From Streptomyces durocortorensis (GTDB lineage: Bacteria; Actinomycetota; Actinomycetes; Streptomycetales; Streptomycetaceae): a stretch of DNA of 64,000 nucleotides. Shown here one piece after another: positions 1 through 64,000 of the stretch. The notes beneath the pieces are model-generated. The model was not told the DNA's origin, made no database searches, and saw nothing but the letters and a program-made list of their open reading frames with translations. Every line of letters starts with the position of its first letter. Within the stretch, counting starts at the first letter, position 1. The stretch lies in the NCBI RefSeq assembly GCF_016901035.1, contig NZ_JAFEUF010000005.1, positions 1 to 64,000 of the forward strand, in the 5' to 3' direction. The position numbers and the translations under genes were made by a program.

Positions 1-380
1 GGCGCGGACTCCGTCGGCACGGGGGTGGACGTGGGGCTCGGCATGTCGGGGCGTGGCTCCGTACGTTGGGGAAACGGGGACGAGGTGGCGGCGGGCAGGG
101 AGAGGGACGGTCCGGCGGGCGCGGCGGGTTCCGTGTCCGGCCCCGCCGACAGCCAGGGGCCGAGCACGGAGAGGCCCAGGGTGACGGCGGTGACCGCGAC
201 GAAGGCGCCCGCCACCGCGAACGCCCGGGTCCTGGCCCGCCGCCGGTGGCCCTCCCGTACGGCGTCGGGGACCAGATCCGGCTGGAGGGACAGCGGGCCG
301 ACGGCCCGGTGCAGGGCGTCCCGGAACAGTTCCTCGTCGGGGGTGCGGGGCGACAGGTGCTCGTGCGGTTCGGGGATCAT
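1..380 (-). CDS. Membrane protein downstream of SigE-type sigma factor (partial)
   Basis: The gene starts at ATG 380 and runs off the left edge, so only about 126 residues are visible. It has a short acidic N-terminus, a basic RRRARTR stretch at residues 47-52, one hydrophobic membrane segment at about 53-76, then a Pro/Ser/Thr-rich extracytoplasmic stretch. It begins 9 nt after the stop of the sigma factor gene, so the two are co-transcribed. In Streptomyces a single-pass protein in this position often acts as sensor or anti-sigma partner, but no anti-sigma motif is visible in the part present. Function is inferred from position only. Confidence 0.7.
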   Translation of the reverse strand, partial: MIPEPHEHLSPRTPDEELFRDALHRAVGPLSLQPDLVPDAVREGHRRRARTRAFAVAGAFVAVTAVTLGLSVLGPWLSAGPDTEPAAPAGPSLSLPAATSSPFPQRTEPRPDMPSPTSTPVPTESA

Positions 381-389
381 GACCGGCCC

Positions 390-923
390 TCAGCTTCCGG
401 TGGAGTAGAGCTGGACGTCGCCCAGCCGGGCGCGCAGGCGGACGAGCGAACGCGAGCACTGGCTCTTCACCGTGGACTCGCTGCACCGCAGCAGCGACGC
501 CACGGTCTCCACGCTCAGGTCGTCCCAGTAGCGCAGGACGACCATCGCCCGTGCTCGGGGCGGGAGTTCGGCGAGGAGGGCGAGCAGCGTGACCCGGAGG
601 TCGGCACCCGGCGCGGGATTGGGGTGCGGGCGGGGCGCGTTGTGGTTGTGGGCGAGCAGATCCCGTACGGAGCGGCGGCGTTCGGCCACGAAGGTGCGTA
701 CCAGCACGGTCTTGGCGTAGGCATCGAGGTTGTCCGCCCGGCTCGCCCTGCGCCAGTGCTGGAACAGCTTGGCGAGCGTCGTCTGCGTCAGGTCCTGCGC
801 GCCCTCGACGTCTCCGCACAGCAGGTAGGCCGTCCGGTACAGCCGGCGCTGCCCGGTCCGGGCGTACGCCTCGAACGCGGCGCGCTCGCCGTCCGCCATG
901 GCGGACTGAGCCCCTGCCGGCAT
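390..923 (-). CDS. SigE-family ECF RNA polymerase sigma factor
   Basis: A 177-residue ECF sigma factor that would direct RNA polymerase to stress-type promoters. Region 2 is seen around residues 14-80 (FEAYARTGQRRLYRTAYLLCGD, read in two parts, then QDLTQTTLAKLFQHW). Region 4 is near 110-165, with LPPRARAMVVLRYWDDLS followed by the helix-turn-helix CSESTVKSQCSRSL. The LCGD and VLRYWDDLS signatures are typical of the streptomycete SigE-type subfamily. ATG 923 was chosen because AGGAGG lies 4 nt upstream; a GTG at 950 is possible but has no ribosome binding site. The next gene is its membrane-bound neighbour. Confidence 0.9.
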   Translation of the reverse strand: MPAGAQSAMADGERAAFEAYARTGQRRLYRTAYLLCGDVEGAQDLTQTTLAKLFQHWRRASRADNLDAYAKTVLVRTFVAERRRSVRDLLAHNHNAPRPHPNPAPGADLRVTLLALLAELPPRARAMVVLRYWDDLSVETVASLLRCSESTVKSQCSRSLVRLRARLGDVQLYSTGS

Positions 924-1114
924 CCGCCCTCCTCTCTCCTCGACTCCCACCCCTTACAGAGCACCCGTGTGCCGAAAAGGTTGAAGAGAAGTGAAGATCA
1001 GTTCGAGGCGGTGTGCGCATCGGTCCACATGCCGGTCCACGCACCGGTCCGGGGGCGTCTCACCTGTCGGCGGATCCTGGTGCCCGCGCGAAGCGCTGTG
1101 CTAGAACAGCGCCC

Positions 1115-1186
1115 GTGACAGTCGATCGTTTTCTGGTGGAGTGCCTCCACATCGATCTCTGCCGCGTCTCCAGCGCATCCTGTTGA
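1115..1186 (+). CDS. Cysteine-rich leader peptide (23 residues)
   Basis: GTG at 1115 opens a 23-codon reading frame whose second half reads HIDLCRVSSASC. That matches the HxDLxRVxSxxC pattern of the putative leader peptides found upstream of actinobacterial sulfur and sulfonate genes. Three of the last 14 codons are Cys (two TGC, one TGT just before the stop), which is the arrangement expected of a cysteine-sensing attenuator. An internal GTG at 1136 would give a 16-residue peptide. Just downstream are alternative hairpins, then the remnant of a sulfonate-type ABC ATPase and a TauD-family dioxygenase, which fits a sulfur operon leader. The motif match is from memory; the function is inferred. 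Confidence 0.65.
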   Translation: MTVDRFLVECLHIDLCRVSSASC

Positions 1187-1225
1187 TGCCGGCCGCGGCA
1201 TCCTCGGCGATGCCCACGTGATGCC
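1185..1225 (+). promoter_or_regulatory. Mutually exclusive hairpins after the leader peptide
   Basis: GGCATC at 1197-1202 can pair with GATGCC at 1185-1190 (6-nt loop), which overlaps the leader stop codon, or with GATGCC at 1209-1214 (6-nt loop). A third GATGCC lies at 1220-1225. A ribosome at the terminal Cys codons would cover the first copy and push pairing to the second. This looks like an attenuator switch, but the stems are only 6 bp and no U-tract follows, so regulation of translation or Rho access is as likely as intrinsic termination. Confidence 0.4.
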
Positions 1226-1290
1226 TGCGCGCGTCCCCGGTACCAGCATCTTGAGCGTATTCCGCGCCATCAGTGCCTGCTGCGCCTTCG

Positions 1291-1482
1291 GCGTCCGTGG
1301 ACGAGGCGGTCTTCCTCGGCACCCGCGCGATCGTCCTCACCAACCGTCCGGGGACCGTCGCCCTGGACATCCCGATCGACCTGCCCCGCACCGGCGCCGA
1401 CCCCGACGAACTGCGCGGGCTGCCCGCGTACGCCGCCCTGCGCGCCGAGATCGGCACGGCCGTGCGCAACGCGGCCCGCTGA
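1291..1482 (+). pseudogene. C-terminal remnant of a sulfonate/nitrate-type ABC transporter ATPase
   Basis: In frame from about 1294 the translation reads SVDEAVFLGTRAIVL, then a segment with IPIDLPRTGADPDEL and ends RNAAR. This is the last ~60 residues of SsuB/TauB-like ATPases, starting just after the switch histidine of the THDVDEA motif. Walker A, signature and Walker B regions are missing, so the fragment cannot be an ATPase. No start codon fits the family, and the sequence upstream changes abruptly to unrelated DNA. The TauD-family gene 32 nt downstream is intact. The simplest reading is a deletion that removed the transporter genes and left the operon's leader and last gene. Confidence 0.75.
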
Positions 1483-1514
1483 TCCCGGTCCGTACACCCG
1501 AGAGGAGAAGAACC

Positions 1515-2441
1515 ATGACCGCCACCGCGACGACCCCCGTTCTGCGCGAGGCCCGCATCCCCGCCGACGGCCTGTACGAGGGCCCGCGCGAGCTGCGCCG
1601 GGTTCCGGAGGGCCGGCCCGACCGCCCGTACGAGCGCTTCCGGCTAATCCCGCTCGGCCGGGTCATCGGCGCGGAGATCCACGGCGTCGACCTGTCCCGC
1701 CCGCTGGAGGCGGCCGTGCGCGCCGAGCTGGACCGGGCGCTGCTGGAGTGGAAGGTGCTGTTCTTCCGGGACCAGCACCTCACTTCGCGGCAGCAGCGCG
1801 CGTTCGCCGGGCTCTGGGGCGAGCTGGAGACCAACCCGCTGCTCGCCACCGGCGACGACCCGGAGGTGGCCCGGCTCGACCGCACCGCCGTGCCCACCTT
1901 CGAGAACGTCTGGCACACCGACGTCACCTTCCGCGAGCGCCCCGCCCTCGGCGCGGTGCTCCAGCTGCGCGAGGTGCCTCCGGTGGGCGGCGACACGCTG
2001 TGGGCGGACATGGCGGCCGCGTACGACAATCTCGACCCGGAGGTGAAGGAGCGCATCGAGGGGGCGCGGGCGGTGCACGACTTCATCCCCGGCTTCGCCC
2101 GCTTCTACCCGCCGGAGCGGCTGGCGGCCCACCAGGAGGAGTTCCCGCCGGTCGAGCACCCGGTGGTGCGCCGCCACCCGGTCACCGGCCGCCGCACGAT
2201 CTTCGTCAACGCCTCGTTCACCACCCGGATCGTGGGTTTCGCGCAGGAGGAGAGCGACCGGCTGCTGCGGCTGCTGTTCCAGCAGGCGCACGCCCCGGAG
2301 TTCCAGGTGCGGTTCTCCTGGCGGGCGGGCGACGTCGCGTTCTGGGACAACCGGGCCACCCAGCACTACGCGGTCAACGACTACGCCCCGCACCGCCGGG
2401 TCGCGGAGCGCGTGGCCATCGCGGGCGACCGCCCTCACTGA
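1515..2441 (+). CDS. TauD/TfdA-family alpha-ketoglutarate-dependent dioxygenase
   Basis: A 308-residue Fe(II)/2-oxoglutarate dioxygenase of the taurine dioxygenase family; members release sulfite from taurine or alkyl sulfonates, though some act on other acids. The iron ligands are visible: the HxD pair at H134/D136 (WHTDVTF) and the distal histidine H284 (RATQHY), with R295 or R299 able to bind the 2-oxoglutarate carboxylate. Length is close to the family norm, with about 30 extra N-terminal residues. ATG 1515 has AGAGGAGAA upstream. It follows the ABC ATPase remnant and sulfur-type leader peptide, which supports a sulfonate substrate. The transporter itself is absent here. Confidence 0.88.
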   Translation: MTATATTPVLREARIPADGLYEGPRELRRVPEGRPDRPYERFRLIPLGRVIGAEIHGVDLSRPLEAAVRAELDRALLEWKVLFFRDQHLTSRQQRAFAGLWGELETNPLLATGDDPEVARLDRTAVPTFENVWHTDVTFRERPALGAVLQLREVPPVGGDTLWADMAAAYDNLDPEVKERIEGARAVHDFIPGFARFYPPERLAAHQEEFPPVEHPVVRRHPVTGRRTIFVNASFTTRIVGFAQEESDRLLRLLFQQAHAPEFQVRFSWRAGDVAFWDNRATQHYAVNDYAPHRRVAERVAIAGDRPH

Positions 2442-2471
2442 TCCCGGGGGTGCGGCTGCTTGAATGGAAGG

Positions 2472-3164
2472 GTGACCCGAGCCTCCCTGGAAAAGCAGCC
2501 GCACGAAGTCGCCTCGATGTTCGACGGTGTGGCGGCCAACTACGACCTGACCAACGACGTGATCTCGCTCGGCCAGGCCCGGCTGTGGCGCAAGGCGGTC
2601 GCGGCGGCGGTCGACGCCCGCCCCGCGCAGAAGATCCTCGACCTGGCGGCGGGCACCGCGACCTCCTCGCAGCCCTTCGTGCAGGCGGGCGCCTACGTCG
2701 TGCCCTGCGACTTCTCGCTCGGCATGCTCAAGGTCGGCAAGGAGCGCCACCCGTGGATGCCGTTCACGGCGGGCGACGGGATGAAGCTGCCGTTCAAGGA
2801 CGAGACGTTCGACACCGTCACGATCTCCTTCGGGCTGCGCAACATCCAGGACACCGAGGTCGCGCTCCGCGAGCTGTACCGGGTGACGAAGCCCGGCGGC
2901 CGCGTCGTGATCTGCGAGTTCTCCCAGCCGACCTGGACCCCGTTCCGCACGGTCTACACGGAGTACCTGATGCGGGCGATCCCGCCGGCCGCCCGCGCGG
3001 TGTCGTCCAACCCGGACGCGTACGTCTACCTCGCCGAGTCCATCCGCGACTGGCCCGACCAGCCCGCCCTCGCCGCACTGCTCCAGAAGGCGGGCTGGTC
3101 GAAGGTCGCGTGGCGCAACCTCACCGGCGGCGTGGTGGCCCTGCACCGGGCCACCCGCGCCTGA
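2472..3164 (+). CDS. menG: Demethylmenaquinone methyltransferase (UbiE/MenG)
   Basis: SAM-dependent methyltransferase for the last step of menaquinone synthesis, 230 residues from GTG 2472. The UbiE signature is clear: [11 protein letters not shown] near residues 23-33, SAM motif I DLAAGTA, the motif [22 protein letters not shown], and a C-terminal [12 protein letters not shown] 2472 gives the usual MTRASL N-terminus, but the GGAAGG lies directly against it; a TTG at 2460 would add four residues and cannot be excluded. It stands alone, 30 nt after the dioxygenase gene, and is close to other quinone and complex I genes. Confidence 0.93.
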
Positions 3165-3179
3165 GTCATCTGCGGGGCC

Positions 3180-3707
3180 TCACAGCTCCAGCCGGAAGCA
3201 GACCGCCTCCTGGCCGCGCGGGGTGTCGTACGACTCGGCCCGCCGCATCCCGAGCCGCTCCGCCACCGCCATCGACCGGGCGTTACGGGAGTGGATCATC
3301 GCGACCACCTCGCCCACCCCGGCCGCCCGCACCCGCTCCAGCGTGGCGCGGGCGGCGGCGGTGGCGTACCCGCGCCCCCACGCCGTACGCCCCAGGCGCC
3401 AGCCGATCTCGATCGCGCCGACCGGCCCGTAGTGGGCGTGCGGCCACGGCTGCGCCCCGGTGAAGCCGAGGACGGTGTCCGCCTCGTCCGTGAGCGTCCA
3501 CAGGCAATAGCCGAGCTCGGCGTCGTGGCGGCGCTGGCGGGCGGTGAGCTCCTCGTACACGGAGAAGTCGGCCCGGCGGCCGCCGAAGAACTCCATCACC
3601 TCGGGGTCGTCGAAGACCCGGTACCAGGTCAGGGCGTCCTCGTCGGTCGGAACACGGAGGCGTACGGCGGGGGCCGAAGCGTGGGGCGTGGCAGGCGCGA
3701 TCGACAT
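3180..3707 (-). CDS. GNAT-family N-acetyltransferase
   Basis: A 175-residue acetyl-CoA-dependent acetyltransferase of the RimJ/RimL-like GNAT group. The N-terminal part has RLRVPTDEDALTWYRVFDDPEV, read as strand 1 and helix 1; the middle carries IGWRLGRTAWGRGYATAAA, the acetyl-CoA-binding R/QxxGxG/A region, followed by NARSMAVAERLGMRR. ATG 3707 was preferred because family similarity begins there and AAGGG lies 8 nt upstream; the frame stays open further upstream but that part overlaps the promoter of the divergent gene. Substrate unknown. It is convergent with menG and divergent from the reductase. Confidence 0.88.
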   Translation of the reverse strand: MSIAPATPHASAPAVRLRVPTDEDALTWYRVFDDPEVMEFFGGRRADFSVYEELTARQRRHDAELGYCLWTLTDEADTVLGFTGAQPWPHAHYGPVGAIEIGWRLGRTAWGRGYATAAARATLERVRAAGVGEVVAMIHSRNARSMAVAERLGMRRAESYDTPRGQEAVCFRLEL

Positions 3708-3804
3708 GAGGGAGCCCTTCGGAGGGTTGGTTCGCAGGCCCCCATAGACTGCACGGGACATGTGCCGCGCGGCACGCGAATTCGAGTCTTCGGGAGATCC
3801 GACC

Positions 3805-5088
3805 GTGACCGAGCCCCTCTCCGAGCACAGCGCGGATGTCATCGTCGTCGGAGCGGGCCCTGCCGGCTCCACGACCGCCTACTACCTCGCCAAGGCCGGA
3901 CTCGACGTCCTGCTCCTGGAGAAGACGGCCTTCCCCCGTGAGAAGGTCTGCGGCGACGGGCTCACGCCCCGCGCCACGAAACAGCTCGTCTCCATGGGGA
4001 TCGACATCTCCGAGGAGGCGGGCTGGCTGCGCAACAAGGGCCTGCGCATCATCGGCGGCGGCGTCCGCCTCCAGCTGGACTGGCCGGAGCTGGCCTCCTA
4101 CCCGGACTACGGGCTGGTCCGTAAACGCGACGACTTCGACGAGCAGCTGGCCCGCCAGGCGCAGAAGGCCGGCGCCCGCCTCTACGAGCGCTGCAACGTG
4201 GGCGCGCCCATCCGCGACGAGCGCACCGGCCGCATCACCGGCGTCGAGGCGAAGGTCGGCGAGGAGAAGACCCCGCTCACCTTCCACGCCCCGCTCGTCG
4301 TCGCCGCCGACGGCAACTCCACCCGCCTCTCCCTGGCGATGGGCCTGCACCGCCGCGAGGACCGCCCGATGGGCGTCGCCGTGCGGACGTACTTCACCTC
4401 GCCCCGCCACGACGACGACTACCTGGAGTCCTGGCTGGAGCTGTGGGACAAGCGCGGCGCCGAGGACCGGCTGCTGCCCGGCTACGGCTGGATCTTCGGC
4501 ATGGGCGACGGCACCTCCAACGTCGGCCTCGGCATCCTCAACTCCTCCTCCGCCTTCAAGGAGCTGGACTGGCGCGAGGTCCTCAAGGCCTGGTGCGCCT
4601 CGATGCCGGAGGACTGGGGCTACACCCCGGAGAACATGACGATGCCGATCCGCGGCGCGGCCCTCCCGATGGCCTTCAACCGCCAGCCGCACTACACCAA
4701 GGGCCTCCTGCTGGTCGGCGACGCGGGCGGCATGGTCAACCCGTTCAACGGCGAGGGCATCGCGTACGCCATGGAGTCCGGCCAGATCGCCGCCGACGTC
4801 ATCGTCCAGGCCCACGCCCGCGCCACCCCCGCTCAGCGCGAACTGGCCCTGAACAACTACCCGAAGGTGCTCAAGGAGACCTACGGCGGCTACTACACGA
4901 TGGGCCGCGCCTTCGTGAAGCTGATCGGCAACCCGAAGATCATGAAGATCGCCACGGAACGCGGCCTGACCCACCCGCTGCTGATGAAGTTCACGCTCAA
5001 GATGCTGGCCAACCTGACCGACCCGCAGGGCGGCGACGCGATGGACCGCATCATCAACGGGCTGTCGAAGGTGGCCCCGAAGGCCTGA
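3805..5088 (+). CDS. Geranylgeranyl reductase family flavoprotein (MenJ-like)
   Basis: A 427-residue FAD-dependent oxidoreductase. The N-terminal dinucleotide motif is VIVVGAGPAGSTTAYYLAKAG, shown here as GAGPAG at residues 15-20; EKVCGDGLTPRA follows, and a second FAD motif LLLVGDAGGMVNPFNGEGI lies near residue 310. Relatives saturate isoprenoid chains; the mycobacterial member MenJ reduces one double bond of the menaquinone tail. Streptomyces make partly saturated menaquinones, and this gene sits between menG and nuo, so menaquinone-tail reduction is the best inference. GTG 3805 has GGGAGA at a good distance and gives the usual MTEPLSEH start. It could instead act on other prenyl lipids. 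Confidence 0.85.
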   Translation: MTEPLSEHSADVIVVGAGPAGSTTAYYLAKAGLDVLLLEKTAFPREKVCGDGLTPRATKQLVSMGIDISEEAGWLRNKGLRIIGGGVRLQLDWPELASYPDYGLVRKRDDFDEQLARQAQKAGARLYERCNVGAPIRDERTGRITGVEAKVGEEKTPLTFHAPLVVAADGNSTRLSLAMGLHRREDRPMGVAVRTYFTSPRHDDDYLESWLELWDKRGAEDRLLPGYGWIFGMGDGTSNVGLGILNSSSAFKELDWREVLKAWCASMPEDWGYTPENMTMPIRGAALPMAFNRQPHYTKGLLLVGDAGGMVNPFNGEGIAYAMESGQIAADVIVQAHARATPAQRELALNNYPKVLKETYGGYYTMGRAFVKLIGNPKIMKIATERGLTHPLLMKFTLKMLANLTDPQGGDAMDRIINGLSKVAPKA

Positions 5089-5112
5089 GGCCGCCCGGGA
5101 AGCCCACGCGGC

Positions 5113-5733
5113 TCAGGAAGGGTCCGCCGCACGCGTACGTTCATAGTGGCGGGCCACCCGCGCCCGGTTGCCGCAGGACGGCTTGCACCACTCCTGGCGG
5201 CCGTGGCTCCTGATGAAGTACCGGACGCAGCGCGGCGCGTGACAGGCCCGCAGGTGCTCGCGCTGCGGTCCGCTCAGGAAGTCGACGGCGTCGCGTGCCA
5301 GGGCCGCGACCAGCCGTACGCCAGGGTCGCCCTCGGCCGACAACAGGCCTGCTGTGGGCGGCCCTTCGGCGGGCCAGTGCAGTTGGGGAGCCACCGGCTC
5401 CCGGGCCGCCGCCGCGTTGAGCAGTCGCATGGCCTCGTCGACGGGCAGCAGGCGGTGGGCGTCGGCCGGGCTCGGAGGGGCCGGGCTGACCACCCGCGCG
5501 AACAGGGCCCGGACGGCCCGCCGGACGTCGACGACCGCCTCTCTCAGCTCCTCGTCGAGGACCAGGTCCCCGGTGGCCGTGGCCGTGGCGGTGGCGGTGG
5601 CGGTGGCCAGGATGCCGGGGCGGCGCTGAAGCCAGCGACGCGCTCCCCGGACCGTGTCCAGATCGTCGAGGACCCCGCCGTCGCCGTCGTGGCGGATGGT
5701 GCTCGCCAGTTCCATCACAGGACGCTCGGTCAT
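5113..5733 (-). CDS. CGNR zinc finger / ABATE-type regulator
   Basis: A 206-residue protein of the ABATE-CGNR type, thought to be a stress-linked transcription regulator. The C-terminal CGNR zinc finger is clear at about 161-200: CHAPRCVRYFI, then WCKPSCGNRARVARHY, giving the four zinc-binding Cys. The N-terminal part holds RGARRWLQRR and PVDEAMRLLN, as in the family. An Ala-Thr dipeptide is repeated six times in the linker near residue 45, encoded by a 6-bp tandem repeat. ATG 5733 follows GGAAGGAGAGGG. It is convergent with the reductase gene and divergent from the phosphoesterase. Confidence 0.85.
   Translation of the reverse strand: MTERPVMELASTIRHDGDGGVLDDLDTVRGARRWLQRRPGILATATATATATATGDLVLDEELREAVVDVRRAVRALFARVVSPAPPSPADAHRLLPVDEAMRLLNAAAAREPVAPQLHWPAEGPPTAGLLSAEGDPGVRLVAALARDAVDFLSGPQREHLRACHAPRCVRYFIRSHGRQEWCKPSCGNRARVARHYERTRAADPS
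5572..5607. repeat. Six-copy hexanucleotide repeat inside the CGNR gene
   Basis: Six tandem units of the form (G/C)GTGGC. On the coding strand they spell six Ala-Thr dipeptides in a linker outside the zinc finger. A gain or loss of a unit keeps the frame, so linker length could vary between strains. Confidence 0.85.
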
Positions 5734-5829
5734 CGCCCTCTCCTTCCGGGTCTCTTGAACGTCTGCGCTCTCCAGCTTAGGGTTCTAATGGAATAAGGCG
5801 AATAAGCGTTAGTCGGGGGAGTGCTGCTC

Positions 5830-6567
5830 ATGTTGCTTGCTCAGATCAGCGATCTGCACCTGGACGGCAGTGAACGCGCGACGCACCGGGCGGCCCGCGT
5901 GATGGAGTACCTGCGGGCCCTGCCCCGCCCGGTCGACGCGCTGCTGGTCACCGGGGACATCGCCGACCACGCGACCGAGGCCGAGTACGGGGAGGCCGTA
6001 CGCCTGCTGGACGCGCCGTTCCCCGTGCTCGCCTGCCCGGGCAACCACGACGCCCGCCCCGCCTACCGCAAGGCCTTCCTCGGGGAGGCGCCGGACACCG
6101 CACCGGTCAACCGGGTGCACCGTGTCGCCGGGTGCGCCGTCCTGATGTGCGACTCCACGATCCCCGGCCGCGACGAGGGGCGCCTCGACGCGGAGACGCT
6201 GGCCTGGATCGACACCACGCTCACCGGACTGCCCGACGACGTCCCCGCGCTGATCGCCTTCCACCAGCCGCCCGTCGAGGTCCATCACCCGCTGCCGGAC
6301 GCCGGGATGCTCCAGGAGCCCGAGCGGCTCGCCGCCCTGCTCGACGCCCAGCCCGGGGTCGTCGCCGTCCTCACCGGGCACGCCCACACGGCCGCCGCCT
6401 CGACCTTCGCCGGCCGCCCCCTGATCGTCGGCCCCGCCGTCACCTGGACCCTGCGCCTGCCCTGGGAGGGCGACCGGCCCGCGGACCGGGACCAGCCGCC
6501 CGGCCTGGCGTTTCACGTCCTGGGCGAGGACCGGCGGCTGACCACCCACTTCCGCGTCGTCCTCTGA
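5830..6567 (+). CDS. Metallophosphoesterase (CpdA/Rv0805-like phosphodiesterase)
   Basis: A 245-residue calcineurin-like phosphoesterase; relatives hydrolyse cyclic nucleotides or other phosphodiesters. All binuclear metal motifs are present in order: DLHLDG (D-x-H) near residue 8, GDIADH, CPGNHDAR, FHQPPV, and the late GHAH motif. ATG 5830 was chosen because GGGGGAG lies 9 nt upstream; the GTG at 5821 is too close to it. Divergent from the CGNR gene, with about 95 nt between. No signal peptide, so cytosolic. True substrate cannot be told from sequence. Confidence 0.88.
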   Translation: MLLAQISDLHLDGSERATHRAARVMEYLRALPRPVDALLVTGDIADHATEAEYGEAVRLLDAPFPVLACPGNHDARPAYRKAFLGEAPDTAPVNRVHRVAGCAVLMCDSTIPGRDEGRLDAETLAWIDTTLTGLPDDVPALIAFHQPPVEVHHPLPDAGMLQEPERLAALLDAQPGVVAVLTGHAHTAAASTFAGRPLIVGPAVTWTLRLPWEGDRPADRDQPPGLAFHVLGEDRRLTTHFRVVL

Positions 6568-6818
6568 CCGCCCCGCACCCCGTCGCCGAATCCGGCACTC
6601 CGCTTCACGCCCGGGTTAATCCGCAGCCCGGCGGGTGATCGTGTGCGATGATTTGCGCGCCTGACGGGCCCAAGACCCGGACCGGCCGACGCCCGCCCAC
6701 CCACGGTGGCGACGCGCGGCGCGTTTCACCTTCTTTGACGCACTCTCACATTGAACGCAGGCCGGCGGGGTACAGAAAAAGCCGCTACAGCGCTGCTCGA
6801 CCCCAAGGACACACAGCC
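6568..6818. other. Intergenic stretch before the 58-residue gene
   Basis: No gene is supported here. A TTTGACGC element near 6734 and TTGAAC near 6752 could be promoter parts for the next small gene, but no paired -10 box stands out. Confidence 0.4.
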
Positions 6819-6995
6819 ATGACCATCGCTTCCCTGCCCCAGCACCAGGACCTCTTCCTGGAGCCCCGGTTCACCGTGGACCTGACCACGCCGGACGAGG
6901 ACGAGGACTTCGACGCCGCGTACGAAGCGCTCCCCGCGCCCACCACGTCGGCCCGCGAGCAGGAGCGGCCCAACCGCCGCCCACGCCGGCGGTAG
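6819..6995 (+). CDS. Small acidic protein with an Arg-rich tail, unknown function
   Basis: A 58-residue protein starting MTIASLPQHQDLF, with a strongly acidic middle (TPDEDEDFDAAYEAL) and a basic end (RPNRRPRRR). ATG 6819 follows AAGGAC at a fitting distance, and codon third positions are G/C-rich as in real genes. No signal peptide, membrane segment, Cys motif or known domain is visible. The split acidic/basic layout suggests binding to a nucleic acid or a partner protein, but that is a guess. A 10-bp hairpin lies 38 nt downstream. I do not recognise the family. Confidence 0.65.
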   Translation: MTIASLPQHQDLFLEPRFTVDLTTPDEDEDFDAAYEALPAPTTSAREQERPNRRPRRR

Positions 6996-7005
6996 GCTCT
7001 CCTCC

Positions 7006-7068
7006 ATGGCCAGCCCCGAGTCGGACAGACTCCGGCCACCGGTGCGCCGGTGGCCGTGTCCGTGCTGA
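7006..7068 (+). CDS. Possible 20-residue upstream reading frame
   Basis: ATG 7006 opens 20 codons ending RRWPCPC before the stop. The ribosome binding site is weak. The last codons lie in and beyond the right arm of a strong hairpin. It may be the leader peptide of an attenuator for the efflux gene 273 nt downstream, or simply chance overlap with a terminator. Confidence 0.25.
   Translation: MASPESDRLRPPVRRWPCPC
7033..7056 (+). terminator. Perfect 10-bp hairpin, terminator or attenuator
   Basis: CGGCCACCGG and CCGGTGGCCG flank a 4-nt loop. It lies 38 nt after the stop of the 58-residue gene, fitting a factor-independent terminator without a U-tract, as is common in Streptomyces. It could also act as an attenuator in the efflux gene leader. 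Confidence 0.55.
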
Positions 7069-7340
7069 GCACCGCCGACTGACCCCTCCCGGGTCACCGG
7101 TCCCTCCGTGACGGTTCCACGCCCGCCAGGGATCACGGGACAGCCCTTACGGGCCGTTCCCTTTCGCGTACGCGCTGAAGCACCGCCGTACGCGGAATCC
7201 GTGCACCGGCCGATCACCGCCGGGCACTTCTTCGCGCCATGCCGCCGCCGGATCTCCGGCGCGGCCGTCCGCGCGGCCCGTATCCCCGCACACCGGTCTG
7301 TCTGTCCATCCGACGGTTCCGTCCAAGGGGCTACTCACCC

Positions 7341-8585
7341 ATGCCATTCGCCGTCTACGTCCTCGGGCTCGCGGTCTTCGCCCAGGGCACTTCCGAGTTC
7401 ATGCTGTCCGGGCTGCTCTCCGGCATCGCCGCCGACCTCGGCGTCTCCCTCTCCGCCGCCGGCCTCCTCACCTCCGCCTTCGCCATCGGGATGGTCGTCG
7501 GCGCACCCCTCATGGCGCTCGCCGGCCGGAACTGGCCGCGCCGCCGCGCCCTGCTGCTCTTCCTCGCGGTGTTCATCGCCGTTCATGTCGTCGGGGCTCT
7601 CACTCCGCACTACGGCGTGCTGCTCGCGACCCGTTTCGTCGGAGCCCTCGCCAACGCGGGCTTCTGGGCGGTCGCCCTGAGCACCGCCGTCGCGATGGTC
7701 CCCGACCGGCTCAAGGGCCGAGCCACCGCCGTGGTGGTCGGCGGCGTGACGATCGCCTGCGTGGTGGGCGTACCGGCCGGCGCGGTGCTGGGGGAGCGGT
7801 GGGGGTGGCGGTCGGCCTTCTGGGCGGTCGCGGTCGTCTCGCTGCCGGCCGTCCTCGCGGTCCTGCGCTCCATCCCGGGCGGGCGGGGTACGGGCGTGGC
7901 CGCCGTTCCCGTACCCGTACGGGACGAACTGCGCGCGCTGACCGGGCCCCTGCTGCGGCCGGTCCTGCTCACGATGGCCCTGGTGCAGGGGGCGACCTTC
8001 TGCGCGTTCTCCTACCTGGAGCCGCTCCTCACCCGGGAGGCGGGCCTCGGCGCGGGGTGGGTGCCGGTGGGCCTGGCGCTCTTCGGGGCGGGCGCGTTCG
8101 CCGGGGTCACGGTGGCGGGCCGGTTCGCCGACGCCCGCCCGGTGGCCGTCGTGGGCACGGGCATGGCCGCCCTCGCCCTCGGCTGGGCCGCGCTCGCCCT
8201 GGCGGCGGGCAGCCCGGTGTCCGCCCTGGTGCTGCTCGCGCTCCTCGGCCTCTTCGCCTGCGGTACGGGCACCGCGCTGATCACCCGGGTCCTGGGCCTC
8301 GCCCCCGGGGCCCCGACGCTGGCCGGGGCCTTCTCGACGACCGCGTTCAACCTGGGGGCGGCGGTGGGCCCGTGGGCGGGAGGCCTGGCCCTGGACGCCG
8401 GGTTCGGCTACCGGGCGCCGGTCTGGGTGAGCGCCCTGCTGATGGTCCTGGCGCTGCTCGTCGCCGCGACGACGACGGCGAAGGGGGGCCGCCCCCGAGC
8501 GGGGGAGCGGCGGCCCTCAGCCGTGCACCGGTGCGCCCGGAGGCGCGGCGGGTCGCCGGGCGGACACCCGGGGAACCGCTTGTGA
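7341..8585 (+). CDS. Cmx/CmrA-type MFS drug efflux transporter
   Basis: A 414-residue 12-helix major facilitator transporter. The N-terminus MPFAVYVLGLAVFAQGTSEF and the next segment with GLLTSAFAIGMVVGAPLMA closely match chloramphenicol exporters of the Cmx/CmlR group in Streptomyces and Corynebacterium; TSEFMLSGLL and the loop motif RRRALL are also present. It should export phenicol-like drugs by proton antiport. ATG 7341 follows AAGGGG. The frame stays open upstream but similarity begins here. The last ~32 codons run through a strong hairpin and read as low-complexity basic sequence, so the C-terminal tail is probably not conserved. Phenicol specificity is inferred. Confidence 0.85.
   Translation: MPFAVYVLGLAVFAQGTSEFMLSGLLSGIAADLGVSLSAAGLLTSAFAIGMVVGAPLMALAGRNWPRRRALLLFLAVFIAVHVVGALTPHYGVLLATRFVGALANAGFWAVALSTAVAMVPDRLKGRATAVVVGGVTIACVVGVPAGAVLGERWGWRSAFWAVAVVSLPAVLAVLRSIPGGRGTGVAAVPVPVRDELRALTGPLLRPVLLTMALVQGATFCAFSYLEPLLTREAGLGAGWVPVGLALFGAGAFAGVTVAGRFADARPVAVVGTGMAALALGWAALALAAGSPVSALVLLALLGLFACGTGTALITRVLGLAPGAPTLAGAFSTTAFNLGAAVGPWAGGLALDAGFGYRAPVWVSALLMVLALLVAATTTAKGGRPRAGERRPSAVHRCARRRGGSPGGHPGNRL
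8486..8516 (+). terminator. Hairpin in the 3' end of the efflux gene
   Basis: GGGCCGCC at 8486-8493 pairs with GGCGGCCC at 8509-8516, with an inner CCC/GGG extension. It lies before the annotated stop at 8585 and between two convergent genes, so it probably ends transcription from both sides. Confidence 0.6.
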
Positions 8586-8586
8586 A

Positions 8587-9447
8587 TCAGAGAACGCGGA
8601 CCGCGCCGGTCGGCCGGTCGTAGTCCATGGAGCGCTGCACCGTGCCGGTGCTGGAGTTCTGCGCACCGACGAACTCGCCGCCGCCGACGTAGATCGCCAC
8701 GTGGTACGCGCTGCCCGCGCCGCCCCAGTACAGGATGTCGCCGGGCTGGAGGTTGTCCAGGGAGACCTGGGTGCCGGCGGTCGACTGCGACTGCGAGACG
8801 CGCGGCAGGTCGATGCCCGCCGTGCGGTAGGCGGCCTGGACCAGGCCCGAGCAGTCCCACGCGTTCGGGCCGGTGCCGCCGGAGACGTACGCGTCGCCGA
8901 CCTGGGCCTTGGCGAACGCCACGATGGAGGCGGCGGAACCGCTCACGTTCGAGGAGGAGGAGGAGGAGGAGGAGGACGGGGCGGAGGCGGAGCTGCCGCA
9001 GCCCGAGGAGCCGGCGGAGCCGCTGAGCGTCGTGCGCTCGGAGGTCCGGGAGGCGCGCTCGGCGCGCTCCTCGGCCTCCGCCTCGGCCTTGGCCTTGGCG
9101 GCGGCTTCGGCCTTCTTCTTGGCCTCCGCCTTGCGAACGGCCTCGGCGTGGGCCTTCTTGGCCGCCTTGGCGGCCTTCTCGGCCGCGGCGTCCTCGTTGG
9201 CCTGCGTCTCCAGGTCGAGGGCGACCTGTTGCGTGGCCTGTGCGGAGGCGGCCACAGCGGTGGAGATGCCGGACGTGATGGTGGGCATCTCGATCGTCTG
9301 GGTCACCGGCTCGGCCTGGGCCGGACCGGCGGCACCCGCGACCGCGATGGTGCTGAGGACGCCACCGGCAACTCCGGCCCGCAGCGCCGACTTCGAGGCG
9401 CGCTGACGGGGCTTCCGGTGGCTGGGTATGTGAGCGGTGTGGGACAT
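8587..9447 (-). CDS. Secreted NlpC/P60 family cell wall hydrolase
   Basis: A 286-residue exported peptidoglycan endopeptidase. Residues 1-45 look like a signal peptide (basic start, hydrophobic core, then GPAQAEP cleavage region). An Ala/Lys/Glu-rich coiled coil fills about 75-135, followed by a Ser-rich linker with nine consecutive Ser. The C-terminal NlpC/P60 domain has the catalytic Cys in NAWDCSGLVQAAY, the His in YHVAIYVGGG, and LQPGDILYW. ATG 9447 is where the family N-terminus starts, although no clear ribosome binding site precedes it. Next to nuoA it is divergent, as is common in Streptomyces. It should cleave stem peptides. Confidence 0.9.
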   Translation of the reverse strand: MSHTAHIPSHRKPRQRASKSALRAGVAGGVLSTIAVAGAAGPAQAEPVTQTIEMPTITSGISTAVAASAQATQQVALDLETQANEDAAAEKAAKAAKKAHAEAVRKAEAKKKAEAAAKAKAEAEAEERAERASRTSERTTLSGSAGSSGCGSSASAPSSSSSSSSSNVSGSAASIVAFAKAQVGDAYVSGGTGPNAWDCSGLVQAAYRTAGIDLPRVSQSQSTAGTQVSLDNLQPGDILYWGGAGSAYHVAIYVGGGEFVGAQNSSTGTVQRSMDYDRPTGAVRVL

Positions 9448-10106
9448 GGGTACTAGCGCTATCAGGGCTGTAGGGCTCCCATCAAGAAACGTGTGTTGCG
9501 ACACAGTTACGTTCGGAATCTGTGAATCCGCTTTTTGGGCGCCTTTATTGACGCCGTAACGGGCAAAACGGGCAGCGGCGATCAGGCCCGTGATCACTGC
9601 CTTTCGGTAATACGCCCGAATTGCCCGTCGCTTACCATCCGTTCACACCGATGGCCAAGCCCGGTTCCCTGGGGTGCGGGACTCAGTGGCGCAGGTCACA
9701 GTGTGGGCACATCCGGACAGGCAACCCTCGCGGCCGCGTCGCGCGTGGGGGTGCGAGGCCGGACCGGAGTGCGGGGCGTCGCCGAGGCGCCCGATCCGGA
9801 AGTTCGTGAATGCGCGCACATGTCCCCATCGGTCCTCGCCGCCCCTCGTCCGGGTGACCGCCGAGGCCGGCCGACGCCCATATCACCTCGGGGGAGTCCA
9901 CCGCCAATTTGCTTGTAGGGGCCTTCGATTGATACCGCCGCACGCCTTTGACCAGCGGTAACACCATCGAATGTCACGTCTCGTGATCACTCGGCCGCTT
10001 CGCGTGCGAAGATCACCGCTCATACGACTTCATGATCCTTCGTCAGGTGGTGGAGATCACAAAGACGTTGTCGTACCCCGTGTCGCAGATCACAGGGGAC
10101 CAGGCA

Positions 10107-10112
10107 TAGGAT
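10107..10112 (+). promoter_or_regulatory. Candidate -10 element of the nuo promoter
   Basis: TAGGAT, a good match to the TANNNT used by the main streptomycete sigma factor, lies 16 nt before the Rex-like site. No good TTGAC-type -35 is seen 17-18 nt upstream, so the call is tentative. Confidence 0.4.
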
Positions 10113-10127
10113 GCGGGGCAGTCGGGC

Positions 10128-10145
10128 TTGTGAACTGCCTCACAT
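10128..10145. promoter_or_regulatory. Rex operator (ROP-like site) upstream of nuoA
   Basis: TTGTGAA, four bases, then CTCACAT. The Streptomyces Rex consensus is TTGTGAA-N4-TTCACAA; the left half matches 7 of 7 and the right half 5 of 7. It lies about 80 nt upstream of nuoA and just downstream of a candidate -10 box, where a repressor would block transcription. Rex senses NADH/NAD+, and a Rex site ahead of nuo has been reported in Streptomyces coelicolor. Confidence 0.75.
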
Positions 10146-10224
10146 GTGCACGATCTTGGTGAGGTGGCGAGCCGGTCGCCCGATGCGGTCCAAAGGTCAA
10201 GGACGACTGGAAGGAGCGAGGAGC

Positions 10225-10584
10225 GTGAATGCCTACGCGCCCATCCTCGTGCTCGGCGCCCTCGGGGCAGGGTTTGCGATCTTCTCCGTGGTCATGGCCA
10301 CGCTTATCGGCCCCAAGCGCTACAACCGGGCAAAGCTCGAAGCGTACGAGTGCGGTATCGAACCCACCCCGACTCCGGCCGGTGGCGGCCGCTTTCCCAT
10401 CAAGTACTACCTGACGGCGATGCTGTTCATCGTCTTCGACATCGAGATCGTCTTCCTCTATCCCTGGGCGGTCTCCTTCGACGCCCTGGGGATCTTCGGG
10501 CTCGTGGAGATGCTGCTCTTCGTGCTCACCGTCTTCGTCGCCTACGCGTATGTATGGCGTCGCGGCGGCCTGGAATGGGACTGA
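10225..10584 (+). CDS. nuoA: NADH-quinone oxidoreductase subunit A
   Basis: A 119-residue membrane subunit of complex I with three transmembrane helices. The family signature KLEAYECGIEPTPTP, with the conserved Glu and Cys, sits after helix 1, and FPIKYYLTAMLFIVFDIEIVFLYPW forms helix 2 with its acidic residues (quoted in parts: IKYYLTA, FDIEIVFLYPW). GTG 10225 was chosen because GGAAGGAG is 7-10 nt upstream and the mature N-terminus MNAYAPIL fits the family. First gene of the nuo operon, 18 nt before nuoB, downstream of the Rex-like site. Confidence 0.96.
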   Translation: MNAYAPILVLGALGAGFAIFSVVMATLIGPKRYNRAKLEAYECGIEPTPTPAGGGRFPIKYYLTAMLFIVFDIEIVFLYPWAVSFDALGIFGLVEMLLFVLTVFVAYAYVWRRGGLEWD

Positions 10585-10602
10585 GGGGCTGAGGGGCACA
10601 CC

Positions 10603-11157
10603 ATGGGACTCGAAGAAAAACTGCCGAGCGGCTTCGTTCTGACCACGGTCGAGCAGGCCGCGGGCTGGGTGCGGAAGTCCTCCGTCTTCCCGGCCACGTT
10701 CGGACTGGCCTGCTGCGCCATCGAGATGATGACGACCGGCGCGGGGCGCTACGACCTGGCCCGGTTCGGGATGGAGGTCTTCCGCGGATCGCCGCGGCAG
10801 GCGGACCTGATGATCGTCGCGGGCCGGGTGAGCCAGAAGATGGCGCCCGTCCTGCGGCAGGTCTACGACCAGATGCCGAATCCCAAGTGGGTCATTTCCA
10901 TGGGGGTTTGCGCGTCATCGGGTGGAATGTTCAACAATTACGCCATTGTGCAGGGTGTTGATCACATTGTCCCGGTCGATATCTATTTGCCGGGTTGTCC
11001 GCCCCGCCCCGAGATGCTGCTGGACGCCATCCTCAAGCTCCACCAGAAGATCCAGGACGGCAAGCTCGGGGTCAACGCGGAGGAGGCCGCCCGCGAGGCG
11101 GAGGAAGCGGCCCTCAAGGCACTGCCCCTGATCGAGATGAAGGGGCTCCTGCGGTGA
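10603..11157 (+). CDS. nuoB: NADH-quinone oxidoreductase subunit B (N2 cluster)
   Basis: A 184-residue peripheral-arm subunit that carries the last iron-sulfur cluster, N2, next to the quinone site. All four cluster ligands are present: the adjacent C37-C38 (LACCAIEMM), C103 (GVCASSGG) and C132 (PGCPPRPE). The C-terminus ends in an Ala/Glu-rich extension typical of actinobacterial copies. GTGA overlap couples it to nuoC. Confidence 0.97.
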
Positions 11158-11884
11158 CCGAGAACCCCAAGGCCAACGGCGGCGAGCAGAACGGCAACGC
11201 CGTACCCGCCCCGCGCGACACCGGCGGCGAGGTCATCCGCGTCCGCAAGGGCATGTTCGGCGCCAACAACGGCGGCGACACCTCCGGCTACGGCGGCCTC
11301 GTCCGCACCGTCACCCTGCCGGGAGCCGCCTCCCGGCCGTACGGCGGCTGGTTCGACGAGGTGGCCGACGAGCTCGAAGGGGCCCTGGAGGAACAGGACC
11401 TGCTCCCCTCCAACGCCATCGAGAAGACCGTCGTCGACCGCGACGAGCTGACCTTCCACATCGCCCGCGAGCACCTGGTCCAGGTCGCCCGCACCCTGCG
11501 CGACGACCCCGCCCTGCGCTTCGAACTCTGTACGGGCGTGAGCGGCGTCCACTTCCTCGGCGACAAGGGCCGCGAGCTGCACGCCGTCTACCACCTGCGC
11601 TCGCTCACCCACGGCCGGCTGATCCGGCTGGAGGTGTCCGCACCGGACAGCGACCCGCACATCCCGTCGCTCGTCGAGATCTACCCGACCAACGACTGGC
11701 ACGAGCGCGAGGCGTACGACTTCTTCGGGCTCGTCTTCGACGGGCACCCGGCCCTGACCCGGATCATGATGCCGGACGACTGGCAGGGCTTCCCGCAGCG
11801 CAAGGACTACCCGCTCGGCGGCATCGCCGTCGAGTACAAGGGCGCCCAGATCCCGGCTCCGGACCAGCGGAGGTCGTACTCCTG

Positions 11885-11885
<1 letters not shown>
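11154..11885 (+). CDS. nuoC: NADH-quinone oxidoreductase subunit C
   Basis: A 243-residue peripheral-arm subunit (30-kDa family). Residues 1-75 are a low-complexity N-terminal extension (NGGEQNGN and so on) found in actinobacteria. The conserved core ends with [40 protein letters not shown], recognised here from EREAYDFFG and [11 protein letters not shown] 11154 overlaps the nuoB stop by four bases, and the frame open further upstream is the shadow of nuoB. It overlaps nuoD by one base (TGATG). Confidence 0.96.
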
Positions 11886-13203
<1,318 letters not shown>

Positions 13204-13207
<4 letters not shown>

Positions 13208-14091
13208 CCACCTCACGCCAAGACGTCAGTCTGGGGATGCCGCAGCTCCCCGCCACCCCCTACCCGGCCGAGGTACGCGCCCGGCTCGACGCGGACGCCA
13301 AGGAGGTGGTCGCCCGCTACCCCGGCAGCCGCTCCGCCCTCCTGCCGCTGCTGCACCTCGTGCAGTCCGAGGAGGGATACGTCTCCCGTACGGGCATGGC
13401 CTTCTGCGCCGAGACGCTCGACCTCACCACCGCCGAGGTCACCGCCGTCGCCACCTTCTACTCCATGTACCGGCGCAGGCCGAGCGGGGACTACCAGGTC
13501 GGCGTCTGCACCAACACCCTGTGCGCGGTCATGGGCGGCGACGCCATCTTCGACACGCTCAAGGAGCACCTCGGCGTCGGCAACAACGAGACCACCGAGG
13601 ACGGCAAGGTCACCCTCGAACACATCGAGTGCAACGCCGCCTGCGACTTCGCACCCGTCGTGATGGTCAACTGGGAGTTCTTCGACAACCAGACGCCCGA
13701 GAGCGCCACGCAACTCGTGGACGACCTGATCGCCGGCCGCACCGTCGAGCCCACCCGCGGCGCTCCCCTCTGCTCGTACAAGGACACCGCCCGCATCCTG
13801 GCCGGCTTCCCCGACGAGCGCCCCGGCGCCGTCGAGGCCACCGGCGGCGCGGGCCCCGCCTCGCTGATCGGGCTGAAGCTCGCCAAGGGCGAGGCGCTCC
13901 CGAAGGCGCGCGTGGTCTCCCCGCGTGCCGGACAGCCCGAGGACGCGCGACCCCAGGACGGGCAGCCGCACGACGCGCAGGTCCACGATCCTTCGCCGAC
14001 CGAGCGCCTCAGCTCGCACGACGCACCGCAGCAGACCTCGGCCTCCGACCCGGAGCACCCGGCCGGGCCCGCAGCCGAGGAGGGGGAGTGA
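13204..14091 (+). CDS. nuoE: NADH-quinone oxidoreductase subunit E (2Fe-2S)
   Basis: A 295-residue 24-kDa subunit binding cluster N1a. The thioredoxin-like 2Fe-2S fold has its ligands in VCTNTLCAV and [11 protein letters not shown]. Residues after about 200 form a Pro/Asp/Gln-rich tail with repeated short motifs ([14 protein letters not shown]), longer than in Proteobacteria and likely disordered. GTG 13204 overlaps the nuoD stop by four bases; it overlaps nuoF by one base. Confidence 0.95.
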
Positions 14092-15470
14092 TGACCTTGG
14101 CCGCCGAGATCGACCACAACGGGACGAGCCCCGAGAAGCTGCTCGCCCCCGTCCTCTCGTCCTTCTGGGACCAGCCCGAGTCCTGGACGCTGGACACCTA
14201 CCGCCGCCACGAGGGCTACGAGGGCCTGCGCAAGGCGCTGGCCATGGACCCCGACGACCTCATCGCGTACGTCAAGGACTCCGGTCTGCGCGGCCGCGGT
14301 GGCGCGGGCTTCCCCACCGGGATGAAGTGGCAGTTCATCCCGCAGGGCGATGGCAAACCGCACTATCTGGTGGTCAACGCCGACGAGTCGGAGCCGGGGA
14401 CCTGCAAGGACATCCCGCTCCTCTTCGCGAACCCGCACAGCCTCATCGAGGGCATCGTGATCGCCTGTTACGCGATCCGTTCGTCTCACGCGTTCATCTA
14501 TCTGCGCGGTGAGGTCGTCCCCGTGCTGCGACGACTGCACGAGGCCGTACGAGAGGCGTACGAGGCGGGTTATCTGGGGACGAACATCCTGGGTTCAGGA
14601 CTCGATCTGGAACTCACGGTGCACGCGGGCGCAGGTGCGTACATCTGTGGTGAGGAAACCGCGCTGCTCGACTCTCTCGAAGGACGGCGTGGCCAGCCCC
14701 GGCTGCGGCCCCCCTTCCCTGCGGTCGCCGGTCTGTACGCCTGTCCCACTGTGGTGAACAACGTCGAGTCCATCGCGTCGGTTCCCGCGATTCTGAACAA
14801 GGGCAAGGACTGGTTCAAGTCGATGGGCAGCGAGAAGTCCCCGGGCTTCACGCTCTACTCGCTCAGCGGCCACGTCACCAGCCCCGGCCAGTACGAGGCC
14901 CCGCTCGGCATCACGCTCCGCCAGCTCCTCGACATGAGCGGCGGCATGCGGGCAGGCCACCGGCTGAAGTTCTGGACGCCGGGCGGCTCCTCCACCCCGA
15001 TGTTCACCGAGGAGCACCTCGACGTCCCCCTCGACTACGAGGGCGTCGGCGCCGCCGGATCCATGCTCGGCACCAAGGCGCTCCAGTGCTTCGACGAGAC
15101 GACCTGCGTCGTGCGGGCCGTCACCCGCTGGACCGAGTTCTACGCCCACGAGTCCTGCGGCAAGTGCACACCCTGCCGCGAAGGCACGTACTGGCTGGTC
15201 CAGTTGCTCCGCGACATCGAGGCCGGCAAGGGCGAGATGGCCGACCTCGACAAGCTCAACGACATCGCCGACAACATCAACGGCAAGTCGTTCTGCGCGC
15301 TCGGCGACGGCGCGGCCTCGCCGATCTTCTCCTCGCTCAAGTACTTCCGCGAGGAGTACGAGCAGCACATCACCGGCAAGGGCTGCCCCTTCGACCCCGC
15401 CCGGTCCACGGCCTGGGCCGACGACAAGAACACCGACGGCAAGAACGCTCACCGGGGGGTGAACGCATGA
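14091..15470 (+). CDS. nuoF: NADH-quinone oxidoreductase subunit F (FMN, NADH site)
   Basis: A 459-residue catalytic subunit where NADH hands electrons to FMN. The NADH/FMN loop [13 protein letters not shown] is near residue 68, with the FMN/NAD contact region [12 protein letters not shown] and [14 protein letters not shown]. The N3 4Fe-4S cluster ligands are in [11 protein letters not shown], with the fourth Cys in [11 protein letters not shown] 14091 overlaps the nuoE stop; a GTG one codon upstream is equivalent. Codon use near 14460-14760 has more A/T third positions than its neighbours, but the protein is intact. Confidence 0.97.
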
Positions 15471-17977
15471 CAGTCACCACGAGTGCGCCCTCCGGGGGCG
15501 GCGAGGCGGCGGTTCCGCCCGAGGACCTGGTCACGCTGACCATCGACGGCATCGAGATCAGCGTCCCCAAGGGGACCTTGGTCATCCGGGCCGCCGAACT
15601 CCTCGGCATCGAGATCCCGCGCTTCTGCGACCACCCGCTCCTCGACCCGGCCGGCGCCTGCCGCCAGTGCATCGTCGAGGTCGAGGGCCAGCGCAAGCCG
15701 ATGGCCTCCTGCACCATCACCTGCACCGACGGCATGGTCGTCAAGTCGCAGATCACCTCTCCTGTCGCCGAGAAGGCGCAGAAGGGCGTGATGGAGCTGC
15801 TGCTGATCAACCACCCGCTGGACTGCCCCGTCTGCGACAAGGGCGGCGAGTGCCCGCTCCAGAACCAGGCGATGTCGCACGGCGACGCCGACTCCCGCTT
15901 CGACGGCAAGAAGCGGACCTTCGAGAAGCCCGTCCCGATCTCCACCCAGGTGCTGCTGGACCGTGAGCGGTGCGTGCTCTGCGCGCGCTGCACCCGGTTC
16001 TCCAACCAGGTGGCGGGCGACCCGATGATCGAGCTGATCGAGCGCGGCGCGCTCCAGCAGGTCGGCACCGGCGAGGGCGACCCCTTCGAGTCGTACTTCT
16101 CCGGCAACACCATCCAGATCTGCCCGGTCGGCGCGCTGACCTCGGCGGCGTACCGGTTCCGCTCCCGCCCCTTCGACCTGGTCTCCACCCCCTCGGTGTG
16201 CGAGCAGTGCTCGGGCGGCTGCGGGACGCGCACCGACCACCGGCGCGGCAAGGTCATGCGGCGCCTCGCGGCCAACGAGCCCGAGGTCAACGAGGAGTGG
16301 ATCTGCGACAAGGGGAGGTTCGGCTTCCGTTACGCCCAGCAGCGTGACCGGCTCACCACCCCGCTGGTCCGCAACGCCGACGGCGAGCTGGAGCCGGCGA
16401 GCTGGCCCGAGGCGCTGGAAGCCGCGGCGGCCGGACTCCTCGCCGCCCGCGGCCGTACCGGCGTCCTCACCGGTGGCCGGCTGACCGTCGAGGACTCCTA
16501 CGCGTACAGCAAGTTCGCCCGGGTCGCCCTCGACACCAACGACATCGACTTCCGCTCCCGCGTCCACAGCGCCGAGGAGGCCGACTTCCTGGCCGCCCGC
16601 GTCGCCGGACGCGGCCGGGACCTCGACGGCGAGGGCGTCACGTACACCGCGCTGGAGAAGGCCCCCGCGGTCCTCCTCGTCGGGTTCGAGTCCGAGGAGG
16701 AGGCCCCCGGCGTCTTCCTCCGGCTGCGCAAGGCCCACCGCAAGAGCGGCCAGAAGACCTTCGCGCTCGCCTCGCACGCCACCCGGGGCCTGGTGAAGGC
16801 GGGCGGCACCCTGCTGCCCGCCGCCCCCGGCACCGAGACCGAATGGCTCGACGCGCTCGCGGGCGGCGTCGGCCTGGAAGCCGAAGGAGCCGCGGCCGCC
16901 GAGGCGTTGCGCGCCGAGCACTCCCTGATCATCGTCGGGGAACGGCTCGCGGGCGTGCCCGGAGCACTGTCCGCCGCGATCCGCACCGCCACCGCCACCG
17001 GCGCACGCCTGGTGTGGATTCCGCGCCGGGCGGGCGACCGGGGCGCGATCGAGGCGGGCGCGCTCCCCTCGCTGCTGCCCGGCGGCCGTCCGGCCACCGA
17101 CCCGCGCGCCCGCGACGAGGTCGCGGAGCTGTGGCGGCTGGCCGAACTGCCCTCCCGGCACGGCCGCGACACCGGCCAGATCGTCGAGGCCGCGGCCACC
17201 GGCGAACTGGGCGCGCTGCTCGTCGCCGGGGTCGGCGTCGAGGACCTGCCCGACCCCGACCGTGCCCTCCAGGCGCTGAACGAGGTCGGCTTCCTGGTCT
17301 CCCTGGAGCTGCGGCCGAGCGCGGTCACCGCCCGTGCGGACGTGGTCTTCCCGGTCGCCGCCGTCGCGGAGAAGTCCGGCACCTTCCTCAACTGGGAGGG
17401 CCGGGTCCGGATGTTCCAGGCCGCGCTGAAGCCCGAGCAGATGCCCCGGACGCTCGCGCCGACCGACTCCCGGGTGCTGCACATGCTGGCCGACGCCATG
17501 GACGTGCACTTCGCGCTTCCGGACCTGACCGCCGCCCGCCGCGAGCTGGACCGGCTCGGCGGCTGGGAGGGCGGCCACGCGGAGGACCCGCGCGCGGGCG
17601 CACAGCCGCTGCCCCGGCCCGGCGACGGCGAGGCGGTCCTCGCGGGCCACCGCATGCTGCTCGACCTCGGCCGGCTCCAGGAGGGCGACACCGCCCTCGC
17701 CGGAACCCGGCACGCGGCCGTCGCCCGGCTCTCGGCGGTCACCGCCGCCGAGTCCGGCGTCAAGGACGGCGACCTGCTCGCCGTCACCGGACCCGCCGGC
17801 ACCGTCGAACTGCCCCTCGCGGTCACCGACATGCCGGACCGGGTGGTCTGGGTGCCGCTGAACTCGGTGGGACGCGGCATCCCCGCCGACACCGGCGTGA
17901 ACCCGGGCAGCCTGGTACGGATCGGCCCCGCCGCCCCACCGGGAGCACCCGTCGAACCATCGGAGGTACGAGCGTGA
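15467..17977 (+). CDS. nuoG: NADH-quinone oxidoreductase subunit G
   Basis: An 836-residue 75-kDa subunit that wires electrons through several iron-sulfur clusters. Visible ligand sets are [16 protein letters not shown] (2Fe-2S), [17 protein letters not shown] (His-ligated 4Fe-4S), [10 protein letters not shown] with the later CPVGAL (4Fe-4S), and [10 protein letters not shown] with ICDKGRFGF, the extra N7 cluster. From about residue 300 the protein is molybdopterin-oxidoreductase-like without cofactor residues. ATGA overlap with nuoF and GTGA with nuoH. Confidence 0.96.
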
Positions 17978-19377
17978 CTGGCCTCGCCGCACTCACGACG
18001 GCGCCCGAGCGCGTCGTCCTCGCCGCCGAGGATCTCTCGATGTTCGGCACCGACCCCTGGTGGCTCGTCGTCATCAAGGCGGTCTTCTGCTTCGCGTTCC
18101 TGATGCTGATCGTGCTGTTCTCCATCGTGTGGGAACGCAAGGTCGTCGCCTGGATGCAGCTGCGCATCGGCCCCAACCGGCACGGGCCCTGGGGCCTGCT
18201 CCAGTCGCTGGCCGACGGCATCAAGCTGATGCTGAAGGAAGACGTGATCGTCAAGCGCGCGGACAAGGCGGTCTACGTCCTCGCGCCGATCCTCGCCGCG
18301 ATCCCCGCCTTCATGGCGATCGCCGTGATCCCCTTCGGCCCGGCGGGCAACGAGGTCTCCATCTTCGGGCAGCGCACCACGATGCAGCTCACCGACCTCC
18401 CGATCGCCGCGCTCTACATCCTGGCCGTCGGCGCGGTCGGGGTGTACGGATTCGTCCTCGGCGGCTGGTCCTCGGGCTCGACGTACCCCCTGCTCGGCGG
18501 AATCCGTTCGTCCGCCCAGATGATCTCGTACGAGATCGCCATGGGCGCCGCCTTCGCCTCGGTCTTCCTCTACTCCGGGTCGATGTCCACCTCGACGATC
18601 GTGGAGGCGCAGGCGGACCGCTGGTACATCATGCTGCTGCCGGTCTCCTTCATCATCTACATGGTGACGATGGTCGGTGAGGCCAGCCGGGCCCCGTTCG
18701 ACATGCCGGAGTCCGAAGGCGACCTGGTCGGCGGCTTCAACACCGAGTACAGCTCCATCAAGTTCGCGATGTTCATGCTCGCCGAGTACATCCACATGGT
18801 CACCGTGTCGATGATCGCGGTGACGCTGTTCCTCGGCGGCTGGCGCGCCCCGTACCCGATCTCCGCGTTCTGGGAGGGGGCGAACCACGGCTGGTGGCCG
18901 ATGCTCTGGTTCTTCCTGAAGCTCCAGTGCCTGATCTTCTTCTTCATCTGGCTGCGCGGCACGCTTCCCCGCGTGCGCTACGACCAGTTGATGAAGCTCG
19001 GCTGGAAGGTCCTCATCCCGGTCTCGATCGTCTGGCTGATGCTCGTGGCCACCGTCCGCGCCCTGCGCAACGAGGGTTACGACTTCTCCCGGATCGTGCT
19101 GTACGTGGGCGCCGCCGTGATCGCGATCCTGCTGATCTCCTTCGTCGTCGACATGTTCCGCGACCGCAGGAACCGGGCCGAGGCGGAAGCGGCCGAACCG
19201 GAACCCGCCTTCGACCCGATGGCGGGCGGGTTCCCGGTGCCTCCGCTGCCCGGACAGACACTGCCGCCCGTGCCCAGGCGCCGGCCACGACGGGAGCGCG
19301 AGCTCGTCGTCAGTGGCGGGGCGGATACTCAGAGTGACGACAGCGCGAGTGACGGAAAGGAGGCCGGCGGTGTCTGA
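17974..19377 (+). CDS. nuoH: NADH-quinone oxidoreductase subunit H
   Basis: A 467-residue membrane subunit of about eight helices at the junction between the two arms. Signatures are [17 protein letters not shown], the loop [26 protein letters not shown] (seen as [13 protein letters not shown]), and [13 protein letters not shown]. Residues after about 400 form a Pro/Arg-rich cytoplasmic tail specific to actinobacteria. GTG 17974 overlaps nuoG; nuoI starts inside its last codons. Confidence 0.97.
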
Positions 19378-20059
19378 GAAACCAGAACTCACGGGCTCAT
19401 CGGGATCCGCCGAGCCCTCGGGGGGCTCGGGCGAGAAGTTCCAGAACCCCGTGGCCGGCTTCGGCGTGACCTTCAAGGCCATGTTCAAGAAGCGGCTCAC
19501 CGAGCAGTATCCGGAGACGCCGAAGGTGACGGCGCCCCGCTTCCACGGCCGCCACCAGCTCAACCGGCACCCGGACGGCCTGGAGAAGTGCGTCGGCTGC
19601 GAGCTGTGCGCCTGGGCCTGTCCGGCGGACGCGATCTACGTGGAGGGCGCGGACAACACCGAGGAGGAGCGCTACTCCCCGGGCGAGCGCTACGGCCGCG
19701 TCTACCAGATCAACTACGCGCGCTGCATCCTGTGCGGACTCTGCATCGAGGCCTGCCCCACCCGGGCACTGACGATGACGAACGAGTTCGAGCTGGCCAA
19801 CACCACCCGCGAGAGCCTCATCTACACCAAGGACGAGCTGCTCGCGGGCCTGGAGGAAGGCATGGTCGACAGCCCGCACGCGATCTTCCCCGGCATGGAC
19901 GAACAGGACTACTACCGGGGCGTGGTCACCGAGGCCGCCCCCGGCACCGTCCGGCAGACGGCCGTCTCCAAGGGCGAGGGCGACAAGCCCGACGAGGACC
20001 CCATCGAGTCCACCCGGGCCGCCGACGCCACCCGGCACGACAAGGGGGTGGACGCGTGA
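19370..20059 (+). CDS. nuoI: NADH-quinone oxidoreductase subunit I (two 4Fe-4S)
   Basis: A 229-residue ferredoxin-like subunit carrying clusters N6a and N6b. Both ligand motifs are complete: [12 protein letters not shown] near residue 69 and [12 protein letters not shown] near 115. The N-terminus and the last ~50 residues are hydrophilic extensions. GTG 19370 lies within the end of nuoH (8-nt overlap) and has AAAGGAGG 7 nt upstream. GTGA overlap with nuoJ. Confidence 0.97.
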
Positions 20060-20922
20060 ACGCGCTGGCCGCAGCCACCACCACCTCGACCGGCGAGGCC
20101 ATCCAGTTCTGGATCCTGGGCACCGTCGCCGTGATCGGCGCGCTCGCCACGGTGCTGATGAAGAAGTCCGTGCACAGCGCCCTTTCGCTCGCCGGGACCA
20201 TGATCATCCTGGCGGTCTTCTACCTCGCCAACGGCGCGTACTTCCTCGGCATCGTCCAGATCGTCGTCTACACCGGCGCGATCATGATGCTGTTCCTCTT
20301 CGTCGTCATGCTCGTCGGCGTCACCGCGGCGGACTCCCTCAAGGAGACCCTCAAGGGCCAGCGCTGGCTGGCCCTCGGATGCGCCCTCGGCTTCGCCGTG
20401 CTGCTGATCGCGGGCATCGGCAACGCCTCGCTGAGCACCTTCAACGGGCTCGGCGCGGCCAACACCCGGCACGGCGGCAACGTCGAGGGAATCGCCAACC
20501 TCATCTTCACCAAGTACGTCTTCGCCTTCGAGATCACCGGCGCCCTGCTGATCACCGCGACGGTCGGCGCGATGGTGCTCACCCACCGCGAGCGCACCGA
20601 ACGGGCCAAGACCCAGCGGGAGATGTCGGAGGAGCGCGTACGCGGCAAGCACCTCCCGCCGCTCCCCGCCCCCGGCGTCTACGCCCGGCACAACGCGGTC
20701 GACATCCCCGGTCTGCTCCCGGACGGCACGCCGTCCGAGCTCACCGTCATGCAGACGCTGCGTCAGCGCGGCCAGATCCGGGACGTCTCGCAGGAGTCCC
20801 TCGCCGATCTCAAGGCCCTGGAGCAGCGCTCCGGGGAGCGGCTCGGACGTGAGGACGCGGACGCCGTGGCGCGCGGAGCCGATCCCGCGTCCGCGGCGGA
20901 GAATTCGGAGGCCGCCAAGTGA
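20056..20922 (+). CDS. nuoJ: NADH-quinone oxidoreductase subunit J
   Basis: A 288-residue membrane subunit with five predicted helices in the first ~180 residues; the pi-bulge helix region includes [20 protein letters not shown] (quoted as [13 protein letters not shown]). The C-terminal ~100 residues form a hydrophilic tail, longer than in E. coli and common in actinobacteria. GTG 20056 overlaps nuoI and GTGA couples it to nuoK. Confidence 0.95.
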
Positions 20923-21218
20923 ACCCGGTCAACTACCTCTACCTCGCGGCCCTGCTGTTCGCGATCGGTGCCTCCGGGGTGCTGATCCGGCGGAACGCGA
21001 TCGTGTTGTTCATGTGCGTCGAGCTGATGCTCAACGCCTGCAATCTGGCGCTCGTGACGTTCTCCCGGATGCACGGCAACCTCGACGGGCAGATCGTCGC
21101 GTTCTTCACGATGGTCGTCGCCGCCGCGGAAGTCGTCGTCGGACTCGCGATCATCGTGTCGTTGTTCCGCTCCCGCCACTCGGCCTCGGTCGACGACGCC
21201 AGCCTGATGAAGCTGTAA
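20919..21218 (+). CDS. nuoK: NADH-quinone oxidoreductase subunit K
   Basis: A 99-residue three-helix membrane subunit. The two conserved membrane glutamates used in proton movement are seen in [14 protein letters not shown] and in the [12 protein letters not shown] helix. Normal family length. GTG 20919 overlaps the nuoJ stop; 12 nt separate it from nuoL, with AAGGGGTCGG as ribosome binding site for the latter. Confidence 0.97.
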
Positions 21219-21230
21219 GGGGTCGGAAAC

Positions 21231-23126
21231 GTGGAGAACCTGATTGCGCTGCTCGTCGCGGCGCCCCTGCTCGGAGCAGCGGTCCTGCTCTGCGGCGGAC
21301 GCCGGCTGGACAAGACGGGCCACTGGCTCGGCACCGCGCTCGCCGGCGCCTCGTTCGTCGTCGGACTGATCCTGTTCACCGACATGCTGGGGAAGGGCGC
21401 CGAGGACCGGGCCCTGCACCAGCACCTGTTCAGCTGGATTCCGGTGGAGGGCTTCCAGGCCGACATCGCCTTCCAGCTCGACCAGTTGTCGATGACGTTC
21501 GTCCTGCTCATCACCGGTGTGGGCACGCTGATCCACATCTACTCCATCGGCTACATGGAGCACGACGAGCGCAGGCGCCGCTTCTTCGGCTATCTGAACC
21601 TGTTCCTCGCGGCGATGCTCATCCTGGTCATCGCCGACAACTACCTGCTGCTGTACGTCGGGTGGGAGGGCGTCGGTCTGGCGTCGTTCCTGCTCATCGG
21701 CTTCTGGCAGCACAAGCCCACCGCGGCCACCGCCGCGAAGAAGGCCTTCCTGGTCAACCGGGTCGGCGACATGGGTCTGTCGATCGCCATCATGCTGATG
21801 TTCACCACCTTCGGCACCTTCGCCTTCGGGCCGGTGCTGGAGTCGGCGGACGAGACGAGCCAGGGCAAGCTGACGGCCATCGGGCTGATGCTGCTGCTGG
21901 CCGCCTGTGGCAAGTCGGCCCAGGTGCCGCTGCAGTCCTGGCTCGGTGACGCGATGGAGGGCCCGACCCCGGTCTCGGCCCTCATCCACGCCGCGACCAT
22001 GGTCACCGCCGGTGTCTATCTGATCGTCCGCTCCGGCGCGATCTTCAACGCCGCCCCGGACGCCCAGTTGGTCGTCGTCATCGTCGGCGCGGTCACGCTG
22101 ATCTTCGGTGCGATCGTCGGTTGCGCGAAGGACGACATCAAGAAGGCGCTCGCCGGCTCCACGATGTCGCAGATCGGCTACATGATCCTGGCCGCGGGCC
22201 TCGGCCCCATCGGCTACATCTTCGCGATCATGCACCTGGTGACGCACGGCTTCTTCAAGGCCGGGCTGTTCCTCGGCGCGGGCTCCGTCATGCACGGCAT
22301 GAACGACGAGGTCGACATGCGCAAGTACGGCGGCCTGCGGAAGTACATGCCGGTCACCTTCGTCACCTTCGGCCTCGGCTATCTGGCCATCATCGGCTTC
22401 CCCGGCCTGTCCGGCTTCTTCTCCAAGGACAAGATCATCGAGGCGGCCTTCGCCAAGGGCGGTGCCGAGGGCTGGATCCTCGGCTCGGTCGCCCTGCTGG
22501 GCGCCGCGATCACCGCGTTCTACATGACGCGCGTGATGCTGATGACGTTCTTCGGCGAGAAGCGCTGGCAGCCGGACGCGGAAGGCCACGAGCCGCATCC
22601 GCACGAGTCCCCGAAGTCGATGACCATCCCGATGATCGTGCTGGCCTTCGGCTCGGTCTTCGCGGGCGGGTTCTTCGCGATCGGCGACCGGTTCGTCAAC
22701 TGGCTGGAGCCGGTCACCGGTTACGACCACGGGCACTCCCCGCTGAGCGCGGCCACGGTCACCGGAGCCACCGTGGTGGCCCTGGTCATCGGCGTCGGCA
22801 TCGCCTGGGGGATGTACGGCCGCAAGCCGGTCCCCGTGCTCGCCCCGCGCGGCTCGGTCCTCACCCGGGCCGCCCGCCGCGATCTCCTCCAGGACGACTT
22901 CAACCACGTGGTCCTGGTCCGCGGCGGCGAGCACCTCACCCGCTCGCTGGTCTACGTGGACCACTCCCTGGTCGACGGCGTCGTCAACGGCACGGCCGCT
23001 TCGGTCGGCGGGCTCTCCGGCCGGCTGCGCAAGCTCCAGAACGGCTACGCCCGCACCTACGCGGTCTCGATGTTCGGCGGTACGGCGGTCGTCATCGCCG
23101 CGACCCTGCTGATGAGGGCGGTCTGA
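21231..23126 (+). CDS. nuoL: NADH-quinone oxidoreductase subunit L
   Basis: A 631-residue antiporter-like proton-pumping subunit with about 16 helices. Typical segments are [18 protein letters not shown] (conserved Glu), [29 protein letters not shown], and [15 protein letters not shown] with the conserved lysine helix. The lateral helix extends through the C-terminus. GTG 21231. Four nt before nuoM. Confidence 0.97.
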
Positions 23127-23130
23127 TCAC

Positions 23131-24702
23131 ATGTCCTTTCCCCTCCTGACCGCGACGGCGGCGCTCCCGGCGATCGGCGCGATCGCCACCGCCGCCGTCC
23201 CCGCCGCGCGGCGCACCGCGGCCAAATGGCTCGCGCTGCTCTTCTCGCTCGGCACGCTCGTCCTGGCGGCGGTCGTCTTCCTCCGCTTCGAGCCGGGCGG
23301 CGACCGCTACCAGCTCACCGAGTCCCGGGCCTGGATCGCCGACTTCGGCGTCCGCTACGAACTGGGTGTCGACGGCATCGGGGTGGCGCTCCTCGGCCTC
23401 ACCGCGCTGCTGATCCCGTTCGTCATCGCCGCAGGCTGGCACGACGCGGACCCCCTGGAGACGAAGTCCTCGCGCTGGCGTCCGACGCAGGGCTTCTTCG
23501 CCCTGATCCTCATGGTCGAGGCCATGGTGATCCTGTCGTTCGTCGCGACGGACGTCTTCCTCTTCTACATCCTGTTCGAAGCCATGCTCATCCCGATGTA
23601 CTTCCTCATCGGCGGCTTCGGCGACCGGGCCCACGCGGGCACCGACGAGAACGCCGCGGCCCAGCGTTCCTACGCGGCGGTCAAGTTCCTCCTCTACAAC
23701 CTGGCCGGCGGCCTGATCATGCTGGCCGCCGTCATCGGCCTGTACGTGGTCGCGGGCAGCTTCTCGCTCTCCGAGATCGCCGAGGCACGCGCCAACGGCT
23801 CCCTGGAGATGGCGACCAGCACCGAGCGGTGGCTGTTCCTCGGGTTCTTCCTCGCCTTCGCGATCAAGGCCCCGCTGTGGCCGCTGCACACCTGGCTGCC
23901 CAACGCCATGGGTGAGGCCACCGCCCCGGTCGCCGTGCTGATCACCGCGATCGTCGACAAGGTCGGCACCTTCGCGATGCTCCGCTTCTGCCTCGGGCTC
24001 TTCCCGGAGGCCAGCAAGTGGGCGACGCCGGTGGTCATCACCCTGGCGCTGGTCTCCATCGTGTACGGGGCGCTCCTCGCGGTCGGCCAGCGCGACATCA
24101 AGCGGCTCATCGCCTACGCCTCGATCTCGCACTTCGGCTTCATCATCCTGGGCATCTTCGCGATGACCAGCCAGGGCCAGTCGGGCGCCACGCTCTACAT
24201 GGTCAACCACGGCATCTCGACGGCCGCACTGCTGCTGGTCGCCGGCTTCCTGATCACCCGGCGCGGCTCGCGGCTCATCGCGGACTACGGCGGGGTGCAG
24301 AAGGTCGCCCCGGTGCTGGCCGGGACGTTCCTCATCGGCGGGCTCGCCACCCTGTCGCTGCCCGGACTCGCCCCGTTCGTCAGCGAGTTCCTGGTCCTGG
24401 TCGGCACGTTCAGCGCCTATCCGGTGGCCGGGATCATCGCCACCTCCGGCATCGTGCTCGCCGCGCTCTACGTCCTGGTCCTCTATCAGCGCACGATGAC
24501 CGGACCAGTGCAGGAATCGGTCCGCTCCATGCCGGATCTCAAGGCCCGTGAGCTGGCGGTCGCGGTTCCGCTGATCGCCGTGCTGATCTTCCTGGGCGTC
24601 TTCCCGAAGCCGCTCACCGAGGTCGTCAACCCGGCGGTGGAGCACACCATGTCCGACGTACAGAAGAAGGACCCCCAGCCCGAGGTGGAGGCCGCCAAGT
24701 GA
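23131..24702 (+). CDS. nuoM: NADH-quinone oxidoreductase subunit M
   Basis: A 523-residue proton-pumping membrane subunit. Conserved parts are [19 protein letters not shown] (essential Glu), [21 protein letters not shown] (seen as [10 protein letters not shown]) and [16 protein letters not shown] with the pump lysine. ATG 23131 starts 4 nt after nuoL, with coupling likely. The end overlaps nuoN by four bases. Confidence 0.97.
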
Positions 24703-26363
24703 GCGCAACAGCTGTCCACAGTCTGTGGACGACGGCGAGCGGGGTGACATCGGCGGCACCGGGCGACTCGTTCACCATGCCGAAGATCGAGTACACCCAG
24801 CTGATGCCGGTCCTGATCATCCTGGTCGCCGCCGTGCTGGGCATCCTGGTCGAGGCCTTCGTGCCGCGCCGGGCCCGCTACCACACCCAGCTCTTCCTGA
24901 CCGTGGTGGCGGCCGCCGCCTCGTTCGCCGCGATCGTCGGCCTCGCGGCCGGCGGATACGGCACCACGAAGGCCATGATCGCGGCCGAGGGCGCCATTGC
25001 GGTCGACGGCCCCACCCTGTTCCTCCAGGGCACCATTCTCCTGGTCGCCATGGTGGCGGTGTTCACGTTTGCCGAGCGGCGCCTCGACCCCACCGCCCAC
25101 GGCAACCGGGTCGACTCCTTCGCCGCCCAGGCCGGAGCCGTACCGGGCGGCGAGGGCGAGAAGGCCGCCGTGCGGGCCGGGTTCACCACCACCGAGGTCT
25201 TTCCGCTGCTCCTCTTCTCGGTGGCGGGGCTGCTGGTCTTCCCGGCCGCCAACGACCTGCTGACCCTGTTCATCGCGCTGGAGGTCTTCTCCCTCCCGCT
25301 CTACCTCCTGTGCGCCGTGGCCCGCCGCAAGCGGCTGCTGTCGCAGGAAGCGGCCGTGAAGTACTTCCTGCTCGGCGCGTTCTCCTCGGCGTTCTTCCTC
25401 TTCGGGATCGCCCTCCTCTACGGCTACGCGGGCTCCCTGTCGTACGCCGACATCGCCAACGTCGTCGACGGCTCGGTCCTGGAGATCGACCCGGCCCTCG
25501 CCGACACCATGGGCAACGACGCGCTGCTGCTCATCGGCGGCGCGATGATCCTGGTCGGCCTGCTCTTCAAGGTCGGCGCGATCCCGTTCCACATGTGGAC
25601 CCCGGACGTCTACCAGGGCGCGCCGACCCCGGTGACCGGCTTCATGGCCGCCGCCACGAAGGTCGCCGCGTTCGGCGCGATGCTGCGCCTGCTGTACGTG
25701 GCACTCCCGGGGCTCACCTGGGACCTGCGGCCGGTCATGTGGGCGGTCGCCATCATCACGATGCTGGGCGGCGCGATCGTCGCGATCACCCAGACCGACA
25801 TCAAGCGGCTGCTGGCCTACTCCTCGATCGCGCACGCGGGCTTCATCCTCGCCGGCGTCGTCGCGGCCAGCCCGGAGGGCATCTCCTCGGTCCTCTTCTA
25901 CCTGCTGGCCTACTCCTTCGTGACGGTCGGAGCGTTCGCCGTCGTCACGCTGGTGCGGGACGCGGGCGGCGAGGCCACCCACCTGTCGAAGTGGGCCGGG
26001 CTCGGCCGCCGCTCGCCGCTGGTCGCCGCGGTCTTCGCGGTGTTCCTGCTGGCCTTCGCGGGCATCCCGCTGACCTCCGGGTTCTCCGGGAAGTTCGCGG
26101 TGTTCAAGGCGGCCGCCGAGGGCGGGGCCGGCGCGCTGGTGGTCGTCGGTGTGCTCTCCTCGGCCGTCGCGGCGTTCTTCTACATCCGCGTGATCGTCCT
26201 GATGTTCTTCAGCGAGCCGAAGGCGGACGGCCCCACGGTCGCCGTCCCGTCCCCGCTGACCATGACCACGATCGCGGTCGGCGTCGCCGTCACCCTGGTG
26301 CTGGGCCTGGCCCCGCAGTATTTCCTGGACCTGGCGAGCCAGGCGGGAGTCTTCGTGCGGTAG
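24699..26363 (+). CDS. nuoN: NADH-quinone oxidoreductase subunit N
   Basis: A 554-residue proton-pumping membrane subunit closing the operon. Seen are [45 protein letters not shown] (quoted as [13 protein letters not shown]) and [18 protein letters not shown] 24699 overlaps nuoM by four bases. The first ~27 codons are not conserved and contain a palindrome of two DnaA-box-like sequences; an ATG at 24777 is an alternative start. A strong terminator follows. Confidence 0.96.
24714..24730. repeat. Palindrome of two DnaA-box-like sequences at the nuoN start
   Basis: GTCCACAG, one base, CTGTGGAC. Each arm contains TGTCCACA on its own strand, 8 of 9 positions of the Streptomyces DnaA box TTGTCCACA. 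It lies in the poorly conserved first codons of nuoN. Confidence 0.5.
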
Positions 26364-26398
26364 CCCGCGCGGAAGCTCCGCAGTATGCACGTCGGCAG

Positions 26399-26433
26399 CG
26401 CCGGACGGTCGGTTATCCACAGACCGTCCGGCG
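26399..26433 (+). terminator. nuo operon terminator with a DnaA box in its loop
   Basis: CGCCGGACGGTC at 26399-26410 pairs perfectly with GACCGTCCGGCG at 26422-26433. The 11-nt loop contains TTATCCACA, a perfect classical DnaA box. The hairpin lies 36 nt after the nuoN stop and about 100 nt before recQ. Confidence 0.85.
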
Positions 26434-26530
26434 TTGTCGTTGCCTCCGCCTATCGTGGACGGGGACGAGAGCAGGACGGGACAGGGCCGGGCGAGCGGAC
26501 ACCCTCGGCGGACCCTCGGGGGACAGAGCA

Positions 26531-28597
26531 TTGGGCGTGACCATGGATGAGACCACCGGGACGGTGACCGGCACCGACACCGACACGGGCGGCGAGAGCG
26601 AGGCGCGGCGGACGCTGCACCGCGTCTTCGGGTACGAGTCGTTCCGCGGCGAGCAGGGCGCGATCATCGAGCATGTGGTGGCGGGCGGCGACGCGGTCGT
26701 GCTCATGCCCACCGGCGGCGGAAAGTCCCTCTGCTACCAGATCCCGTCCCTGGTCCGGCGCGGCACCGGCGTCGTCGTCTCCCCGCTGATCGCCCTCATG
26801 CAGGACCAGGTCGACGCCCTGCGGGCGCTCGGCGTCCGGGCCGGCTTCATGAACTCCACGCAGGACTTCGACGAGCGCCGCTCGATGGAGGCGCAGTTCC
26901 TAGCGGGCGAGCTGGACATCCTCTACCTGGCCCCCGAGCGGCTGCGCCTGGACTCCACGCTCTCCCTGCTGGCCCGGGGCGAGATCTCCGTCTTCGCGAT
27001 CGACGAGGCGCACTGCGTCGCCCAGTGGGGCCACGACTTCCGCCCGGACTATCTGGCGCTGTCCGTGCTCGGCGAGCGCTGGCCGGACGTGCCGCGCATC
27101 GCCCTGACGGCGACCGCGACGAACGCCACCCACGAGGAGATCACCCGTCGGCTCTCCATGCCGGACGCGAAGCACTTCGTGGCGAGCTTCGACCGGCCGA
27201 ACATCCAGTACCGGATCGTCCCGAAGTCCGAGCCCAAGAAGCAGCTCCTGACCTTCCTCAAGGAGGAGCACGCCGGGGACGCGGGCATCGTCTACTGCCT
27301 CTCGCGCAACTCCACCGAGAAGATCGCGGAGTATCTAAGCGGCAATGGCGTGCAGGCCGTTCCGTACCACGCGGGCCTGGACGCCTCCACGCGCGCCGCC
27401 CACCAGTCGCGGTTCCTCCGTGAGGAGGGGCTCGTCGTCGTCGCGACGATCGCGTTCGGCATGGGCATCGACAAGCCGGACGTCCGCTTCGTCGCCCACG
27501 TCGACCTCCCCAAGTCCGTCGAGGGCTACTACCAGGAGACCGGCCGCGCGGGCCGTGACGGGGAGCCGTCGACGGCCTGGATGGCGTACGGACTCCAGGA
27601 CGTCGTCCAGCAGCGCAAGCTCATCCAGGGCGGGGACGGCGACGAGGCCCACCGCCGCCGGGCCGCCGCCCACCTCGACTCGATGCTGGCGCTCTGCGAG
27701 ACGGTCCAGTGCCGCCGGTCCCAGCTCCTCACCTACTTCGGCCAGGAGCCCACGGCCGCCGCCTGCGGCAACTGCGACACCTGCCTGACCCCGCCGGAGA
27801 CCTGGGACGGCACGGTCGTCTCGCAGAAGCTGCTCTCCACGGTGGTGCGGCTGAAGCGCGAGCGGAACCAGAAGTTCGGCGCGGGCCAGATCATCGACAT
27901 CCTGCTCGGCCGCAAGACCGCCAAGGTCATCCAGTTCGACCACGACCAGCTCTCGGTCTTCGGCATCGGCGAGGAGCTGGCCGAGGCGGAGTGGCGCGGC
28001 GTGGTCCGCCAGCTGCTGGCCCAGGGCCTGCTGGCGGTCGAGGGGGAGTACGGCACGCTCGTCCTGACCGACGAGAGCGCGACGGTGCTCGGCCGGGAGC
28101 GGGAGGTGCTGCTCCGCAAGGAGCCGAAGAAGCCGACGTCCCGCTCGTCGTCCTCGGCGGGCGGCGGCAGGGGCGGCAAGGGCAAGGCGGCCGCCGCCGA
28201 CCTCCCCGAGTCCGCCGTCCCGGTCTTCGAGGCGCTGCGCGCCTGGCGCGGGGCGACGGCGAAGGAGCAGGGCGTCCCGGCGTACGTGATCTTCCACGAC
28301 GCGACGCTGAGGGAGATCGCGACCGTCCACCCGACGACGGTCGGGGAGCTGGGAGGCATCAGCGGCCTGGGCGAGAAGAAGCTCGCGACGTACGGGGAGG
28401 GCGTGCTGGAGGTCCTGGCCGAGGTGTCCCCGGGAGCGGCCCCGGAGACACCGGCGGCCCCGGAGACACCGGCGGCCCCGGCGCCCGCACCCCGTGCGGC
28501 GGCCCCGGCTCCGGCTCGTACGCAAGCTCCGGCCGCGGCCTCGCAGCACAGCGACCCCGAGTTCGGCTGGGACGAGGAACCGCCCGAGTACGAGTGA
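26531..28597 (+). CDS. recQ: ATP-dependent DNA helicase RecQ
   Basis: A 688-residue 3'-5' DNA helicase for recombination and repair. In order: Walker [26 protein letters not shown], the motif III region ALTATAT, and motif [14 protein letters not shown]; then the zinc-binding part with CRRSQLL and CGNCDTC, a winged-helix segment near 390-480, and an HRDC domain near 560-630. The tail is Ala/Pro-rich with a duplicated APETPA unit. TTG 26531 has GGGGGA 7 nt upstream; ATG 26543 is the alternative. The frame is open far upstream only as a shadow of nuoN. Confidence 0.92.
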
Positions 28598-28637
28598 GGG
28601 ACGTACCGGGCGGGTGAGAGTGACCGGGCGGTGGGGC

Positions 28638-29249
28638 CTACTCCGGGTCCGCCGCCCGGCTGCGGCGGGCCGTGATCGCCGTGAGGTCCAGGTCCACGGT
28701 GAACGGCACCGACACCTTCATCCGGTCGTGGAAGATCCCGGTCGAGGTGTACGCGCCGGTGGCCGGCTCCCGCTCGAAGACGTACACCACGGCGCGCCCG
28801 TCGTGGTTCTCCACCCGCCAGTAGTGGGGGATGGTCGCGCGGGCGTACTTCACGGGCTTGGTCTCCCGGTCGCGCGCCCGGGACTCGGGCGAGACCACCT
28901 CGATGGCCAGTCGGACGGCCTCGGCGGGGAACCGGGTCTGATTCGGGTCATCGACGACATCGCCGTCGATGACGATCACATCAGGCTCGGGCCGGTTGTA
29001 GCGGTCGATGTCGATGGTGAACTCGCGCACGACCTCCAGCTCGGGCGGCACCAAGGACTGCAGCTGCCACTCGAAGAAGCTGACCGCTCGCGAATGGAAA
29101 AGGGTCTGCGGACTCACGAAAACGAGGCTCCCGTCGATCAGCTCCGTGTGCGGAGGCAGATTCGGGAGTGTGTCCAGGTCATCGGCGGTCCAGCCGCCCT
29201 CGGGCGGGACCGCCCACCGCGGCTCGGAGGCCTCGGGTTCGATGCTCAT
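28638..29249 (-). CDS. Uma2 family protein (DUF820, PD-(D/E)XK-like)
   Basis: A 203-residue Uma2-family protein, a fold related to restriction-type nucleases; the biological role of these abundant actinobacterial and cyanobacterial proteins is unclear. Seen are the N-terminal ELIDGSLVFVSP, the putative active-site strand RPEPDVIVID, and AIEVVSPESRARDRETKPVKYARATIPHYW, which carries the ExxSPxSxxxDxxxKxxxYxxxGIPxYW-type signature. ATG 29249 has GGGAG 5 nt upstream; ATGs at 29252 and 29261 fit less well. Convergent with recQ. Confidence 0.85.
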   Translation of the reverse strand: MSIEPEASEPRWAVPPEGGWTADDLDTLPNLPPHTELIDGSLVFVSPQTLFHSRAVSFFEWQLQSLVPPELEVVREFTIDIDRYNRPEPDVIVIDGDVVDDPNQTRFPAEAVRLAIEVVSPESRARDRETKPVKYARATIPHYWRVENHDGRAVVYVFEREPATGAYTSTGIFHDRMKVSVPFTVDLDLTAITARRSRAADPE

Positions 29250-29317
29250 CATTGCTCCCATGGGGAGGAGTCTCGCGGGCCCGACCAGCGTATCCGCCGG
29301 GAACCGGATCCGGATGA

Positions 29318-29386
29318 CCCGAACGTGGGAACGCCTGCCGCGAGGCTGACCGAGGCTGCGACGGTCCAGGCGTTCCCACGTTCGGG
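29318..29386. repeat. 20-bp perfect inverted repeat with 29-nt loop
   Basis: CCCGAACGTGGGAACGCCTG at 29318-29337 is the exact reverse complement of 29367-29386. It lies 14 nt after the stop of the secreted hydrolase (minus strand) and 69 nt upstream of the Uma2 gene start. It most likely ends transcription of the hydrolase gene, but the arms are longer and the loop larger than usual. Confidence 0.75.
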
Positions 29387-29399
29387 GACGTCCCGCCGG

Positions 29400-30857
29400 T
29401 TACTCCGCGGCGCAGCGCAGATCGCGGACCGGGCGCTTGCCCGTGGTGAGGAACGTGGTCGTCACCTCGTTGGCGCAGGTGTTGGTGCCGAAGGGGTAGA
29501 CGCCGTGGCCGCCCTGGTCGGCGGTGACCATCCTGGCCCGCTGGCCCAGTGCCTGCCGGAGCTTCAGGGCTCCCGCCAGCGGGGTGCCCGGGTCGCGTTC
29601 GTTCTGGACCAGCAGGATGTTCGACGGGCCCCGGTCGCCGATGCGCACCGGCCGCTCGCGGTGCTCGGACGGCCAGAACGCGCAGGGGGTGATGCCCGCC
29701 GTCGAGGCGCCGAGCTTCGGATACCGCGCGCGGTCGACCGCGACGTTCAGCTGGTAGGCGAGCTGGTGGCGGGGCCAGCGGGAGTCCGCGCACAGGACGT
29801 GGAGGCGGGAGGCGGCGGAGTTCTCCTGGTCCGGAGTCGGCTCGAAGGGGTAGGGGTTCCCCGCCTTCAGGGTCTGCCACATCTTCGCCAGCTCCGGAAG
29901 CTGTGTGTCCGCGTAGAGCAGTTCCAGGGTCAGCCCGCGGAACAGGGTTCCGGTGATGTTGCCTTGCGGCTCGGCGTCCAGGCGGCGGGCGAGGGCGGCG
30001 TACGTGGCCTCCACCTCTGCGGGGGTGGTGCCGAGGCCGTACTCGGGGTGGGCGGACGCGTAGGCCGCGAAGTCGGGGAAGCGGTCCTCCATGCCGCGTG
30101 CCAGCAGCCGGAACGCGGTGACGTCGTAGCCGCGCGGGCCGAGGGCGCTGTCGAGAACGATCCGGTCGCCGCGCTCGGGGAACAGCTGGGCGTAGGCGGC
30201 GCCGAGCTGGGTGCCGTACGAGGCGCCGAGGTAGGAGATCTTGGACTCGCCGATGGCGGCCCGGAGGCGGTCCATGTCCCGTGCGGTGTTCGCCGTCGTG
30301 GTGTGCGGCAGCATCCACGCGGTGTCCGACGCGGCGCACTGCCGGGCGATGGTGCGCGCGTACCGCGCCTCGCGCACCACGTCGCCCGGGTTGTGGGCGT
30401 ACGTGGGGTACGCGCCGCGCTTCAGCTGGGCCGGCGTCAGGTCGCAGGTCACCGGGGTGCTGCGGCCCACCCCGCGCGGGTCCATGCCGATGATGTCGTA
30501 GGTGTCCAGCACCTGTTGGGGCAGTTGCGCCGCGAGACCCAACGGGTAGCCGAGGCCGGCGCCACCGGGCCCGCCCGGGTTGGTGAGCAGCGCACCGCGG
30601 CGCTGCGCGGGCTTCTGGCTCGGCAGCCGGGAGACCGCGATCTTGATCTGGCGGCCCTCGGGATCGCGGTAGTCCAGCGGAACCTTCAGCGTGCCGCACT
30701 GGAGCTGTTTCGGGGGGTTCGCCCCCGGACAGGGCCCCCACTTCAGCGGTGCCGGTGCGGTGGCCGCCGCGTCCGGTGTCGCGCCCGAGGCCGGGGCGAC
30801 CCAGGTCGCGACGACTGCGGTGGCGGCAAGAGCCAGGGCCAGGGGTTTCCGGCGCAT
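29400..30857 (-). CDS. Secreted alpha/beta hydrolase, tripeptidyl aminopeptidase-like
   Basis: A 485-residue exported serine peptidase of the streptomycete tripeptidyl aminopeptidase (SlpD/E, TAP) group, which removes tripeptides from protein N-termini. It has a signal peptide at residues 1-26 (RRKPLALALAATAVVATW, then PASGA), the oxyanion region LLTNPGGPGGAG, the nucleophile elbow YLGASYGTQLG, and a C-terminal TAP-like domain with NERDPGTPLAGA (Asp) and DQGGHGVYPFG (His). ATG 30857 follows GAGGAGGC. It stands alone, divergent from the histidine kinase gene. Confidence 0.9.
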   Translation of the reverse strand: MRRKPLALALAATAVVATWVAPASGATPDAAATAPAPLKWGPCPGANPPKQLQCGTLKVPLDYRDPEGRQIKIAVSRLPSQKPAQRRGALLTNPGGPGGAGLGYPLGLAAQLPQQVLDTYDIIGMDPRGVGRSTPVTCDLTPAQLKRGAYPTYAHNPGDVVREARYARTIARQCAASDTAWMLPHTTTANTARDMDRLRAAIGESKISYLGASYGTQLGAAYAQLFPERGDRIVLDSALGPRGYDVTAFRLLARGMEDRFPDFAAYASAHPEYGLGTTPAEVEATYAALARRLDAEPQGNITGTLFRGLTLELLYADTQLPELAKMWQTLKAGNPYPFEPTPDQENSAASRLHVLCADSRWPRHQLAYQLNVAVDRARYPKLGASTAGITPCAFWPSEHRERPVRIGDRGPSNILLVQNERDPGTPLAGALKLRQALGQRARMVTADQGGHGVYPFGTNTCANEVTTTFLTTGKRPVRDLRCAAE

Positions 30858-31047
30858 ACGAAGCCTCCTCGTCGTCCGTGAGAAGCCGTCAGTCTCGCCG
30901 CGGCGCGGCCCCTCGCACATCGCCCGCTCGGGCCGTCGTGCCCGGGACCGGGGACGGGTGCGCCGACGCGGACCTTCGACCGGAGTCGAAGGCGGTCCCC
31001 TCCCCAGGGCGGACGTCCCGGCCGGGCCGCGTCGCGATAATGAACCG

Positions 31048-32445
31048 ATGGAGACGGACGCCGTGCCACCTCTGAGGGCCGTGTCACCTGGAAGTGCCGT
31101 GTCACCCCACGCGCCCGCGCCGCCAGCGGGGACCGCGCCTCCCCGAGGTCCCTGGCGGGAGGCGGTGCGGCTCGGCGCGGCCGCCCTGGTGGGGGTGCTG
31201 CTCTGGATGCTCACCGGCGCGATGCTGCCGCGTGGCTGTGCGGCGGACTCCTGCTCCTGGTTCGTCACCGGCGACCCGGTCGTCGCCCTCGGCTGCCTGA
31301 CGGCGGTGGCCTGGCGGCGGCGGTTCCCCGTCCCCGTGGCGCTCGCCGTCGCCGTCGCGTCCGCCGCCTCCACCCTGGCGTCCGGCGCGGCACTGCTGGC
31401 GATCGGCTCCCTGGCGGCCCGTCGGCGGCCGGCTGAGATCGCGCCGGTGGTGGCCGCGTTCGTCGTCGCGCCGCTGTTCACCACGGGCCTGTACCCGGTG
31501 GAGCGGCCGCCCGGCGCCCCCTGGATCCAACTCAGCCTGCAGCTGCTGACGGCGGGGTTCGCCGTCGCCACGGGATGGGCCGTGGGAGCCCGCCGCGCCG
31601 AAGTCCTCTCGCTCCGGGAACGGGCCCGGAGCGCGGAACGAGAACAGGCAGCCCTGGCGGACCGGGCCCGGGTTCTGGAGCGCAACCGGATCGCCTCCGA
31701 GATGCACGACAGCCTCGCCCACCGGATCTCCCTGGTAGCCCTGCAGGCCGGGGCGCTGGACCACCGCCCCGATCTGCCGGACGAGGAGCGGGCCGTGCTG
31801 GTACGGGGGATCGCGGACGGTTCGTACCGGGCCCTGGAGGATCTGCGCGATGTGCTCGGCGTGCTCCGGGCCGAGCAGCCGGACCGCCCGGAGCCGCCCC
31901 GCCCCTCCTACGGCAGCGTCCCGGCCCTGGTGGACGACGCACGCGCCTCCGGCATGGACGTGACGCTCACCGTCGACACGACCGGCGAACCCCCGGGCGA
32001 GGTGGGCGAGGTCTGCTACCGCGTCGTCCGGGAAGCGCTGACCAACGCCGCGAAGCACGCCCCCGGTGCCCCGGTCCTGATCGCCCTGGACGGGGAGCCG
32101 GGCGGCACGCTCGGTGTCGCCGTCCGCAACGGTCCGGCCGCCCGGAGGAGGACCGGGCCGCCGGCCTCCGGGTACGGTCTGCAGGGTCTCGCCGAGCGGG
32201 TCCGGGCCGTGGGCGGGACCGTCGGCCACGCCCCGGCGCCCGACGGCGGGTTCGCCCTCACCGCCAGGCTGCCCTGGCCGGACGAGGCCGAGCGGCGGGC
32301 CGGGCCGGACGAGCCCGAGCGGCAGGTCTGGACGGACGAGCCCGATCGCACGGCCGGGCCGGATGAGCCCGCCCGGCCGCCCCGGCCTGACGGCGAGCCC
32401 ACCGAACCACCCCGGCCCGAAGACCAGCCCGAGCGGAGGCTCTGA
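31048..32445 (+). CDS. Sensor histidine kinase (NarL-type system, HisKA_3)
   Basis: A 465-residue membrane histidine kinase. Four to five hydrophobic segments lie at about 40-60, 75-125, 130-150 and 160-180, with no large extracytoplasmic domain. The HisKA_3 dimerisation helix has ERNRIASEMHDSLAHRIS with phospho-acceptor H220, and the ATPase domain holds REALTNAAKHAP (N box) and GYGLQGLAERV (G box). The last ~65 residues are degenerate repeats of the type PDEPERQ and TAGPDEPARP. ATG 31048 has a poor ribosome binding site; GTGs follow within 20 codons. Signal unknown. It is 2 nt before the regulator gene. Confidence 0.87.
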   Translation: METDAVPPLRAVSPGSAVSPHAPAPPAGTAPPRGPWREAVRLGAAALVGVLLWMLTGAMLPRGCAADSCSWFVTGDPVVALGCLTAVAWRRRFPVPVALAVAVASAASTLASGAALLAIGSLAARRRPAEIAPVVAAFVVAPLFTTGLYPVERPPGAPWIQLSLQLLTAGFAVATGWAVGARRAEVLSLRERARSAEREQAALADRARVLERNRIASEMHDSLAHRISLVALQAGALDHRPDLPDEERAVLVRGIADGSYRALEDLRDVLGVLRAEQPDRPEPPRPSYGSVPALVDDARASGMDVTLTVDTTGEPPGEVGEVCYRVVREALTNAAKHAPGAPVLIALDGEPGGTLGVAVRNGPAARRRTGPPASGYGLQGLAERVRAVGGTVGHAPAPDGGFALTARLPWPDEAERRAGPDEPERQVWTDEPDRTAGPDEPARPPRPDGEPTEPPRPEDQPERRL

Positions 32446-32447
32446 GC

Positions 32448-33140
32448 GTGGAGTCCGGGAAGCCGCCGGTGCGGGTGGTCGTGGTCGACGACGAGCAGCT
32501 GATCCGGATGGCGGTGCGTCTCGTCGTCGACGGCGAGAGCGACCTCACCGTGGTGGGCGAGGCCGCCGACGGGGAGGAGGCTCTCGCGCTCGTACGCGAG
32601 GAGACGCCGGACGTCGTGCTCATGGACGTACGGATGCCCGGGCGGGACGGCGTGAGCTGGACCCGGGAACTCCTGGCGCTGGACCGGCCGCCGCGGGTCA
32701 TCGTCCTGACCGCCTTCGACTCCGACGCGCTGGTCCTCGACGCGCTGCGCGCGGGGGCACTCGGCTTCGTCCTCAAGCACACCCCGCCCGGCCGGATCAT
32801 CGACGCCGTGCGGACGGTCGCGAACGGCGAACCCGCCCTGTCTCCTCAGGCCACGGCACGGCTCATCGCAGCGGCCACGGCGGTCGAGGGCCCGGCCGTT
32901 CGCGGGGCTGTCCGCGATGCCGCCCGAAGGCGGCTGTCCGTCCTGACCCGGCGCGAACTCGACACCGCGCGGGCCATCGCGGACGGGCTCGGCAACCGGG
33001 AGATCGCCGAGCGGCTCGGCATCACCGTCGCCACCGTCAAGGCCCACACGAGCAGCCTGTTCAGCAAGCTGGAGGTGGACAACCGGGTGCGGATCGCCCT
33101 GCTCGTCCGGGACGCCGAACACCCGGGGCCGGGGAGCTGA
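32448..33140 (+). CDS. NarL/FixJ-family response regulator
   Basis: A 230-residue regulator, partner of the kinase before it. The receiver domain (residues 8-125) has the acidic pocket VVDDEQ, phospho-acceptor D60 (VVLMDVRMPG), Thr in VLTAFD and Lys in FVLKHTPP. The LuxR-type helix-turn-helix lies at about 155-215: LTRRELDTARAIADGLGNREIAERLGITVATVKAHTSSLFSKL (seen as NREIAERLGITVATVKAH). GTG start. A strong terminator follows. Confidence 0.92.
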   Translation: MESGKPPVRVVVVDDEQLIRMAVRLVVDGESDLTVVGEAADGEEALALVREETPDVVLMDVRMPGRDGVSWTRELLALDRPPRVIVLTAFDSDALVLDALRAGALGFVLKHTPPGRIIDAVRTVANGEPALSPQATARLIAAATAVEGPAVRGAVRDAARRRLSVLTRRELDTARAIADGLGNREIAERLGITVATVKAHTSSLFSKLEVDNRVRIALLVRDAEHPGPGS

Positions 33141-33152
33141 GCCGGGGACACC

Positions 33153-33196
33153 GGGGCGGTTCCGGCCGGCCTGCCGGGCCCGGCCGGAACCGCCCC
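33153..33196. terminator. 17-bp perfect hairpin between convergent genes
   Basis: GGGGCGGTTCCGGCCGG at 33153-33169 pairs with 33180-33196; the loop is 10 nt. It lies 13 nt after the regulator gene and 5 nt before the stop of the DUF4235 gene, so it can end transcription in both directions. Confidence 0.85.
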
Positions 33197-33200
33197 CGGG

Positions 33201-33467
33201 TCAGGCCGGCCAGACGCCCGTGACGCGCCGGGTCGCTTTCGCGCCCGAGCGTTCGACGGTGGCCTTGACCACGGCGAAGATCGCGCCCTGTACGGCGGCG
33301 GCGAGAAGGATCTGCCGCCACGGACGGTCCTCGTCGAGGGCATCGGGGGCGTCGCCCTCGCCTTCGATGACCTTCCACGTCTGCTTGAAGACGGCGCTCG
33401 CGATCATGCCGCTGAGCGCGCCGAGGGCGAACCCCATCGGCTTGTAGGCGATCTTCGAAGCCTTCAC
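33201..33467 (-). CDS. DUF4235 membrane protein
   Basis: An 88-residue protein of the actinobacterial DUF4235 family, with two hydrophobic segments: residues 9-25 (PMGFALGALSGMIASAVF) and about 51-67 (ILLAAAVQGAIFAVVKA), joined by a charged loop. Function unknown. GTG 33467 overlaps the DUF3618 stop by four bases. Third gene of a coupled cassette with a holin-like protein and DUF3618, a set often found together in actinobacteria and probably acting at the membrane. Confidence 0.85.
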   Translation of the reverse strand: MKASKIAYKPMGFALGALSGMIASAVFKQTWKVIEGEGDAPDALDEDRPWRQILLAAAVQGAIFAVVKATVERSGAKATRRVTGVWPA

Positions 33468-34084
33468 TTGTTACGCCCCCGGCTGCGGCGTATCAGCAGG
33501 AAGGCGACCAGCACCGCGCCGCCCGCGAGGAGCGGGGTGCGGTTGGCGCGGGCGGCCTTCGCGGCCCGGTCCGCCTTCTCCAGCAGCGGGTCGGGGGTCC
33601 GGTCCACCGCGAACTGCCCGGCCCGGGCCGCGCTCTCCCGCACCTGCGTGGCGGCCTGTGCCGCCTTCTCCTGCACGGAGTCCGGCGTCTTGTCCTTCAC
33701 CGTCTGCGCGGCCTGCGCGCTCTTCTCCCGGATCTGGGCGGTGGCCGTTGCGGCCTGCTCCTTGACCGCCGCCGTCTTCTCGGCCGCCTGCTCCTTCGCG
33801 GCCGAGGCCTTCTCGGCCGCCTGCCCCTTCAACTCGGCAGACTTTTCGGCGGCCTGTTCCTTCACCGCCGTCGCCTTCTCCGCGGCCTGTTCCCTCGCCG
33901 CCGCCGTCTTCTCGGCGGCTTGTTCCTTGGCCGCCGCGGTCTTCGCCTTCGCCTGTGCCTTGACGTCGGCCTTGCCCGCCAATGCCTCGACGGTCTGGCC
34001 GAGTTCGTCACGCGTGCGCTCGACCTGTTGGCGCAGTTCCTCGGGGGTGGGCGAACCCATCTTGTTCTGCGACTCGTCGTTCAT
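33464..34084 (-). CDS. DUF3618 protein with eleven-residue repeats and a C-terminal anchor
   Basis: A 206-residue protein. The DUF3618 domain is at about 12-50 (PEELRQQVERTRDELGQTVEAL). From residue 53 it has about nine consecutive 11-residue units of the form KEQAAEKTAAV, an amphipathic helical repeat like that of LEA group 3 proteins and synucleins. A single membrane helix lies near 187-200 (LLAGGAVLVAFLLIRRSR), ending in basic residues. ATG 34084 follows GGAGAGGG. It overlaps both neighbours by four bases. It probably lies along the inner membrane face; function is not known. Confidence 0.85.
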   Translation of the reverse strand: MNDESQNKMGSPTPEELRQQVERTRDELGQTVEALAGKADVKAQAKAKTAAAKEQAAEKTAAAREQAAEKATAVKEQAAEKSAELKGQAAEKASAAKEQAAEKTAAVKEQAATATAQIREKSAQAAQTVKDKTPDSVQEKAAQAATQVRESAARAGQFAVDRTPDPLLEKADRAAKAARANRTPLLAGGAVLVAFLLIRRSRGRNK

Positions 34085-34500
34085 CGGTGAGCCCTCTCCT
34101 TGACCTCGGCCAGATCGGCCTTGACGCTGTCGATGGTCTGCTCCGGGGCGGGGGTTCCGGCGCGGGCGATCTGCTTCTTCCCCGCGAGGGCGGCTGCTCC
34201 CGCCACCGCGGCCAGCACCGCCGTGACGATGAGGGCCGCCGCCCACAGGGGCAGGGCCAGCGCGAGTGCGGCGATGCAGGTCGCCACCAGGGCCTGAGAG
34301 GCCAGGATGCCGACGAACCCCGCAGCGCCGAACAGGCCGCCGCCCTTACCGAAGCGCCTGCCCTTCTCCGCCATCTCCGAACGTGCCAGCTGCATTTCCT
34401 CGCGGACCAGCTCCGAGATCTGCTGCGAGGCACGTGAGACGAGAACGCCCACCGGTTCATCGCCGGTGGCGGTGGGGGTCTGCCGTCCTGCTGTACTCAT
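34081..34500 (-). CDS. Holin-X type membrane protein (phage holin family, superfamily III)
   Basis: A 139-residue protein with N-terminal amphipathic helix (VLVSRASQQISELVREEMQLARSEM, seen as QISELVREEMQLAR) and two membrane helices at about 58-80 and 84-106, followed by a short charged tail. This matches actinobacterial putative holin-X proteins, which are chromosomal and not linked to lysis. ATG 34500 has AGGTGA 7 nt upstream; ATG 34554 would add 18 residues but has no binding site. First gene of the coupled cassette holin-X, DUF3618, DUF4235. Confidence 0.85.
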   Translation of the reverse strand: MSTAGRQTPTATGDEPVGVLVSRASQQISELVREEMQLARSEMAEKGRRFGKGGGLFGAAGFVGILASQALVATCIAALALALPLWAAALIVTAVLAAVAGAAALAGKKQIARAGTPAPEQTIDSVKADLAEVKERAHR

Positions 34501-34678
34501 GACGCGGTCACCTGGCTCTTCCCTGTCGGTCCCTGTCGGCGTCGGCACGTTCATACGGAGTGCCACGACGGAACCGCCGCATCCGGATGTGTGCTGCTGC
34601 CGCCCGGGTACCCGCCAACCGCGTTCGCACCCGTCTCCACCGCGAGGAGCGTGTCCGCCGACAGACGCAGACCCGCCC

Positions 34679-35413
34679 TCAGTCCCCGCCGCCTCCGCAG
34701 CCGCCGCCCCCGCCCCCGTCGCCCCAGCTGCTGCCGCCGTCACTGCTTCCGCCGCCGCTGGACTGGTTCTGGCGGACGTTGTGGTGCACCGCTGCGGCGA
34801 ACCAGTGGGCGCGGCGCAGGGTCTTCATCGCCGAGCGGCCCTCGCGGCCCGCGGTGGTGAGGGTGCCGGCGAGGCCGGTCGCCGAGACGAGGCCCGCCAG
34901 AGCGCGGCTGCGCTGGTCCGGGAAGCCCCGGGCCTCCGCCTGGCCGAAGCGCCACCGGGTCGCGCCGGTCAGGTCGGGGTCGCCCGGGAAGTGCCGCTGG
35001 TAGGGGAGCACGCCGAGGAAGCGGCGGGTCTCGCGGCGCAGGAGGCCGCGCTCCACCAGGTGGTCCAGGTGGCGTTCCTCGGCGTTGCGGCCGTACAGCC
35101 GGATCCAGCTCTTGGCGCTGGTCCCCGGGCGGAATCGCTTCTTCTTGGCGGACGGCGGGTCGAGCGTGCCCAGCAGCGAGGCGAGCAGCGGGTGGGCCGG
35201 GTCCAGGGGGTTGACCACCTGGACCCGGCCGCGCTCCTCGCGTATCCGGCCCTGGAGCTCCAGTTCGGCGAGGACCGCGCCGGCCGTGCCGTACCGCAGA
35301 TACGTGCGGGCGCAGAGCGGTTTGCCGCGCTCCGGGTCCAGCGTCAGCAGGAGCAGTTCCTCGGGCAGGGTCAGGGCGGACGCCTCGGGGCCGGAAGGCG
35401 CGGGAGTCGTCAT
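34679..35413 (-). CDS. GOLPH3/VPS74 (GPP34) family protein
   Basis: A 244-residue relative of the eukaryotic Golgi phosphoprotein GOLPH3. The family start LTLPEELLLLTLDPERGKP and a run of helices with YGTAGAVLAELELQGRI are clear. Eukaryotic members bind phosphatidylinositol-4-phosphate; the bacterial role is unknown. The last ~30 residues are a Ser/Gly-rich tail with GGGGGGCGGGGD, including one Cys. ATG 35413 overlaps the stop of the fumarylacetoacetase gene (ATGA), so the two are translationally coupled although no functional link is obvious. Confidence 0.87.
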   Translation of the reverse strand: MTTPAPSGPEASALTLPEELLLLTLDPERGKPLCARTYLRYGTAGAVLAELELQGRIREERGRVQVVNPLDPAHPLLASLLGTLDPPSAKKKRFRPGTSAKSWIRLYGRNAEERHLDHLVERGLLRRETRRFLGVLPYQRHFPGDPDLTGATRWRFGQAEARGFPDQRSRALAGLVSATGLAGTLTTAGREGRSAMKTLRRAHWFAAAVHHNVRQNQSSGGGSSDGGSSWGDGGGGGGCGGGGD

Positions 35414-36639
35414 GGCGCGGTGACGATCCTTCCGGTGACGTCGCCGAGGCCCACGCGGGTGCCGTGCGGGCCGGGCGCCCAGGCGGTCAGCGTGACCGTG
35501 TCGCCGTCCTCCAGGAACGTCCGCTTGCCCTCGGTCAGTTCGAGGGCGTCGCGGCCGTTCCAGGTCAGCTCCAGGAGCGAGCCGCGCTGGTGCGTCTCGG
35601 GGCCGCTGACCGTGCCGGATCCGTACAGGTCACCGGTGCGCAGCGACGCGCCGTTGACCGTCATGTGGGCGAGCTGCTGGGCCGCCGTCCAGTACATCGA
35701 GGCGAACGGGGGCTCGGCGACGGTCTGGCCGTTGATCTCGACGGTGATCCGGATGTCGAAGCCGCCCGGCTCCTCGTCCTCGACGTCGTCGAGGTAGGGG
35801 AGGAGGGGGAGGTCCCGGGCCGGGGGTGCGGTGCGGGCGGCCTCCAGGGCCTCCAGCGGGGTGACCCACGCCGATACGGAGGTGGCGAAGGACTTGCCGA
35901 GGAACGGGCCGAGCGGCACGTACTCCCAGGCCTGGAGGTCGCGCGCGGACCAGTCGTTGAGGAGCGAGAGCCCGAAGACGTGCTCGCGGAAGTCGGCCAG
36001 CGGGACCGGGGCGCCGTGCGCGGAGGGGACGCCGACGACGAAGCCGACCTCGGCCTCGATGTCGAGCTTCACCGAGGGCCCGAAGACGGGGGCCGGGTCG
36101 GTGGGGGCCTTGCGCTGGCCGCTGGGGCGCACCACGTCGGTGCCGGAGACCACGACGGTGCCGGAGCGGCCGTGGTAACCGATCGGCAGGTGCTTCCAGT
36201 TGGGGGTGAGCGCGTCGCCGTCCGGCCGGAAGATCTTTCCGACGTTGGTGGCGTGGTGCTCGCTGGCGTAGAAGTCGACGTAGTCCGCCACCTCGTACGG
36301 CAGGTGCAGGGTGACCGCGTCCACCGGGTGCAGCAGCGGTTCGATGTCCGCGCGGTGGGCGGGGACGGTCAGCCAGGCGGTGAGCGCGCGGCGCACATCG
36401 CTCCAGGCGGTGCGGCCCGCCGCGAGCAGCGGTGTCAGGCTCGGCTGCGCCAGCAGCCCCGCGTACGGGGAGCCCAGTGCGTGGGCGGCGGCCCCGGCGT
36501 CCAGGACGTGGTTGCCGATGCGGACGCCGACCCGGCGGTCGTCGGGGTGGTCGGGGGTGGAGAACACACCGTACGGAAGGTTGTGCGGGCCGAAGGGGTC
36601 GCCCTCGGCCAGATCGAGCGGGCTGCTCTGCTCGGGCAT
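35410..36639 (-). CDS. fahA: Fumarylacetoacetase
   Basis: A 409-residue hydrolase for the last step of tyrosine and homogentisate breakdown, giving fumarate and acetoacetate. The FAH domain carries DFYASEHHATNVGKIFRP (catalytic His), PIGYHGRSG, the metal-binding KLDIEAEVGFVVG and LLNDWSARDLQAWEYVPLGPFLGKSF (quoted in parts), and MYWTAAQQLAHMTVNG near the end. Length equals the family norm. ATG 36639, with AGGCAG upstream. No homogentisate dioxygenase gene is in the window. Confidence 0.95.
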   Translation of the reverse strand: MPEQSSPLDLAEGDPFGPHNLPYGVFSTPDHPDDRRVGVRIGNHVLDAGAAAHALGSPYAGLLAQPSLTPLLAAGRTAWSDVRRALTAWLTVPAHRADIEPLLHPVDAVTLHLPYEVADYVDFYASEHHATNVGKIFRPDGDALTPNWKHLPIGYHGRSGTVVVSGTDVVRPSGQRKAPTDPAPVFGPSVKLDIEAEVGFVVGVPSAHGAPVPLADFREHVFGLSLLNDWSARDLQAWEYVPLGPFLGKSFATSVSAWVTPLEALEAARTAPPARDLPLLPYLDDVEDEEPGGFDIRITVEINGQTVAEPPFASMYWTAAQQLAHMTVNGASLRTGDLYGSGTVSGPETHQRGSLLELTWNGRDALELTEGKRTFLEDGDTVTLTAWAPGPHGTRVGLGDVTGRIVTAP

Positions 36640-36801
36640 GTGGTGCTGCCTCGCTTTCCAGGTCGCGTTGGGGACACGTTACGTCGGGGCTCCTACCCAG
36701 CGGCAGTGCCCTGACCATCCCCAACTGTGCGTATTGCCCGGAAAGTTCACCGGTTACCGGCGGTTCCCCCGGAAACCCGGGGGACCCGCGCCGGAAACAC
36801 C

Positions 36802-38796
36802 TCAGCCCGCGGTGCGCGGGATGCGCTTCTCCCAGGTGCGGTGGAAGACGACTTCCTCGCCGTCCTTGCAGACCACCTCGTTGGAGGTGATGAAGTCGTG
36901 CTCGTCGGCGGCGATCTCCGAGCGGGTCTCGATCTCCACGTCCCAGGCCGCCTCCGGGCGGTGCAGCCGGATCCGCCAGTCGGAGCGGGTCCGCGCGGAG
37001 AGCGGGTCGTCCTGCTGGATCGTGTACGTCTCCAGGGCGTCCTCGGTGAATTCGAGACCGTCCGGGTAGACGCGCGTACCGCCGTAACGGGGGTCGACCT
37101 CCAGCCGCCATTCGCCCTTGGCCACATCGCGGACGACGAGGCGTTCGGGGCGCGGCTCCTCCAGGGTGACCGGGTAGACCACGCCGAGCGGTTCGGACTG
37201 TTCCGGTTCGCCGAAGGTGATCGCCGGGTCCTCGGTGTGGCGGCGCACCGGCAGTTCGACGAAGCTGCCGTCCGCGTCGAGCGTGAAGCCCGCCGAGCCG
37301 GCCTGCGGCCAGATCCAGGGCCAGTACGAGGAGGAGACGGCGAGCCGGATGCGGTGGCCGGGCGGGAAGGTGTGGCCGATGCCGTTGAGGTCGAAGACGA
37401 CGTCCTCGGTCTCGCCGGGCGGCCAGTCCTCGGTGCGGTCGCGGCCGTGCCGGGCGGCGAGGTTGAGGACGCCCCGGGTGACCAGGGTGGAGGAGCCGTC
37501 CGGTGCTACGTCGCAGAGCCGGGCGATGGCCTGGCCGCGCGGGACGTCCATCCGGAGGCGGAGCTTCACCCGGGGGCGGCCCAGGATCTCGATCGGCGCC
37601 TCCTCGACGGGGAATTCGAACGACACCGACTTGGCGTCCTCGTCCCGCTGGTCCGGCGGCAGGTCCGCCTCGTTGCCGAACGGGAAGAACCGCCCCGCGT
37701 CCAGCCCGGTCTGCTGCGGCGAGGCGACGATCCGCTCACCGCCCTGAAGGGCGTACGCCACCGGGGAGACGTTCTCCGACGGCCAGGACGCGTCCCCGAC
37801 CCAGCGGCCGGGCAGCGTCTCGTACACCGTGGCGGGCGGGTGCGAACCGCTGATCCAGGACCGCAGCAGCGGCTCCCGCATCACGCCCGTCTCCTTGCCC
37901 TTGAGGTGCTGGTCCCACCAGCGCAGCGTCTCCTGGAGGAAGCCGATCGCGGGCCCCGGCGGCAGCCCCCGGTCCGGGTACTGGTGCGACCACGGGCCGA
38001 TGATCCCGCGCACCTGCGCCGGGTCCAGGTGCTCCACGAGCCGCAGGACGGTGTCGCGGTACGGGTCGTGCCAGCCGCCGACCGCCAGCACGTTCGCCTT
38101 GATCGCGCCGTAGTCCTCGCAGACGCTGCCGTGCTTCCAGTAGGCGTCGCGGCTCTGGTGGGCCAGCCAGGTGTGGATGAAGGGGTCGACGGCCTCCAGC
38201 CGCTTCAGCCACATCTCCTTCCAGTCGTCGCCGACCTGCGCCGGGTCCGGCGGGCGGCAGACGAAGGCGAGCATGGTGGCCGCCCAGGCGTGCATGTCCA
38301 CCGCGAGGACCGAGCCGCCCATGTAGTGGACGTCGTTGTCGTAGCGGTCGTCGGCCGAGCAGACCGTGACGATCGCCTTCAGCGGCTCGGGGGCGAGCGC
38401 GGCGATCTGGAGCGAGTTGAAGCCGCCCCAGGAGATCCCGAACATCCCGACCCGGCCGGAGCACCACTCCTGCTGGGCCAGCCAGTGGATGACGGCGACC
38501 CCGTCCTCCAGCTCCTGCGCGTCGTACTCGTCGCCCGGCAGCCCCTCGCTGTTGCCGTGGCCCCGGACGTCGACCCGTACGGACGCGTAGCCGTGGCCCG
38601 CGTACCAGGGGTGGCGCTGCCAGTCGCGCGGCGCGGTCCAGTCGCTCAGCCGGTAGGGCAGGTACTCCAGCAGGGCGGGGACCGGTTCGTCGGTCAGCGG
38701 CCGCCAGATCCGGGCGTAGAGCAGGGTGCCGTCGGGCAGCGGGATGCGGACGTCCTCGCGGGTGGTCTCGTACGGGAACTCGGTCGTGATGTTCAT
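36802..38796 (-). CDS. CocE/NonD family hydrolase (X-Pro dipeptidyl-peptidase S15-like)
   Basis: A 664-residue alpha/beta hydrolase. The catalytic domain has RVDVRGHGNSEG, the nucleophile elbow MFGISWGGFNSLQ (S122) and a helical cap; the C-terminal half (from about 380) is the galactose-binding-like X-Pro peptidase C domain with FPPGHRIRLAVSSSYWPWIWP. Relatives cleave X-Pro dipeptides or esters such as cocaine. ATG 38796. It follows the POT transporter gene by 45 nt on the same strand, so peptide cleavage after uptake is the best inference. No signal peptide. Confidence 0.88.
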   Translation of the reverse strand: MNITTEFPYETTREDVRIPLPDGTLLYARIWRPLTDEPVPALLEYLPYRLSDWTAPRDWQRHPWYAGHGYASVRVDVRGHGNSEGLPGDEYDAQELEDGVAVIHWLAQQEWCSGRVGMFGISWGGFNSLQIAALAPEPLKAIVTVCSADDRYDNDVHYMGGSVLAVDMHAWAATMLAFVCRPPDPAQVGDDWKEMWLKRLEAVDPFIHTWLAHQSRDAYWKHGSVCEDYGAIKANVLAVGGWHDPYRDTVLRLVEHLDPAQVRGIIGPWSHQYPDRGLPPGPAIGFLQETLRWWDQHLKGKETGVMREPLLRSWISGSHPPATVYETLPGRWVGDASWPSENVSPVAYALQGGERIVASPQQTGLDAGRFFPFGNEADLPPDQRDEDAKSVSFEFPVEEAPIEILGRPRVKLRLRMDVPRGQAIARLCDVAPDGSSTLVTRGVLNLAARHGRDRTEDWPPGETEDVVFDLNGIGHTFPPGHRIRLAVSSSYWPWIWPQAGSAGFTLDADGSFVELPVRRHTEDPAITFGEPEQSEPLGVVYPVTLEEPRPERLVVRDVAKGEWRLEVDPRYGGTRVYPDGLEFTEDALETYTIQQDDPLSARTRSDWRIRLHRPEAAWDVEIETRSEIAADEHDFITSNEVVCKDGEEVVFHRTWEKRIPRTAG

Positions 38797-38841
38797 GGGT
38801 CACCTCGGTGGGGGGCGGGGTGCTTCGAGCGGGCGTACGGG

Positions 38842-40341
38842 TCAGTGGACGGGGTGCATCGTGCGCTTCAGCCAGGGCGCGGCGAGGATCATCGCCACAC
38901 CGGCCGCCACCGCGATCGCCCCGTTGACGCCGAAGTACGCGGGGTTGGAGACCTCGCCGTACAGCTTCACGGTCTGGGCCTGGATGCCGTTGGCGACGGC
39001 CAGGGAGAGGAACCACAGGGCCATGGTCTGGCTGGCGAACGCCTTCGGGGCGAGCTTGCTGCTGGCCGAGAGGCCGGAGGTCTCCAGCAGGACGTCGCCC
39101 AGGCCGAGCAGCAGGTAGGAGCCGACGATCCACCAGACGGCCATCTTGTAGGTGTCGTCCGCGTGCCCGGAGGTCGGCAGCACCATCAGCAGGAACGACA
39201 GACCGCCGAGGATCACACCGAAGGCGATCTTGTTGGAGGCGTGCGGCTGGCGGCGGCCCATCCGCACCCAGGTGGCGGCCACCAGCGGCGCGAGCGCCAC
39301 CTCGAAGGCGCCGAGCGCGGAGGCGTACCAGCTGGCCGGGAAGGTGAAGCCGAAGATCTCGGTCCGGGCGTTGGTCGACGCCAGCAGGATCATCGTCGAG
39401 TAGGCCTGGAAGAGGATGAAGTTGAAGAAGACCGAACCCAGGAAGAGCACGACGTACGGCCGCAGCCTGCCGCGCTCCTCGGCGGTGACCCGGGGGCTCC
39501 TGAACATCACCACGAAGTAGGTGATCGGGGCGATGATCGAGATCACCGTCAGCACGTCCACGAACCGGTCGATGGTCAGCCATCCCACCAGCGCCAGAAC
39601 GGTGGCTACGAGGGCTGTCGCGACGGCTCCGCCGATGATCAGGCGCACCGCCCGCCGCATGGCGTCCGGGGCCAGCGCGAATTCCGCGCCCTCCTTGCGG
39701 CCGACCAGGTGACGGCGGCCCACGACGTACTGGATCAGGCCGAAGGTCATGCCGATCGCGGCCGCCGAGAAACCCCAGTGCCAGCTCCAGTGCTCGCCGA
39801 GCCAGCCGGTGATCAGCGGTCCGGCGAACGCTCCGATGTTGATGCCCATGTAGTAGAGGGCGAAGCCGGCGTCGCGCCGCTCGTCGTCGGTGCGGTAGAG
39901 CTTGCCGACCATGGAGGCCACATTGGGTTTGAGCAGGCCCGTTCCGGCGCTGATCAGGCCGAGGCCCACCCAGGTCATGGCGTCGGTGGGGACGGCCATG
40001 GAGTAGTGGCCGCAGGCGATGAGGATGCCGCCGTACAGCACCGCCCGGTACGAGCCGAGGATCCGGTCGGCCAGCCAGCCGCCGGCCACGGAGACCAGAT
40101 AGACCAACGTCCCGTACGCGGCGGAGACGGATGCGGCGGTGCCGGGGTCCATGGCCATGCCGCCGTTCGCCACCGTGTCGGCGAAGAACAGCACCAGGAT
40201 GGCCTGCATGCCCAGGAACGAGAACCGCTCCCAGACCTCCAGGCCGGACAGGGTCATCAGGCCCCGTGGCTGTCCGAAGAAGGCGTGGTCGTCCTCGGGC
40301 GGGGGCTGGGCCGGCTCGGTGGCGGCGGGGCTGTGGGACAA
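38842..40341 (-). CDS. POT-family proton-dependent oligopeptide transporter
   Basis: A 499-residue MFS protein of the PTR/POT group with about 12-14 helices. The N-terminal FGQPRGLMTLSGLEVWERFSFLGMQAIL contains the ExxERF-type motif (EVWERF) used for proton coupling, and FALYYMGINIGAFAGPLITG is the second POT signature. TTG 40341 was chosen: CAGGAG is 8 nt upstream and the family N-terminus starts here; no ATG or GTG fits. It imports di- and tripeptides and heads an apparent operon with the CocE/NonD hydrolase. Confidence 0.9.
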   Translation of the reverse strand: MSHSPAATEPAQPPPEDDHAFFGQPRGLMTLSGLEVWERFSFLGMQAILVLFFADTVANGGMAMDPGTAASVSAAYGTLVYLVSVAGGWLADRILGSYRAVLYGGILIACGHYSMAVPTDAMTWVGLGLISAGTGLLKPNVASMVGKLYRTDDERRDAGFALYYMGINIGAFAGPLITGWLGEHWSWHWGFSAAAIGMTFGLIQYVVGRRHLVGRKEGAEFALAPDAMRRAVRLIIGGAVATALVATVLALVGWLTIDRFVDVLTVISIIAPITYFVVMFRSPRVTAEERGRLRPYVVLFLGSVFFNFILFQAYSTMILLASTNARTEIFGFTFPASWYASALGAFEVALAPLVAATWVRMGRRQPHASNKIAFGVILGGLSFLLMVLPTSGHADDTYKMAVWWIVGSYLLLGLGDVLLETSGLSASSKLAPKAFASQTMALWFLSLAVANGIQAQTVKLYGEVSNPAYFGVNGAIAVAAGVAMILAAPWLKRTMHPVH

Positions 40342-40500
40342 AGCGGAGACTCCTGATCGTATGAGCTGATCCCGAACATACCGGCGGTCATGGGAAGCCG
40401 CCCACGGTGATCCATAGCGGACCGGATACGCTGAAGTTGATTCGAGAGACAGCGACACATCGACATTGCGTGTGATCGTCAGCAGACAGGAGATGTCCCC

Positions 40501-41511
40501 GTGACCGTCGTCGGGCCGTTCGGACTGCACGTGCGGGACCAGGCTCTTGAGGCCGATGTCCAGTCGGGCCTGGCCGCTGTCGAGGCAGGGCTGCTCGAAG
40601 CCACCAAGAGCGACGTCCCCTTCATCACGGACGCCGCCCAGCACCTGGTGCGTGCGGGGGGCAAGCGGTTCCGTCCCTTGCTGGTCATGCTCGCGTCACA
40701 GTTCGGCGATCCCGACGCCCCGGGAGTCGTCCCCTCGGCCGTTGTCGTCGAGCTGACCCATCTGGCCACGCTGTACCACGACGACGTGATGGACGAGGCC
40801 GACGTGCGGCGCGGGGTGCCCAGCGCCAACACCCGCTGGGGCAACTCGGTGGCCGTCCTCACCGGCGACTTCCTCTTCGCCCGCGCCTCCCACATCCTGG
40901 CCGACCTCGGCCCCGAGGCCGTCCGCATCCAGGCCGAGGCCTTCGAGCGGCTCGTCACCGGCCAGATCCTGGAGACGGCGGGCCCGCGCGACGGCCGTGA
41001 CCCGGTCGACCACTACCTGGACGTGCTCAGCGGCAAGACCGGCTCGCTGGTCGCCGTCTCCGGCCGGTTCGGGGCGATGATGTCCGGCGCGGACGAGCGG
41101 ACCGTGGATGTTCTCACCCAGTACGGGGAACGGCTCGGCATCGCCTTCCAGCTCGCCGACGACGTCCTCGACATCGCCTCCGACTCCCACGAGTCCGGCA
41201 AGACCCCCGGCACCGACCTGCGCGAGGGCATCCCGACGCTCCCGGTCCTGCGGCTGCGCGCCCAGGCGGCGGCCGACGGCAAGCCCGACGACCTGGAGCT
41301 CGTCGAGCTGCTCGACTCCGACCTGAGCAGCGACGACGCGCTGAACGAGGTGCTGCGCCGGCTGCGCGCCCACCCGGCGCTGGAGCAGGCCCGCCAGGAC
41401 ACCGTGCACTACGCCCAGGCGGCGCGCGCCACGCTCGCCCCGCTGCCCGAGGGGTACGCGAAGGCCGCACTGGAGGAGCTGTGCGACGCGGTGGTGCACC
41501 GCGCGGGCTGA
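40501..41511 (+). CDS. Polyprenyl diphosphate synthase (long-chain, menaquinone side chain)
   Basis: A 336-residue trans-prenyltransferase. Substrate motifs are GGKRFRPLL, the first Asp-rich motif DDVMDEAD (residues 94-101) with RRG following, GKTGSL, and the second Asp-rich motif DDVLDIASD. Residues before the first Asp motif are small (Ala/Thr), as in enzymes making long chains. Length and motif set fit hepta- to nonaprenyl diphosphate synthases; with menG and nuo nearby, menaquinone side-chain synthesis is likely. GTG 40501 has AGGAGA 7 nt upstream. Divergent from the POT gene. Confidence 0.9.
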   Translation: MTVVGPFGLHVRDQALEADVQSGLAAVEAGLLEATKSDVPFITDAAQHLVRAGGKRFRPLLVMLASQFGDPDAPGVVPSAVVVELTHLATLYHDDVMDEADVRRGVPSANTRWGNSVAVLTGDFLFARASHILADLGPEAVRIQAEAFERLVTGQILETAGPRDGRDPVDHYLDVLSGKTGSLVAVSGRFGAMMSGADERTVDVLTQYGERLGIAFQLADDVLDIASDSHESGKTPGTDLREGIPTLPVLRLRAQAAADGKPDDLELVELLDSDLSSDDALNEVLRRLRAHPALEQARQDTVHYAQAARATLAPLPEGYAKAALEELCDAVVHRAG

Positions 41512-41717
41512 GGTCCGGGAGGCCCCCGGTGTGCGGGGGCGGTGACGGTGTGTCACCCGGACGGGGGCGATACCCCTACTGGTTGGCGTACACGCCCCTT
41601 CCGGTTGTCATACCGGAGCAGTAGGCGGAGTTGATTCCCCGGGCTGACGCTTCGAACCGCCCGATTTGGTCAGATGGTTAACAACGGAAGCCGCCGACCA
41701 CGGAGGTAGGGCACACC

Positions 41718-42989
41718 ATGGCACCGAACGACAGCGCAGAGACCACCGGCGAGGCCACGAGCACTGTCGTGGGCCGCCGGAAGGCGGCGCGCTACATCGT
41801 CCCCGTCGCGGTCGCGGGGGTGGCGGCCGCGACCATCGGGCTCGTCCCGGCGCTCGCGAGTTCCGGCGACCCGGACCTGCCGAAGATCAGCGCACAGGAA
41901 CTCGTCGAGAAGATCGCCGCTTCCGACGAGGAGCAGCTCTCCGGCACGTTCAAGATCAGCACCGACCTGGGCCTGCCCCTCGACGGCCTCGCGGGCTCGC
42001 TCGCGCCCGGCGGCGAGGGCAAGGACGGGGGCAAGGACGGCGGCGCGGCGGCCCCGCAGGACAAGCTCATGGAGCTGACGTCCGGCACGCACACGCTGCG
42101 GGGGGCCGCCGACGGCCCGGAGCGGCAGAAGCTCTCCATCCTCGGGGACGCGTCCGAGTACAGCGTCATCCACAACCAGGGCGAGGTCTGGGCGTACGAC
42201 AGCAAGTCCGACGAGGTCTACCACGCCGAGGCTCCCGAGGGCCGGGAGGACGGCGGCCACGCGGAGAAGGCCCCCAAGGCCCCCAAGGCTCCGAAGGGCG
42301 CCCCGGCCACCCCGAAGGACTTCGCCGAGCAGGCGCTCGCGGCGGTGGGCGACACCACCTCGGTCACCGTGGACGGCACGGCGCAGGTCGCCGGGCGGGA
42401 CGCGTACCAGCTGCTGATCAAGCCCAAGCAGTCCGGTTCGACGATCGGCTCGGTCCGGATCGCCGTGGACGCCGAGAACGGCGTACCGCTGAAGTTCACC
42501 CTGTCCGCGGCGAGCGGCGGCAAGGCCGTCGTCGACGCCGGGTTCACCAAGGTCGACTTCGCCAAGCCGGCCGCGTCCACGTTCGCCTTCACCCCGCCCA
42601 AGGGCGCCAAGGTGACCGAGGCCGACGAGCCGGCGACCGGCAAGGACGAGCACGGCGCGGCGCAGAAGGCGCTGCCCGGGCAGCTGGCCGAGCTGGACGG
42701 CCTCGCGGGCGAGGGCGGCTTCAACGTCATCGGGAAGGGCTGGACCTCGATCGCCGAGATCAAGTCCCCCGGCGGCAAGGGCCTCCCCGAGGCCGGCTCG
42801 GACGAGATGCCGGCCGAGGCGCAGGGCTTCATCGACGCGCTCGGCGACAAGGTCACCGGGAAGTTCGGCTCGGGCACGGTCTTCAAGACGCGCCTGGTCA
42901 ACGCCCTGCTGACGGACGACGGCTCGGTGTACGTCGGAGCGGTGACGAAGGACGCGCTGGTGCGTGCGGCCGACGCCGCCGCGAAGTAG
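41718..42989 (+). CDS. Exported LolA-like / DUF2092-type protein
   Basis: A 423-residue protein with a signal or anchor helix at about 24-48 (AARYIVPVAVAGVAAATIGLVPAL). The body looks like the LolA/RseB-like half-barrel fold: SAQELVEKIAASDEEQLSGTFKIS at the start, then TLRGAADGPERQKLSILG and DVYHAEA-type strands. Low-complexity Lys/Pro and Gly/Lys insertions occur (KAPKAPKAPKG). No lipobox Cys. Relatives carry lipoproteins or sense envelope lipids, but actinobacterial copies are not characterised. ATG 41718 follows GGAGGTAGG. It precedes an ABC exporter, with a terminator-like hairpin between. Confidence 0.8.
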   Translation: MAPNDSAETTGEATSTVVGRRKAARYIVPVAVAGVAAATIGLVPALASSGDPDLPKISAQELVEKIAASDEEQLSGTFKISTDLGLPLDGLAGSLAPGGEGKDGGKDGGAAAPQDKLMELTSGTHTLRGAADGPERQKLSILGDASEYSVIHNQGEVWAYDSKSDEVYHAEAPEGREDGGHAEKAPKAPKAPKGAPATPKDFAEQALAAVGDTTSVTVDGTAQVAGRDAYQLLIKPKQSGSTIGSVRIAVDAENGVPLKFTLSAASGGKAVVDAGFTKVDFAKPAASTFAFTPPKGAKVTEADEPATGKDEHGAAQKALPGQLAELDGLAGEGGFNVIGKGWTSIAEIKSPGGKGLPEAGSDEMPAEAQGFIDALGDKVTGKFGSGTVFKTRLVNALLTDDGSVYVGAVTKDALVRAADAAAK

Positions 42990-43020
42990 AACCTTCCCAG
43001 GGGCACCTGGACACCCGGCC

Positions 43021-43056
43021 GCCGTGGCCTCCGCGCACCCGCGTGGAGGCCACGGC
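43021..43056 (+). terminator. 12-bp hairpin after the LolA-like gene
   Basis: GCCGTGGCCTCC at 43021-43032 pairs with GGAGGCCACGGC at 43045-43056, with a 12-nt loop that can pair further. It lies 31 nt after the stop and 86 nt before the ABC ATPase gene. Confidence 0.7.
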
Positions 43057-43141
43057 GCCCCCGCGCTTGACGACCGGTGCTCGACGAACCTTGCTGACGA
43101 CCCGTGCTCACTGACCGTGCTCACTGAGAGGTGCGACCGCC

Positions 43142-44197
43142 ATGACGGACACAGCGGCCGAGTCCGAGGCCGGGGACGCGGTGGCGGAGGACGCGCGGGA
43201 GGGGCATGCGGCGGTCACGGGGGCCGGGTCCGGGAACCCTGCCCCGGTCCCGGCCACCGGCGCCCCCGTCATCCGCACCCGCGGCCTGACCAAGCGTTAC
43301 CGGGGCGGTCAGCTCGCCGTGGACGGCCTCGACCTGACCGTGGCCGCCGGCAGCGTCTTCGGCTTCCTCGGCCCGAACGGCTCCGGGAAGACCACCACGA
43401 TCCGCATGCTGATGGGCCTCATCGACCCGACGTCCGGCACCGCCGAGGTGCTCGGCCGCCCGATGCCGGCGGCCGCCCGTACGGTGCTGCCGGAGGTCGG
43501 CGCGCTGATCGAGGGGCCCGCGCTGTACGGCTTCCTGAACGGCCGGGACAACCTCCTGCGGTACGACCGGGCCGACCCCACCGCCGACCCGCGCACCCGC
43601 CGGGCCCGCGTCGACGAAGCCCTGGCACGGGTCGGGCTCGCCGCCGCGTCGGCCAAGAAGGCCAAGGCGTACTCACTCGGCATGAAGCAGCGCCTCGGGC
43701 TCGCCGCCGCCCTGCTGCGGCCGCGCCGGCTGCTGGTCCTGGACGAGCCGACCAACGGCCTCGACCCGCAGGGCATGCGCGAGATCCGTTCCCTGGTCCG
43801 GGAGCTGGCGGCCGAGGGCACCACGGTGTTCCTCTCCTCCCACCTGCTGGACGAGATCGAGCAGGTCTGCACGCACGCCGCGGTGATGGCCCGGGGCCGG
43901 CTGATCGTCCAGGGCCCGGTCGCCGACCTCGCCGCGAGCGCCCGGGGCCGGCTCGCCGTCACCACCCCCGACCCCGGGGACGCCGCCCGCATCCTCAAGG
44001 AGCACGGACTCACCGGCCTGAGCGCCGACGGCGACCGGCTGACCGCCGACGCCCCGCCCGCCGCCGTGGACCTCGCCGACCTCAACGCGGCGCTGGTGGG
44101 CGGCGGGGTGCGGGTGCGGTTCTTCGGCGTCGAGCGGGGTTCGCTGGAGGACGCCTTCGTCGCACTCACCGGAGAGGGATTCGATGTCGCAGGCTGA
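43142..44197 (+). CDS. ABC transporter ATP-binding protein
   Basis: A 351-residue ATPase of the DrrA/CcmA-like exporter group. After a ~45-residue non-conserved N-terminus, it has Walker A GPNGSGKTTT, Q-loop region EVGALIEGPALY, signature YSLGMKQRLGLA, Walker B LLVLDEPTNGLDP and switch HLL after SSH. The C-terminal part has the DrrA-type small domain. ATG 43142 has GAGAGG upstream, after a duplicated GTGCTCACTGA. It overlaps the permease gene by 14 nt, so they form one exporter. Confidence 0.92.
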   Translation: MTDTAAESEAGDAVAEDAREGHAAVTGAGSGNPAPVPATGAPVIRTRGLTKRYRGGQLAVDGLDLTVAAGSVFGFLGPNGSGKTTTIRMLMGLIDPTSGTAEVLGRPMPAAARTVLPEVGALIEGPALYGFLNGRDNLLRYDRADPTADPRTRRARVDEALARVGLAAASAKKAKAYSLGMKQRLGLAAALLRPRRLLVLDEPTNGLDPQGMREIRSLVRELAAEGTTVFLSSHLLDEIEQVCTHAAVMARGRLIVQGPVADLAASARGRLAVTTPDPGDAARILKEHGLTGLSADGDRLTADAPPAAVDLADLNAALVGGGVRVRFFGVERGSLEDAFVALTGEGFDVAG

Positions 44198-45110
44198 GAA
44201 GTCCCAAGCTGAGAAGTCGCAGGCCGAACGGGCGCTTTCCTCCGATCCGCGCGGCTCCCGCAATCCGCTGTGGACGCTGGGCCTACTCCGGTCCGAGATC
44301 ACCACGCTGCTCCGCCGCCACCGCACCTACGCCTTGCTCGGCGTCCTGGCCGCCGTCCCCGTACTCATCGGGATCGCGGTCCGGATCGAGACCGGCGGCG
44401 GGGGCAGTGGCGGGGCGGGCGGCCCGGACGGCGGGGCCGGTCCGGCGTTCCTCGCCCAGGTCACCAACAACGGCGTCTTCCTCGTCTTCGCCGCCCTCGC
44501 CGCGACGCTGCCGGTCTTCCTGCCGATGGCCGTCGGCGTCGTCGCGGGCGACGCGATCGCGGGCGAGGCGAGCAGCGGCACGCTGCGCTATCTGCTGGTG
44601 GCCCCGGCGGGCCGGACCCGGCTGCTGCTCGTGAAGTACGCCTCCGTCCTCGCCTTCTGCCTGATCGCGACCCTGGTCGTGGCGGCGTCGGCGCTGGCGG
44701 TGGGGGCGCTGCTGTTCCCGGTCGGGGAGGTCACCACGATCTCCGGCACCCGGATCGGTATCGGCGAGGGGCTGGTGCGGGCGGGACTGACGGCGCTGGT
44801 CGTGGCGGTCTCCCTGACCGGGTTCGCCGCGCTCGGGCTGTTCGTCTCGACGCTGACCGGCAGCGGGATCGGGGCGATGGCGGCCACCGTCGGACTGCTG
44901 ATCACGGTGCAGATCCTGGACAGCATTCCGCAGCTGAGTGGTGTGCACCCGTATCTGTTCGCGCACTACTGGATGTCGTTCGCCGATGTCCTGCGCGAAC
45001 CCGTCCACTGGGACGACCTGGTCAAGAACTTCCAGTTGCAGGGGCTGTACGTCGCGGTGTTCGGCTCGGCGGCCTGGGCGCGCTTCACGGCCAAGGACGT
45101 CACGGCCTGA
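44184..45110 (+). CDS. ABC-2 type transporter permease
   Basis: A 308-residue membrane protein with six hydrophobic segments between about residues 50 and 300, as in ABC-2 permeases; AGEASSGTLRYLLVAPAGRTRLLLVKYAS is the usual cytoplasmic loop after helix 2. The start MSQAEKSQAEKSQAER is a short tandem repeat and lies in the overlap with the ATPase gene. Substrate unknown. Partner of the upstream ATPase; the LolA-like protein may belong to the same export system. Confidence 0.88.
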   Translation: MSQAEKSQAEKSQAERALSSDPRGSRNPLWTLGLLRSEITTLLRRHRTYALLGVLAAVPVLIGIAVRIETGGGGSGGAGGPDGGAGPAFLAQVTNNGVFLVFAALAATLPVFLPMAVGVVAGDAIAGEASSGTLRYLLVAPAGRTRLLLVKYASVLAFCLIATLVVAASALAVGALLFPVGEVTTISGTRIGIGEGLVRAGLTALVVAVSLTGFAALGLFVSTLTGSGIGAMAATVGLLITVQILDSIPQLSGVHPYLFAHYWMSFADVLREPVHWDDLVKNFQLQGLYVAVFGSAAWARFTAKDVTA

Positions 45111-45346
45111 GAGAGCGCCCGGGAGCGGGTGCAAGGGGCCTGGCTTGATCGGATCGGCGGGGGCCGCACGCGCCGTCGGCCGGGCGAGCCGTCCCCCGAT
45201 CGGCTCGTCGCGGCACGAACGGCACGAACGGTGCGGACCACCGGAACGACACGACACGGTACGTTCCGTTTCCGCCTGGGTATGGTGCGGTCTTTGGCGA
45301 CGAGATGTCAACAAGAGATTGGCTGGAACCCCCCTATGCTCACCGA

Positions 45347-45937
45347 ATGATCACATCGCCGAGCAGTGTGCGACGTAGCGAACGATCACGCCGCGCGATC
45401 CTGCGGTCCGCTCTCGACCTGTGTACGGAGCGGGGGTACGGGCACGTCACGATAGAGGCCATCGCGGCCGACGCCGGGGTCAGCAAGAAGACGATCTACC
45501 GCTGGTGGCCGTCGAAGGGCGCGGTCCTGCTGGAGGCGTTCACGGACGCCCTGATCGACGCCACCCCGTTCACGGACACCGGCGACATCGGCGCCGACCT
45601 GCGCTCCCACGTCGCCGGCGCGGTGAAACTGCTCTCGGTCCCGCCGTTCGGCCCGGCCTACGCGGGCATCCTCTCCGAGCTGCACCACGACGACCTGCTG
45701 GCCCAGCAACTGCGGGAGCAGCTGGTCGACCCCCGCGTCGAGGAAGCGATCGGCCGGCTCCGCAGCGCCCAGGACCAGGGCCAGATCCCGCCCGGCGCGG
45801 ACCTCCCGCTGGCCGTGGAGATGCTGTACGGCCCGGTCTACTACCGCCATGTGCTGCGCAAGCCCGTCCAGGACGAGGAGACGATCGCCACGCTGGTCGA
45901 CCACGTCCTGCGCTCCCTGCGCGCGCCGGGTTACTAG
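45347..45937 (+). CDS. TetR/AcrR-family transcriptional regulator
   Basis: A 196-residue repressor-type protein. The N-terminal helix-turn-helix is complete: RRAILRSALDLCTERGYGHVTIEAIAADAGVSKKTIYRWWPSKGAVLLEAF (seen as IEAIAADAGVSKKTIYRWW). The C-terminal helices with ELHHDDLLAQQLREQLV match the TetR_C-type ligand domain. Start uncertain: ATG 45347 gives the family N-terminus, ATG 45305 would add 14 residues; neither has a strong binding site. About 236 nt after the permease gene, so control of that exporter is possible but not shown. Confidence 0.88.
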   Translation: MITSPSSVRRSERSRRAILRSALDLCTERGYGHVTIEAIAADAGVSKKTIYRWWPSKGAVLLEAFTDALIDATPFTDTGDIGADLRSHVAGAVKLLSVPPFGPAYAGILSELHHDDLLAQQLREQLVDPRVEEAIGRLRSAQDQGQIPPGADLPLAVEMLYGPVYYRHVLRKPVQDEETIATLVDHVLRSLRAPGY

Positions 45938-46079
45938 GACTGTCCGCGAACAGGTACCGGAGGAGCCTCGACGGGCGGTGTCAGATCCATCATGACAGGT
46001 CAGACGGCGTTCTCGTAGGAGCAACGGCACAGCTGCACAGCCTTGTTGGGCCTTCTCCGGGGCACGCAGAATCTCCGTC

Positions 46080-47384
46080 ATGGATCACTGGGGGAAAGTC
46101 GATCAGGACGACATCGTGCGAGCGCGGAACGTGCTGCTCGCGTCGGGACGCCGCACGCCGGGCGAGGAAGTGGACGCCTACCGGGTGCTCGCCCAGGTCA
46201 GCCCCGCCTCGTATCTCCCGCTCCTGGCCGGGGCGCTTCGGCGTCTCGCCTACGACGCCGGCTCCGGCACCCGGCACGCGTGCGCCCTGGAGCTGTGCGA
46301 GGAAGCGGTGGCCGTCGCGCGGCGCATCGATCCGGCCGAACCCGCCCGTGCGGATGTCCTGTACCGGGCACTCGACGGCTACCGGGGCGAGCTGTACCGC
46401 CTGGACCGGCACACGGAGGCCCTGACCCTGTGTGCCGAGATGCTGGACATCAGCCGCGCCCGGACCGGACCGGCCGGAGTCCCGGTGGTCAAGGGGCTGC
46501 GTGAGTGGGCGGCCGGACTCTCCGAGGCAGGCCGGTACGCCGAGGCCGCCGACGCCATGGACGAGTTGGTCGCGGCGCTCCTGCCCGACGGGCCCCGCAG
46601 CGGGGCGCTCGCCTGGACGCTCCTGGACTGGATCGCCGCTCTCCACGACGCCGGCCGGTTCGGCGAAGCGCTCGCCGCGTTCGAGAGGCTCGTCACCATG
46701 GAAGCGGCCGAAGCCGCGGCGGACCGGGGCCCGATGGTCTGCCACCTCCACGCGCTCATCGGGTACGCCCGGATGCTCGACACCCACGGCCGGGACGAGC
46801 GGGCGGCCCTGGCACGGCAGGAAGCACTGGCCGTGCTGGGGGAGTTGGCCGAGACCGGTGAGCGGAAGACCTGGAGCGGCTACCAACGGAGTCTCTGGGC
46901 GGAGCTGCTGACCCTCTCCGGTGCCTACGGTGATGAGTCCGCGGCCGATGAACCGCGTACGCCGTCGGGCCTGGCGCCGATGCGAGGGTCTCCCCGTGCC
47001 CGGTGGCGTAACGCCGACAGCCGTCTCGCCCTGCGCGCTGAGGTGGACGCCCTCGCTCCCCGCGCCGCCGAGGATCCGGACCGGCACCTGGCCGAACTGG
47101 TCCGCCTGCACCGGTCCCTCACCCTCCGCTCCGCCGTCTTCTGGGAGAAGCGCACCCGTCTGTTCGCGGAGCAGGCGCGCCCGCTGTTCGACGAGGGGGT
47201 GGACCTGGCCCGTCGACTGTCCGGGCACGACCCGGCGGAGGGAACACGCGCACTGGCCAGGATCCTGACCGACCGATCGGGCCTGCACGCCGCCGCCCAC
47301 GACTTCGGCCCCGCCCTCGACGACTTCCGCCAGGCCCTGACGCACCTGGGAGAGCCCGCCCAGGGCCTGGTGGAGCCCGCCTAG
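46080..47384 (+). CDS. Helical-repeat (TPR-like) protein, unknown function
   Basis: A 434-residue protein made of about ten helical pairs. TPR-like units are visible around residues 57-75 (ACALELCEEAVAVARRI), 82-105 (ALDGYRGELYRLDRHTEALTL), 137-160 and 180-200 (LHDAGRFGEALAAFERLV), and again at 395-420 (DFGPALDDFRQALTHLG). No signal peptide, membrane segment or catalytic motif. Such proteins usually bind other proteins. It lies convergent with the Ser/Thr kinase gene, 38 nt apart. I do not recognise a specific family. Confidence 0.75.
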   Translation: MDHWGKVDQDDIVRARNVLLASGRRTPGEEVDAYRVLAQVSPASYLPLLAGALRRLAYDAGSGTRHACALELCEEAVAVARRIDPAEPARADVLYRALDGYRGELYRLDRHTEALTLCAEMLDISRARTGPAGVPVVKGLREWAAGLSEAGRYAEAADAMDELVAALLPDGPRSGALAWTLLDWIAALHDAGRFGEALAAFERLVTMEAAEAAADRGPMVCHLHALIGYARMLDTHGRDERAALARQEALAVLGELAETGERKTWSGYQRSLWAELLTLSGAYGDESAADEPRTPSGLAPMRGSPRARWRNADSRLALRAEVDALAPRAAEDPDRHLAELVRLHRSLTLRSAVFWEKRTRLFAEQARPLFDEGVDLARRLSGHDPAEGTRALARILTDRSGLHAAAHDFGPALDDFRQALTHLGEPAQGLVEPA

Positions 47385-47422
47385 GACACGGCCGGGGTGG
47401 CGAGGACCGGCCCGCCGGCCCG

Positions 47423-48685
47423 CTACAGGAAGCACTCCAGGATCAGCGGCAGGTCCTGCAGCCACTCCTGGAGGCGGCCCCGCCTGCGGGCGGCGAGGAG
47501 GCACGGGTGCGCCGTGCCGTGGTGCGGGTGGACGACGACCCCGAGGTGCTTGGGGCCCTCGGCCGCGTACGTCACTGTCCGGATCTCGGCCCAGGTGTAC
47601 TGCGTCTCCGCACCCTCCGGGCCCAGCGTGACGCCCGTCGCGTCGATGAGGAGGGAGCTTCCCGGGCCGACCGCCACGAACGCGAGGTCGGTGCCGACGT
47701 CGGCGTCGTCCGGTGCGCCGCCCGTCGCCGCGGGCCAGGTCGGGGCCTGGTGCGGCAGGAGGCCGTGGTGCGGGGCCTGGTGCCCGTACGCCGGCGGAAC
47801 GGCGTTGGACGGGGCGTACGACGGTGGCGGCGGGAGCACCGCCACCGTGGGGGCGTACGCCGCGGCGGGCGGGGGTGTCACGGTGTCCGGTACGAACAGG
47901 TCCAGCAGGCCCGCCGGCGTGGGCCGCTCCTCCGGTTCCTTGGCCAGGCACGCCGCGAGGACCGGCCGCAGCCCCTCCGGCACGGCGGCCAGGTCCGGCG
48001 GCTCGTGCACCGACCGGTACATCAGGCCCATCGGCGTACCCGCCCCGAACGCGCTGCCGCCCGCCGCCGCGACGAGCACCGCACCCAGCGCGAACACGTC
48101 GGCCGCCCCGCCGACCTCCAGCCCCTGCGCCTGCTCGGGCGCCAGGAACCCCGGGGTGCCGAAGGCCACGCCGGTGGCGGTGAGCCGGGTCGACTCCAGG
48201 GCCCGGGCGATGCCGAAGTCCAGGACCCGGGGGCCGTCCGGAGCCATGATGATGTTGCCGGGCTTCAGATCGCGGTGCACAAGACCGCAGCCGTGGATCG
48301 CCGCCAGCGCCTCGGCGAGCGCCGCGCCGAGACCCCGCAGCCGCGCCTCGTCCATCGCCCCCTCGGCCTCCAGGAGCGCGGAGAGGGTGGGCCCGGGGAT
48401 GTACGCCGTGGCCAGCCAGGGCGCCGCCGCGTCCGGGTCCGCGTCCACCACGGGGGCCGTGTGGAAGCCGCCCACGCTGCGGGCGGCGGCGACCTCGGCG
48501 CGGAACCGCTCCCGGAAGTGCGGGTCGCCGGCGAGCTCCGACCGGGCCACCTTCACGGCCACCGCCCGCCCGCCGCGGGAGCGCGCCAGATAGACGGTGC
48601 CCATCCCACCGGCGCCCAACTCCCGCTCCACGGCGTACCCGCCGATCCGCTCCGGCAGCCCGCCGCCGTCCGCCCCGTGCTCCAT
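47423..48685 (-). CDS. Soluble serine/threonine protein kinase
   Basis: A 420-residue eukaryotic-type kinase. Kinase domain at about 15-275: glycine loop ELGAGGMGTVYLA, ATP-binding K45 (VAVKVAR), catalytic loop VHRDLKPGN (D139), DFGIA and PGFLAPEQAQG. A Pro/Tyr/Ala-rich linker follows (280-330), then a ~85-residue C-terminal beta-rich domain ending in LLAARRRGRLQEWL, possibly PH-like. There is no membrane helix, unlike PknB-type receptors. ATG 48685 has AGGGGGGC upstream. Divergent from the SpoIIE phosphatase, which suggests they act in one pathway. Confidence 0.9.
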   Translation of the reverse strand: MEHGADGGGLPERIGGYAVERELGAGGMGTVYLARSRGGRAVAVKVARSELAGDPHFRERFRAEVAAARSVGGFHTAPVVDADPDAAAPWLATAYIPGPTLSALLEAEGAMDEARLRGLGAALAEALAAIHGCGLVHRDLKPGNIIMAPDGPRVLDFGIARALESTRLTATGVAFGTPGFLAPEQAQGLEVGGAADVFALGAVLVAAAGGSAFGAGTPMGLMYRSVHEPPDLAAVPEGLRPVLAACLAKEPEERPTPAGLLDLFVPDTVTPPPAAAYAPTVAVLPPPPSYAPSNAVPPAYGHQAPHHGLLPHQAPTWPAATGGAPDDADVGTDLAFVAVGPGSSLLIDATGVTLGPEGAETQYTWAEIRTVTYAAEGPKHLGVVVHPHHGTAHPCLLAARRRGRLQEWLQDLPLILECFL

Positions 48686-48895
48686 GCGCTGAACGCCCCC
48701 CTGTGCTCCGGCGTGCTCCGGCGGTTCAGTATGACGCAGGGCCCGACACTCCTGGCGCGGTGTCACGCCCGCGTCCGCGTCCGCCCGTCACACCCCTGCC
48801 GCCCACCGGTGGCCGCCCCCGGCGCGGCGGGTGATGCTGGTCCGGCGCGTGCCGGCCCGGCTCCGGTGCGCCGGAGCCGGAGGGTGGGTGGAGCC

Positions 48896-51028
48896 GTGGC
48901 GGACAGCGAGAACCCGGCCGGGCCCGGGCGGGCCGCGAGGACGGACGGCGGCTTCGACGAGGCGCTCCTCGCGGCGCTGTTCACCCAGTCCGCCGTCGGC
49001 CTCCTCGTGCTCGACCCGCAGCTCAGGCTCGTACGCGCCAACTCCCTCGTCGAGGGCGTGGGGACCGGGGAGTACACCGGCCGCCCGTTCACCGAGGTCT
49101 TCCGGCTCGACGACCCGGACGGCTCCGAGCAGCTCATGAAGCGGGTGCTGGCCGGTGAGGGCCCCGTGCGCGACCATCTCGTGCGGGGGCGGCTGCGCCG
49201 GATTCCCGGCGACCGGCAGTTCCTGACCTCCTTGTACCGCCTGCACGGTCCGGGCGGCCCCGACGCCCCCGCCCTCGGCCTGGTGGTCGCGGTCGTCGAC
49301 GTCACCGAGCGGGAACGGGGCCGGGCCAGGGAGGCCGCGCTCACCGCCGTGCGGGACGCGGTCGGCGGCTCCCTCGACGTCGCCACCGCCTGCCGCGCCT
49401 TCGCCGACGCACTGGCGCCCGGGTTCGCCGATCTCGCCGTCGTGGAGGTGGTGGACGACGTCCTGCGCGGCGCCGAGCCGCCGGTGGGCCCGATGCCTCC
49501 CGGAACCCCGCTGCGCCGTGCCGCCAGCGGCCGGTGCGACTCCGTGCGGGACGCGGTGGAGAGCGGGAACGGGGCCCGGGGCCGGGCGCCTGGCACGACC
49601 CGCCACCTTCCCGCACGGACGCCGTACGCGCTCGCCGCCGCCGACCTGCGGGCCCGGCTCGTCCCGCTCGGGCCCGACACCCCGTGGCTCGGCACCGACC
49701 AGGACGGGGCGCGCGCCGTCGCGGAGACCGGCGCGCACTCCCTGGTCGTCGCGCCCCTCTCCCTGCGGGGCGCGGTCCTCGGACTGGTCAGCCTCTACCG
49801 CTGCGGGGCCTCCGAACCCTTCGACGAGGACGACGTCTCCCTGGCCGTCACGGCGGCCACCCGCGCGAGCCTCGCCATCGACAACGCCCGCCGCTACGAG
49901 CGCGAGCACGTCATCGCCTCGACGGTCCAGAGGCGGCTGCTCCCGCAGGCCGAGCGGCGCCAGGCCGCCGTCGACACCGCGCACGTCCTGCTGCCCGGCC
50001 GGGACAGCGGCTGCTGGTTCGACACCATCGCCCTGTCCGGCGCCCGTACCGCGCTCGTCGTCGGCGGCGTCGCGGGCGAGGGCCTCCAATCGGCCATCGC
50101 CATGGGCCAGTTGCGCACCGTCATCCAGGCGCTGGCCGGTCTCGACCTGGAGCCGGAGGAGGTCCTCGCCCGGCTCAAGGACACCGCCGACCGCCTCGCC
50201 GACGAACGCGCCTCCCTGCCGCCCGCCGACGGCCTCCACGGCGAACCCCTGAGCGCGGGCTGCGTGTACGGGGTGTACGACCCGTTCACCCGCACCTGCA
50301 CCGTCGCGCGCGCCGGGCACCCCGCGCCGCTGATCGTCGGCCCCGACGGGCGGGCGGTCGCCCTCGACGTACCGGAGGGGCCCGGGCTCTTCTCCGCCGA
50401 CAGCGCCCTCTTCGCCCCCGCCACGGTCACCCTGGAGGAGGGCAGCCTCCTCGCGTTCTGCAGCGCCGACCTGCTCTCCGGCGACCGTGCCGCCGAACGC
50501 ATCACCCGGGCCCTCGCCCGGCCGGGCCGCAGCCTCCAGCAGCTCGGCGACGACATCGTGTACGCGCTGGCGGACGACACCCGCGCCGCCGGCGCCGCCC
50601 TGCTCCTGGCCCGTACGGGTACGGTCTCCGACCACCTCGTCGCCACCTGGGACCTCGCCCAGGACCCCACGACGCCCGCCACCGCCCGGGTGCTGGTGCG
50701 CGACCGGCTCCAGGGCTGGGGGCTGGACGCGGACACCGTGGAGGCGACCGAGCTGATCGTCAGCGAACTCGTCACCAACGCCGTCCGCTACGGCACCCCG
50801 CCGCTGCGGCTGCGCCTGCTGCTGGACTCCACGCTCACCTGCGAGGTCCACGACGGCTCCACGGCCGCCCCGCACCTGCGGCACGCCCGGACCGTCGACG
50901 AGGGGGGCCGGGGCCTGTTCATCGTCTCCCGCCTCGCCTCCCACTGGGGAGCCCGCCACGGTCCTGACGGCAAGGTGCTGTGGACCGAGCAGGAGCTGCC
51001 GGACGGCCCGCCCGACCCGGTGGGCTGA
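48896..51028 (+). CDS. PAS-GAF-SpoIIE phosphatase with RsbW-like ATPase domain
   Basis: A 710-residue cytosolic signalling protein. Domains in order: PAS (about 22-140, LDPQLRLVRANSLVEG to VVDVTERERGR), GAF (150-345), PP2C/SpoIIE phosphatase (360-570, HVLLPGRDSGCWFD, VVGGVAGEGLQSAIAMGQLR, YDPFTRTCTVARAGHPAPLIV), and a HATPase domain (about 585-700, ELIVSELVTNAVRYG, DEGGRGLFIVSRLA). Such proteins switch anti-anti-sigma partners in Streptomyces. In the first SpoIIE motif the usual second Asp after DSGCW is followed by FD rather than YD. GTG 48896 follows GGAGGG. Divergent from the kinase gene. Confidence 0.92.
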   Translation: MADSENPAGPGRAARTDGGFDEALLAALFTQSAVGLLVLDPQLRLVRANSLVEGVGTGEYTGRPFTEVFRLDDPDGSEQLMKRVLAGEGPVRDHLVRGRLRRIPGDRQFLTSLYRLHGPGGPDAPALGLVVAVVDVTERERGRAREAALTAVRDAVGGSLDVATACRAFADALAPGFADLAVVEVVDDVLRGAEPPVGPMPPGTPLRRAASGRCDSVRDAVESGNGARGRAPGTTRHLPARTPYALAAADLRARLVPLGPDTPWLGTDQDGARAVAETGAHSLVVAPLSLRGAVLGLVSLYRCGASEPFDEDDVSLAVTAATRASLAIDNARRYEREHVIASTVQRRLLPQAERRQAAVDTAHVLLPGRDSGCWFDTIALSGARTALVVGGVAGEGLQSAIAMGQLRTVIQALAGLDLEPEEVLARLKDTADRLADERASLPPADGLHGEPLSAGCVYGVYDPFTRTCTVARAGHPAPLIVGPDGRAVALDVPEGPGLFSADSALFAPATVTLEEGSLLAFCSADLLSGDRAAERITRALARPGRSLQQLGDDIVYALADDTRAAGAALLLARTGTVSDHLVATWDLAQDPTTPATARVLVRDRLQGWGLDADTVEATELIVSELVTNAVRYGTPPLRLRLLLDSTLTCEVHDGSTAAPHLRHARTVDEGGRGLFIVSRLASHWGARHGPDGKVLWTEQELPDGPPDPVG

Positions 51029-51097
51029 ATCGCGCCGACCGTGGCCGACGCGCCCGCCGATCGCGCAGGGCGGCCCGTATCGCGCACAGTGGTCCGT

Positions 51098-51847
51098 ATG
51101 ACGAGCCCCGCAGAGCTGCTCCGTTCCTTCGCCCGCACCCGCGCCTCCCTCGACGGCGAGGAGGTGACGTACTGGTGGTCCGGAGACGTCTACTCCTGGG
51201 CCCCCGACGAGCCCTACCAGCGGATCTTCGGCTTCGAGGGCCTGAACGTCGCCCGCCTGGTCCAGGACCCGGACGCCGGGCCGGACGCGTACCAACTGCT
51301 CACCCGTGAGGCCGCGTTCTATCTGGATCCGGTCAGCCGCGAGATCCTGGAGACCTGGCAGGACCTGCCGGTGGTGCACGTCTGGAACGACCCGGCGAAC
51401 CAGAAGTGGCGTCCCTTCCCGATCCCGACGACCGACCTCGGGGATCAGGCCTGCTTCAGCCTGGAGATCCCGCTCGCCTACCCCTCGCCGCTGCCGGTGG
51501 CCCAGTACCCGGTCCACTCGGCCGGGGACACCTACAAGGCCCTGGAACTCTTCCAGTTCTTCGCGGACCGCGCCGACCTGGCGGGCCCGGCCCCCAGTGT
51601 TCCGGCCACGATGTCGTGGAGCCGGATGTCCCCCTGGCTCCCGTGGATGGCCCGGGGGCAGCGGCCCGGCGGTCTCACCTTCCACTGCCGGGGCCGCAAG
51701 CTCGGCGCGTACACCGAGGTCCCCGAACGCACCCGGGCCTACATCGCCGCCCACCACCCGGAGTTCGCCCACGCCCCGGAGAAGTGGAGCGAGCCGAACG
51801 AGACCAGCTGGACCTATTTCCGTAAGCTGCACCCGCCCCAGGTGTAA
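51098..51847 (+). CDS. DUF1838 family protein
   Basis: A 249-residue protein of the DUF1838 family, unknown function. Features are aromatic motifs EVTYWWSGDVYSWAPDEPYQRIFGFEGLN near residue 22, DPVSREILETWQ, and ATMSWSRMSPWLPWMARGQRPGGLTFHCRG in the second half (quoted here for recognition as SWSRMSPWLPW). ATG 51098 has a weak binding site; GTG 51089 is an alternative. Follows the phosphatase by 70 nt and converges with the RTX gene 8 nt downstream. Confidence 0.85.
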   Translation: MTSPAELLRSFARTRASLDGEEVTYWWSGDVYSWAPDEPYQRIFGFEGLNVARLVQDPDAGPDAYQLLTREAAFYLDPVSREILETWQDLPVVHVWNDPANQKWRPFPIPTTDLGDQACFSLEIPLAYPSPLPVAQYPVHSAGDTYKALELFQFFADRADLAGPAPSVPATMSWSRMSPWLPWMARGQRPGGLTFHCRGRKLGAYTEVPERTRAYIAAHHPEFAHAPEKWSEPNETSWTYFRKLHPPQV

Positions 51848-51854
51848 GGGGGGT

Positions 51855-52628
51855 TCAGGGGAGTGTGATGTTCCGGCCCGGGCCGCCCTCGACCGTGTCC
51901 TTCCCGGTGCCGCCGACGATCACGTCGTCGCCGTTCTCGCCGTGCAGCATGTCGTCCCCGGAGCCGCCGAGCAGGATGTCGTCGCCGTCCCCGCCCATGA
52001 CGTGGTCGTCGCCCGGACCCGCGTACACGACGTCCTTGCCGTCGTACGCCTCGATCATGTCGTCGCCCCGGCCGCCGAACAGCCACTGGTCGCCTTCGAC
52101 GGCCATCAGGTGGTCCATGCCGTCGCCGCCGTCGAGGACGACGCGTCCCATGACCATGTCGTCGCCCTCGTCGCCCCGGACCGTGTGCGCGGTGTGGGCG
52201 TGCAGCATGTCGTCGCCGGGGCCGCCGCTGACGGTGGCCACCCCGGGGTCGCTGGTGGCTATCTCGTCGTCGCCGTCGCCGAGGAAGACGTCGATCCGGT
52301 CCGGCCGGGCGCTGTCCGTGGGCAGTTCGCAGACGACGTACGTCTCGACCCCCGGTTCCAGGTACGTGCAGTGGTCGCCGGGCTGGAGCGGGACCGCGTC
52401 CCGGAAGCCGATCCGCCGGACCCCGTCGCCCTGGTCCATCGGGACCACGTGGAGGTCGTTGACCTGGCCCGGGGCGGCGGTGAAGGTGATCGACTGCTTC
52501 GCCCAGTCGGCGCCGATACGGGCCTTCGCCTCGGTGGCGGCGGTGGCGGCGGGTGCCGCGATCACCGGGCCCGCGGCGAGGCCGGTGGCGAGCAGGGTCA
52601 CGACGGCCGGCATCCTCTTGCGCTTCAC
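51855..52628 (-). CDS. Secreted calcium-binding RTX-repeat protein
   Basis: A 257-residue exported protein. Signal peptide at 1-31 ([23 protein letters not shown], then AATAATEA). Residues 32-110 are a beta-rich N-terminal domain with two Cys. From about 113 to 250 there are eight or so RTX-type nonapeptides, for example [36 protein letters not shown], which bind calcium in a parallel beta roll. No enzyme domain is attached, so it may act as a binding or surface protein. ATG 52628. A DasR-like palindrome lies about 130 nt upstream. Confidence 0.88.
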
Positions 52629-52751
52629 GACAGCTCCTCGGTGGGTCCGTGGGGGTTTCCCGCCCGCCCGCGCGGAGCAGGCTGAGGCAGGTGCATGTCA
52701 AGCGGTACGCGCGGCGGTGGGGCGCCACGATCGTGACGGCAGCCTACCTGT

Positions 52752-52767
52752 CTTGGTCTAGACCAAG
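52752..52767. promoter_or_regulatory. DasR-like (dre) palindrome
   Basis: CTTGGTCTAGACCAAG, a perfect 16-bp palindrome. Its core TGGTCTAGACCA equals the core of the DasR-responsive element of Streptomyces, the GntR-type repressor of chitin and N-acetylglucosamine genes. It covers the stop codon of the HAD phosphatase gene and lies about 124-139 nt upstream of the RTX gene start. Confidence 0.7.
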
Positions 52768-53627
52768 CTAGGGTCCGGTGCGATCCCCGTGCCGACCGGT
52801 GCGCCCCCGGTGCCGAACAGCCGCTCCAGGACCACCGCGACGCCGTCCTCCGCGTTCGACAGCGTCACCTCGTCGGCCGCCGCGCGCAGCTCCGGGTGCG
52901 CGTTGCCCATGGCCACCCGGTGGCCCGAACCGGCGAACATCGGCAGGTCGTTGGGCATGTCGCCGAACGCGACGGTTCGCCCGGCCCCGATGCCGAGCAG
53001 CTCGGCGGCCGCCGCCAGCCCCGTGCCCTTGTCCACCCCGTGCGGAGCCAGCTCCACCGTGCCCGGCCCCGCCATGGTCACCGTCGCCAGATCGCCCACG
53101 GCCCCGCGTGCGACGGCGGCCAACTCGTCGTCGCCCAGCTCCGGATGGCGTACCAGCACCTTGATGACGGGCCGCTCCCACAACGCCTCGCGGGAGGTGG
53201 CGCGTTGGGCGGGAAGTGTCGGGTTCGGCATCCGGTACCCGGCCTCGATCAGGGTCACCCCGTCCACGCCGTCCTGGTCCACGGCGGCGAAGACGGCCCC
53301 GGCCTCCGCCTCGATCTTGCCGAGCGCGGTGTCGGCGGCCTCCCGGTCCAGGGCGACGGACCACAGCAGCCGCCCGTTCCCGCCCTCAACCTCGGCCTCG
53401 TACAGCTGGGTGCCCTGGCCGCAGACGACGAGCCCGGTGTACGCCAGGTCCGCGAGCAGCGCCCGTATCCCGGGGACGGGCCGCCCGGTGACGATCAGAT
53501 GCCGGGCGCCCGCGGCGGCGGCGAGGGCGAGCGCGGCGCGGGACCGGGCGCTGACGCTGTTGTCCGGGCGCAGCAGGGTGCCGTCCAGGTCCGTGGCGAC
53601 GAGGGCGTATGCGGGGGGCGTGGGCAT
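52758..53627 (-). CDS. Cof-type HAD-superfamily phosphatase
   Basis: A 289-residue HAD hydrolase of the Cof/YbiV group, which dephosphorylates sugar phosphates or cofactors. All motifs are present: catalytic DLDGTLLRPD (motif I), ITVTGR-type ST motif as LIVTGRP, lysine in PHGVDKGTGL, and motif IV FGDMPNDLPMF. The cap lies between. ATG 53627. The stop falls inside the DasR-like palindrome. Cytosolic, substrate unknown. Confidence 0.92.
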   Translation of the reverse strand: MPTPPAYALVATDLDGTLLRPDNSVSARSRAALALAAAAGARHLIVTGRPVPGIRALLADLAYTGLVVCGQGTQLYEAEVEGGNGRLLWSVALDREAADTALGKIEAEAGAVFAAVDQDGVDGVTLIEAGYRMPNPTLPAQRATSREALWERPVIKVLVRHPELGDDELAAVARGAVGDLATVTMAGPGTVELAPHGVDKGTGLAAAAELLGIGAGRTVAFGDMPNDLPMFAGSGHRVAMGNAHPELRAAADEVTLSNAEDGVAVVLERLFGTGGAPVGTGIAPDPSLV

Positions 53628-53714
53628 GGGCCCCAGCCTAGAAGGGCCCGAACAGCCGTTTGCCCGGCAGGGGTGGGTGGGCCGGGCCGGTCCATGACCT
53701 GGGCGGTGCCGTTG

Positions 53715-54011
53715 TCAGTCCACTGCCCCGCCGGCGTTGCGGATGAGCTGCCGCAGCACCTTCACCGTGGTGACGTAGTCCGCGTCGGAGATTCCTTCGT
53801 GGGAGCGCGGCGCGGATGGCGGGAGCATTGCGCTTGAGGTCGAGGCGCGCCTGCTCCCCCGCCTCCGTGATCCACAGCCTGTCTTCCCCGCCACGTCGCA
53901 GCCATCCGCGCTCCACGAGCCCCTCGGCCTCGACCGCCAGGTCGTCCTCGGGCCGGATGTACGAGGCCATAGCCTGCTGGAGCTCGGGGAGGGTCATCCT
54001 TGCGCCGTCGG
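53715..54011 (-). pseudogene. MarR-family regulator remnant, truncated and frameshifted
   Basis: Reading on the minus strand from about 54011, LPELQQAMASYIRPEDDLAVEAEGLVERGWL and ITEAGEQARLDL match the wing and later helices of MarR-type regulators. At 53801-53803 there is a run of three G (plus strand) where two would keep the frame; past it the expected ending HEGISDADYVTTVKVLRQL and a stop at 53715 appear in the next frame. The N-terminal half, including helix 1 and 2, is also absent. So it is a decayed gene, unless both defects are sequencing errors. Confidence 0.7.
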
Positions 54012-54257
54012 GATGCTCCCTCGGTGGTGCGATCCGAGGCCCGCGCGGTGGTGCGGGCCTTACGGGCCACGACCGTAGGACCTCAAGCGTGGTGAAGGGC
54101 AAGGGTGTTGCTTCCGGGTCATCGGCGGGGTGCTTCTCGTGCTGGGCAGGGCAGACCGGGAGCGGCGCGGTTGGGGGAGCAGGTCACCAGGGCGACGGAG
54201 TGGAAGGCCGTGCCGTTTCTTCCCGAGCCAGGCGTAACCGTGGTGGTGCACGGCGGC
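54012..54257. other. Degenerate stretch between MarR remnant and DUF397 gene
   Basis: No supported gene. A hairpin-forming GGCCCGCGCGGTGGTGCGGGCC-type sequence lies near 54039-54060. The rest has no recognisable coding pattern. Confidence 0.4.
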
Positions 54258-54482
54258 TCAGGCGGAGAGGTCGAAGCGGGCGGGGCCGATGCCCGCCGCG
54301 TCCAGCGCGTCCGTCGTGAACCGCAACAGCTCGGCGTCGGGGCGCTTGCTGTCGCCCAGGGCCCAGGCGTCCGGCCCTATCCGCGCGAGGGCCACGCAGG
54401 ATTCGCCGTCGGGGTGCGTATTGCCGCCGCAGGACTTGGAGAACGTGACTTCTTCGATGGGGAGTTCGTACAGGTCCGTCAT
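54258..54482 (-). CDS. DUF397 protein (orphan partner of broken XRE gene)
   Basis: A 74-residue DUF397 protein: FSKSCGGNTHPDGESCVALARIG and WALGDSKRPDAELLRFTTDAL show the usual S-x-x-CVEVA and DSKxPD positions (here SCVALA and DSKRPD). ATG 54482 has AAGGG upstream. Such genes normally follow an XRE-DUF5753 regulator, and the one upstream here (54647-55290) has lost its DNA-binding half. The protein itself looks intact. Function of DUF397 is not firmly known. Confidence 0.85.
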   Translation of the reverse strand: MTDLYELPIEEVTFSKSCGGNTHPDGESCVALARIGPDAWALGDSKRPDAELLRFTTDALDAAGIGPARFDLSA

Positions 54483-54646
54483 GTGGGCGAGCCCTTCTGA
54501 TGGGCCGACGGGAACTGACCGATCGGCTCGCGGACGTCTGCGTCGCCCCTGCTCCGCCCGATGCCAGGCGCTGGTTCGGCGACATGAGTAATAATCCGTC
54601 GGCCGCGCAGGAAGCCGGTGAGTTATTCGCGGTTGCCGGGTAGAAA

Positions 54647-55290
54647 TCATGAACGGAAACGAAGGGCCCAGTGCGTCAAGAGGTTTCTCGCGACGTCGCC
54701 GAAGAGCGCCAGGTGTTCGTATGTATCGAACACTCTGAGGTGTTCCGCGATATCTCGGCTGTCCTGGAAAACTATGCGTCCGGTAAACGTCTCCACCGTG
54801 GTCAGGCGGTGGTCGTAGACGGTGAACATATTCATGGGTCCGCGACATGTCACGGAACTTGTGGGAAGTAATCCGATGCGCACGTTGGGCGGATGGGACA
54901 GAGAGATAAGGCGGTCCGCCTGCACTGCCATTCCGGCCCGGTGAAGCAAGGGCCGGCGCACAGCCTCTTCTGTCAGCAGGAACGTGAGCGACTTGGTGGT
55001 GTCGTAGAGAACGGCTTGTCTTTCCAGCTTCCTCGCCAACGTCACCGACTTGTCGCCCGGCGATCCGCTCAGGCCGGCGCTCATGTATTCAGGGGTCGCG
55101 AGGAGGCCCGTCACCATGGCGGGCAAGAAGTAACGCAGAACCGTAGCCTCCGATTCCAGGCAAGCCAGCTCTGCTTGGCGCTTCTCCAGGCCCCTCCTGC
55201 GTGACGTCCGCTCGGCGCCTTCGTCTCCCTGGCCTGCAGCCTGATCTGCTGGAGACGCCTCAAGAAGACCCGCACATGATCGTGTTGCGA
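54647..55290 (-). pseudogene. XRE-family DUF5753 regulator lacking its HTH domain
   Basis: In one minus-strand frame from about 55290 to 54647 the translation runs GLLEASPADQ, GLEKRQAELACLESEATVLRYFLPAMVTGLLATPEYM and on to LTHWALRFRS. This is a nearly full DUF5753 ligand domain of XRE regulators, about 210 residues. The N-terminal helix-turn-helix (~70 residues) is missing, no start codon fits before a TTG at 55126, and the homology begins right beside an IS-end-like sequence at 55278-55294. A protein from 55126 (159 residues) could still be made but could not bind DNA. Confidence 0.7.
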
Positions 55291-55294
55291 GCTC
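55278..55294 (+). repeat. IS-end-like sequence, copy 1
   Basis: GATCGTGTTGCGAGCTC, differing at one base from the sequence at 57864-57880 that borders the decayed IS5-type transposase. It marks the point where the XRE gene is cut. Confidence 0.5.
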
Positions 55295-55525
55295 ATAGGC
55301 GAATCAGGCTGATTCCGATCCGCGATGGCTTGTTCTGCACCCCGAACTTCCTGCACGTCAACAAGATGAGGGTTGCTGAACATTCTCGCTCTCGGCAGAG
55401 TTGCCGCGAACCACACGCACCAACAACCACGGCGAGTCCGAGAATGGTTGGCCGAAATTTTCACCGACCGATCCTTCGCAGAACTGACCAAAGGAACTCG
55501 CCTTCATCGCATAGAGAGGTTCCGC
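55295..55525. other. Intergenic region before the I36 inhibitor gene
   Basis: No gene is supported. The base composition is lower in GC than the surroundings, as expected for a promoter, but no clear paired elements were found. Confidence 0.35.
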
Positions 55526-55933
55526 ATGAACTGGAAGAAGAAGTCCGCAGCCGCTCTGTCCGTTCTCGCACTCGCGGGCAGCGGGATGATCATGTCTGCA
55601 GCACCCGCCTCGGCCGCGCCGGCTGCCTCCGCCCCGGCCGCAGGGGACTGCCCGAGCGCCCGCCTGTGCATCTACGATGACACCAACTTCAACGGGGACC
55701 GCATCACCAGCGCCAGCACCAACGCCTGCTTCACCCCCTGGAACACCATTCCCTTCGGCAGCATCCGGTCGTATGTGAGCAATTCCCCTGTCACGGCCAA
55801 GGTGTGGAGATACGGCGCCAGTGGTTACACGGCGGTTCGCACTCTGCCGGCAGGCGGATTCAGCAGCGACATCGGAGCACCGGTCGGGGGAGGCCCGAAC
55901 GACAAGGTCTGCCTGGGTTCCGCTACCCCCTGA
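55526..55933 (+). CDS. Secreted peptidase inhibitor family I36-like protein
   Basis: A 135-residue exported protein. The signal peptide spans about 1-31 (NWKKKSAAALSVLALAGSG, then PASAAPA). The mature part, DCPSARLCIYDDTNFNGDRI with further Cys in NACFTPW and DKVCLG, matches the beta/gamma-crystallin-like I36 group, whose founder is the Streptomyces metalloproteinase inhibitor SMPI. Four Cys would form two disulfides. ATG 55526 follows AGAGAGG. It probably guards against secreted metalloproteases; target unproven. A terminator lies downstream. Confidence 0.85.
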   Translation: MNWKKKSAAALSVLALAGSGMIMSAAPASAAPAASAPAAGDCPSARLCIYDDTNFNGDRITSASTNACFTPWNTIPFGSIRSYVSNSPVTAKVWRYGASGYTAVRTLPAGGFSSDIGAPVGGGPNDKVCLGSATP

Positions 55934-56026
55934 ACCACACATCACCAGCGCCACGAATTTCCCGGGCCACGGAAAGTGCAGCGGAATATCTGACCCGTAG
56001 CGCGATCGCGTGATACCCGCTCCAGT

Positions 56027-56071
56027 GCCCGGCCCTGAGCACCTCGCCACTCCGGCAGCTCAGGGCCGGGC
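56027..56071 (+). terminator. 14-bp hairpin after the I36-like gene
   Basis: GCCCGGCCCTGAGC at 56027-56040 pairs with GCTCAGGGCCGGGC at 56058-56071, loop 17 nt, followed by TTC. It lies 94 nt after the stop and 58 nt before the next gene. Confidence 0.75.
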
Positions 56072-56128
56072 TTCAGCATGCCGACGCCTCATAGCCCCTC
56101 ACCGAATCAAACAGGAGACAGCGCCCGC

Positions 56129-57181
56129 ATGCCCTTCATAGCGAGACTTGCCCGCACGGCACTCATCGCCGTTCTCGCACTGACCCTGGTACCCCTGTGG
56201 TCCGCGCCGGCAGCCGCGGGCTCCGGTAGCGTCACCCGTCTCACCCTGGCCGCCGACACCGACATCCCGCGAGGTGTCACGGTGGACCTGCTGCGGAGGA
56301 CGATGACCTTGACCGCAGGGGAAAAGCGTCACCTTCGCGGCCGACTGGAAGCGACGAGCACCACGACCGGCATCGTCGGCCTCACCCAGCGCATCCGGTG
56401 CCTCAACGCCTCCGGAAGCACGGTGCCCGTCGTCGCTGCTTCGGCTCGCAACCACGAGGGCAGCGACACCACTTCCTACGCGAAACCCGGCCATCTCCCG
56501 CTCTACGCCGACCTGCTCTTCACGGCACCCGCCACAGGTGTCTACACCTGTGTTCTCCAGGGCACCGCATACTCGACGCTACCGGGGACCTACCACCTGA
56601 CCGCAGTGGCGGGGAGCACCTGGCTGGAGACGGACGACGCAGATCAGCGCGGCGCGCACTGGTGGCAGAACGGTGCCTGCGAGAGTGCCGACACGGCAGG
56701 GGACTGCACATATGTGGGGGACGGGTCCGCAGACCCGGATGCATGGATCTTCTACAACGACGGAACGCCGGTGCACAAGTGGCAGGCTCACCCGGACGCG
56801 GTCACGGTTTCGGCCCAGGCCAACGTTGAATTGACGACGTGCTACCAGGGAACCGCGTCGTGTGCGAGTGACATGCATGCCTACCCGCGTGGCCGAAACG
56901 CGGTCGTGCACACGCGCTTCGAGCTCGTACAGCTCAATGCCGCCGGCCGCGCCTGCCGGACCCACCAGTTCGCCGCGGACCGAACCATCACCGATGACGC
57001 ACACCATGCGGTCGGCTACTCCAAGCTGTCCGACATCCGCATCGACCAGGCCTGCGGATCCCGTTCGTTCCTTCTGCGCGTCTACGTGAACCACGTGTCC
57101 GGCCAAACCGTCAAGGTCGACGGTGTCCAGAGCGGCGTCACCTCACTCACCAACGGGATTGCGTTCAACAATTTCCGCTGA
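56129..57181 (+). CDS. Secreted protein of unknown function
   Basis: A 350-residue exported protein. Signal peptide at 1-31 (ARTALIAVLALTLVPLWSA, then AAAGSGS). The mature protein is Thr/Ser/Asp-rich with paired Cys (RCLNAS, YTCVLQG, NGACESADTAGDC, TTCYQGTASC, RACRTHQF, DQACGS), which suggests four or five disulfides and a beta-sandwich build. No catalytic motif was recognised. ATG 56129 has AGGAGA 9 nt upstream. It lies between the I36-like inhibitor and the IS remnant. Codon third positions have more A/T than the chromosomal core, hinting at acquisition. Confidence 0.75.
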   Translation: MPFIARLARTALIAVLALTLVPLWSAPAAAGSGSVTRLTLAADTDIPRGVTVDLLRRTMTLTAGEKRHLRGRLEATSTTTGIVGLTQRIRCLNASGSTVPVVAASARNHEGSDTTSYAKPGHLPLYADLLFTAPATGVYTCVLQGTAYSTLPGTYHLTAVAGSTWLETDDADQRGAHWWQNGACESADTAGDCTYVGDGSADPDAWIFYNDGTPVHKWQAHPDAVTVSAQANVELTTCYQGTASCASDMHAYPRGRNAVVHTRFELVQLNAAGRACRTHQFAADRTITDDAHHAVGYSKLSDIRIDQACGSRSFLLRVYVNHVSGQTVKVDGVQSGVTSLTNGIAFNNFR

Positions 57182-57410
57182 TGTCGAGCGTGGTGTCCGA
57201 CGCAACGCGTGCGGATCGTCGCCGGTCTCTCCTCGGCCTGGCGAACTATGCCTTACCGCGAGCCTTCCCCGGCAGGGCCGTCATCAGCCGGACGCCGCGG
57301 GCATCTGTGCATGTTCATCATCGAGCACGACATGGGGCAGGACGATCAGAAGCCCTTCGACGTGCCGAACCCAGGTCGGCACCTCGAAGGCTTCCTTTGG
57401 ACCAGCGTTC
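57182..57410. other. Unassigned stretch with a possible gene fragment
   Basis: On the minus strand about 57410-57290 reads as KEAFEVPTWVRHVEGLLIVL and PHVVLDDEHAQ, which looks like real protein but is not recognised and has no proper ends. It abuts the IS remnant, so it may be a gene cut by that element. Confidence 0.35.
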
Positions 57411-57880
57411 ACATCACCGGTCGGCGGGGCCTGCCGGGGCGGCCTGCGACAGATGGGATGCCGTCGACCAGGGCGAGGGTCTGGGTGACGTCGTTGACGT
57501 TGGCCGCGGTCGTGATGACTTTGAGGCCGCGTTCAGCTCAGCGAGCAGGACCCGATGCGGTTGGCCGAAGACTCTTGCCTTCTGCCACCGGTCCAGTCGG
57601 CGCCAGCTCGTCTGTCCCGAGCCGAACCCCAGCTCCAGGGGCAGGAGTTGCCAGGCTACGTCGTTGTAGAGGGCGAACAGGATGCCTGCAGGCAGAGCCG
57701 GTCCGACACCGTACGCGGCCCCGGAGACCGCTCCGGCCACGGCGGCAGCAACGGCTCGATCAGCGCCCACGAGTCGTCGTCCACGATCCACGGTCGAGTA
57801 CGCACACCATCACGAACGGACGAATCGTCACACCGGTCGCGGCCAACCAGCACACTTCAACAAGATCGTGTTACGAGCTC
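57411..57880 (-). mobile_element. Decayed IS5-family transposase
   Basis: Minus-strand pieces of one transposase appear in different frames: IVDDDSWALIEPLLPPWPER with DRLCLQ, then GILFALYNDVAWQLLPLELGFGSGQTSWRRLDRWQKA (seen as NDVAWQLLPLELGFGSGQT), then LKVITTAANVNDVTQTLALVDGIP. The first join is a frameshift near 57680; the second lacks about 50 residues of the catalytic domain; the C-terminus is missing. The upstream end carries GATCGTGTTACGAGCTC (plus strand, 57864-57880), the probable terminal repeat. It cannot be active. Confidence 0.8.
57864..57880 (+). repeat. IS-end-like sequence, copy 2
   Basis: GATCGTGTTACGAGCTC at the promoter-side edge of the decayed transposase; one base different from the copy at 55278-55294 and in the same orientation. 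Confidence 0.5.
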
Positions 57881-57919
57881 TCAGGAGTGCTGGCGGCGCC
57901 GGGGCTCGACGCGGTCGCA

Positions 57920-57956
57920 GCAAAGCCCCACCCGTGCTTGCACGGTGGGGCTTTGC
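57920..57956 (-). terminator. Terminator of the XRE/DUF397 operon
   Basis: GCAAAGCCCCACC with CGTGC pairs across a TT loop with GCACG and GTGGGGCTTTGC; one base is bulged. On the minus strand it ends with a short run of T, and lies 19 nt after the DUF397 stop. Confidence 0.8.
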
Positions 57957-57974
57957 CCTGCCGGCTCGGGCGGC

Positions 57975-58184
57975 TCAGACGGTGCCGAAGTCTCCGGCGC
58001 GGACGCCTGCCACGAAGGTGGTGAACGCGGTGGCGGGGACGGTGAGGGCCGGGCCAGCCGGGTTCTTGGAGTCGCGGACGGGGACGATGCCGTGCGGGGC
58101 GGCGAGGTTGGTGGCGACCTCGACGCACGCGCCGCCGTTTTCGCTGTAGGAGGACGTGAACCAACGGGGGGTCTCGGTTGTCAC
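57975..58184 (-). CDS. DUF397 protein paired with XRE regulator
   Basis: A 69-residue DUF397 protein with WFTSSYSENGGACVEVATNL and VPVRDSKNPAGPALTVPATAFTTFVAGV, the canonical family pattern. GTG 58184 overlaps the stop of the XRE gene by four bases, so it is made together with that regulator. DUF397 proteins are thought to form regulator/effector pairs with XRE-DUF5753 proteins, as for the bldB-, whiJ- and abaA-like systems of Streptomyces; mode of action unknown. Confidence 0.93.
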   Translation of the reverse strand: MTTETPRWFTSSYSENGGACVEVATNLAAPHGIVPVRDSKNPAGPALTVPATAFTTFVAGVRAGDFGTV

Positions 58185-59017
58185 GGGGTGCCCTTTCGCA
58201 ACTGCCTGAACATGTCTACGGACGCGGCCTGGGAGGGGGCCAAGGCCTGCATCCGATGGTAGGCCGTCAGATGCTGCACCACCGAGCCACTTTCGCGCTC
58301 CAGATAGCCCTGCTGCGCCGACTCCGCGTACGACATGAGCGAGCGGTCGGGCATGGTCAGGATGTAGAGCGGCAGGCTGAACGGCCGGTGCTCTCCCATG
58401 GCGAACGGCACCACCTGGATCACGGTGTTGGGCTGCTCCGCGAACTCGATGAGGCGGTCCATCTGCGCCTTCATGACCTCCGGCCCGCCGACCGGCCGGA
58501 GGAGGCAGCTCTCGTCCAGCAGCGCGAAGACCAGCGGCGGCTTCTCCCTGACCAGGGCCGCCTGGCGTTCCGCGACCAGAGCGACCCGCTCCTGGGCCTG
58601 GTCCGCGGTGATCACTTGCCGCTTGATGACACTGTCCGCCAGGACCGTCGCGTACTCCGGGGTCTGGAGCAGCCCCGGGATGACGCCGACCTCGTACAGC
58701 CGGATCTCCGCCGCCCGGCGCTCGTAGTTGAGGAACTCCGGGAAGCCCTCCAACAGGCTGCCGTGCTTGATCTGGCTCAGCTCGCGCTCGAACGACGCCT
58801 CGGTGCCGGTGAGCCCCAGCGCCCGGTCCGTACTACGCGAAAAGCGCAAGGTCGCGAGTTTGCGACCAGTTTCCACGGACGAGATGTGCGTGCTGGAGTA
58901 GCCGTTGTGGTTGCCCAGCTCCTCCTGCGTCCAACCCTGCTTCTCCCGTAACTCGCGCAGACGTGCACCGTAGGCTGCCTGCGCGGAGCTTTCCGGGTTC
59001 AAATCCTTGATGTTCAC
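58181..59017 (-). CDS. XRE-family transcriptional regulator with DUF5753
   Basis: A 278-residue WhiJ-like regulator. The helix-turn-helix is at about 16-70: YGARLRELREKQGWTQEELGNHNGYSSTHISSVETGRK (seen as WTQEELGNHNGYSSTHIS). The DUF5753 ligand domain fills 90-270, with EVGVIPGLLQTPEYA and LLDESCLLRPVGGPEVMKAQMDRL (seen as DESCLLRPVGG). GTG 59017 follows GGGGTGGGG. It overlaps the DUF397 gene and faces, 108 nt away, a three-gene operon transcribed the other way, which it probably controls. Confidence 0.92.
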   Translation of the reverse strand: MNIKDLNPESSAQAAYGARLRELREKQGWTQEELGNHNGYSSTHISSVETGRKLATLRFSRSTDRALGLTGTEASFERELSQIKHGSLLEGFPEFLNYERRAAEIRLYEVGVIPGLLQTPEYATVLADSVIKRQVITADQAQERVALVAERQAALVREKPPLVFALLDESCLLRPVGGPEVMKAQMDRLIEFAEQPNTVIQVVPFAMGEHRPFSLPLYILTMPDRSLMSYAESAQQGYLERESGSVVQHLTAYHRMQALAPSQAASVDMFRQLRKGTP

Positions 59018-59125
59018 CGGCCCCACCCCCGATCTTCCGTGCCGAATAGGCAAGTTGAATGCCTCCTCACGGTAGGTCACGCTGAATCGCCCCGGTAGTC
59101 ATACGGCTACAGAGAGGAGCGACAG

Positions 59126-59386
59126 GTGTATGGCGAGAACGTTTGCCCGAACGCGCAGCAGCCTCCCGATCTCCCGGCCCTCGGCGCGCTCATGGTGGAC
59201 GCCGGTCACGGCGACCGTGTGGGCGAGTTCCGCGGGGTCGCCGGCGCCCGCTGGTCGCTGCGGCCTGTGGGCGGCGGAGTCGAGTGGGAGGCCGAGCCGC
59301 ACCTCGTCCGGCCCGCGCTCCTCATAGAGCAGCTCCGGGCCAGGACCGCCCGTCTCAACGCCCGTAGCCGGGGTGAGGTCCTGTGA
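59126..59386 (+). CDS. Small conserved-type hypothetical protein, gene 1 of a divergent cassette
   Basis: An 86-residue protein with a repeated beta pattern around ALGALMVDAG, VGEFRGVAG and WSLRPVGGGVEWEAEPHLVRPA, ending in a basic helix QLRARTARLNARSRG. Similar short proteins with RPVGGGxEWEA are common beside XRE/DUF397 genes in Streptomyces; function unknown. GTG 59126 follows GAGAGGAGC. The stop overlaps the next start (GTGA). First of three coupled genes, divergent from the XRE regulator. Confidence 0.75.
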   Translation: MYGENVCPNAQQPPDLPALGALMVDAGHGDRVGEFRGVAGARWSLRPVGGGVEWEAEPHLVRPALLIEQLRARTARLNARSRGEVL

Positions 59387-59793
59387 ACGCCCGGCAGCGG
59401 CAGCCTACTTGGTACGTTGCCGAGAGCCACGGCGGCGACGCGGTGCGATCCGTCCGGCTCGGCGGCGTCCTCGTACCGACACGGCGGCTGGCGCTGCGCT
59501 GGCTGCGGCGGCAGGCCCGGCGCTTCGCGGACGCGCTCGATCCGGACCCGTACGCCTCGTGGGTTCCGGGCCGTGCGCTGTACCCGGTCGGCGCGGCCGG
59601 CCCGCGCGACGCACCTGCCGAACTCCGTTTCTGGGTAACAAGCTTCCGTGAGCACGACTACGCGCTGGGGCGTCTCGCGGACGGGCTGCCGTACGAGTTC
59701 GTCGCCCGGGACGCCGCGTCCTGGTACGGACTGGTCATGCGCCCTCTGGTCGCCGCCGCCCGCACCCCTTCCCCTTCTCACTGGCAAGGATGA
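59383..59793 (+). CDS. Hypothetical protein, gene 2 of the divergent cassette
   Basis: A 136-residue protein, Arg/Ala/Trp-rich: QPTWYVAESHGGDAVRSVRLGG, a basic stretch RRLALRWLRRQARRFAD, then ELRFWVTSFREHDYALGRLADGLPYEFVARD. No membrane segment, signal or known motif. The start GTG 59383 overlaps the previous stop by four bases, and the stop overlaps the next ATG by four. I do not recognise the family. Confidence 0.7.
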   Translation: MNARQRQPTWYVAESHGGDAVRSVRLGGVLVPTRRLALRWLRRQARRFADALDPDPYASWVPGRALYPVGAAGPRDAPAELRFWVTSFREHDYALGRLADGLPYEFVARDAASWYGLVMRPLVAAARTPSPSHWQG

Positions 59794-60227
59794 GCGCCAT
59801 GTTGCAGTGCACCGCCTTCACCGAACTCCCCGAGATGGGCGCACGGGTCGCGCTCATGGGTTTGGAGGACGAGCCCGGCGAGGCGGCGGAAGCCCCCGAA
59901 CTGGACGATTTCCTGCTGTGTGAGCTCGGCGAGCACGAGGAGACGGTCGAGCACGCGGCCCAGCTCCCCTCGGTGTCGGCCTCCGGCGGGCGTGACCTGT
60001 GGATGTTCTGGACCGATGGCGACGGACGCCGGAAGTTCCGCTTCGCCGAGCTGCTCCCGTGCCCGGCCGTGATTCACCGGCTGTCCGTGCAGGACGGCGA
60101 CGCCTGCGTGCTGTACGACCGGCACCCGGCCACCCACTCCTGGGACGTGACGGATCCGCTCGCCGATCTGATGGCGGAGCGGATCAGGGAGGACGTACGG
60201 CGCGACCGGGAGGGCGGCCCGGGTTAG
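59790..60227 (+). CDS. Hypothetical acidic protein, gene 3 of the divergent cassette
   Basis: A 145-residue acidic protein: MGLEDEPGEAAEAPELDDFLLCELGEHEETVEHAAQL, then WMFWTDGDGRRKFRFAELLPCPAV and DRHPATHSWDVTDPLADLMAERIREDV (quoted in parts for recognition). Single Cys at two sites, no clear metal motif. ATG 59790 overlaps gene 2; an ATG at 59799 is possible. Its charge is opposite to that of gene 2, which could mean the two bind each other. A hairpin at 60233-60254 follows. Confidence 0.7.
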   Translation: MSAMLQCTAFTELPEMGARVALMGLEDEPGEAAEAPELDDFLLCELGEHEETVEHAAQLPSVSASGGRDLWMFWTDGDGRRKFRFAELLPCPAVIHRLSVQDGDACVLYDRHPATHSWDVTDPLADLMAERIREDVRRDREGGPG

Positions 60228-60232
60228 GGGGC

Positions 60233-60254
60233 GTCCGGCGGATCAGGGCCGGAC
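60233..60254 (+). terminator. Short hairpin after the three-gene cassette
   Basis: GTCCGGC and GCCGGAC around an 8-nt loop, 6 nt after the stop of gene 3. Confidence 0.5.
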
Positions 60255-60324
60255 ACCTCCTAGGGGCGGGCGACGACAGCGGATCTTGGGTGGGCGGCCG
60301 GGGCCGGCGTCGACGCAACGGCCC

Positions 60325-60774
60325 TCAGACGACGTCGAATTCGTTGCCCTCGGGGTCCTGCAGGGCGACGGCGTAGAACCCCGTGTCCGGCTCGTCCTTG
60401 ATCCGCAGCACGGTCGCGCCGGCGGTGACCAGCCGTTCCGCGGTGGCCTTCACCCGCTGGGTGCGGACGTCCAGGGGGACGTCACGGCCCCCGCCGACCT
60501 TCAGGTCGAAGTGCCACCGGTTCTTGGCGGCCTTCGGCTCCGGAACCTGCTGGAACCACACCCTCGGCCCTCGTCCGGCGGGATCGATGATCGACTCCGG
60601 AACGTCCCCGGCACCGGCTGGCAACTCCTCATCGGGCACCCCCGTCGACGCCCAGTACGCACGCCACGTGGCGTGCCCGCCCGGCGGGGGCTCGGGGACG
60701 TAGTTCAGCGCCTCGGCCCAGAAGGCCACCATTCTCTGCGGATCGGAGCAGTCGATCGTCAACTGCACGGTCAT
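60325..60774 (-). CDS. VOC (glyoxalase-like) family protein
   Basis: A 149-residue glyoxalase/dioxygenase-fold protein. It starts VQLTIDCSDPQRMVAFWAEALNY, has VWFQQVPEPKAAKNRWHFDL in the middle and ends ALQDPEGNEFDVV, the paired beta-alpha-beta-beta-beta pattern of the DUF6924/VOC type. ATG 60774 was chosen because the family begins there; ATG 60807 would add METVETVEPVE, encoded by a short direct repeat. Role unknown; some relatives bind drugs or metals. Confidence 0.87.
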   Translation of the reverse strand: MTVQLTIDCSDPQRMVAFWAEALNYVPEPPPGGHATWRAYWASTGVPDEELPAGAGDVPESIIDPAGRGPRVWFQQVPEPKAAKNRWHFDLKVGGGRDVPLDVRTQRVKATAERLVTAGATVLRIKDEPDTGFYAVALQDPEGNEFDVV

Positions 60775-60994
60775 CTCCACGGGCTCCACGGTCTCCACGG
60801 TCTCCATGCCTGGAACATCCCAGGCGGGTCTGACAGCCGGTCCACTTCAGGCAGGTGCCCGGTGACCGCCGTCGTAGAGATCTGCCGATCGGCAGATGTG
60901 CGGACGCGTCCCGCGCGACAGCCTTGATCCCCGAGGGCAGACACCGCTTCGCGCGGCAGCGGAGCCTGCGGAACCGGAGACCAGGAGGACCGCC

Positions 60995-62125
60995 ATGCCG
61001 GACACCGAAACCGACACCGAATCCGACACCGAAACGCCGGCCGGGGAGACCTCCCCGCGGACCACCCCCGGAGACCGCCGTCCACGCTGGTGGTCCGGCT
61101 GGCCGGACTGGTCCGGACACCTGGCGGTCGTCTGGTCGGCGCTCTACGGCGCGGCGGCCCTGTACTGGGCGTTCGGCGGGGACGGTTACCCCTTCGGCCG
61201 GGTCCACGAGGACCGGTCCTCCGGATCGATCCTGGAGCCGAGCCGGGCCGAGGTGGTCGCCCCGGTGCTGGCCGTGTTCTGCGCGCTCGGCGTCGTAACC
61301 GGCCTTCTGATGCTGAGGCGGCTCGGAAGCGGCCGGGTCCGCAAGGCCCTGCTCGCCTACGGGTGGGCGGCCGGCATCGCCCTGACCCTCCTGATCCCCG
61401 ACTACTCGCTGCTCGGGCTGCTGGCGTTCTCGCCGGCGCTGCTCGTGTTCGTCTTCACCGGTGTGCCGGGCCCCCAGGACTTGGGGGACATCCTGTACTG
61501 GCACCGCGGGAACCTGATGATCGTCTTCGTCGGCGGGTTGCTGTGGGTCGCCGCGACCCTCGCGTACCAGCGGCGCACCGACGGCCGCTGCGTGTACTGC
61601 GGCCGGGCCCCGCACGGCCCCGGCAGCGCCTCGGCCGACCCTGCCATGCTGCGCACCTGGGGCCGCCGGGCGGTCTGGGTGGCCGTGCTCTCGACCCTCC
61701 CGTACGACATCACCCGTATCGCCTGGTACTTCGACGTGCCGCTCGGCATCACCGACGCGTTCCTGAAGGAGATGCGGGACACGCCGAACATGCTGGAGAT
61801 CGGGCTCGGGCTGGGTGTGGTGTCGACCCTGGGCAGCCTGCTGATGCACGGGCTGATCGCCCGGTGGGGCGAGGTGTGGCCGCGCTGGGTGTGGTGGAAG
61901 AAGGGGCGGACGATCCACCCGGCGACCGCCGTCGTGCCGGCCGGGTTCGTCGCGGTGGTGCTCATTCCGGGCGGCCTGATGGCGGTGCGCGGCTTCGAGC
62001 TCACCTCTTGGGGGGTCACCGGCCCCGCGATCCTGTGGGTGGTCTGGGGCGCGGCCCTGGGCGTCGCCACCTACCTGTACTACCTGCGGCGCCGGGGCGT
62101 CTGCCGCAGCTGCGAGCAGGGGTGA
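60995..62125 (+). CDS. Integral membrane protein, unknown function
   Basis: A 376-residue protein with about eight membrane segments between residues 45 and 365. The first ~30 residues are acidic repeats of the kind DTETDTESDTET. A cytoplasmic loop carries CVYCGRAPHG and the end has CRSCEQG, two CxxC pairs that may bind zinc together. ATG 60995 follows AGGAGGAC. Similar to uncharacterised streptomycete NnrU/membrane proteins in layout only; no function is assigned. Confidence 0.8.
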   Translation: MPDTETDTESDTETPAGETSPRTTPGDRRPRWWSGWPDWSGHLAVVWSALYGAAALYWAFGGDGYPFGRVHEDRSSGSILEPSRAEVVAPVLAVFCALGVVTGLLMLRRLGSGRVRKALLAYGWAAGIALTLLIPDYSLLGLLAFSPALLVFVFTGVPGPQDLGDILYWHRGNLMIVFVGGLLWVAATLAYQRRTDGRCVYCGRAPHGPGSASADPAMLRTWGRRAVWVAVLSTLPYDITRIAWYFDVPLGITDAFLKEMRDTPNMLEIGLGLGVVSTLGSLLMHGLIARWGEVWPRWVWWKKGRTIHPATAVVPAGFVAVVLIPGGLMAVRGFELTSWGVTGPAILWVVWGAALGVATYLYYLRRRGVCRSCEQG

Positions 62126-62172
62126 CCTCAGTTGTACGAGACGCCGGCCACGCCGCTCTTCTTCTCCTCCTC

Positions 62173-63150
62173 CTACTCCTTCGACTCGACCCGGCCGAAC
62201 GCGTCCGGCCCCGACGTCAGCTCCTCGCGGGCCGTCCGCCAGGCGGTGTCGTCGGCGTACAGCGTGCTGCGCAGGTAGGCCCAGGTGAGGCGGGCGACCG
62301 CGGCCACGCGCGCCGGGCTCTCGTCGGTCGTCTCGGCGACGTCGTATCCGGAGATCCCGCCGAGTCCGTGCTCCGCGCCGAAGAGGGTGAGCAGGGTCTT
62401 GGGGCCGGGGGAGAGGGCGTACGGGTCGGTGTGCCAGGCCGGGCCCCGGTTCGTCAGATGCCCGGACTCGTCCTTGTCGCCTGCGACCACGAGTGCGGGC
62501 GTCGCCATCCGGGAGGAGTCCGCAGTGGTGAGGAAGGGCAGCATCTCGGCCATGGCCGGCACGAGGGCGTCGCCGCCCCGGCCGGGCGCGGCCAGCAGGA
62601 CGCCCGCGCCGATCCGGGAATCGGCCAGGTCCACCTCCGTACCGTCGTCCGGATCGATGAGGCGTGCGCCCAGCAGGAGGCCTGCGGTGTGGCCGCCCAT
62701 GGAGTGCCCGGCGACGGCGATCCGGTCCCGGTCCAGGCGGCCGGTGAGCCCGGGCACCGCCGCCTCGATCTCGTCGAGCCGGTCGATGAGGCGCGATATG
62801 TCCTCGGCCCGGGAGCGCCAGTGCATGGGCGCGCCGGGGGTGTCGGCCGGCAGCTTCAGCGTCGTCGAGCTGAGGTGGGTCGGCTGGATCACGGCGAACC
62901 CGTGCGCCGCCCAGAAGCTGACGAGCGGTGCGTAGCCGTTGAGCGAGGAGAGGTTGTTCGAGTGGCCCTGGCCGTGCGAGAGCAGGATGACCGGGAGCTT
63001 GCTCTCGCCGGTCAGGGCGGTCAGGGGTACGGAGACGCGGACCTGGAGGTCCACGGCCCGGTCGGGGGCGGGCAGCGTCACCGGGGCGACGGACAGGACG
63101 GGGGAGGCGGGCCCGAAGGCATCTGTGGTGCGGGGCGTGGACGTGCTCAT
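62173..63150 (-). CDS. Alpha/beta hydrolase (chlorophyllase/PAF-acetylhydrolase-like)
   Basis: A 325-residue hydrolase without a signal peptide. The fold begins with PVILLSHGQGHSNNL (oxyanion hole), the nucleophile elbow is RIAVAGHSMGGHTAG, the acid is likely in VAGDKDESGH and the catalytic His in FGAEHGLGG. Such enzymes hydrolyse esters or lactones. ATG 63150. Divergent from a TetR regulator with operator-like repeats between them, so it is probably induced when that repressor releases. Confidence 0.87.
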   Translation of the reverse strand: MSTSTPRTTDAFGPASPVLSVAPVTLPAPDRAVDLQVRVSVPLTALTGESKLPVILLSHGQGHSNNLSSLNGYAPLVSFWAAHGFAVIQPTHLSSTTLKLPADTPGAPMHWRSRAEDISRLIDRLDEIEAAVPGLTGRLDRDRIAVAGHSMGGHTAGLLLGARLIDPDDGTEVDLADSRIGAGVLLAAPGRGGDALVPAMAEMLPFLTTADSSRMATPALVVAGDKDESGHLTNRGPAWHTDPYALSPGPKTLLTLFGAEHGLGGISGYDVAETTDESPARVAAVARLTWAYLRSTLYADDTAWRTAREELTSGPDAFGRVESKE

Positions 63151-63236
63151 GGAGAGTTCCTTCCGGGGGCCCTGCCACGGGTCCGAACGGCGGCGGGGCA
63201 GGGGAGTGGAAGCGTCCGGCTTCGGCTAAAGTGAAG

Positions 63237-63275
63237 CGGAGCGTTGTTCCATTTACGATACGGAGCGCTGTTCCG
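63237..63275. promoter_or_regulatory. Paired operator-like repeats between hydrolase and TetR genes
   Basis: CGGAGCGTTGTTCC at 63237-63250 and CGGAGCGCTGTTCCG at 63261-63275 differ at one position within the shared 14 bases and start 24 nt apart. The second is close to the palindrome GGAACAGCGCTGTTCC. Location between divergent genes and above both promoters fits a TetR autoregulated operator. Confidence 0.6.
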
Positions 63276-63330
63276 CTTTGTCAACGGCGATGCCCGGCGA
63301 CGGCGGTACGGGCGAGGAGAGGGGTGTGCG

Positions 63331-63915
63331 GTGGCTGGCGCCGATGAAGCCGGAGGGGCGTCCGCCCGACCCAGGCGGGCCGACGCGGTGCGCAATCAGC
63401 AGACGCTGCTTGCCGCCGCCGCCGCGGTGTTCGTGGACTCGGGGGTCGACGCGCCGATCCGTGAGATCGCCAAGCGGGCCGGGGTCGGCATGGGCACGAT
63501 CTACCGGCACTTTCCCACCCGGGCGGACCTGGTGGTGGCCGTCTACCGCCACCAGGTCGAGGCCTGCGCCGAGGCGGGTCCGGCGCTGCTGGCCGAGGAG
63601 GAGTCTCCGTTCACCGCGCTGGAGCGGTGGGTGGACCTCTTCGTCGACTTCCTGGTCACGAAGCACGGCCTCGCCGACGCGCTGCGCTCGGACAGCGGCG
63701 GCTTCGAGGCGCTGCACGCCTACTTCCTCGACCGGCTGGTGCCCGTCTGCGGGCAGTTGCTCGACGCGGCGGTCGGGGCGGGTGAGGCCGGGCCCGGCGT
63801 CGAGCCGTACGAGCTGATGCGCGGGGTCGGGAATCTGTGCGTGGGGCGGGACGACGATCCGCGGTACGACCCGCGCCGCCTGGTGGAACTGCTGCTGCGC
63901 GGGTTGCGGCCCTAG
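63331..63915 (+). CDS. TetR-family transcriptional regulator
   Basis: A 194-residue repressor-type protein. The helix-turn-helix region is complete: LLAAAAAVFVDSGVDAPIREIAKRAGVGMGTIYRHFPTRADLVVAVYRH (seen as IREIAKRAGVGMGTIYRHFP). The C-terminal part, with RWVDLFVDFLVTKHGLADALRSD, matches the ligand domain of the SbtR-like group. GTG 63331 has GAGGAGAGGGG upstream and starts the basic N-terminus. Divergent from the hydrolase, which it probably controls. Confidence 0.9.
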   Translation: MAGADEAGGASARPRRADAVRNQQTLLAAAAAVFVDSGVDAPIREIAKRAGVGMGTIYRHFPTRADLVVAVYRHQVEACAEAGPALLAEEESPFTALERWVDLFVDFLVTKHGLADALRSDSGGFEALHAYFLDRLVPVCGQLLDAAVGAGEAGPGVEPYELMRGVGNLCVGRDDDPRYDPRRLVELLLRGLRP

Positions 63916-63952
63916 GGTCTGTCGTCGTGGCTGCTCGGCGGCGACGGCGGTT

Positions 63953-64000
63953 TCAGTTCAGGCAGAACTCGTTGCCCTCGGGATCCGTCATCACGATCCA
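63953..64000 (-). CDS. VOC family protein, C-terminal end (partial)
   Basis: The last 15 codons on the minus strand read WIVMTDPEGNEFCLN before a stop, the ending typical of VOC/glyoxalase-like proteins. The rest of the gene lies beyond the right edge. Convergent with the TetR gene. Confidence 0.75.
   Translation of the reverse strand, partial: WIVMTDPEGNEFCLN

Follow-up and report, generated by a model that had tools for sequence, protein, structure and literature searches.

Among described systems, tauABCD of E. coli comes close to the locus analyzed here. The importer proteins of an intact Streptomyces relative, man185, find their best matches among Tau models, and the TauD-family dioxygenase of the locus belongs to PF02668. 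Unlike the E. coli operon, the Streptomyces genes run in the order C-A-B-D, and the best NCBIfam equivalog scores stay below their cut-offs. In the window, that is, the whole stretch of 64,000 nucleotides of Streptomyces durocortorensis DNA that was analyzed, the importer is deleted, and the encoded TauD differs from the E. coli enzyme at four positions that we take to be taurine contacts.

A second point of comparison is the short reading frame ahead of the operon. Cysteine-rich leaderless uORFs of mycobacteria were reportedly also the subject of work by Canestrari in 2020. The portion considered here of the paper by Shell (2015, PMC4633059) describes such uORFs in mycobacteria. Like these, the window leader is a short, probably leaderless ORF whose final part contains Cys codons and that precedes sulfur genes, but it is of the HIDLCRVSS type with scattered Cys codons instead of a Cys run, and its regulation is putative. 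Candidate cysteine leader peptides were put forward for Mycobacterium, Propionibacterium, and Bifidobacterium (Seliverstov 2005, PMC1262725); the part of that paper at hand names no Streptomyces cysteine leader. According to the same part, these leaders share with ours the Cys codons near the stop and the lack of an obvious terminator, but their Cys codons form runs, and the genes behind them are cys or cbs genes. The S. lividans leader peptides, as far as the available part of their description goes (PMC8079986), include several that are leaderless and have a hairpin behind them, in some cases with no U-rich terminator. The window leader resembles them in its probable leaderless start and in the candidate hairpin on its 3' side, whereas none of the eight S. 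lividans leaders listed is given there as cysteine-dependent. The −10-like TAGAAC of the window mismatches the last base of the TAnnnT motif, as this motif emerges from the consulted parts of PMC4633059 and PMC8079986. No literature on the present locus was found among the listed titles and abstract openings of CC-licensed PMC papers.

A deletion scar between leader and tauD

The window is part of a 7.96 Mb draft assembly in 616 contigs (G000). Among the best 80 of 565 confirmed relatives of its dioxygenase, the best named matches come from Streptomyces of the S. griseus/S. globisporus group. The locus contains the following features:

390..950, minus strand: putative sigma-factor-like gene flanking the operon
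1102..1107, plus strand: −10-like TAGAAC, 7 nt upstream of the leader GTG; candidate promoter
1115..1186, plus strand: Cys-ending leader ORF of 23 codons, from GTG 1115 to TGA; peptide MTVDRFLVECLHIDLCRVSSASC
1197..1214, plus strand: inverted repeat GGCATC...GATGCC just 3' of the leader stop; candidate attenuator hairpin
1280..1296, plus strand: deletion junction between operon 5' UTR and tauB, from alignments to intact relatives
1297..1482, plus strand: tauB (ABC ATPase) remnant, from in-frame alignment to man185 tauB
1515..2441, plus strand: complete tauD, TauD-family Fe(II)/2-oxoglutarate dioxygenase (PF02668, 224 bits)
2460..3164, plus strand: methyltransferase gene that we take to be menG-like; flanking anchor that adjoins the operon in griseus-type relatives

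In intact relatives the order is leader-tauC-tauA-tauB-tauD, flanked as in the window by the sigma-factor-like and the menG-like gene. The complete operon with these flanks is present in man185 (L033), PTY087I2 (L031), S. griseus NCTC13033 (L035), S. cyaneofuscatus (L036), and S. microflavus (L037). The sigma-factor-like neighbor lies on the same side in all five, and the window copy is 95% identical to that of man185 over 186 aa (tblastn). Window positions 900–1296 align to 1730–2112 of the man185 locus, and the window from 1296 on aligns to man185 from 4830 on; the man185 DNA missing at this junction comprises tauC, tauA, and most of tauB. The left edge of the junction is uncertain by about 15 nt or more, and the alignment to G703 ends at 1250. 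The distance from the leader stop to the ATG of tauD is 328 nt in the window versus about 3.05 kb in the intact genome G720, which amounts to a net loss of about 2.7 kb.

A sequence-only reading of this DNA had proposed that a deletion moved the leader close to the dioxygenase while leaving both intact and only some 60 codons of the ATPase behind. The alignments support each of these points: the relatives hold the transporter genes at the site where the window lacks them, the leader and tauD frames are whole, and the ATPase tail consists of the final 61 codons plus stop (first a V codon at 1297–1299, stop at 1480–1482). Homology to the ATPase sets in abruptly at about 1296. Since the start codon nearest to the fragment, GTG 1273, lies upstream of this homology, the fragment lacks a conserved start, again in line with that reading. 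The search for displaced copies covered TauA and TauC; TauB was left out because ABC ATPases are too common. Elsewhere in the G000 assembly, it returned no TauA or TauC copy above 35% identity (best: 32% for TauA, 28% for TauC). With collinear relatives holding the missing DNA at this very site and no close copy of TauA or TauC found elsewhere in the assembly, the deletion scar is real.

The tauD gene has its own ribosome-binding site, its ATG being preceded by GAGAGGAGAAG. An open frame that begins at GTG 1218 also reaches tauD in frame (1218–2441). This frame is probably a chance product of high-GC DNA; otherwise it may endow TauD with an N-terminal extension.

Leader, enzyme, and importers

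The leader peptide, with HIDLCRVSSASC at its C-terminal end, scores 25.8 bits (E 5.8e-06) against the model NF042934 "putative leader peptide", just under the cut-off of 27. The same peptide precedes the intact operons of man185, PTY087I2, and S. griseus NCTC13033. The motif TAGAA[AC] is found 6–7 nt upstream of the leader GTG in 23 of the 24 loci compared; the 24th (McG3), on a contig that begins inside the operon, gave no match. A scan of window positions 950–1560 for sigma-70 consensus sites returned none. The conserved motif upstream of the GTG suggests a leaderless transcript, which would probably start at this codon. The GGCATC/GATGCC hairpin after the leader stop is predicted when 15 distinct griseus-type sequences are folded to a consensus, while the minimum-energy fold of the window itself favors a different pairing. 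In four sequences, the fold energy of the 42-nt stretch behind the leader is within the range of mononucleotide shuffles, so that it is position and consensus that make the hairpin a candidate. At gathering thresholds, Rfam had no match in the window. A cysteine-responsive attenuator, which would lower the expression of downstream genes through translation of the leader when cysteine is plentiful, is a putative role for this region.

The window TauD is a member of its family, with 224.4 bits against PF02668 (gathering cut-off 27), and aligns to solved taurine dioxygenases; against the taurine dioxygenase equivalog NF007104 it reaches 296.6 bits, below the cut-off of 313. Residues H134, D136, H284, T161, and R295 align to E. 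coli TauD H99, D101, H255, T126, and R266, which we take to be the ligands of Fe and 2OG. The taurine contacts of the E. coli enzyme are presumably H70, Y73, N95, S158, and R270. At these positions, the alignment shows four changes (H70 to N107, Y73 to L110, N95 to E130, S158 to G193) and one conserved residue (R270 as R299), a pattern that does not predict taurine specificity of the E. coli type. The stretch LETNP in the contact region is common to the window TauD, man185, and the free-standing homologues at L038, L048, and L110. Judged by these residues, the substrate of TauD may be a compound other than taurine.

The importer had been taken for an Ssu-type system. That a transporter was lost is correct, and the gene for its binding protein is gone as well, but the intact copy in man185 points to a taurine-type system. 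The man185 binding protein scores 234.4 bits with TIGR01729 (taurine) versus 148.1 with SsuA_fam, both under the respective cut-offs of 304.25 and 163.5. Binding protein, permease, and ATPase all have Tau models as best matches, and the best solved match of the binding protein by sequence is a taurine-binding protein. These scores are closer to "tau", which therefore seems a better name than "ssu", though the cut-offs of the best models are not reached.

The description of TauD as an enzyme without its importer proved too strong. A second transporter was to be sought elsewhere in the genome, and two other binding proteins of the SsuA family score above the TIGR01728 cut-off: one on contig C306, with a permease nearby and downstream of what by eye is a cys-type cluster, and one at the very start of contig C229, which truncates it. 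A third candidate (C114) falls below the same cut-off. Sulfonate import is thus probably not lost altogether in this strain, as far as gene content can tell. Moreover, among the best 80 of 565 confirmed TauD relatives, 69 loci have no tauCAB homologues alongside, 10 have them (in one of these, L034, the contig end cuts before tauC), and one is the scar of S. globisporus. Of the 69, four loci have an upstream stretch shorter than 3 kb, and four show only a distant ATPase match, 2.7–4.4 kb away; in the three of those loci with genes called (L038, L048, L110), no importer-like neighbor was seen by eye. By this count over the best 80 of 565 relatives, importer-less tauD is common in the genus.

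At about position 4984 of locus L203 (G165:C113), ahead of a second transporter of the SsuA family, lies a further ORF in the style of the leader (HIDLLRVASAACC). Among the binding proteins of the window genome, the one on C229 corresponds to this transporter.

Recurrence and age of the losses

Further genomes were surveyed with a probe that is independent of the transporter genes, the leader DNA (window 1090–1245). We searched 392 genus genomes and 394 family genomes, in overlapping sets; a second genus draw of 371 genomes returned the same 16 genomes. Short partial leader matches were set aside in 2 of the 16 matching genus genomes (G021, G246) and likewise in 5 of the 20 matching family genomes (G021, G246, G434, G449, G459), along with a second short match in G154. 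The 8.5–9 kb stretches around these short matches contained no tauD match. There remain 22 leader-bearing genomes, 14 from the genus set and 8 more from the family set. The genome of the window, which seeded the search, is counted among them; the other 21 were fetched and typed.

All four genes, tauC, tauA, tauB, and tauD, are present without stops inside the tblastn match in 16 of the 22 genomes. In six of these 16 (G056, G619, G663, G283, G393, G111), the TauC match begins only at residue 30–58, probably as a consequence of diverged N-termini; a more sensitive search extended the TauC of G056 to nearly full length. Transporter deletions occur in four genomes, namely that of the window, S. 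globisporus JCM 4378 (G241), G044, and G029. G662 carries a 1-bp frameshift in a G run of tauA (L220, near 4340) in an otherwise complete operon, which may be a sequencing error. In G023 (L136, G023:C1:793000-802000), leader and tauCAB are present with no tauD match adjoining, and the contig has a tauD homologue (76%) at a distance of about 215 kb. The sequence-only reading had missed this recurrence; the scar is real, but it is one of several, as three other genomes have similar losses with different breakpoints.

In S. globisporus, the 5' untranslated stretch is retained as far as the beginning of tauC, and of tauB some seven codons remain at the 3' end, whereas the window has less untranslated DNA and more tauB. 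Since these remnants are not nested, neither is simply derived from the other. In G044, about codon 71 of tauC is joined to about codon 157 of tauB, and in G029, tauB is kept from about codon 60; both remnants are frameshifted. The aligned ends overlap by 0–2 nt in the window (versus G720), S. globisporus, and G044, and by 5–9 nt in G029. Within 30 nt of both breakpoints in intact relatives, the longest common word has 5 bases for the window, 5 for S. globisporus, and 11 for G044, compared to a chance expectation with a median of 6 and a 95% value of 8. A word of 5 bases is within chance, and the window deletion therefore looks illegitimate, which we regard as probable. The 11-base word of G044 exceeds the 95% value and is seen on both sides of the junction in the intact relative G105; this deletion may have used a short repeat.

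A first tree, from 6 kb of DNA downstream, seemed disturbed, with very long branches for G044 and G710, and was replaced by a tree of menG and the downstream reductase. Here S. globisporus groups with the intact-operon genomes G720 and G710 and with the frameshifted G662 (support 0.993). The window falls outside this group; the wider group has a support of 0.957, and the branching order within the group is weak (0.513). Because intact genomes group with S. globisporus to the exclusion of the window, these two losses look separate.

Compared with G720, the tauB remnant of the window has 7 synonymous and 3 nonsynonymous changes (5 and 2 for the pair G720–G662) and gives no sign of relaxed constraint. 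With the remnant undecayed, most of this divergence is older than the deletion, and the deletion is young. The ratio of nonsynonymous to synonymous divergence in tauD is 0.31 versus G720 and 0.15–0.21 versus four other relatives, with 0.07–0.27 in pairs that include no deletion genome. After so young a deletion, an intact tauD is expected either way and is no proof of selection.

Explanations for the losses

We consider it highly probable that a young deletion of about 2.7 kb, one case of recurrent loss of a redundant importer, has left tauD behind the leader. The ancestral locus, leader-tauC-tauA-tauB-tauD, would have been an operon for taurine-type sulfonate import and desulfonation, probably transcribed from the leader GTG. 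A recent, probably illegitimate deletion would have taken tauC and tauA completely and tauB down to its last 61 codons, and would have left promoter, leader, and hairpin in place, with tauD as the first complete gene behind the leader. The tauD gene would still be transcribed from the leader promoter and would be subject to cysteine-dependent attenuation if this mechanism acts on transcription, and any sulfonate used by TauD would enter by another route, such as an SsuA-family transporter encoded elsewhere. Similar losses with other breakpoints in three related genomes fit weak selection on a redundant importer. Recurrent neutral loss, that is, routine gene decay repeated several times, is the most likely process.

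A draft genome in 616 contigs raises the question of whether 2.7 kb of a complete operon were lost in assembly. Such an artifact is very improbable, given that intact G720 has no common word of more than 5 bases near the two breakpoints, that the search for TauA and TauC found nothing displaced with more than 35% identity, and that a comparable loss in G044 is found inside a contig of 7.27 Mb. We give equally little credence to the inheritance of the short layout from one shared deletion without separate losses. Four genomes do have a short layout, and since deletions can grow, even non-nested ones could in principle extend one older deletion, but each of the four remnants holds parts that are missing from the others, and complete-operon genomes group with S. 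globisporus in the tree. This tree evidence against an older shared deletion reaches the window and S. globisporus only.

Selection could also have driven the losses, if TauD has a role independent of the importer, for example on internal sulfonates or other substrates, and gains from direct control by the cysteine leader. Four deletions among 22 leader-bearing genomes, all with leader and open tauD kept, agree with this idea, as does the lack of an adjacent importer of this kind at 69 of the 80 best tauD loci. However, the 22 genomes hold five transporter disruptions versus one absence of tauD, and with 920 transporter codons versus 308 in tauD (roughly 3:1), this is about as expected from an unbiased process. 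In addition, the remnant in the window is undecayed, so that retention of tauD is uninformative, and G023 keeps the importer with no tauD alongside. Repeated selected orphaning of this kind is therefore unlikely in our estimate; an adaptive version of the loss is conceivable but unsupported. The genomes provide a natural series in which one operon, behind the same kind of leader, occurs with and without its importer genes. This series could be used to test whether a leader controls distal genes once the intervening genes have gone, and whether TauD of Streptomyces needs its adjacent importer; apart from these uses, the case is one of routine gene decay.

G044 was left out of all dating because its flanks are far more diverged than its operon. 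At this locus (L133), the TauD protein is 94% identical to that of the window, compared to 84% for the flanking MenG, and the sigma-like gene is incomplete. This hints at an exchange of the G044 operon by recombination.
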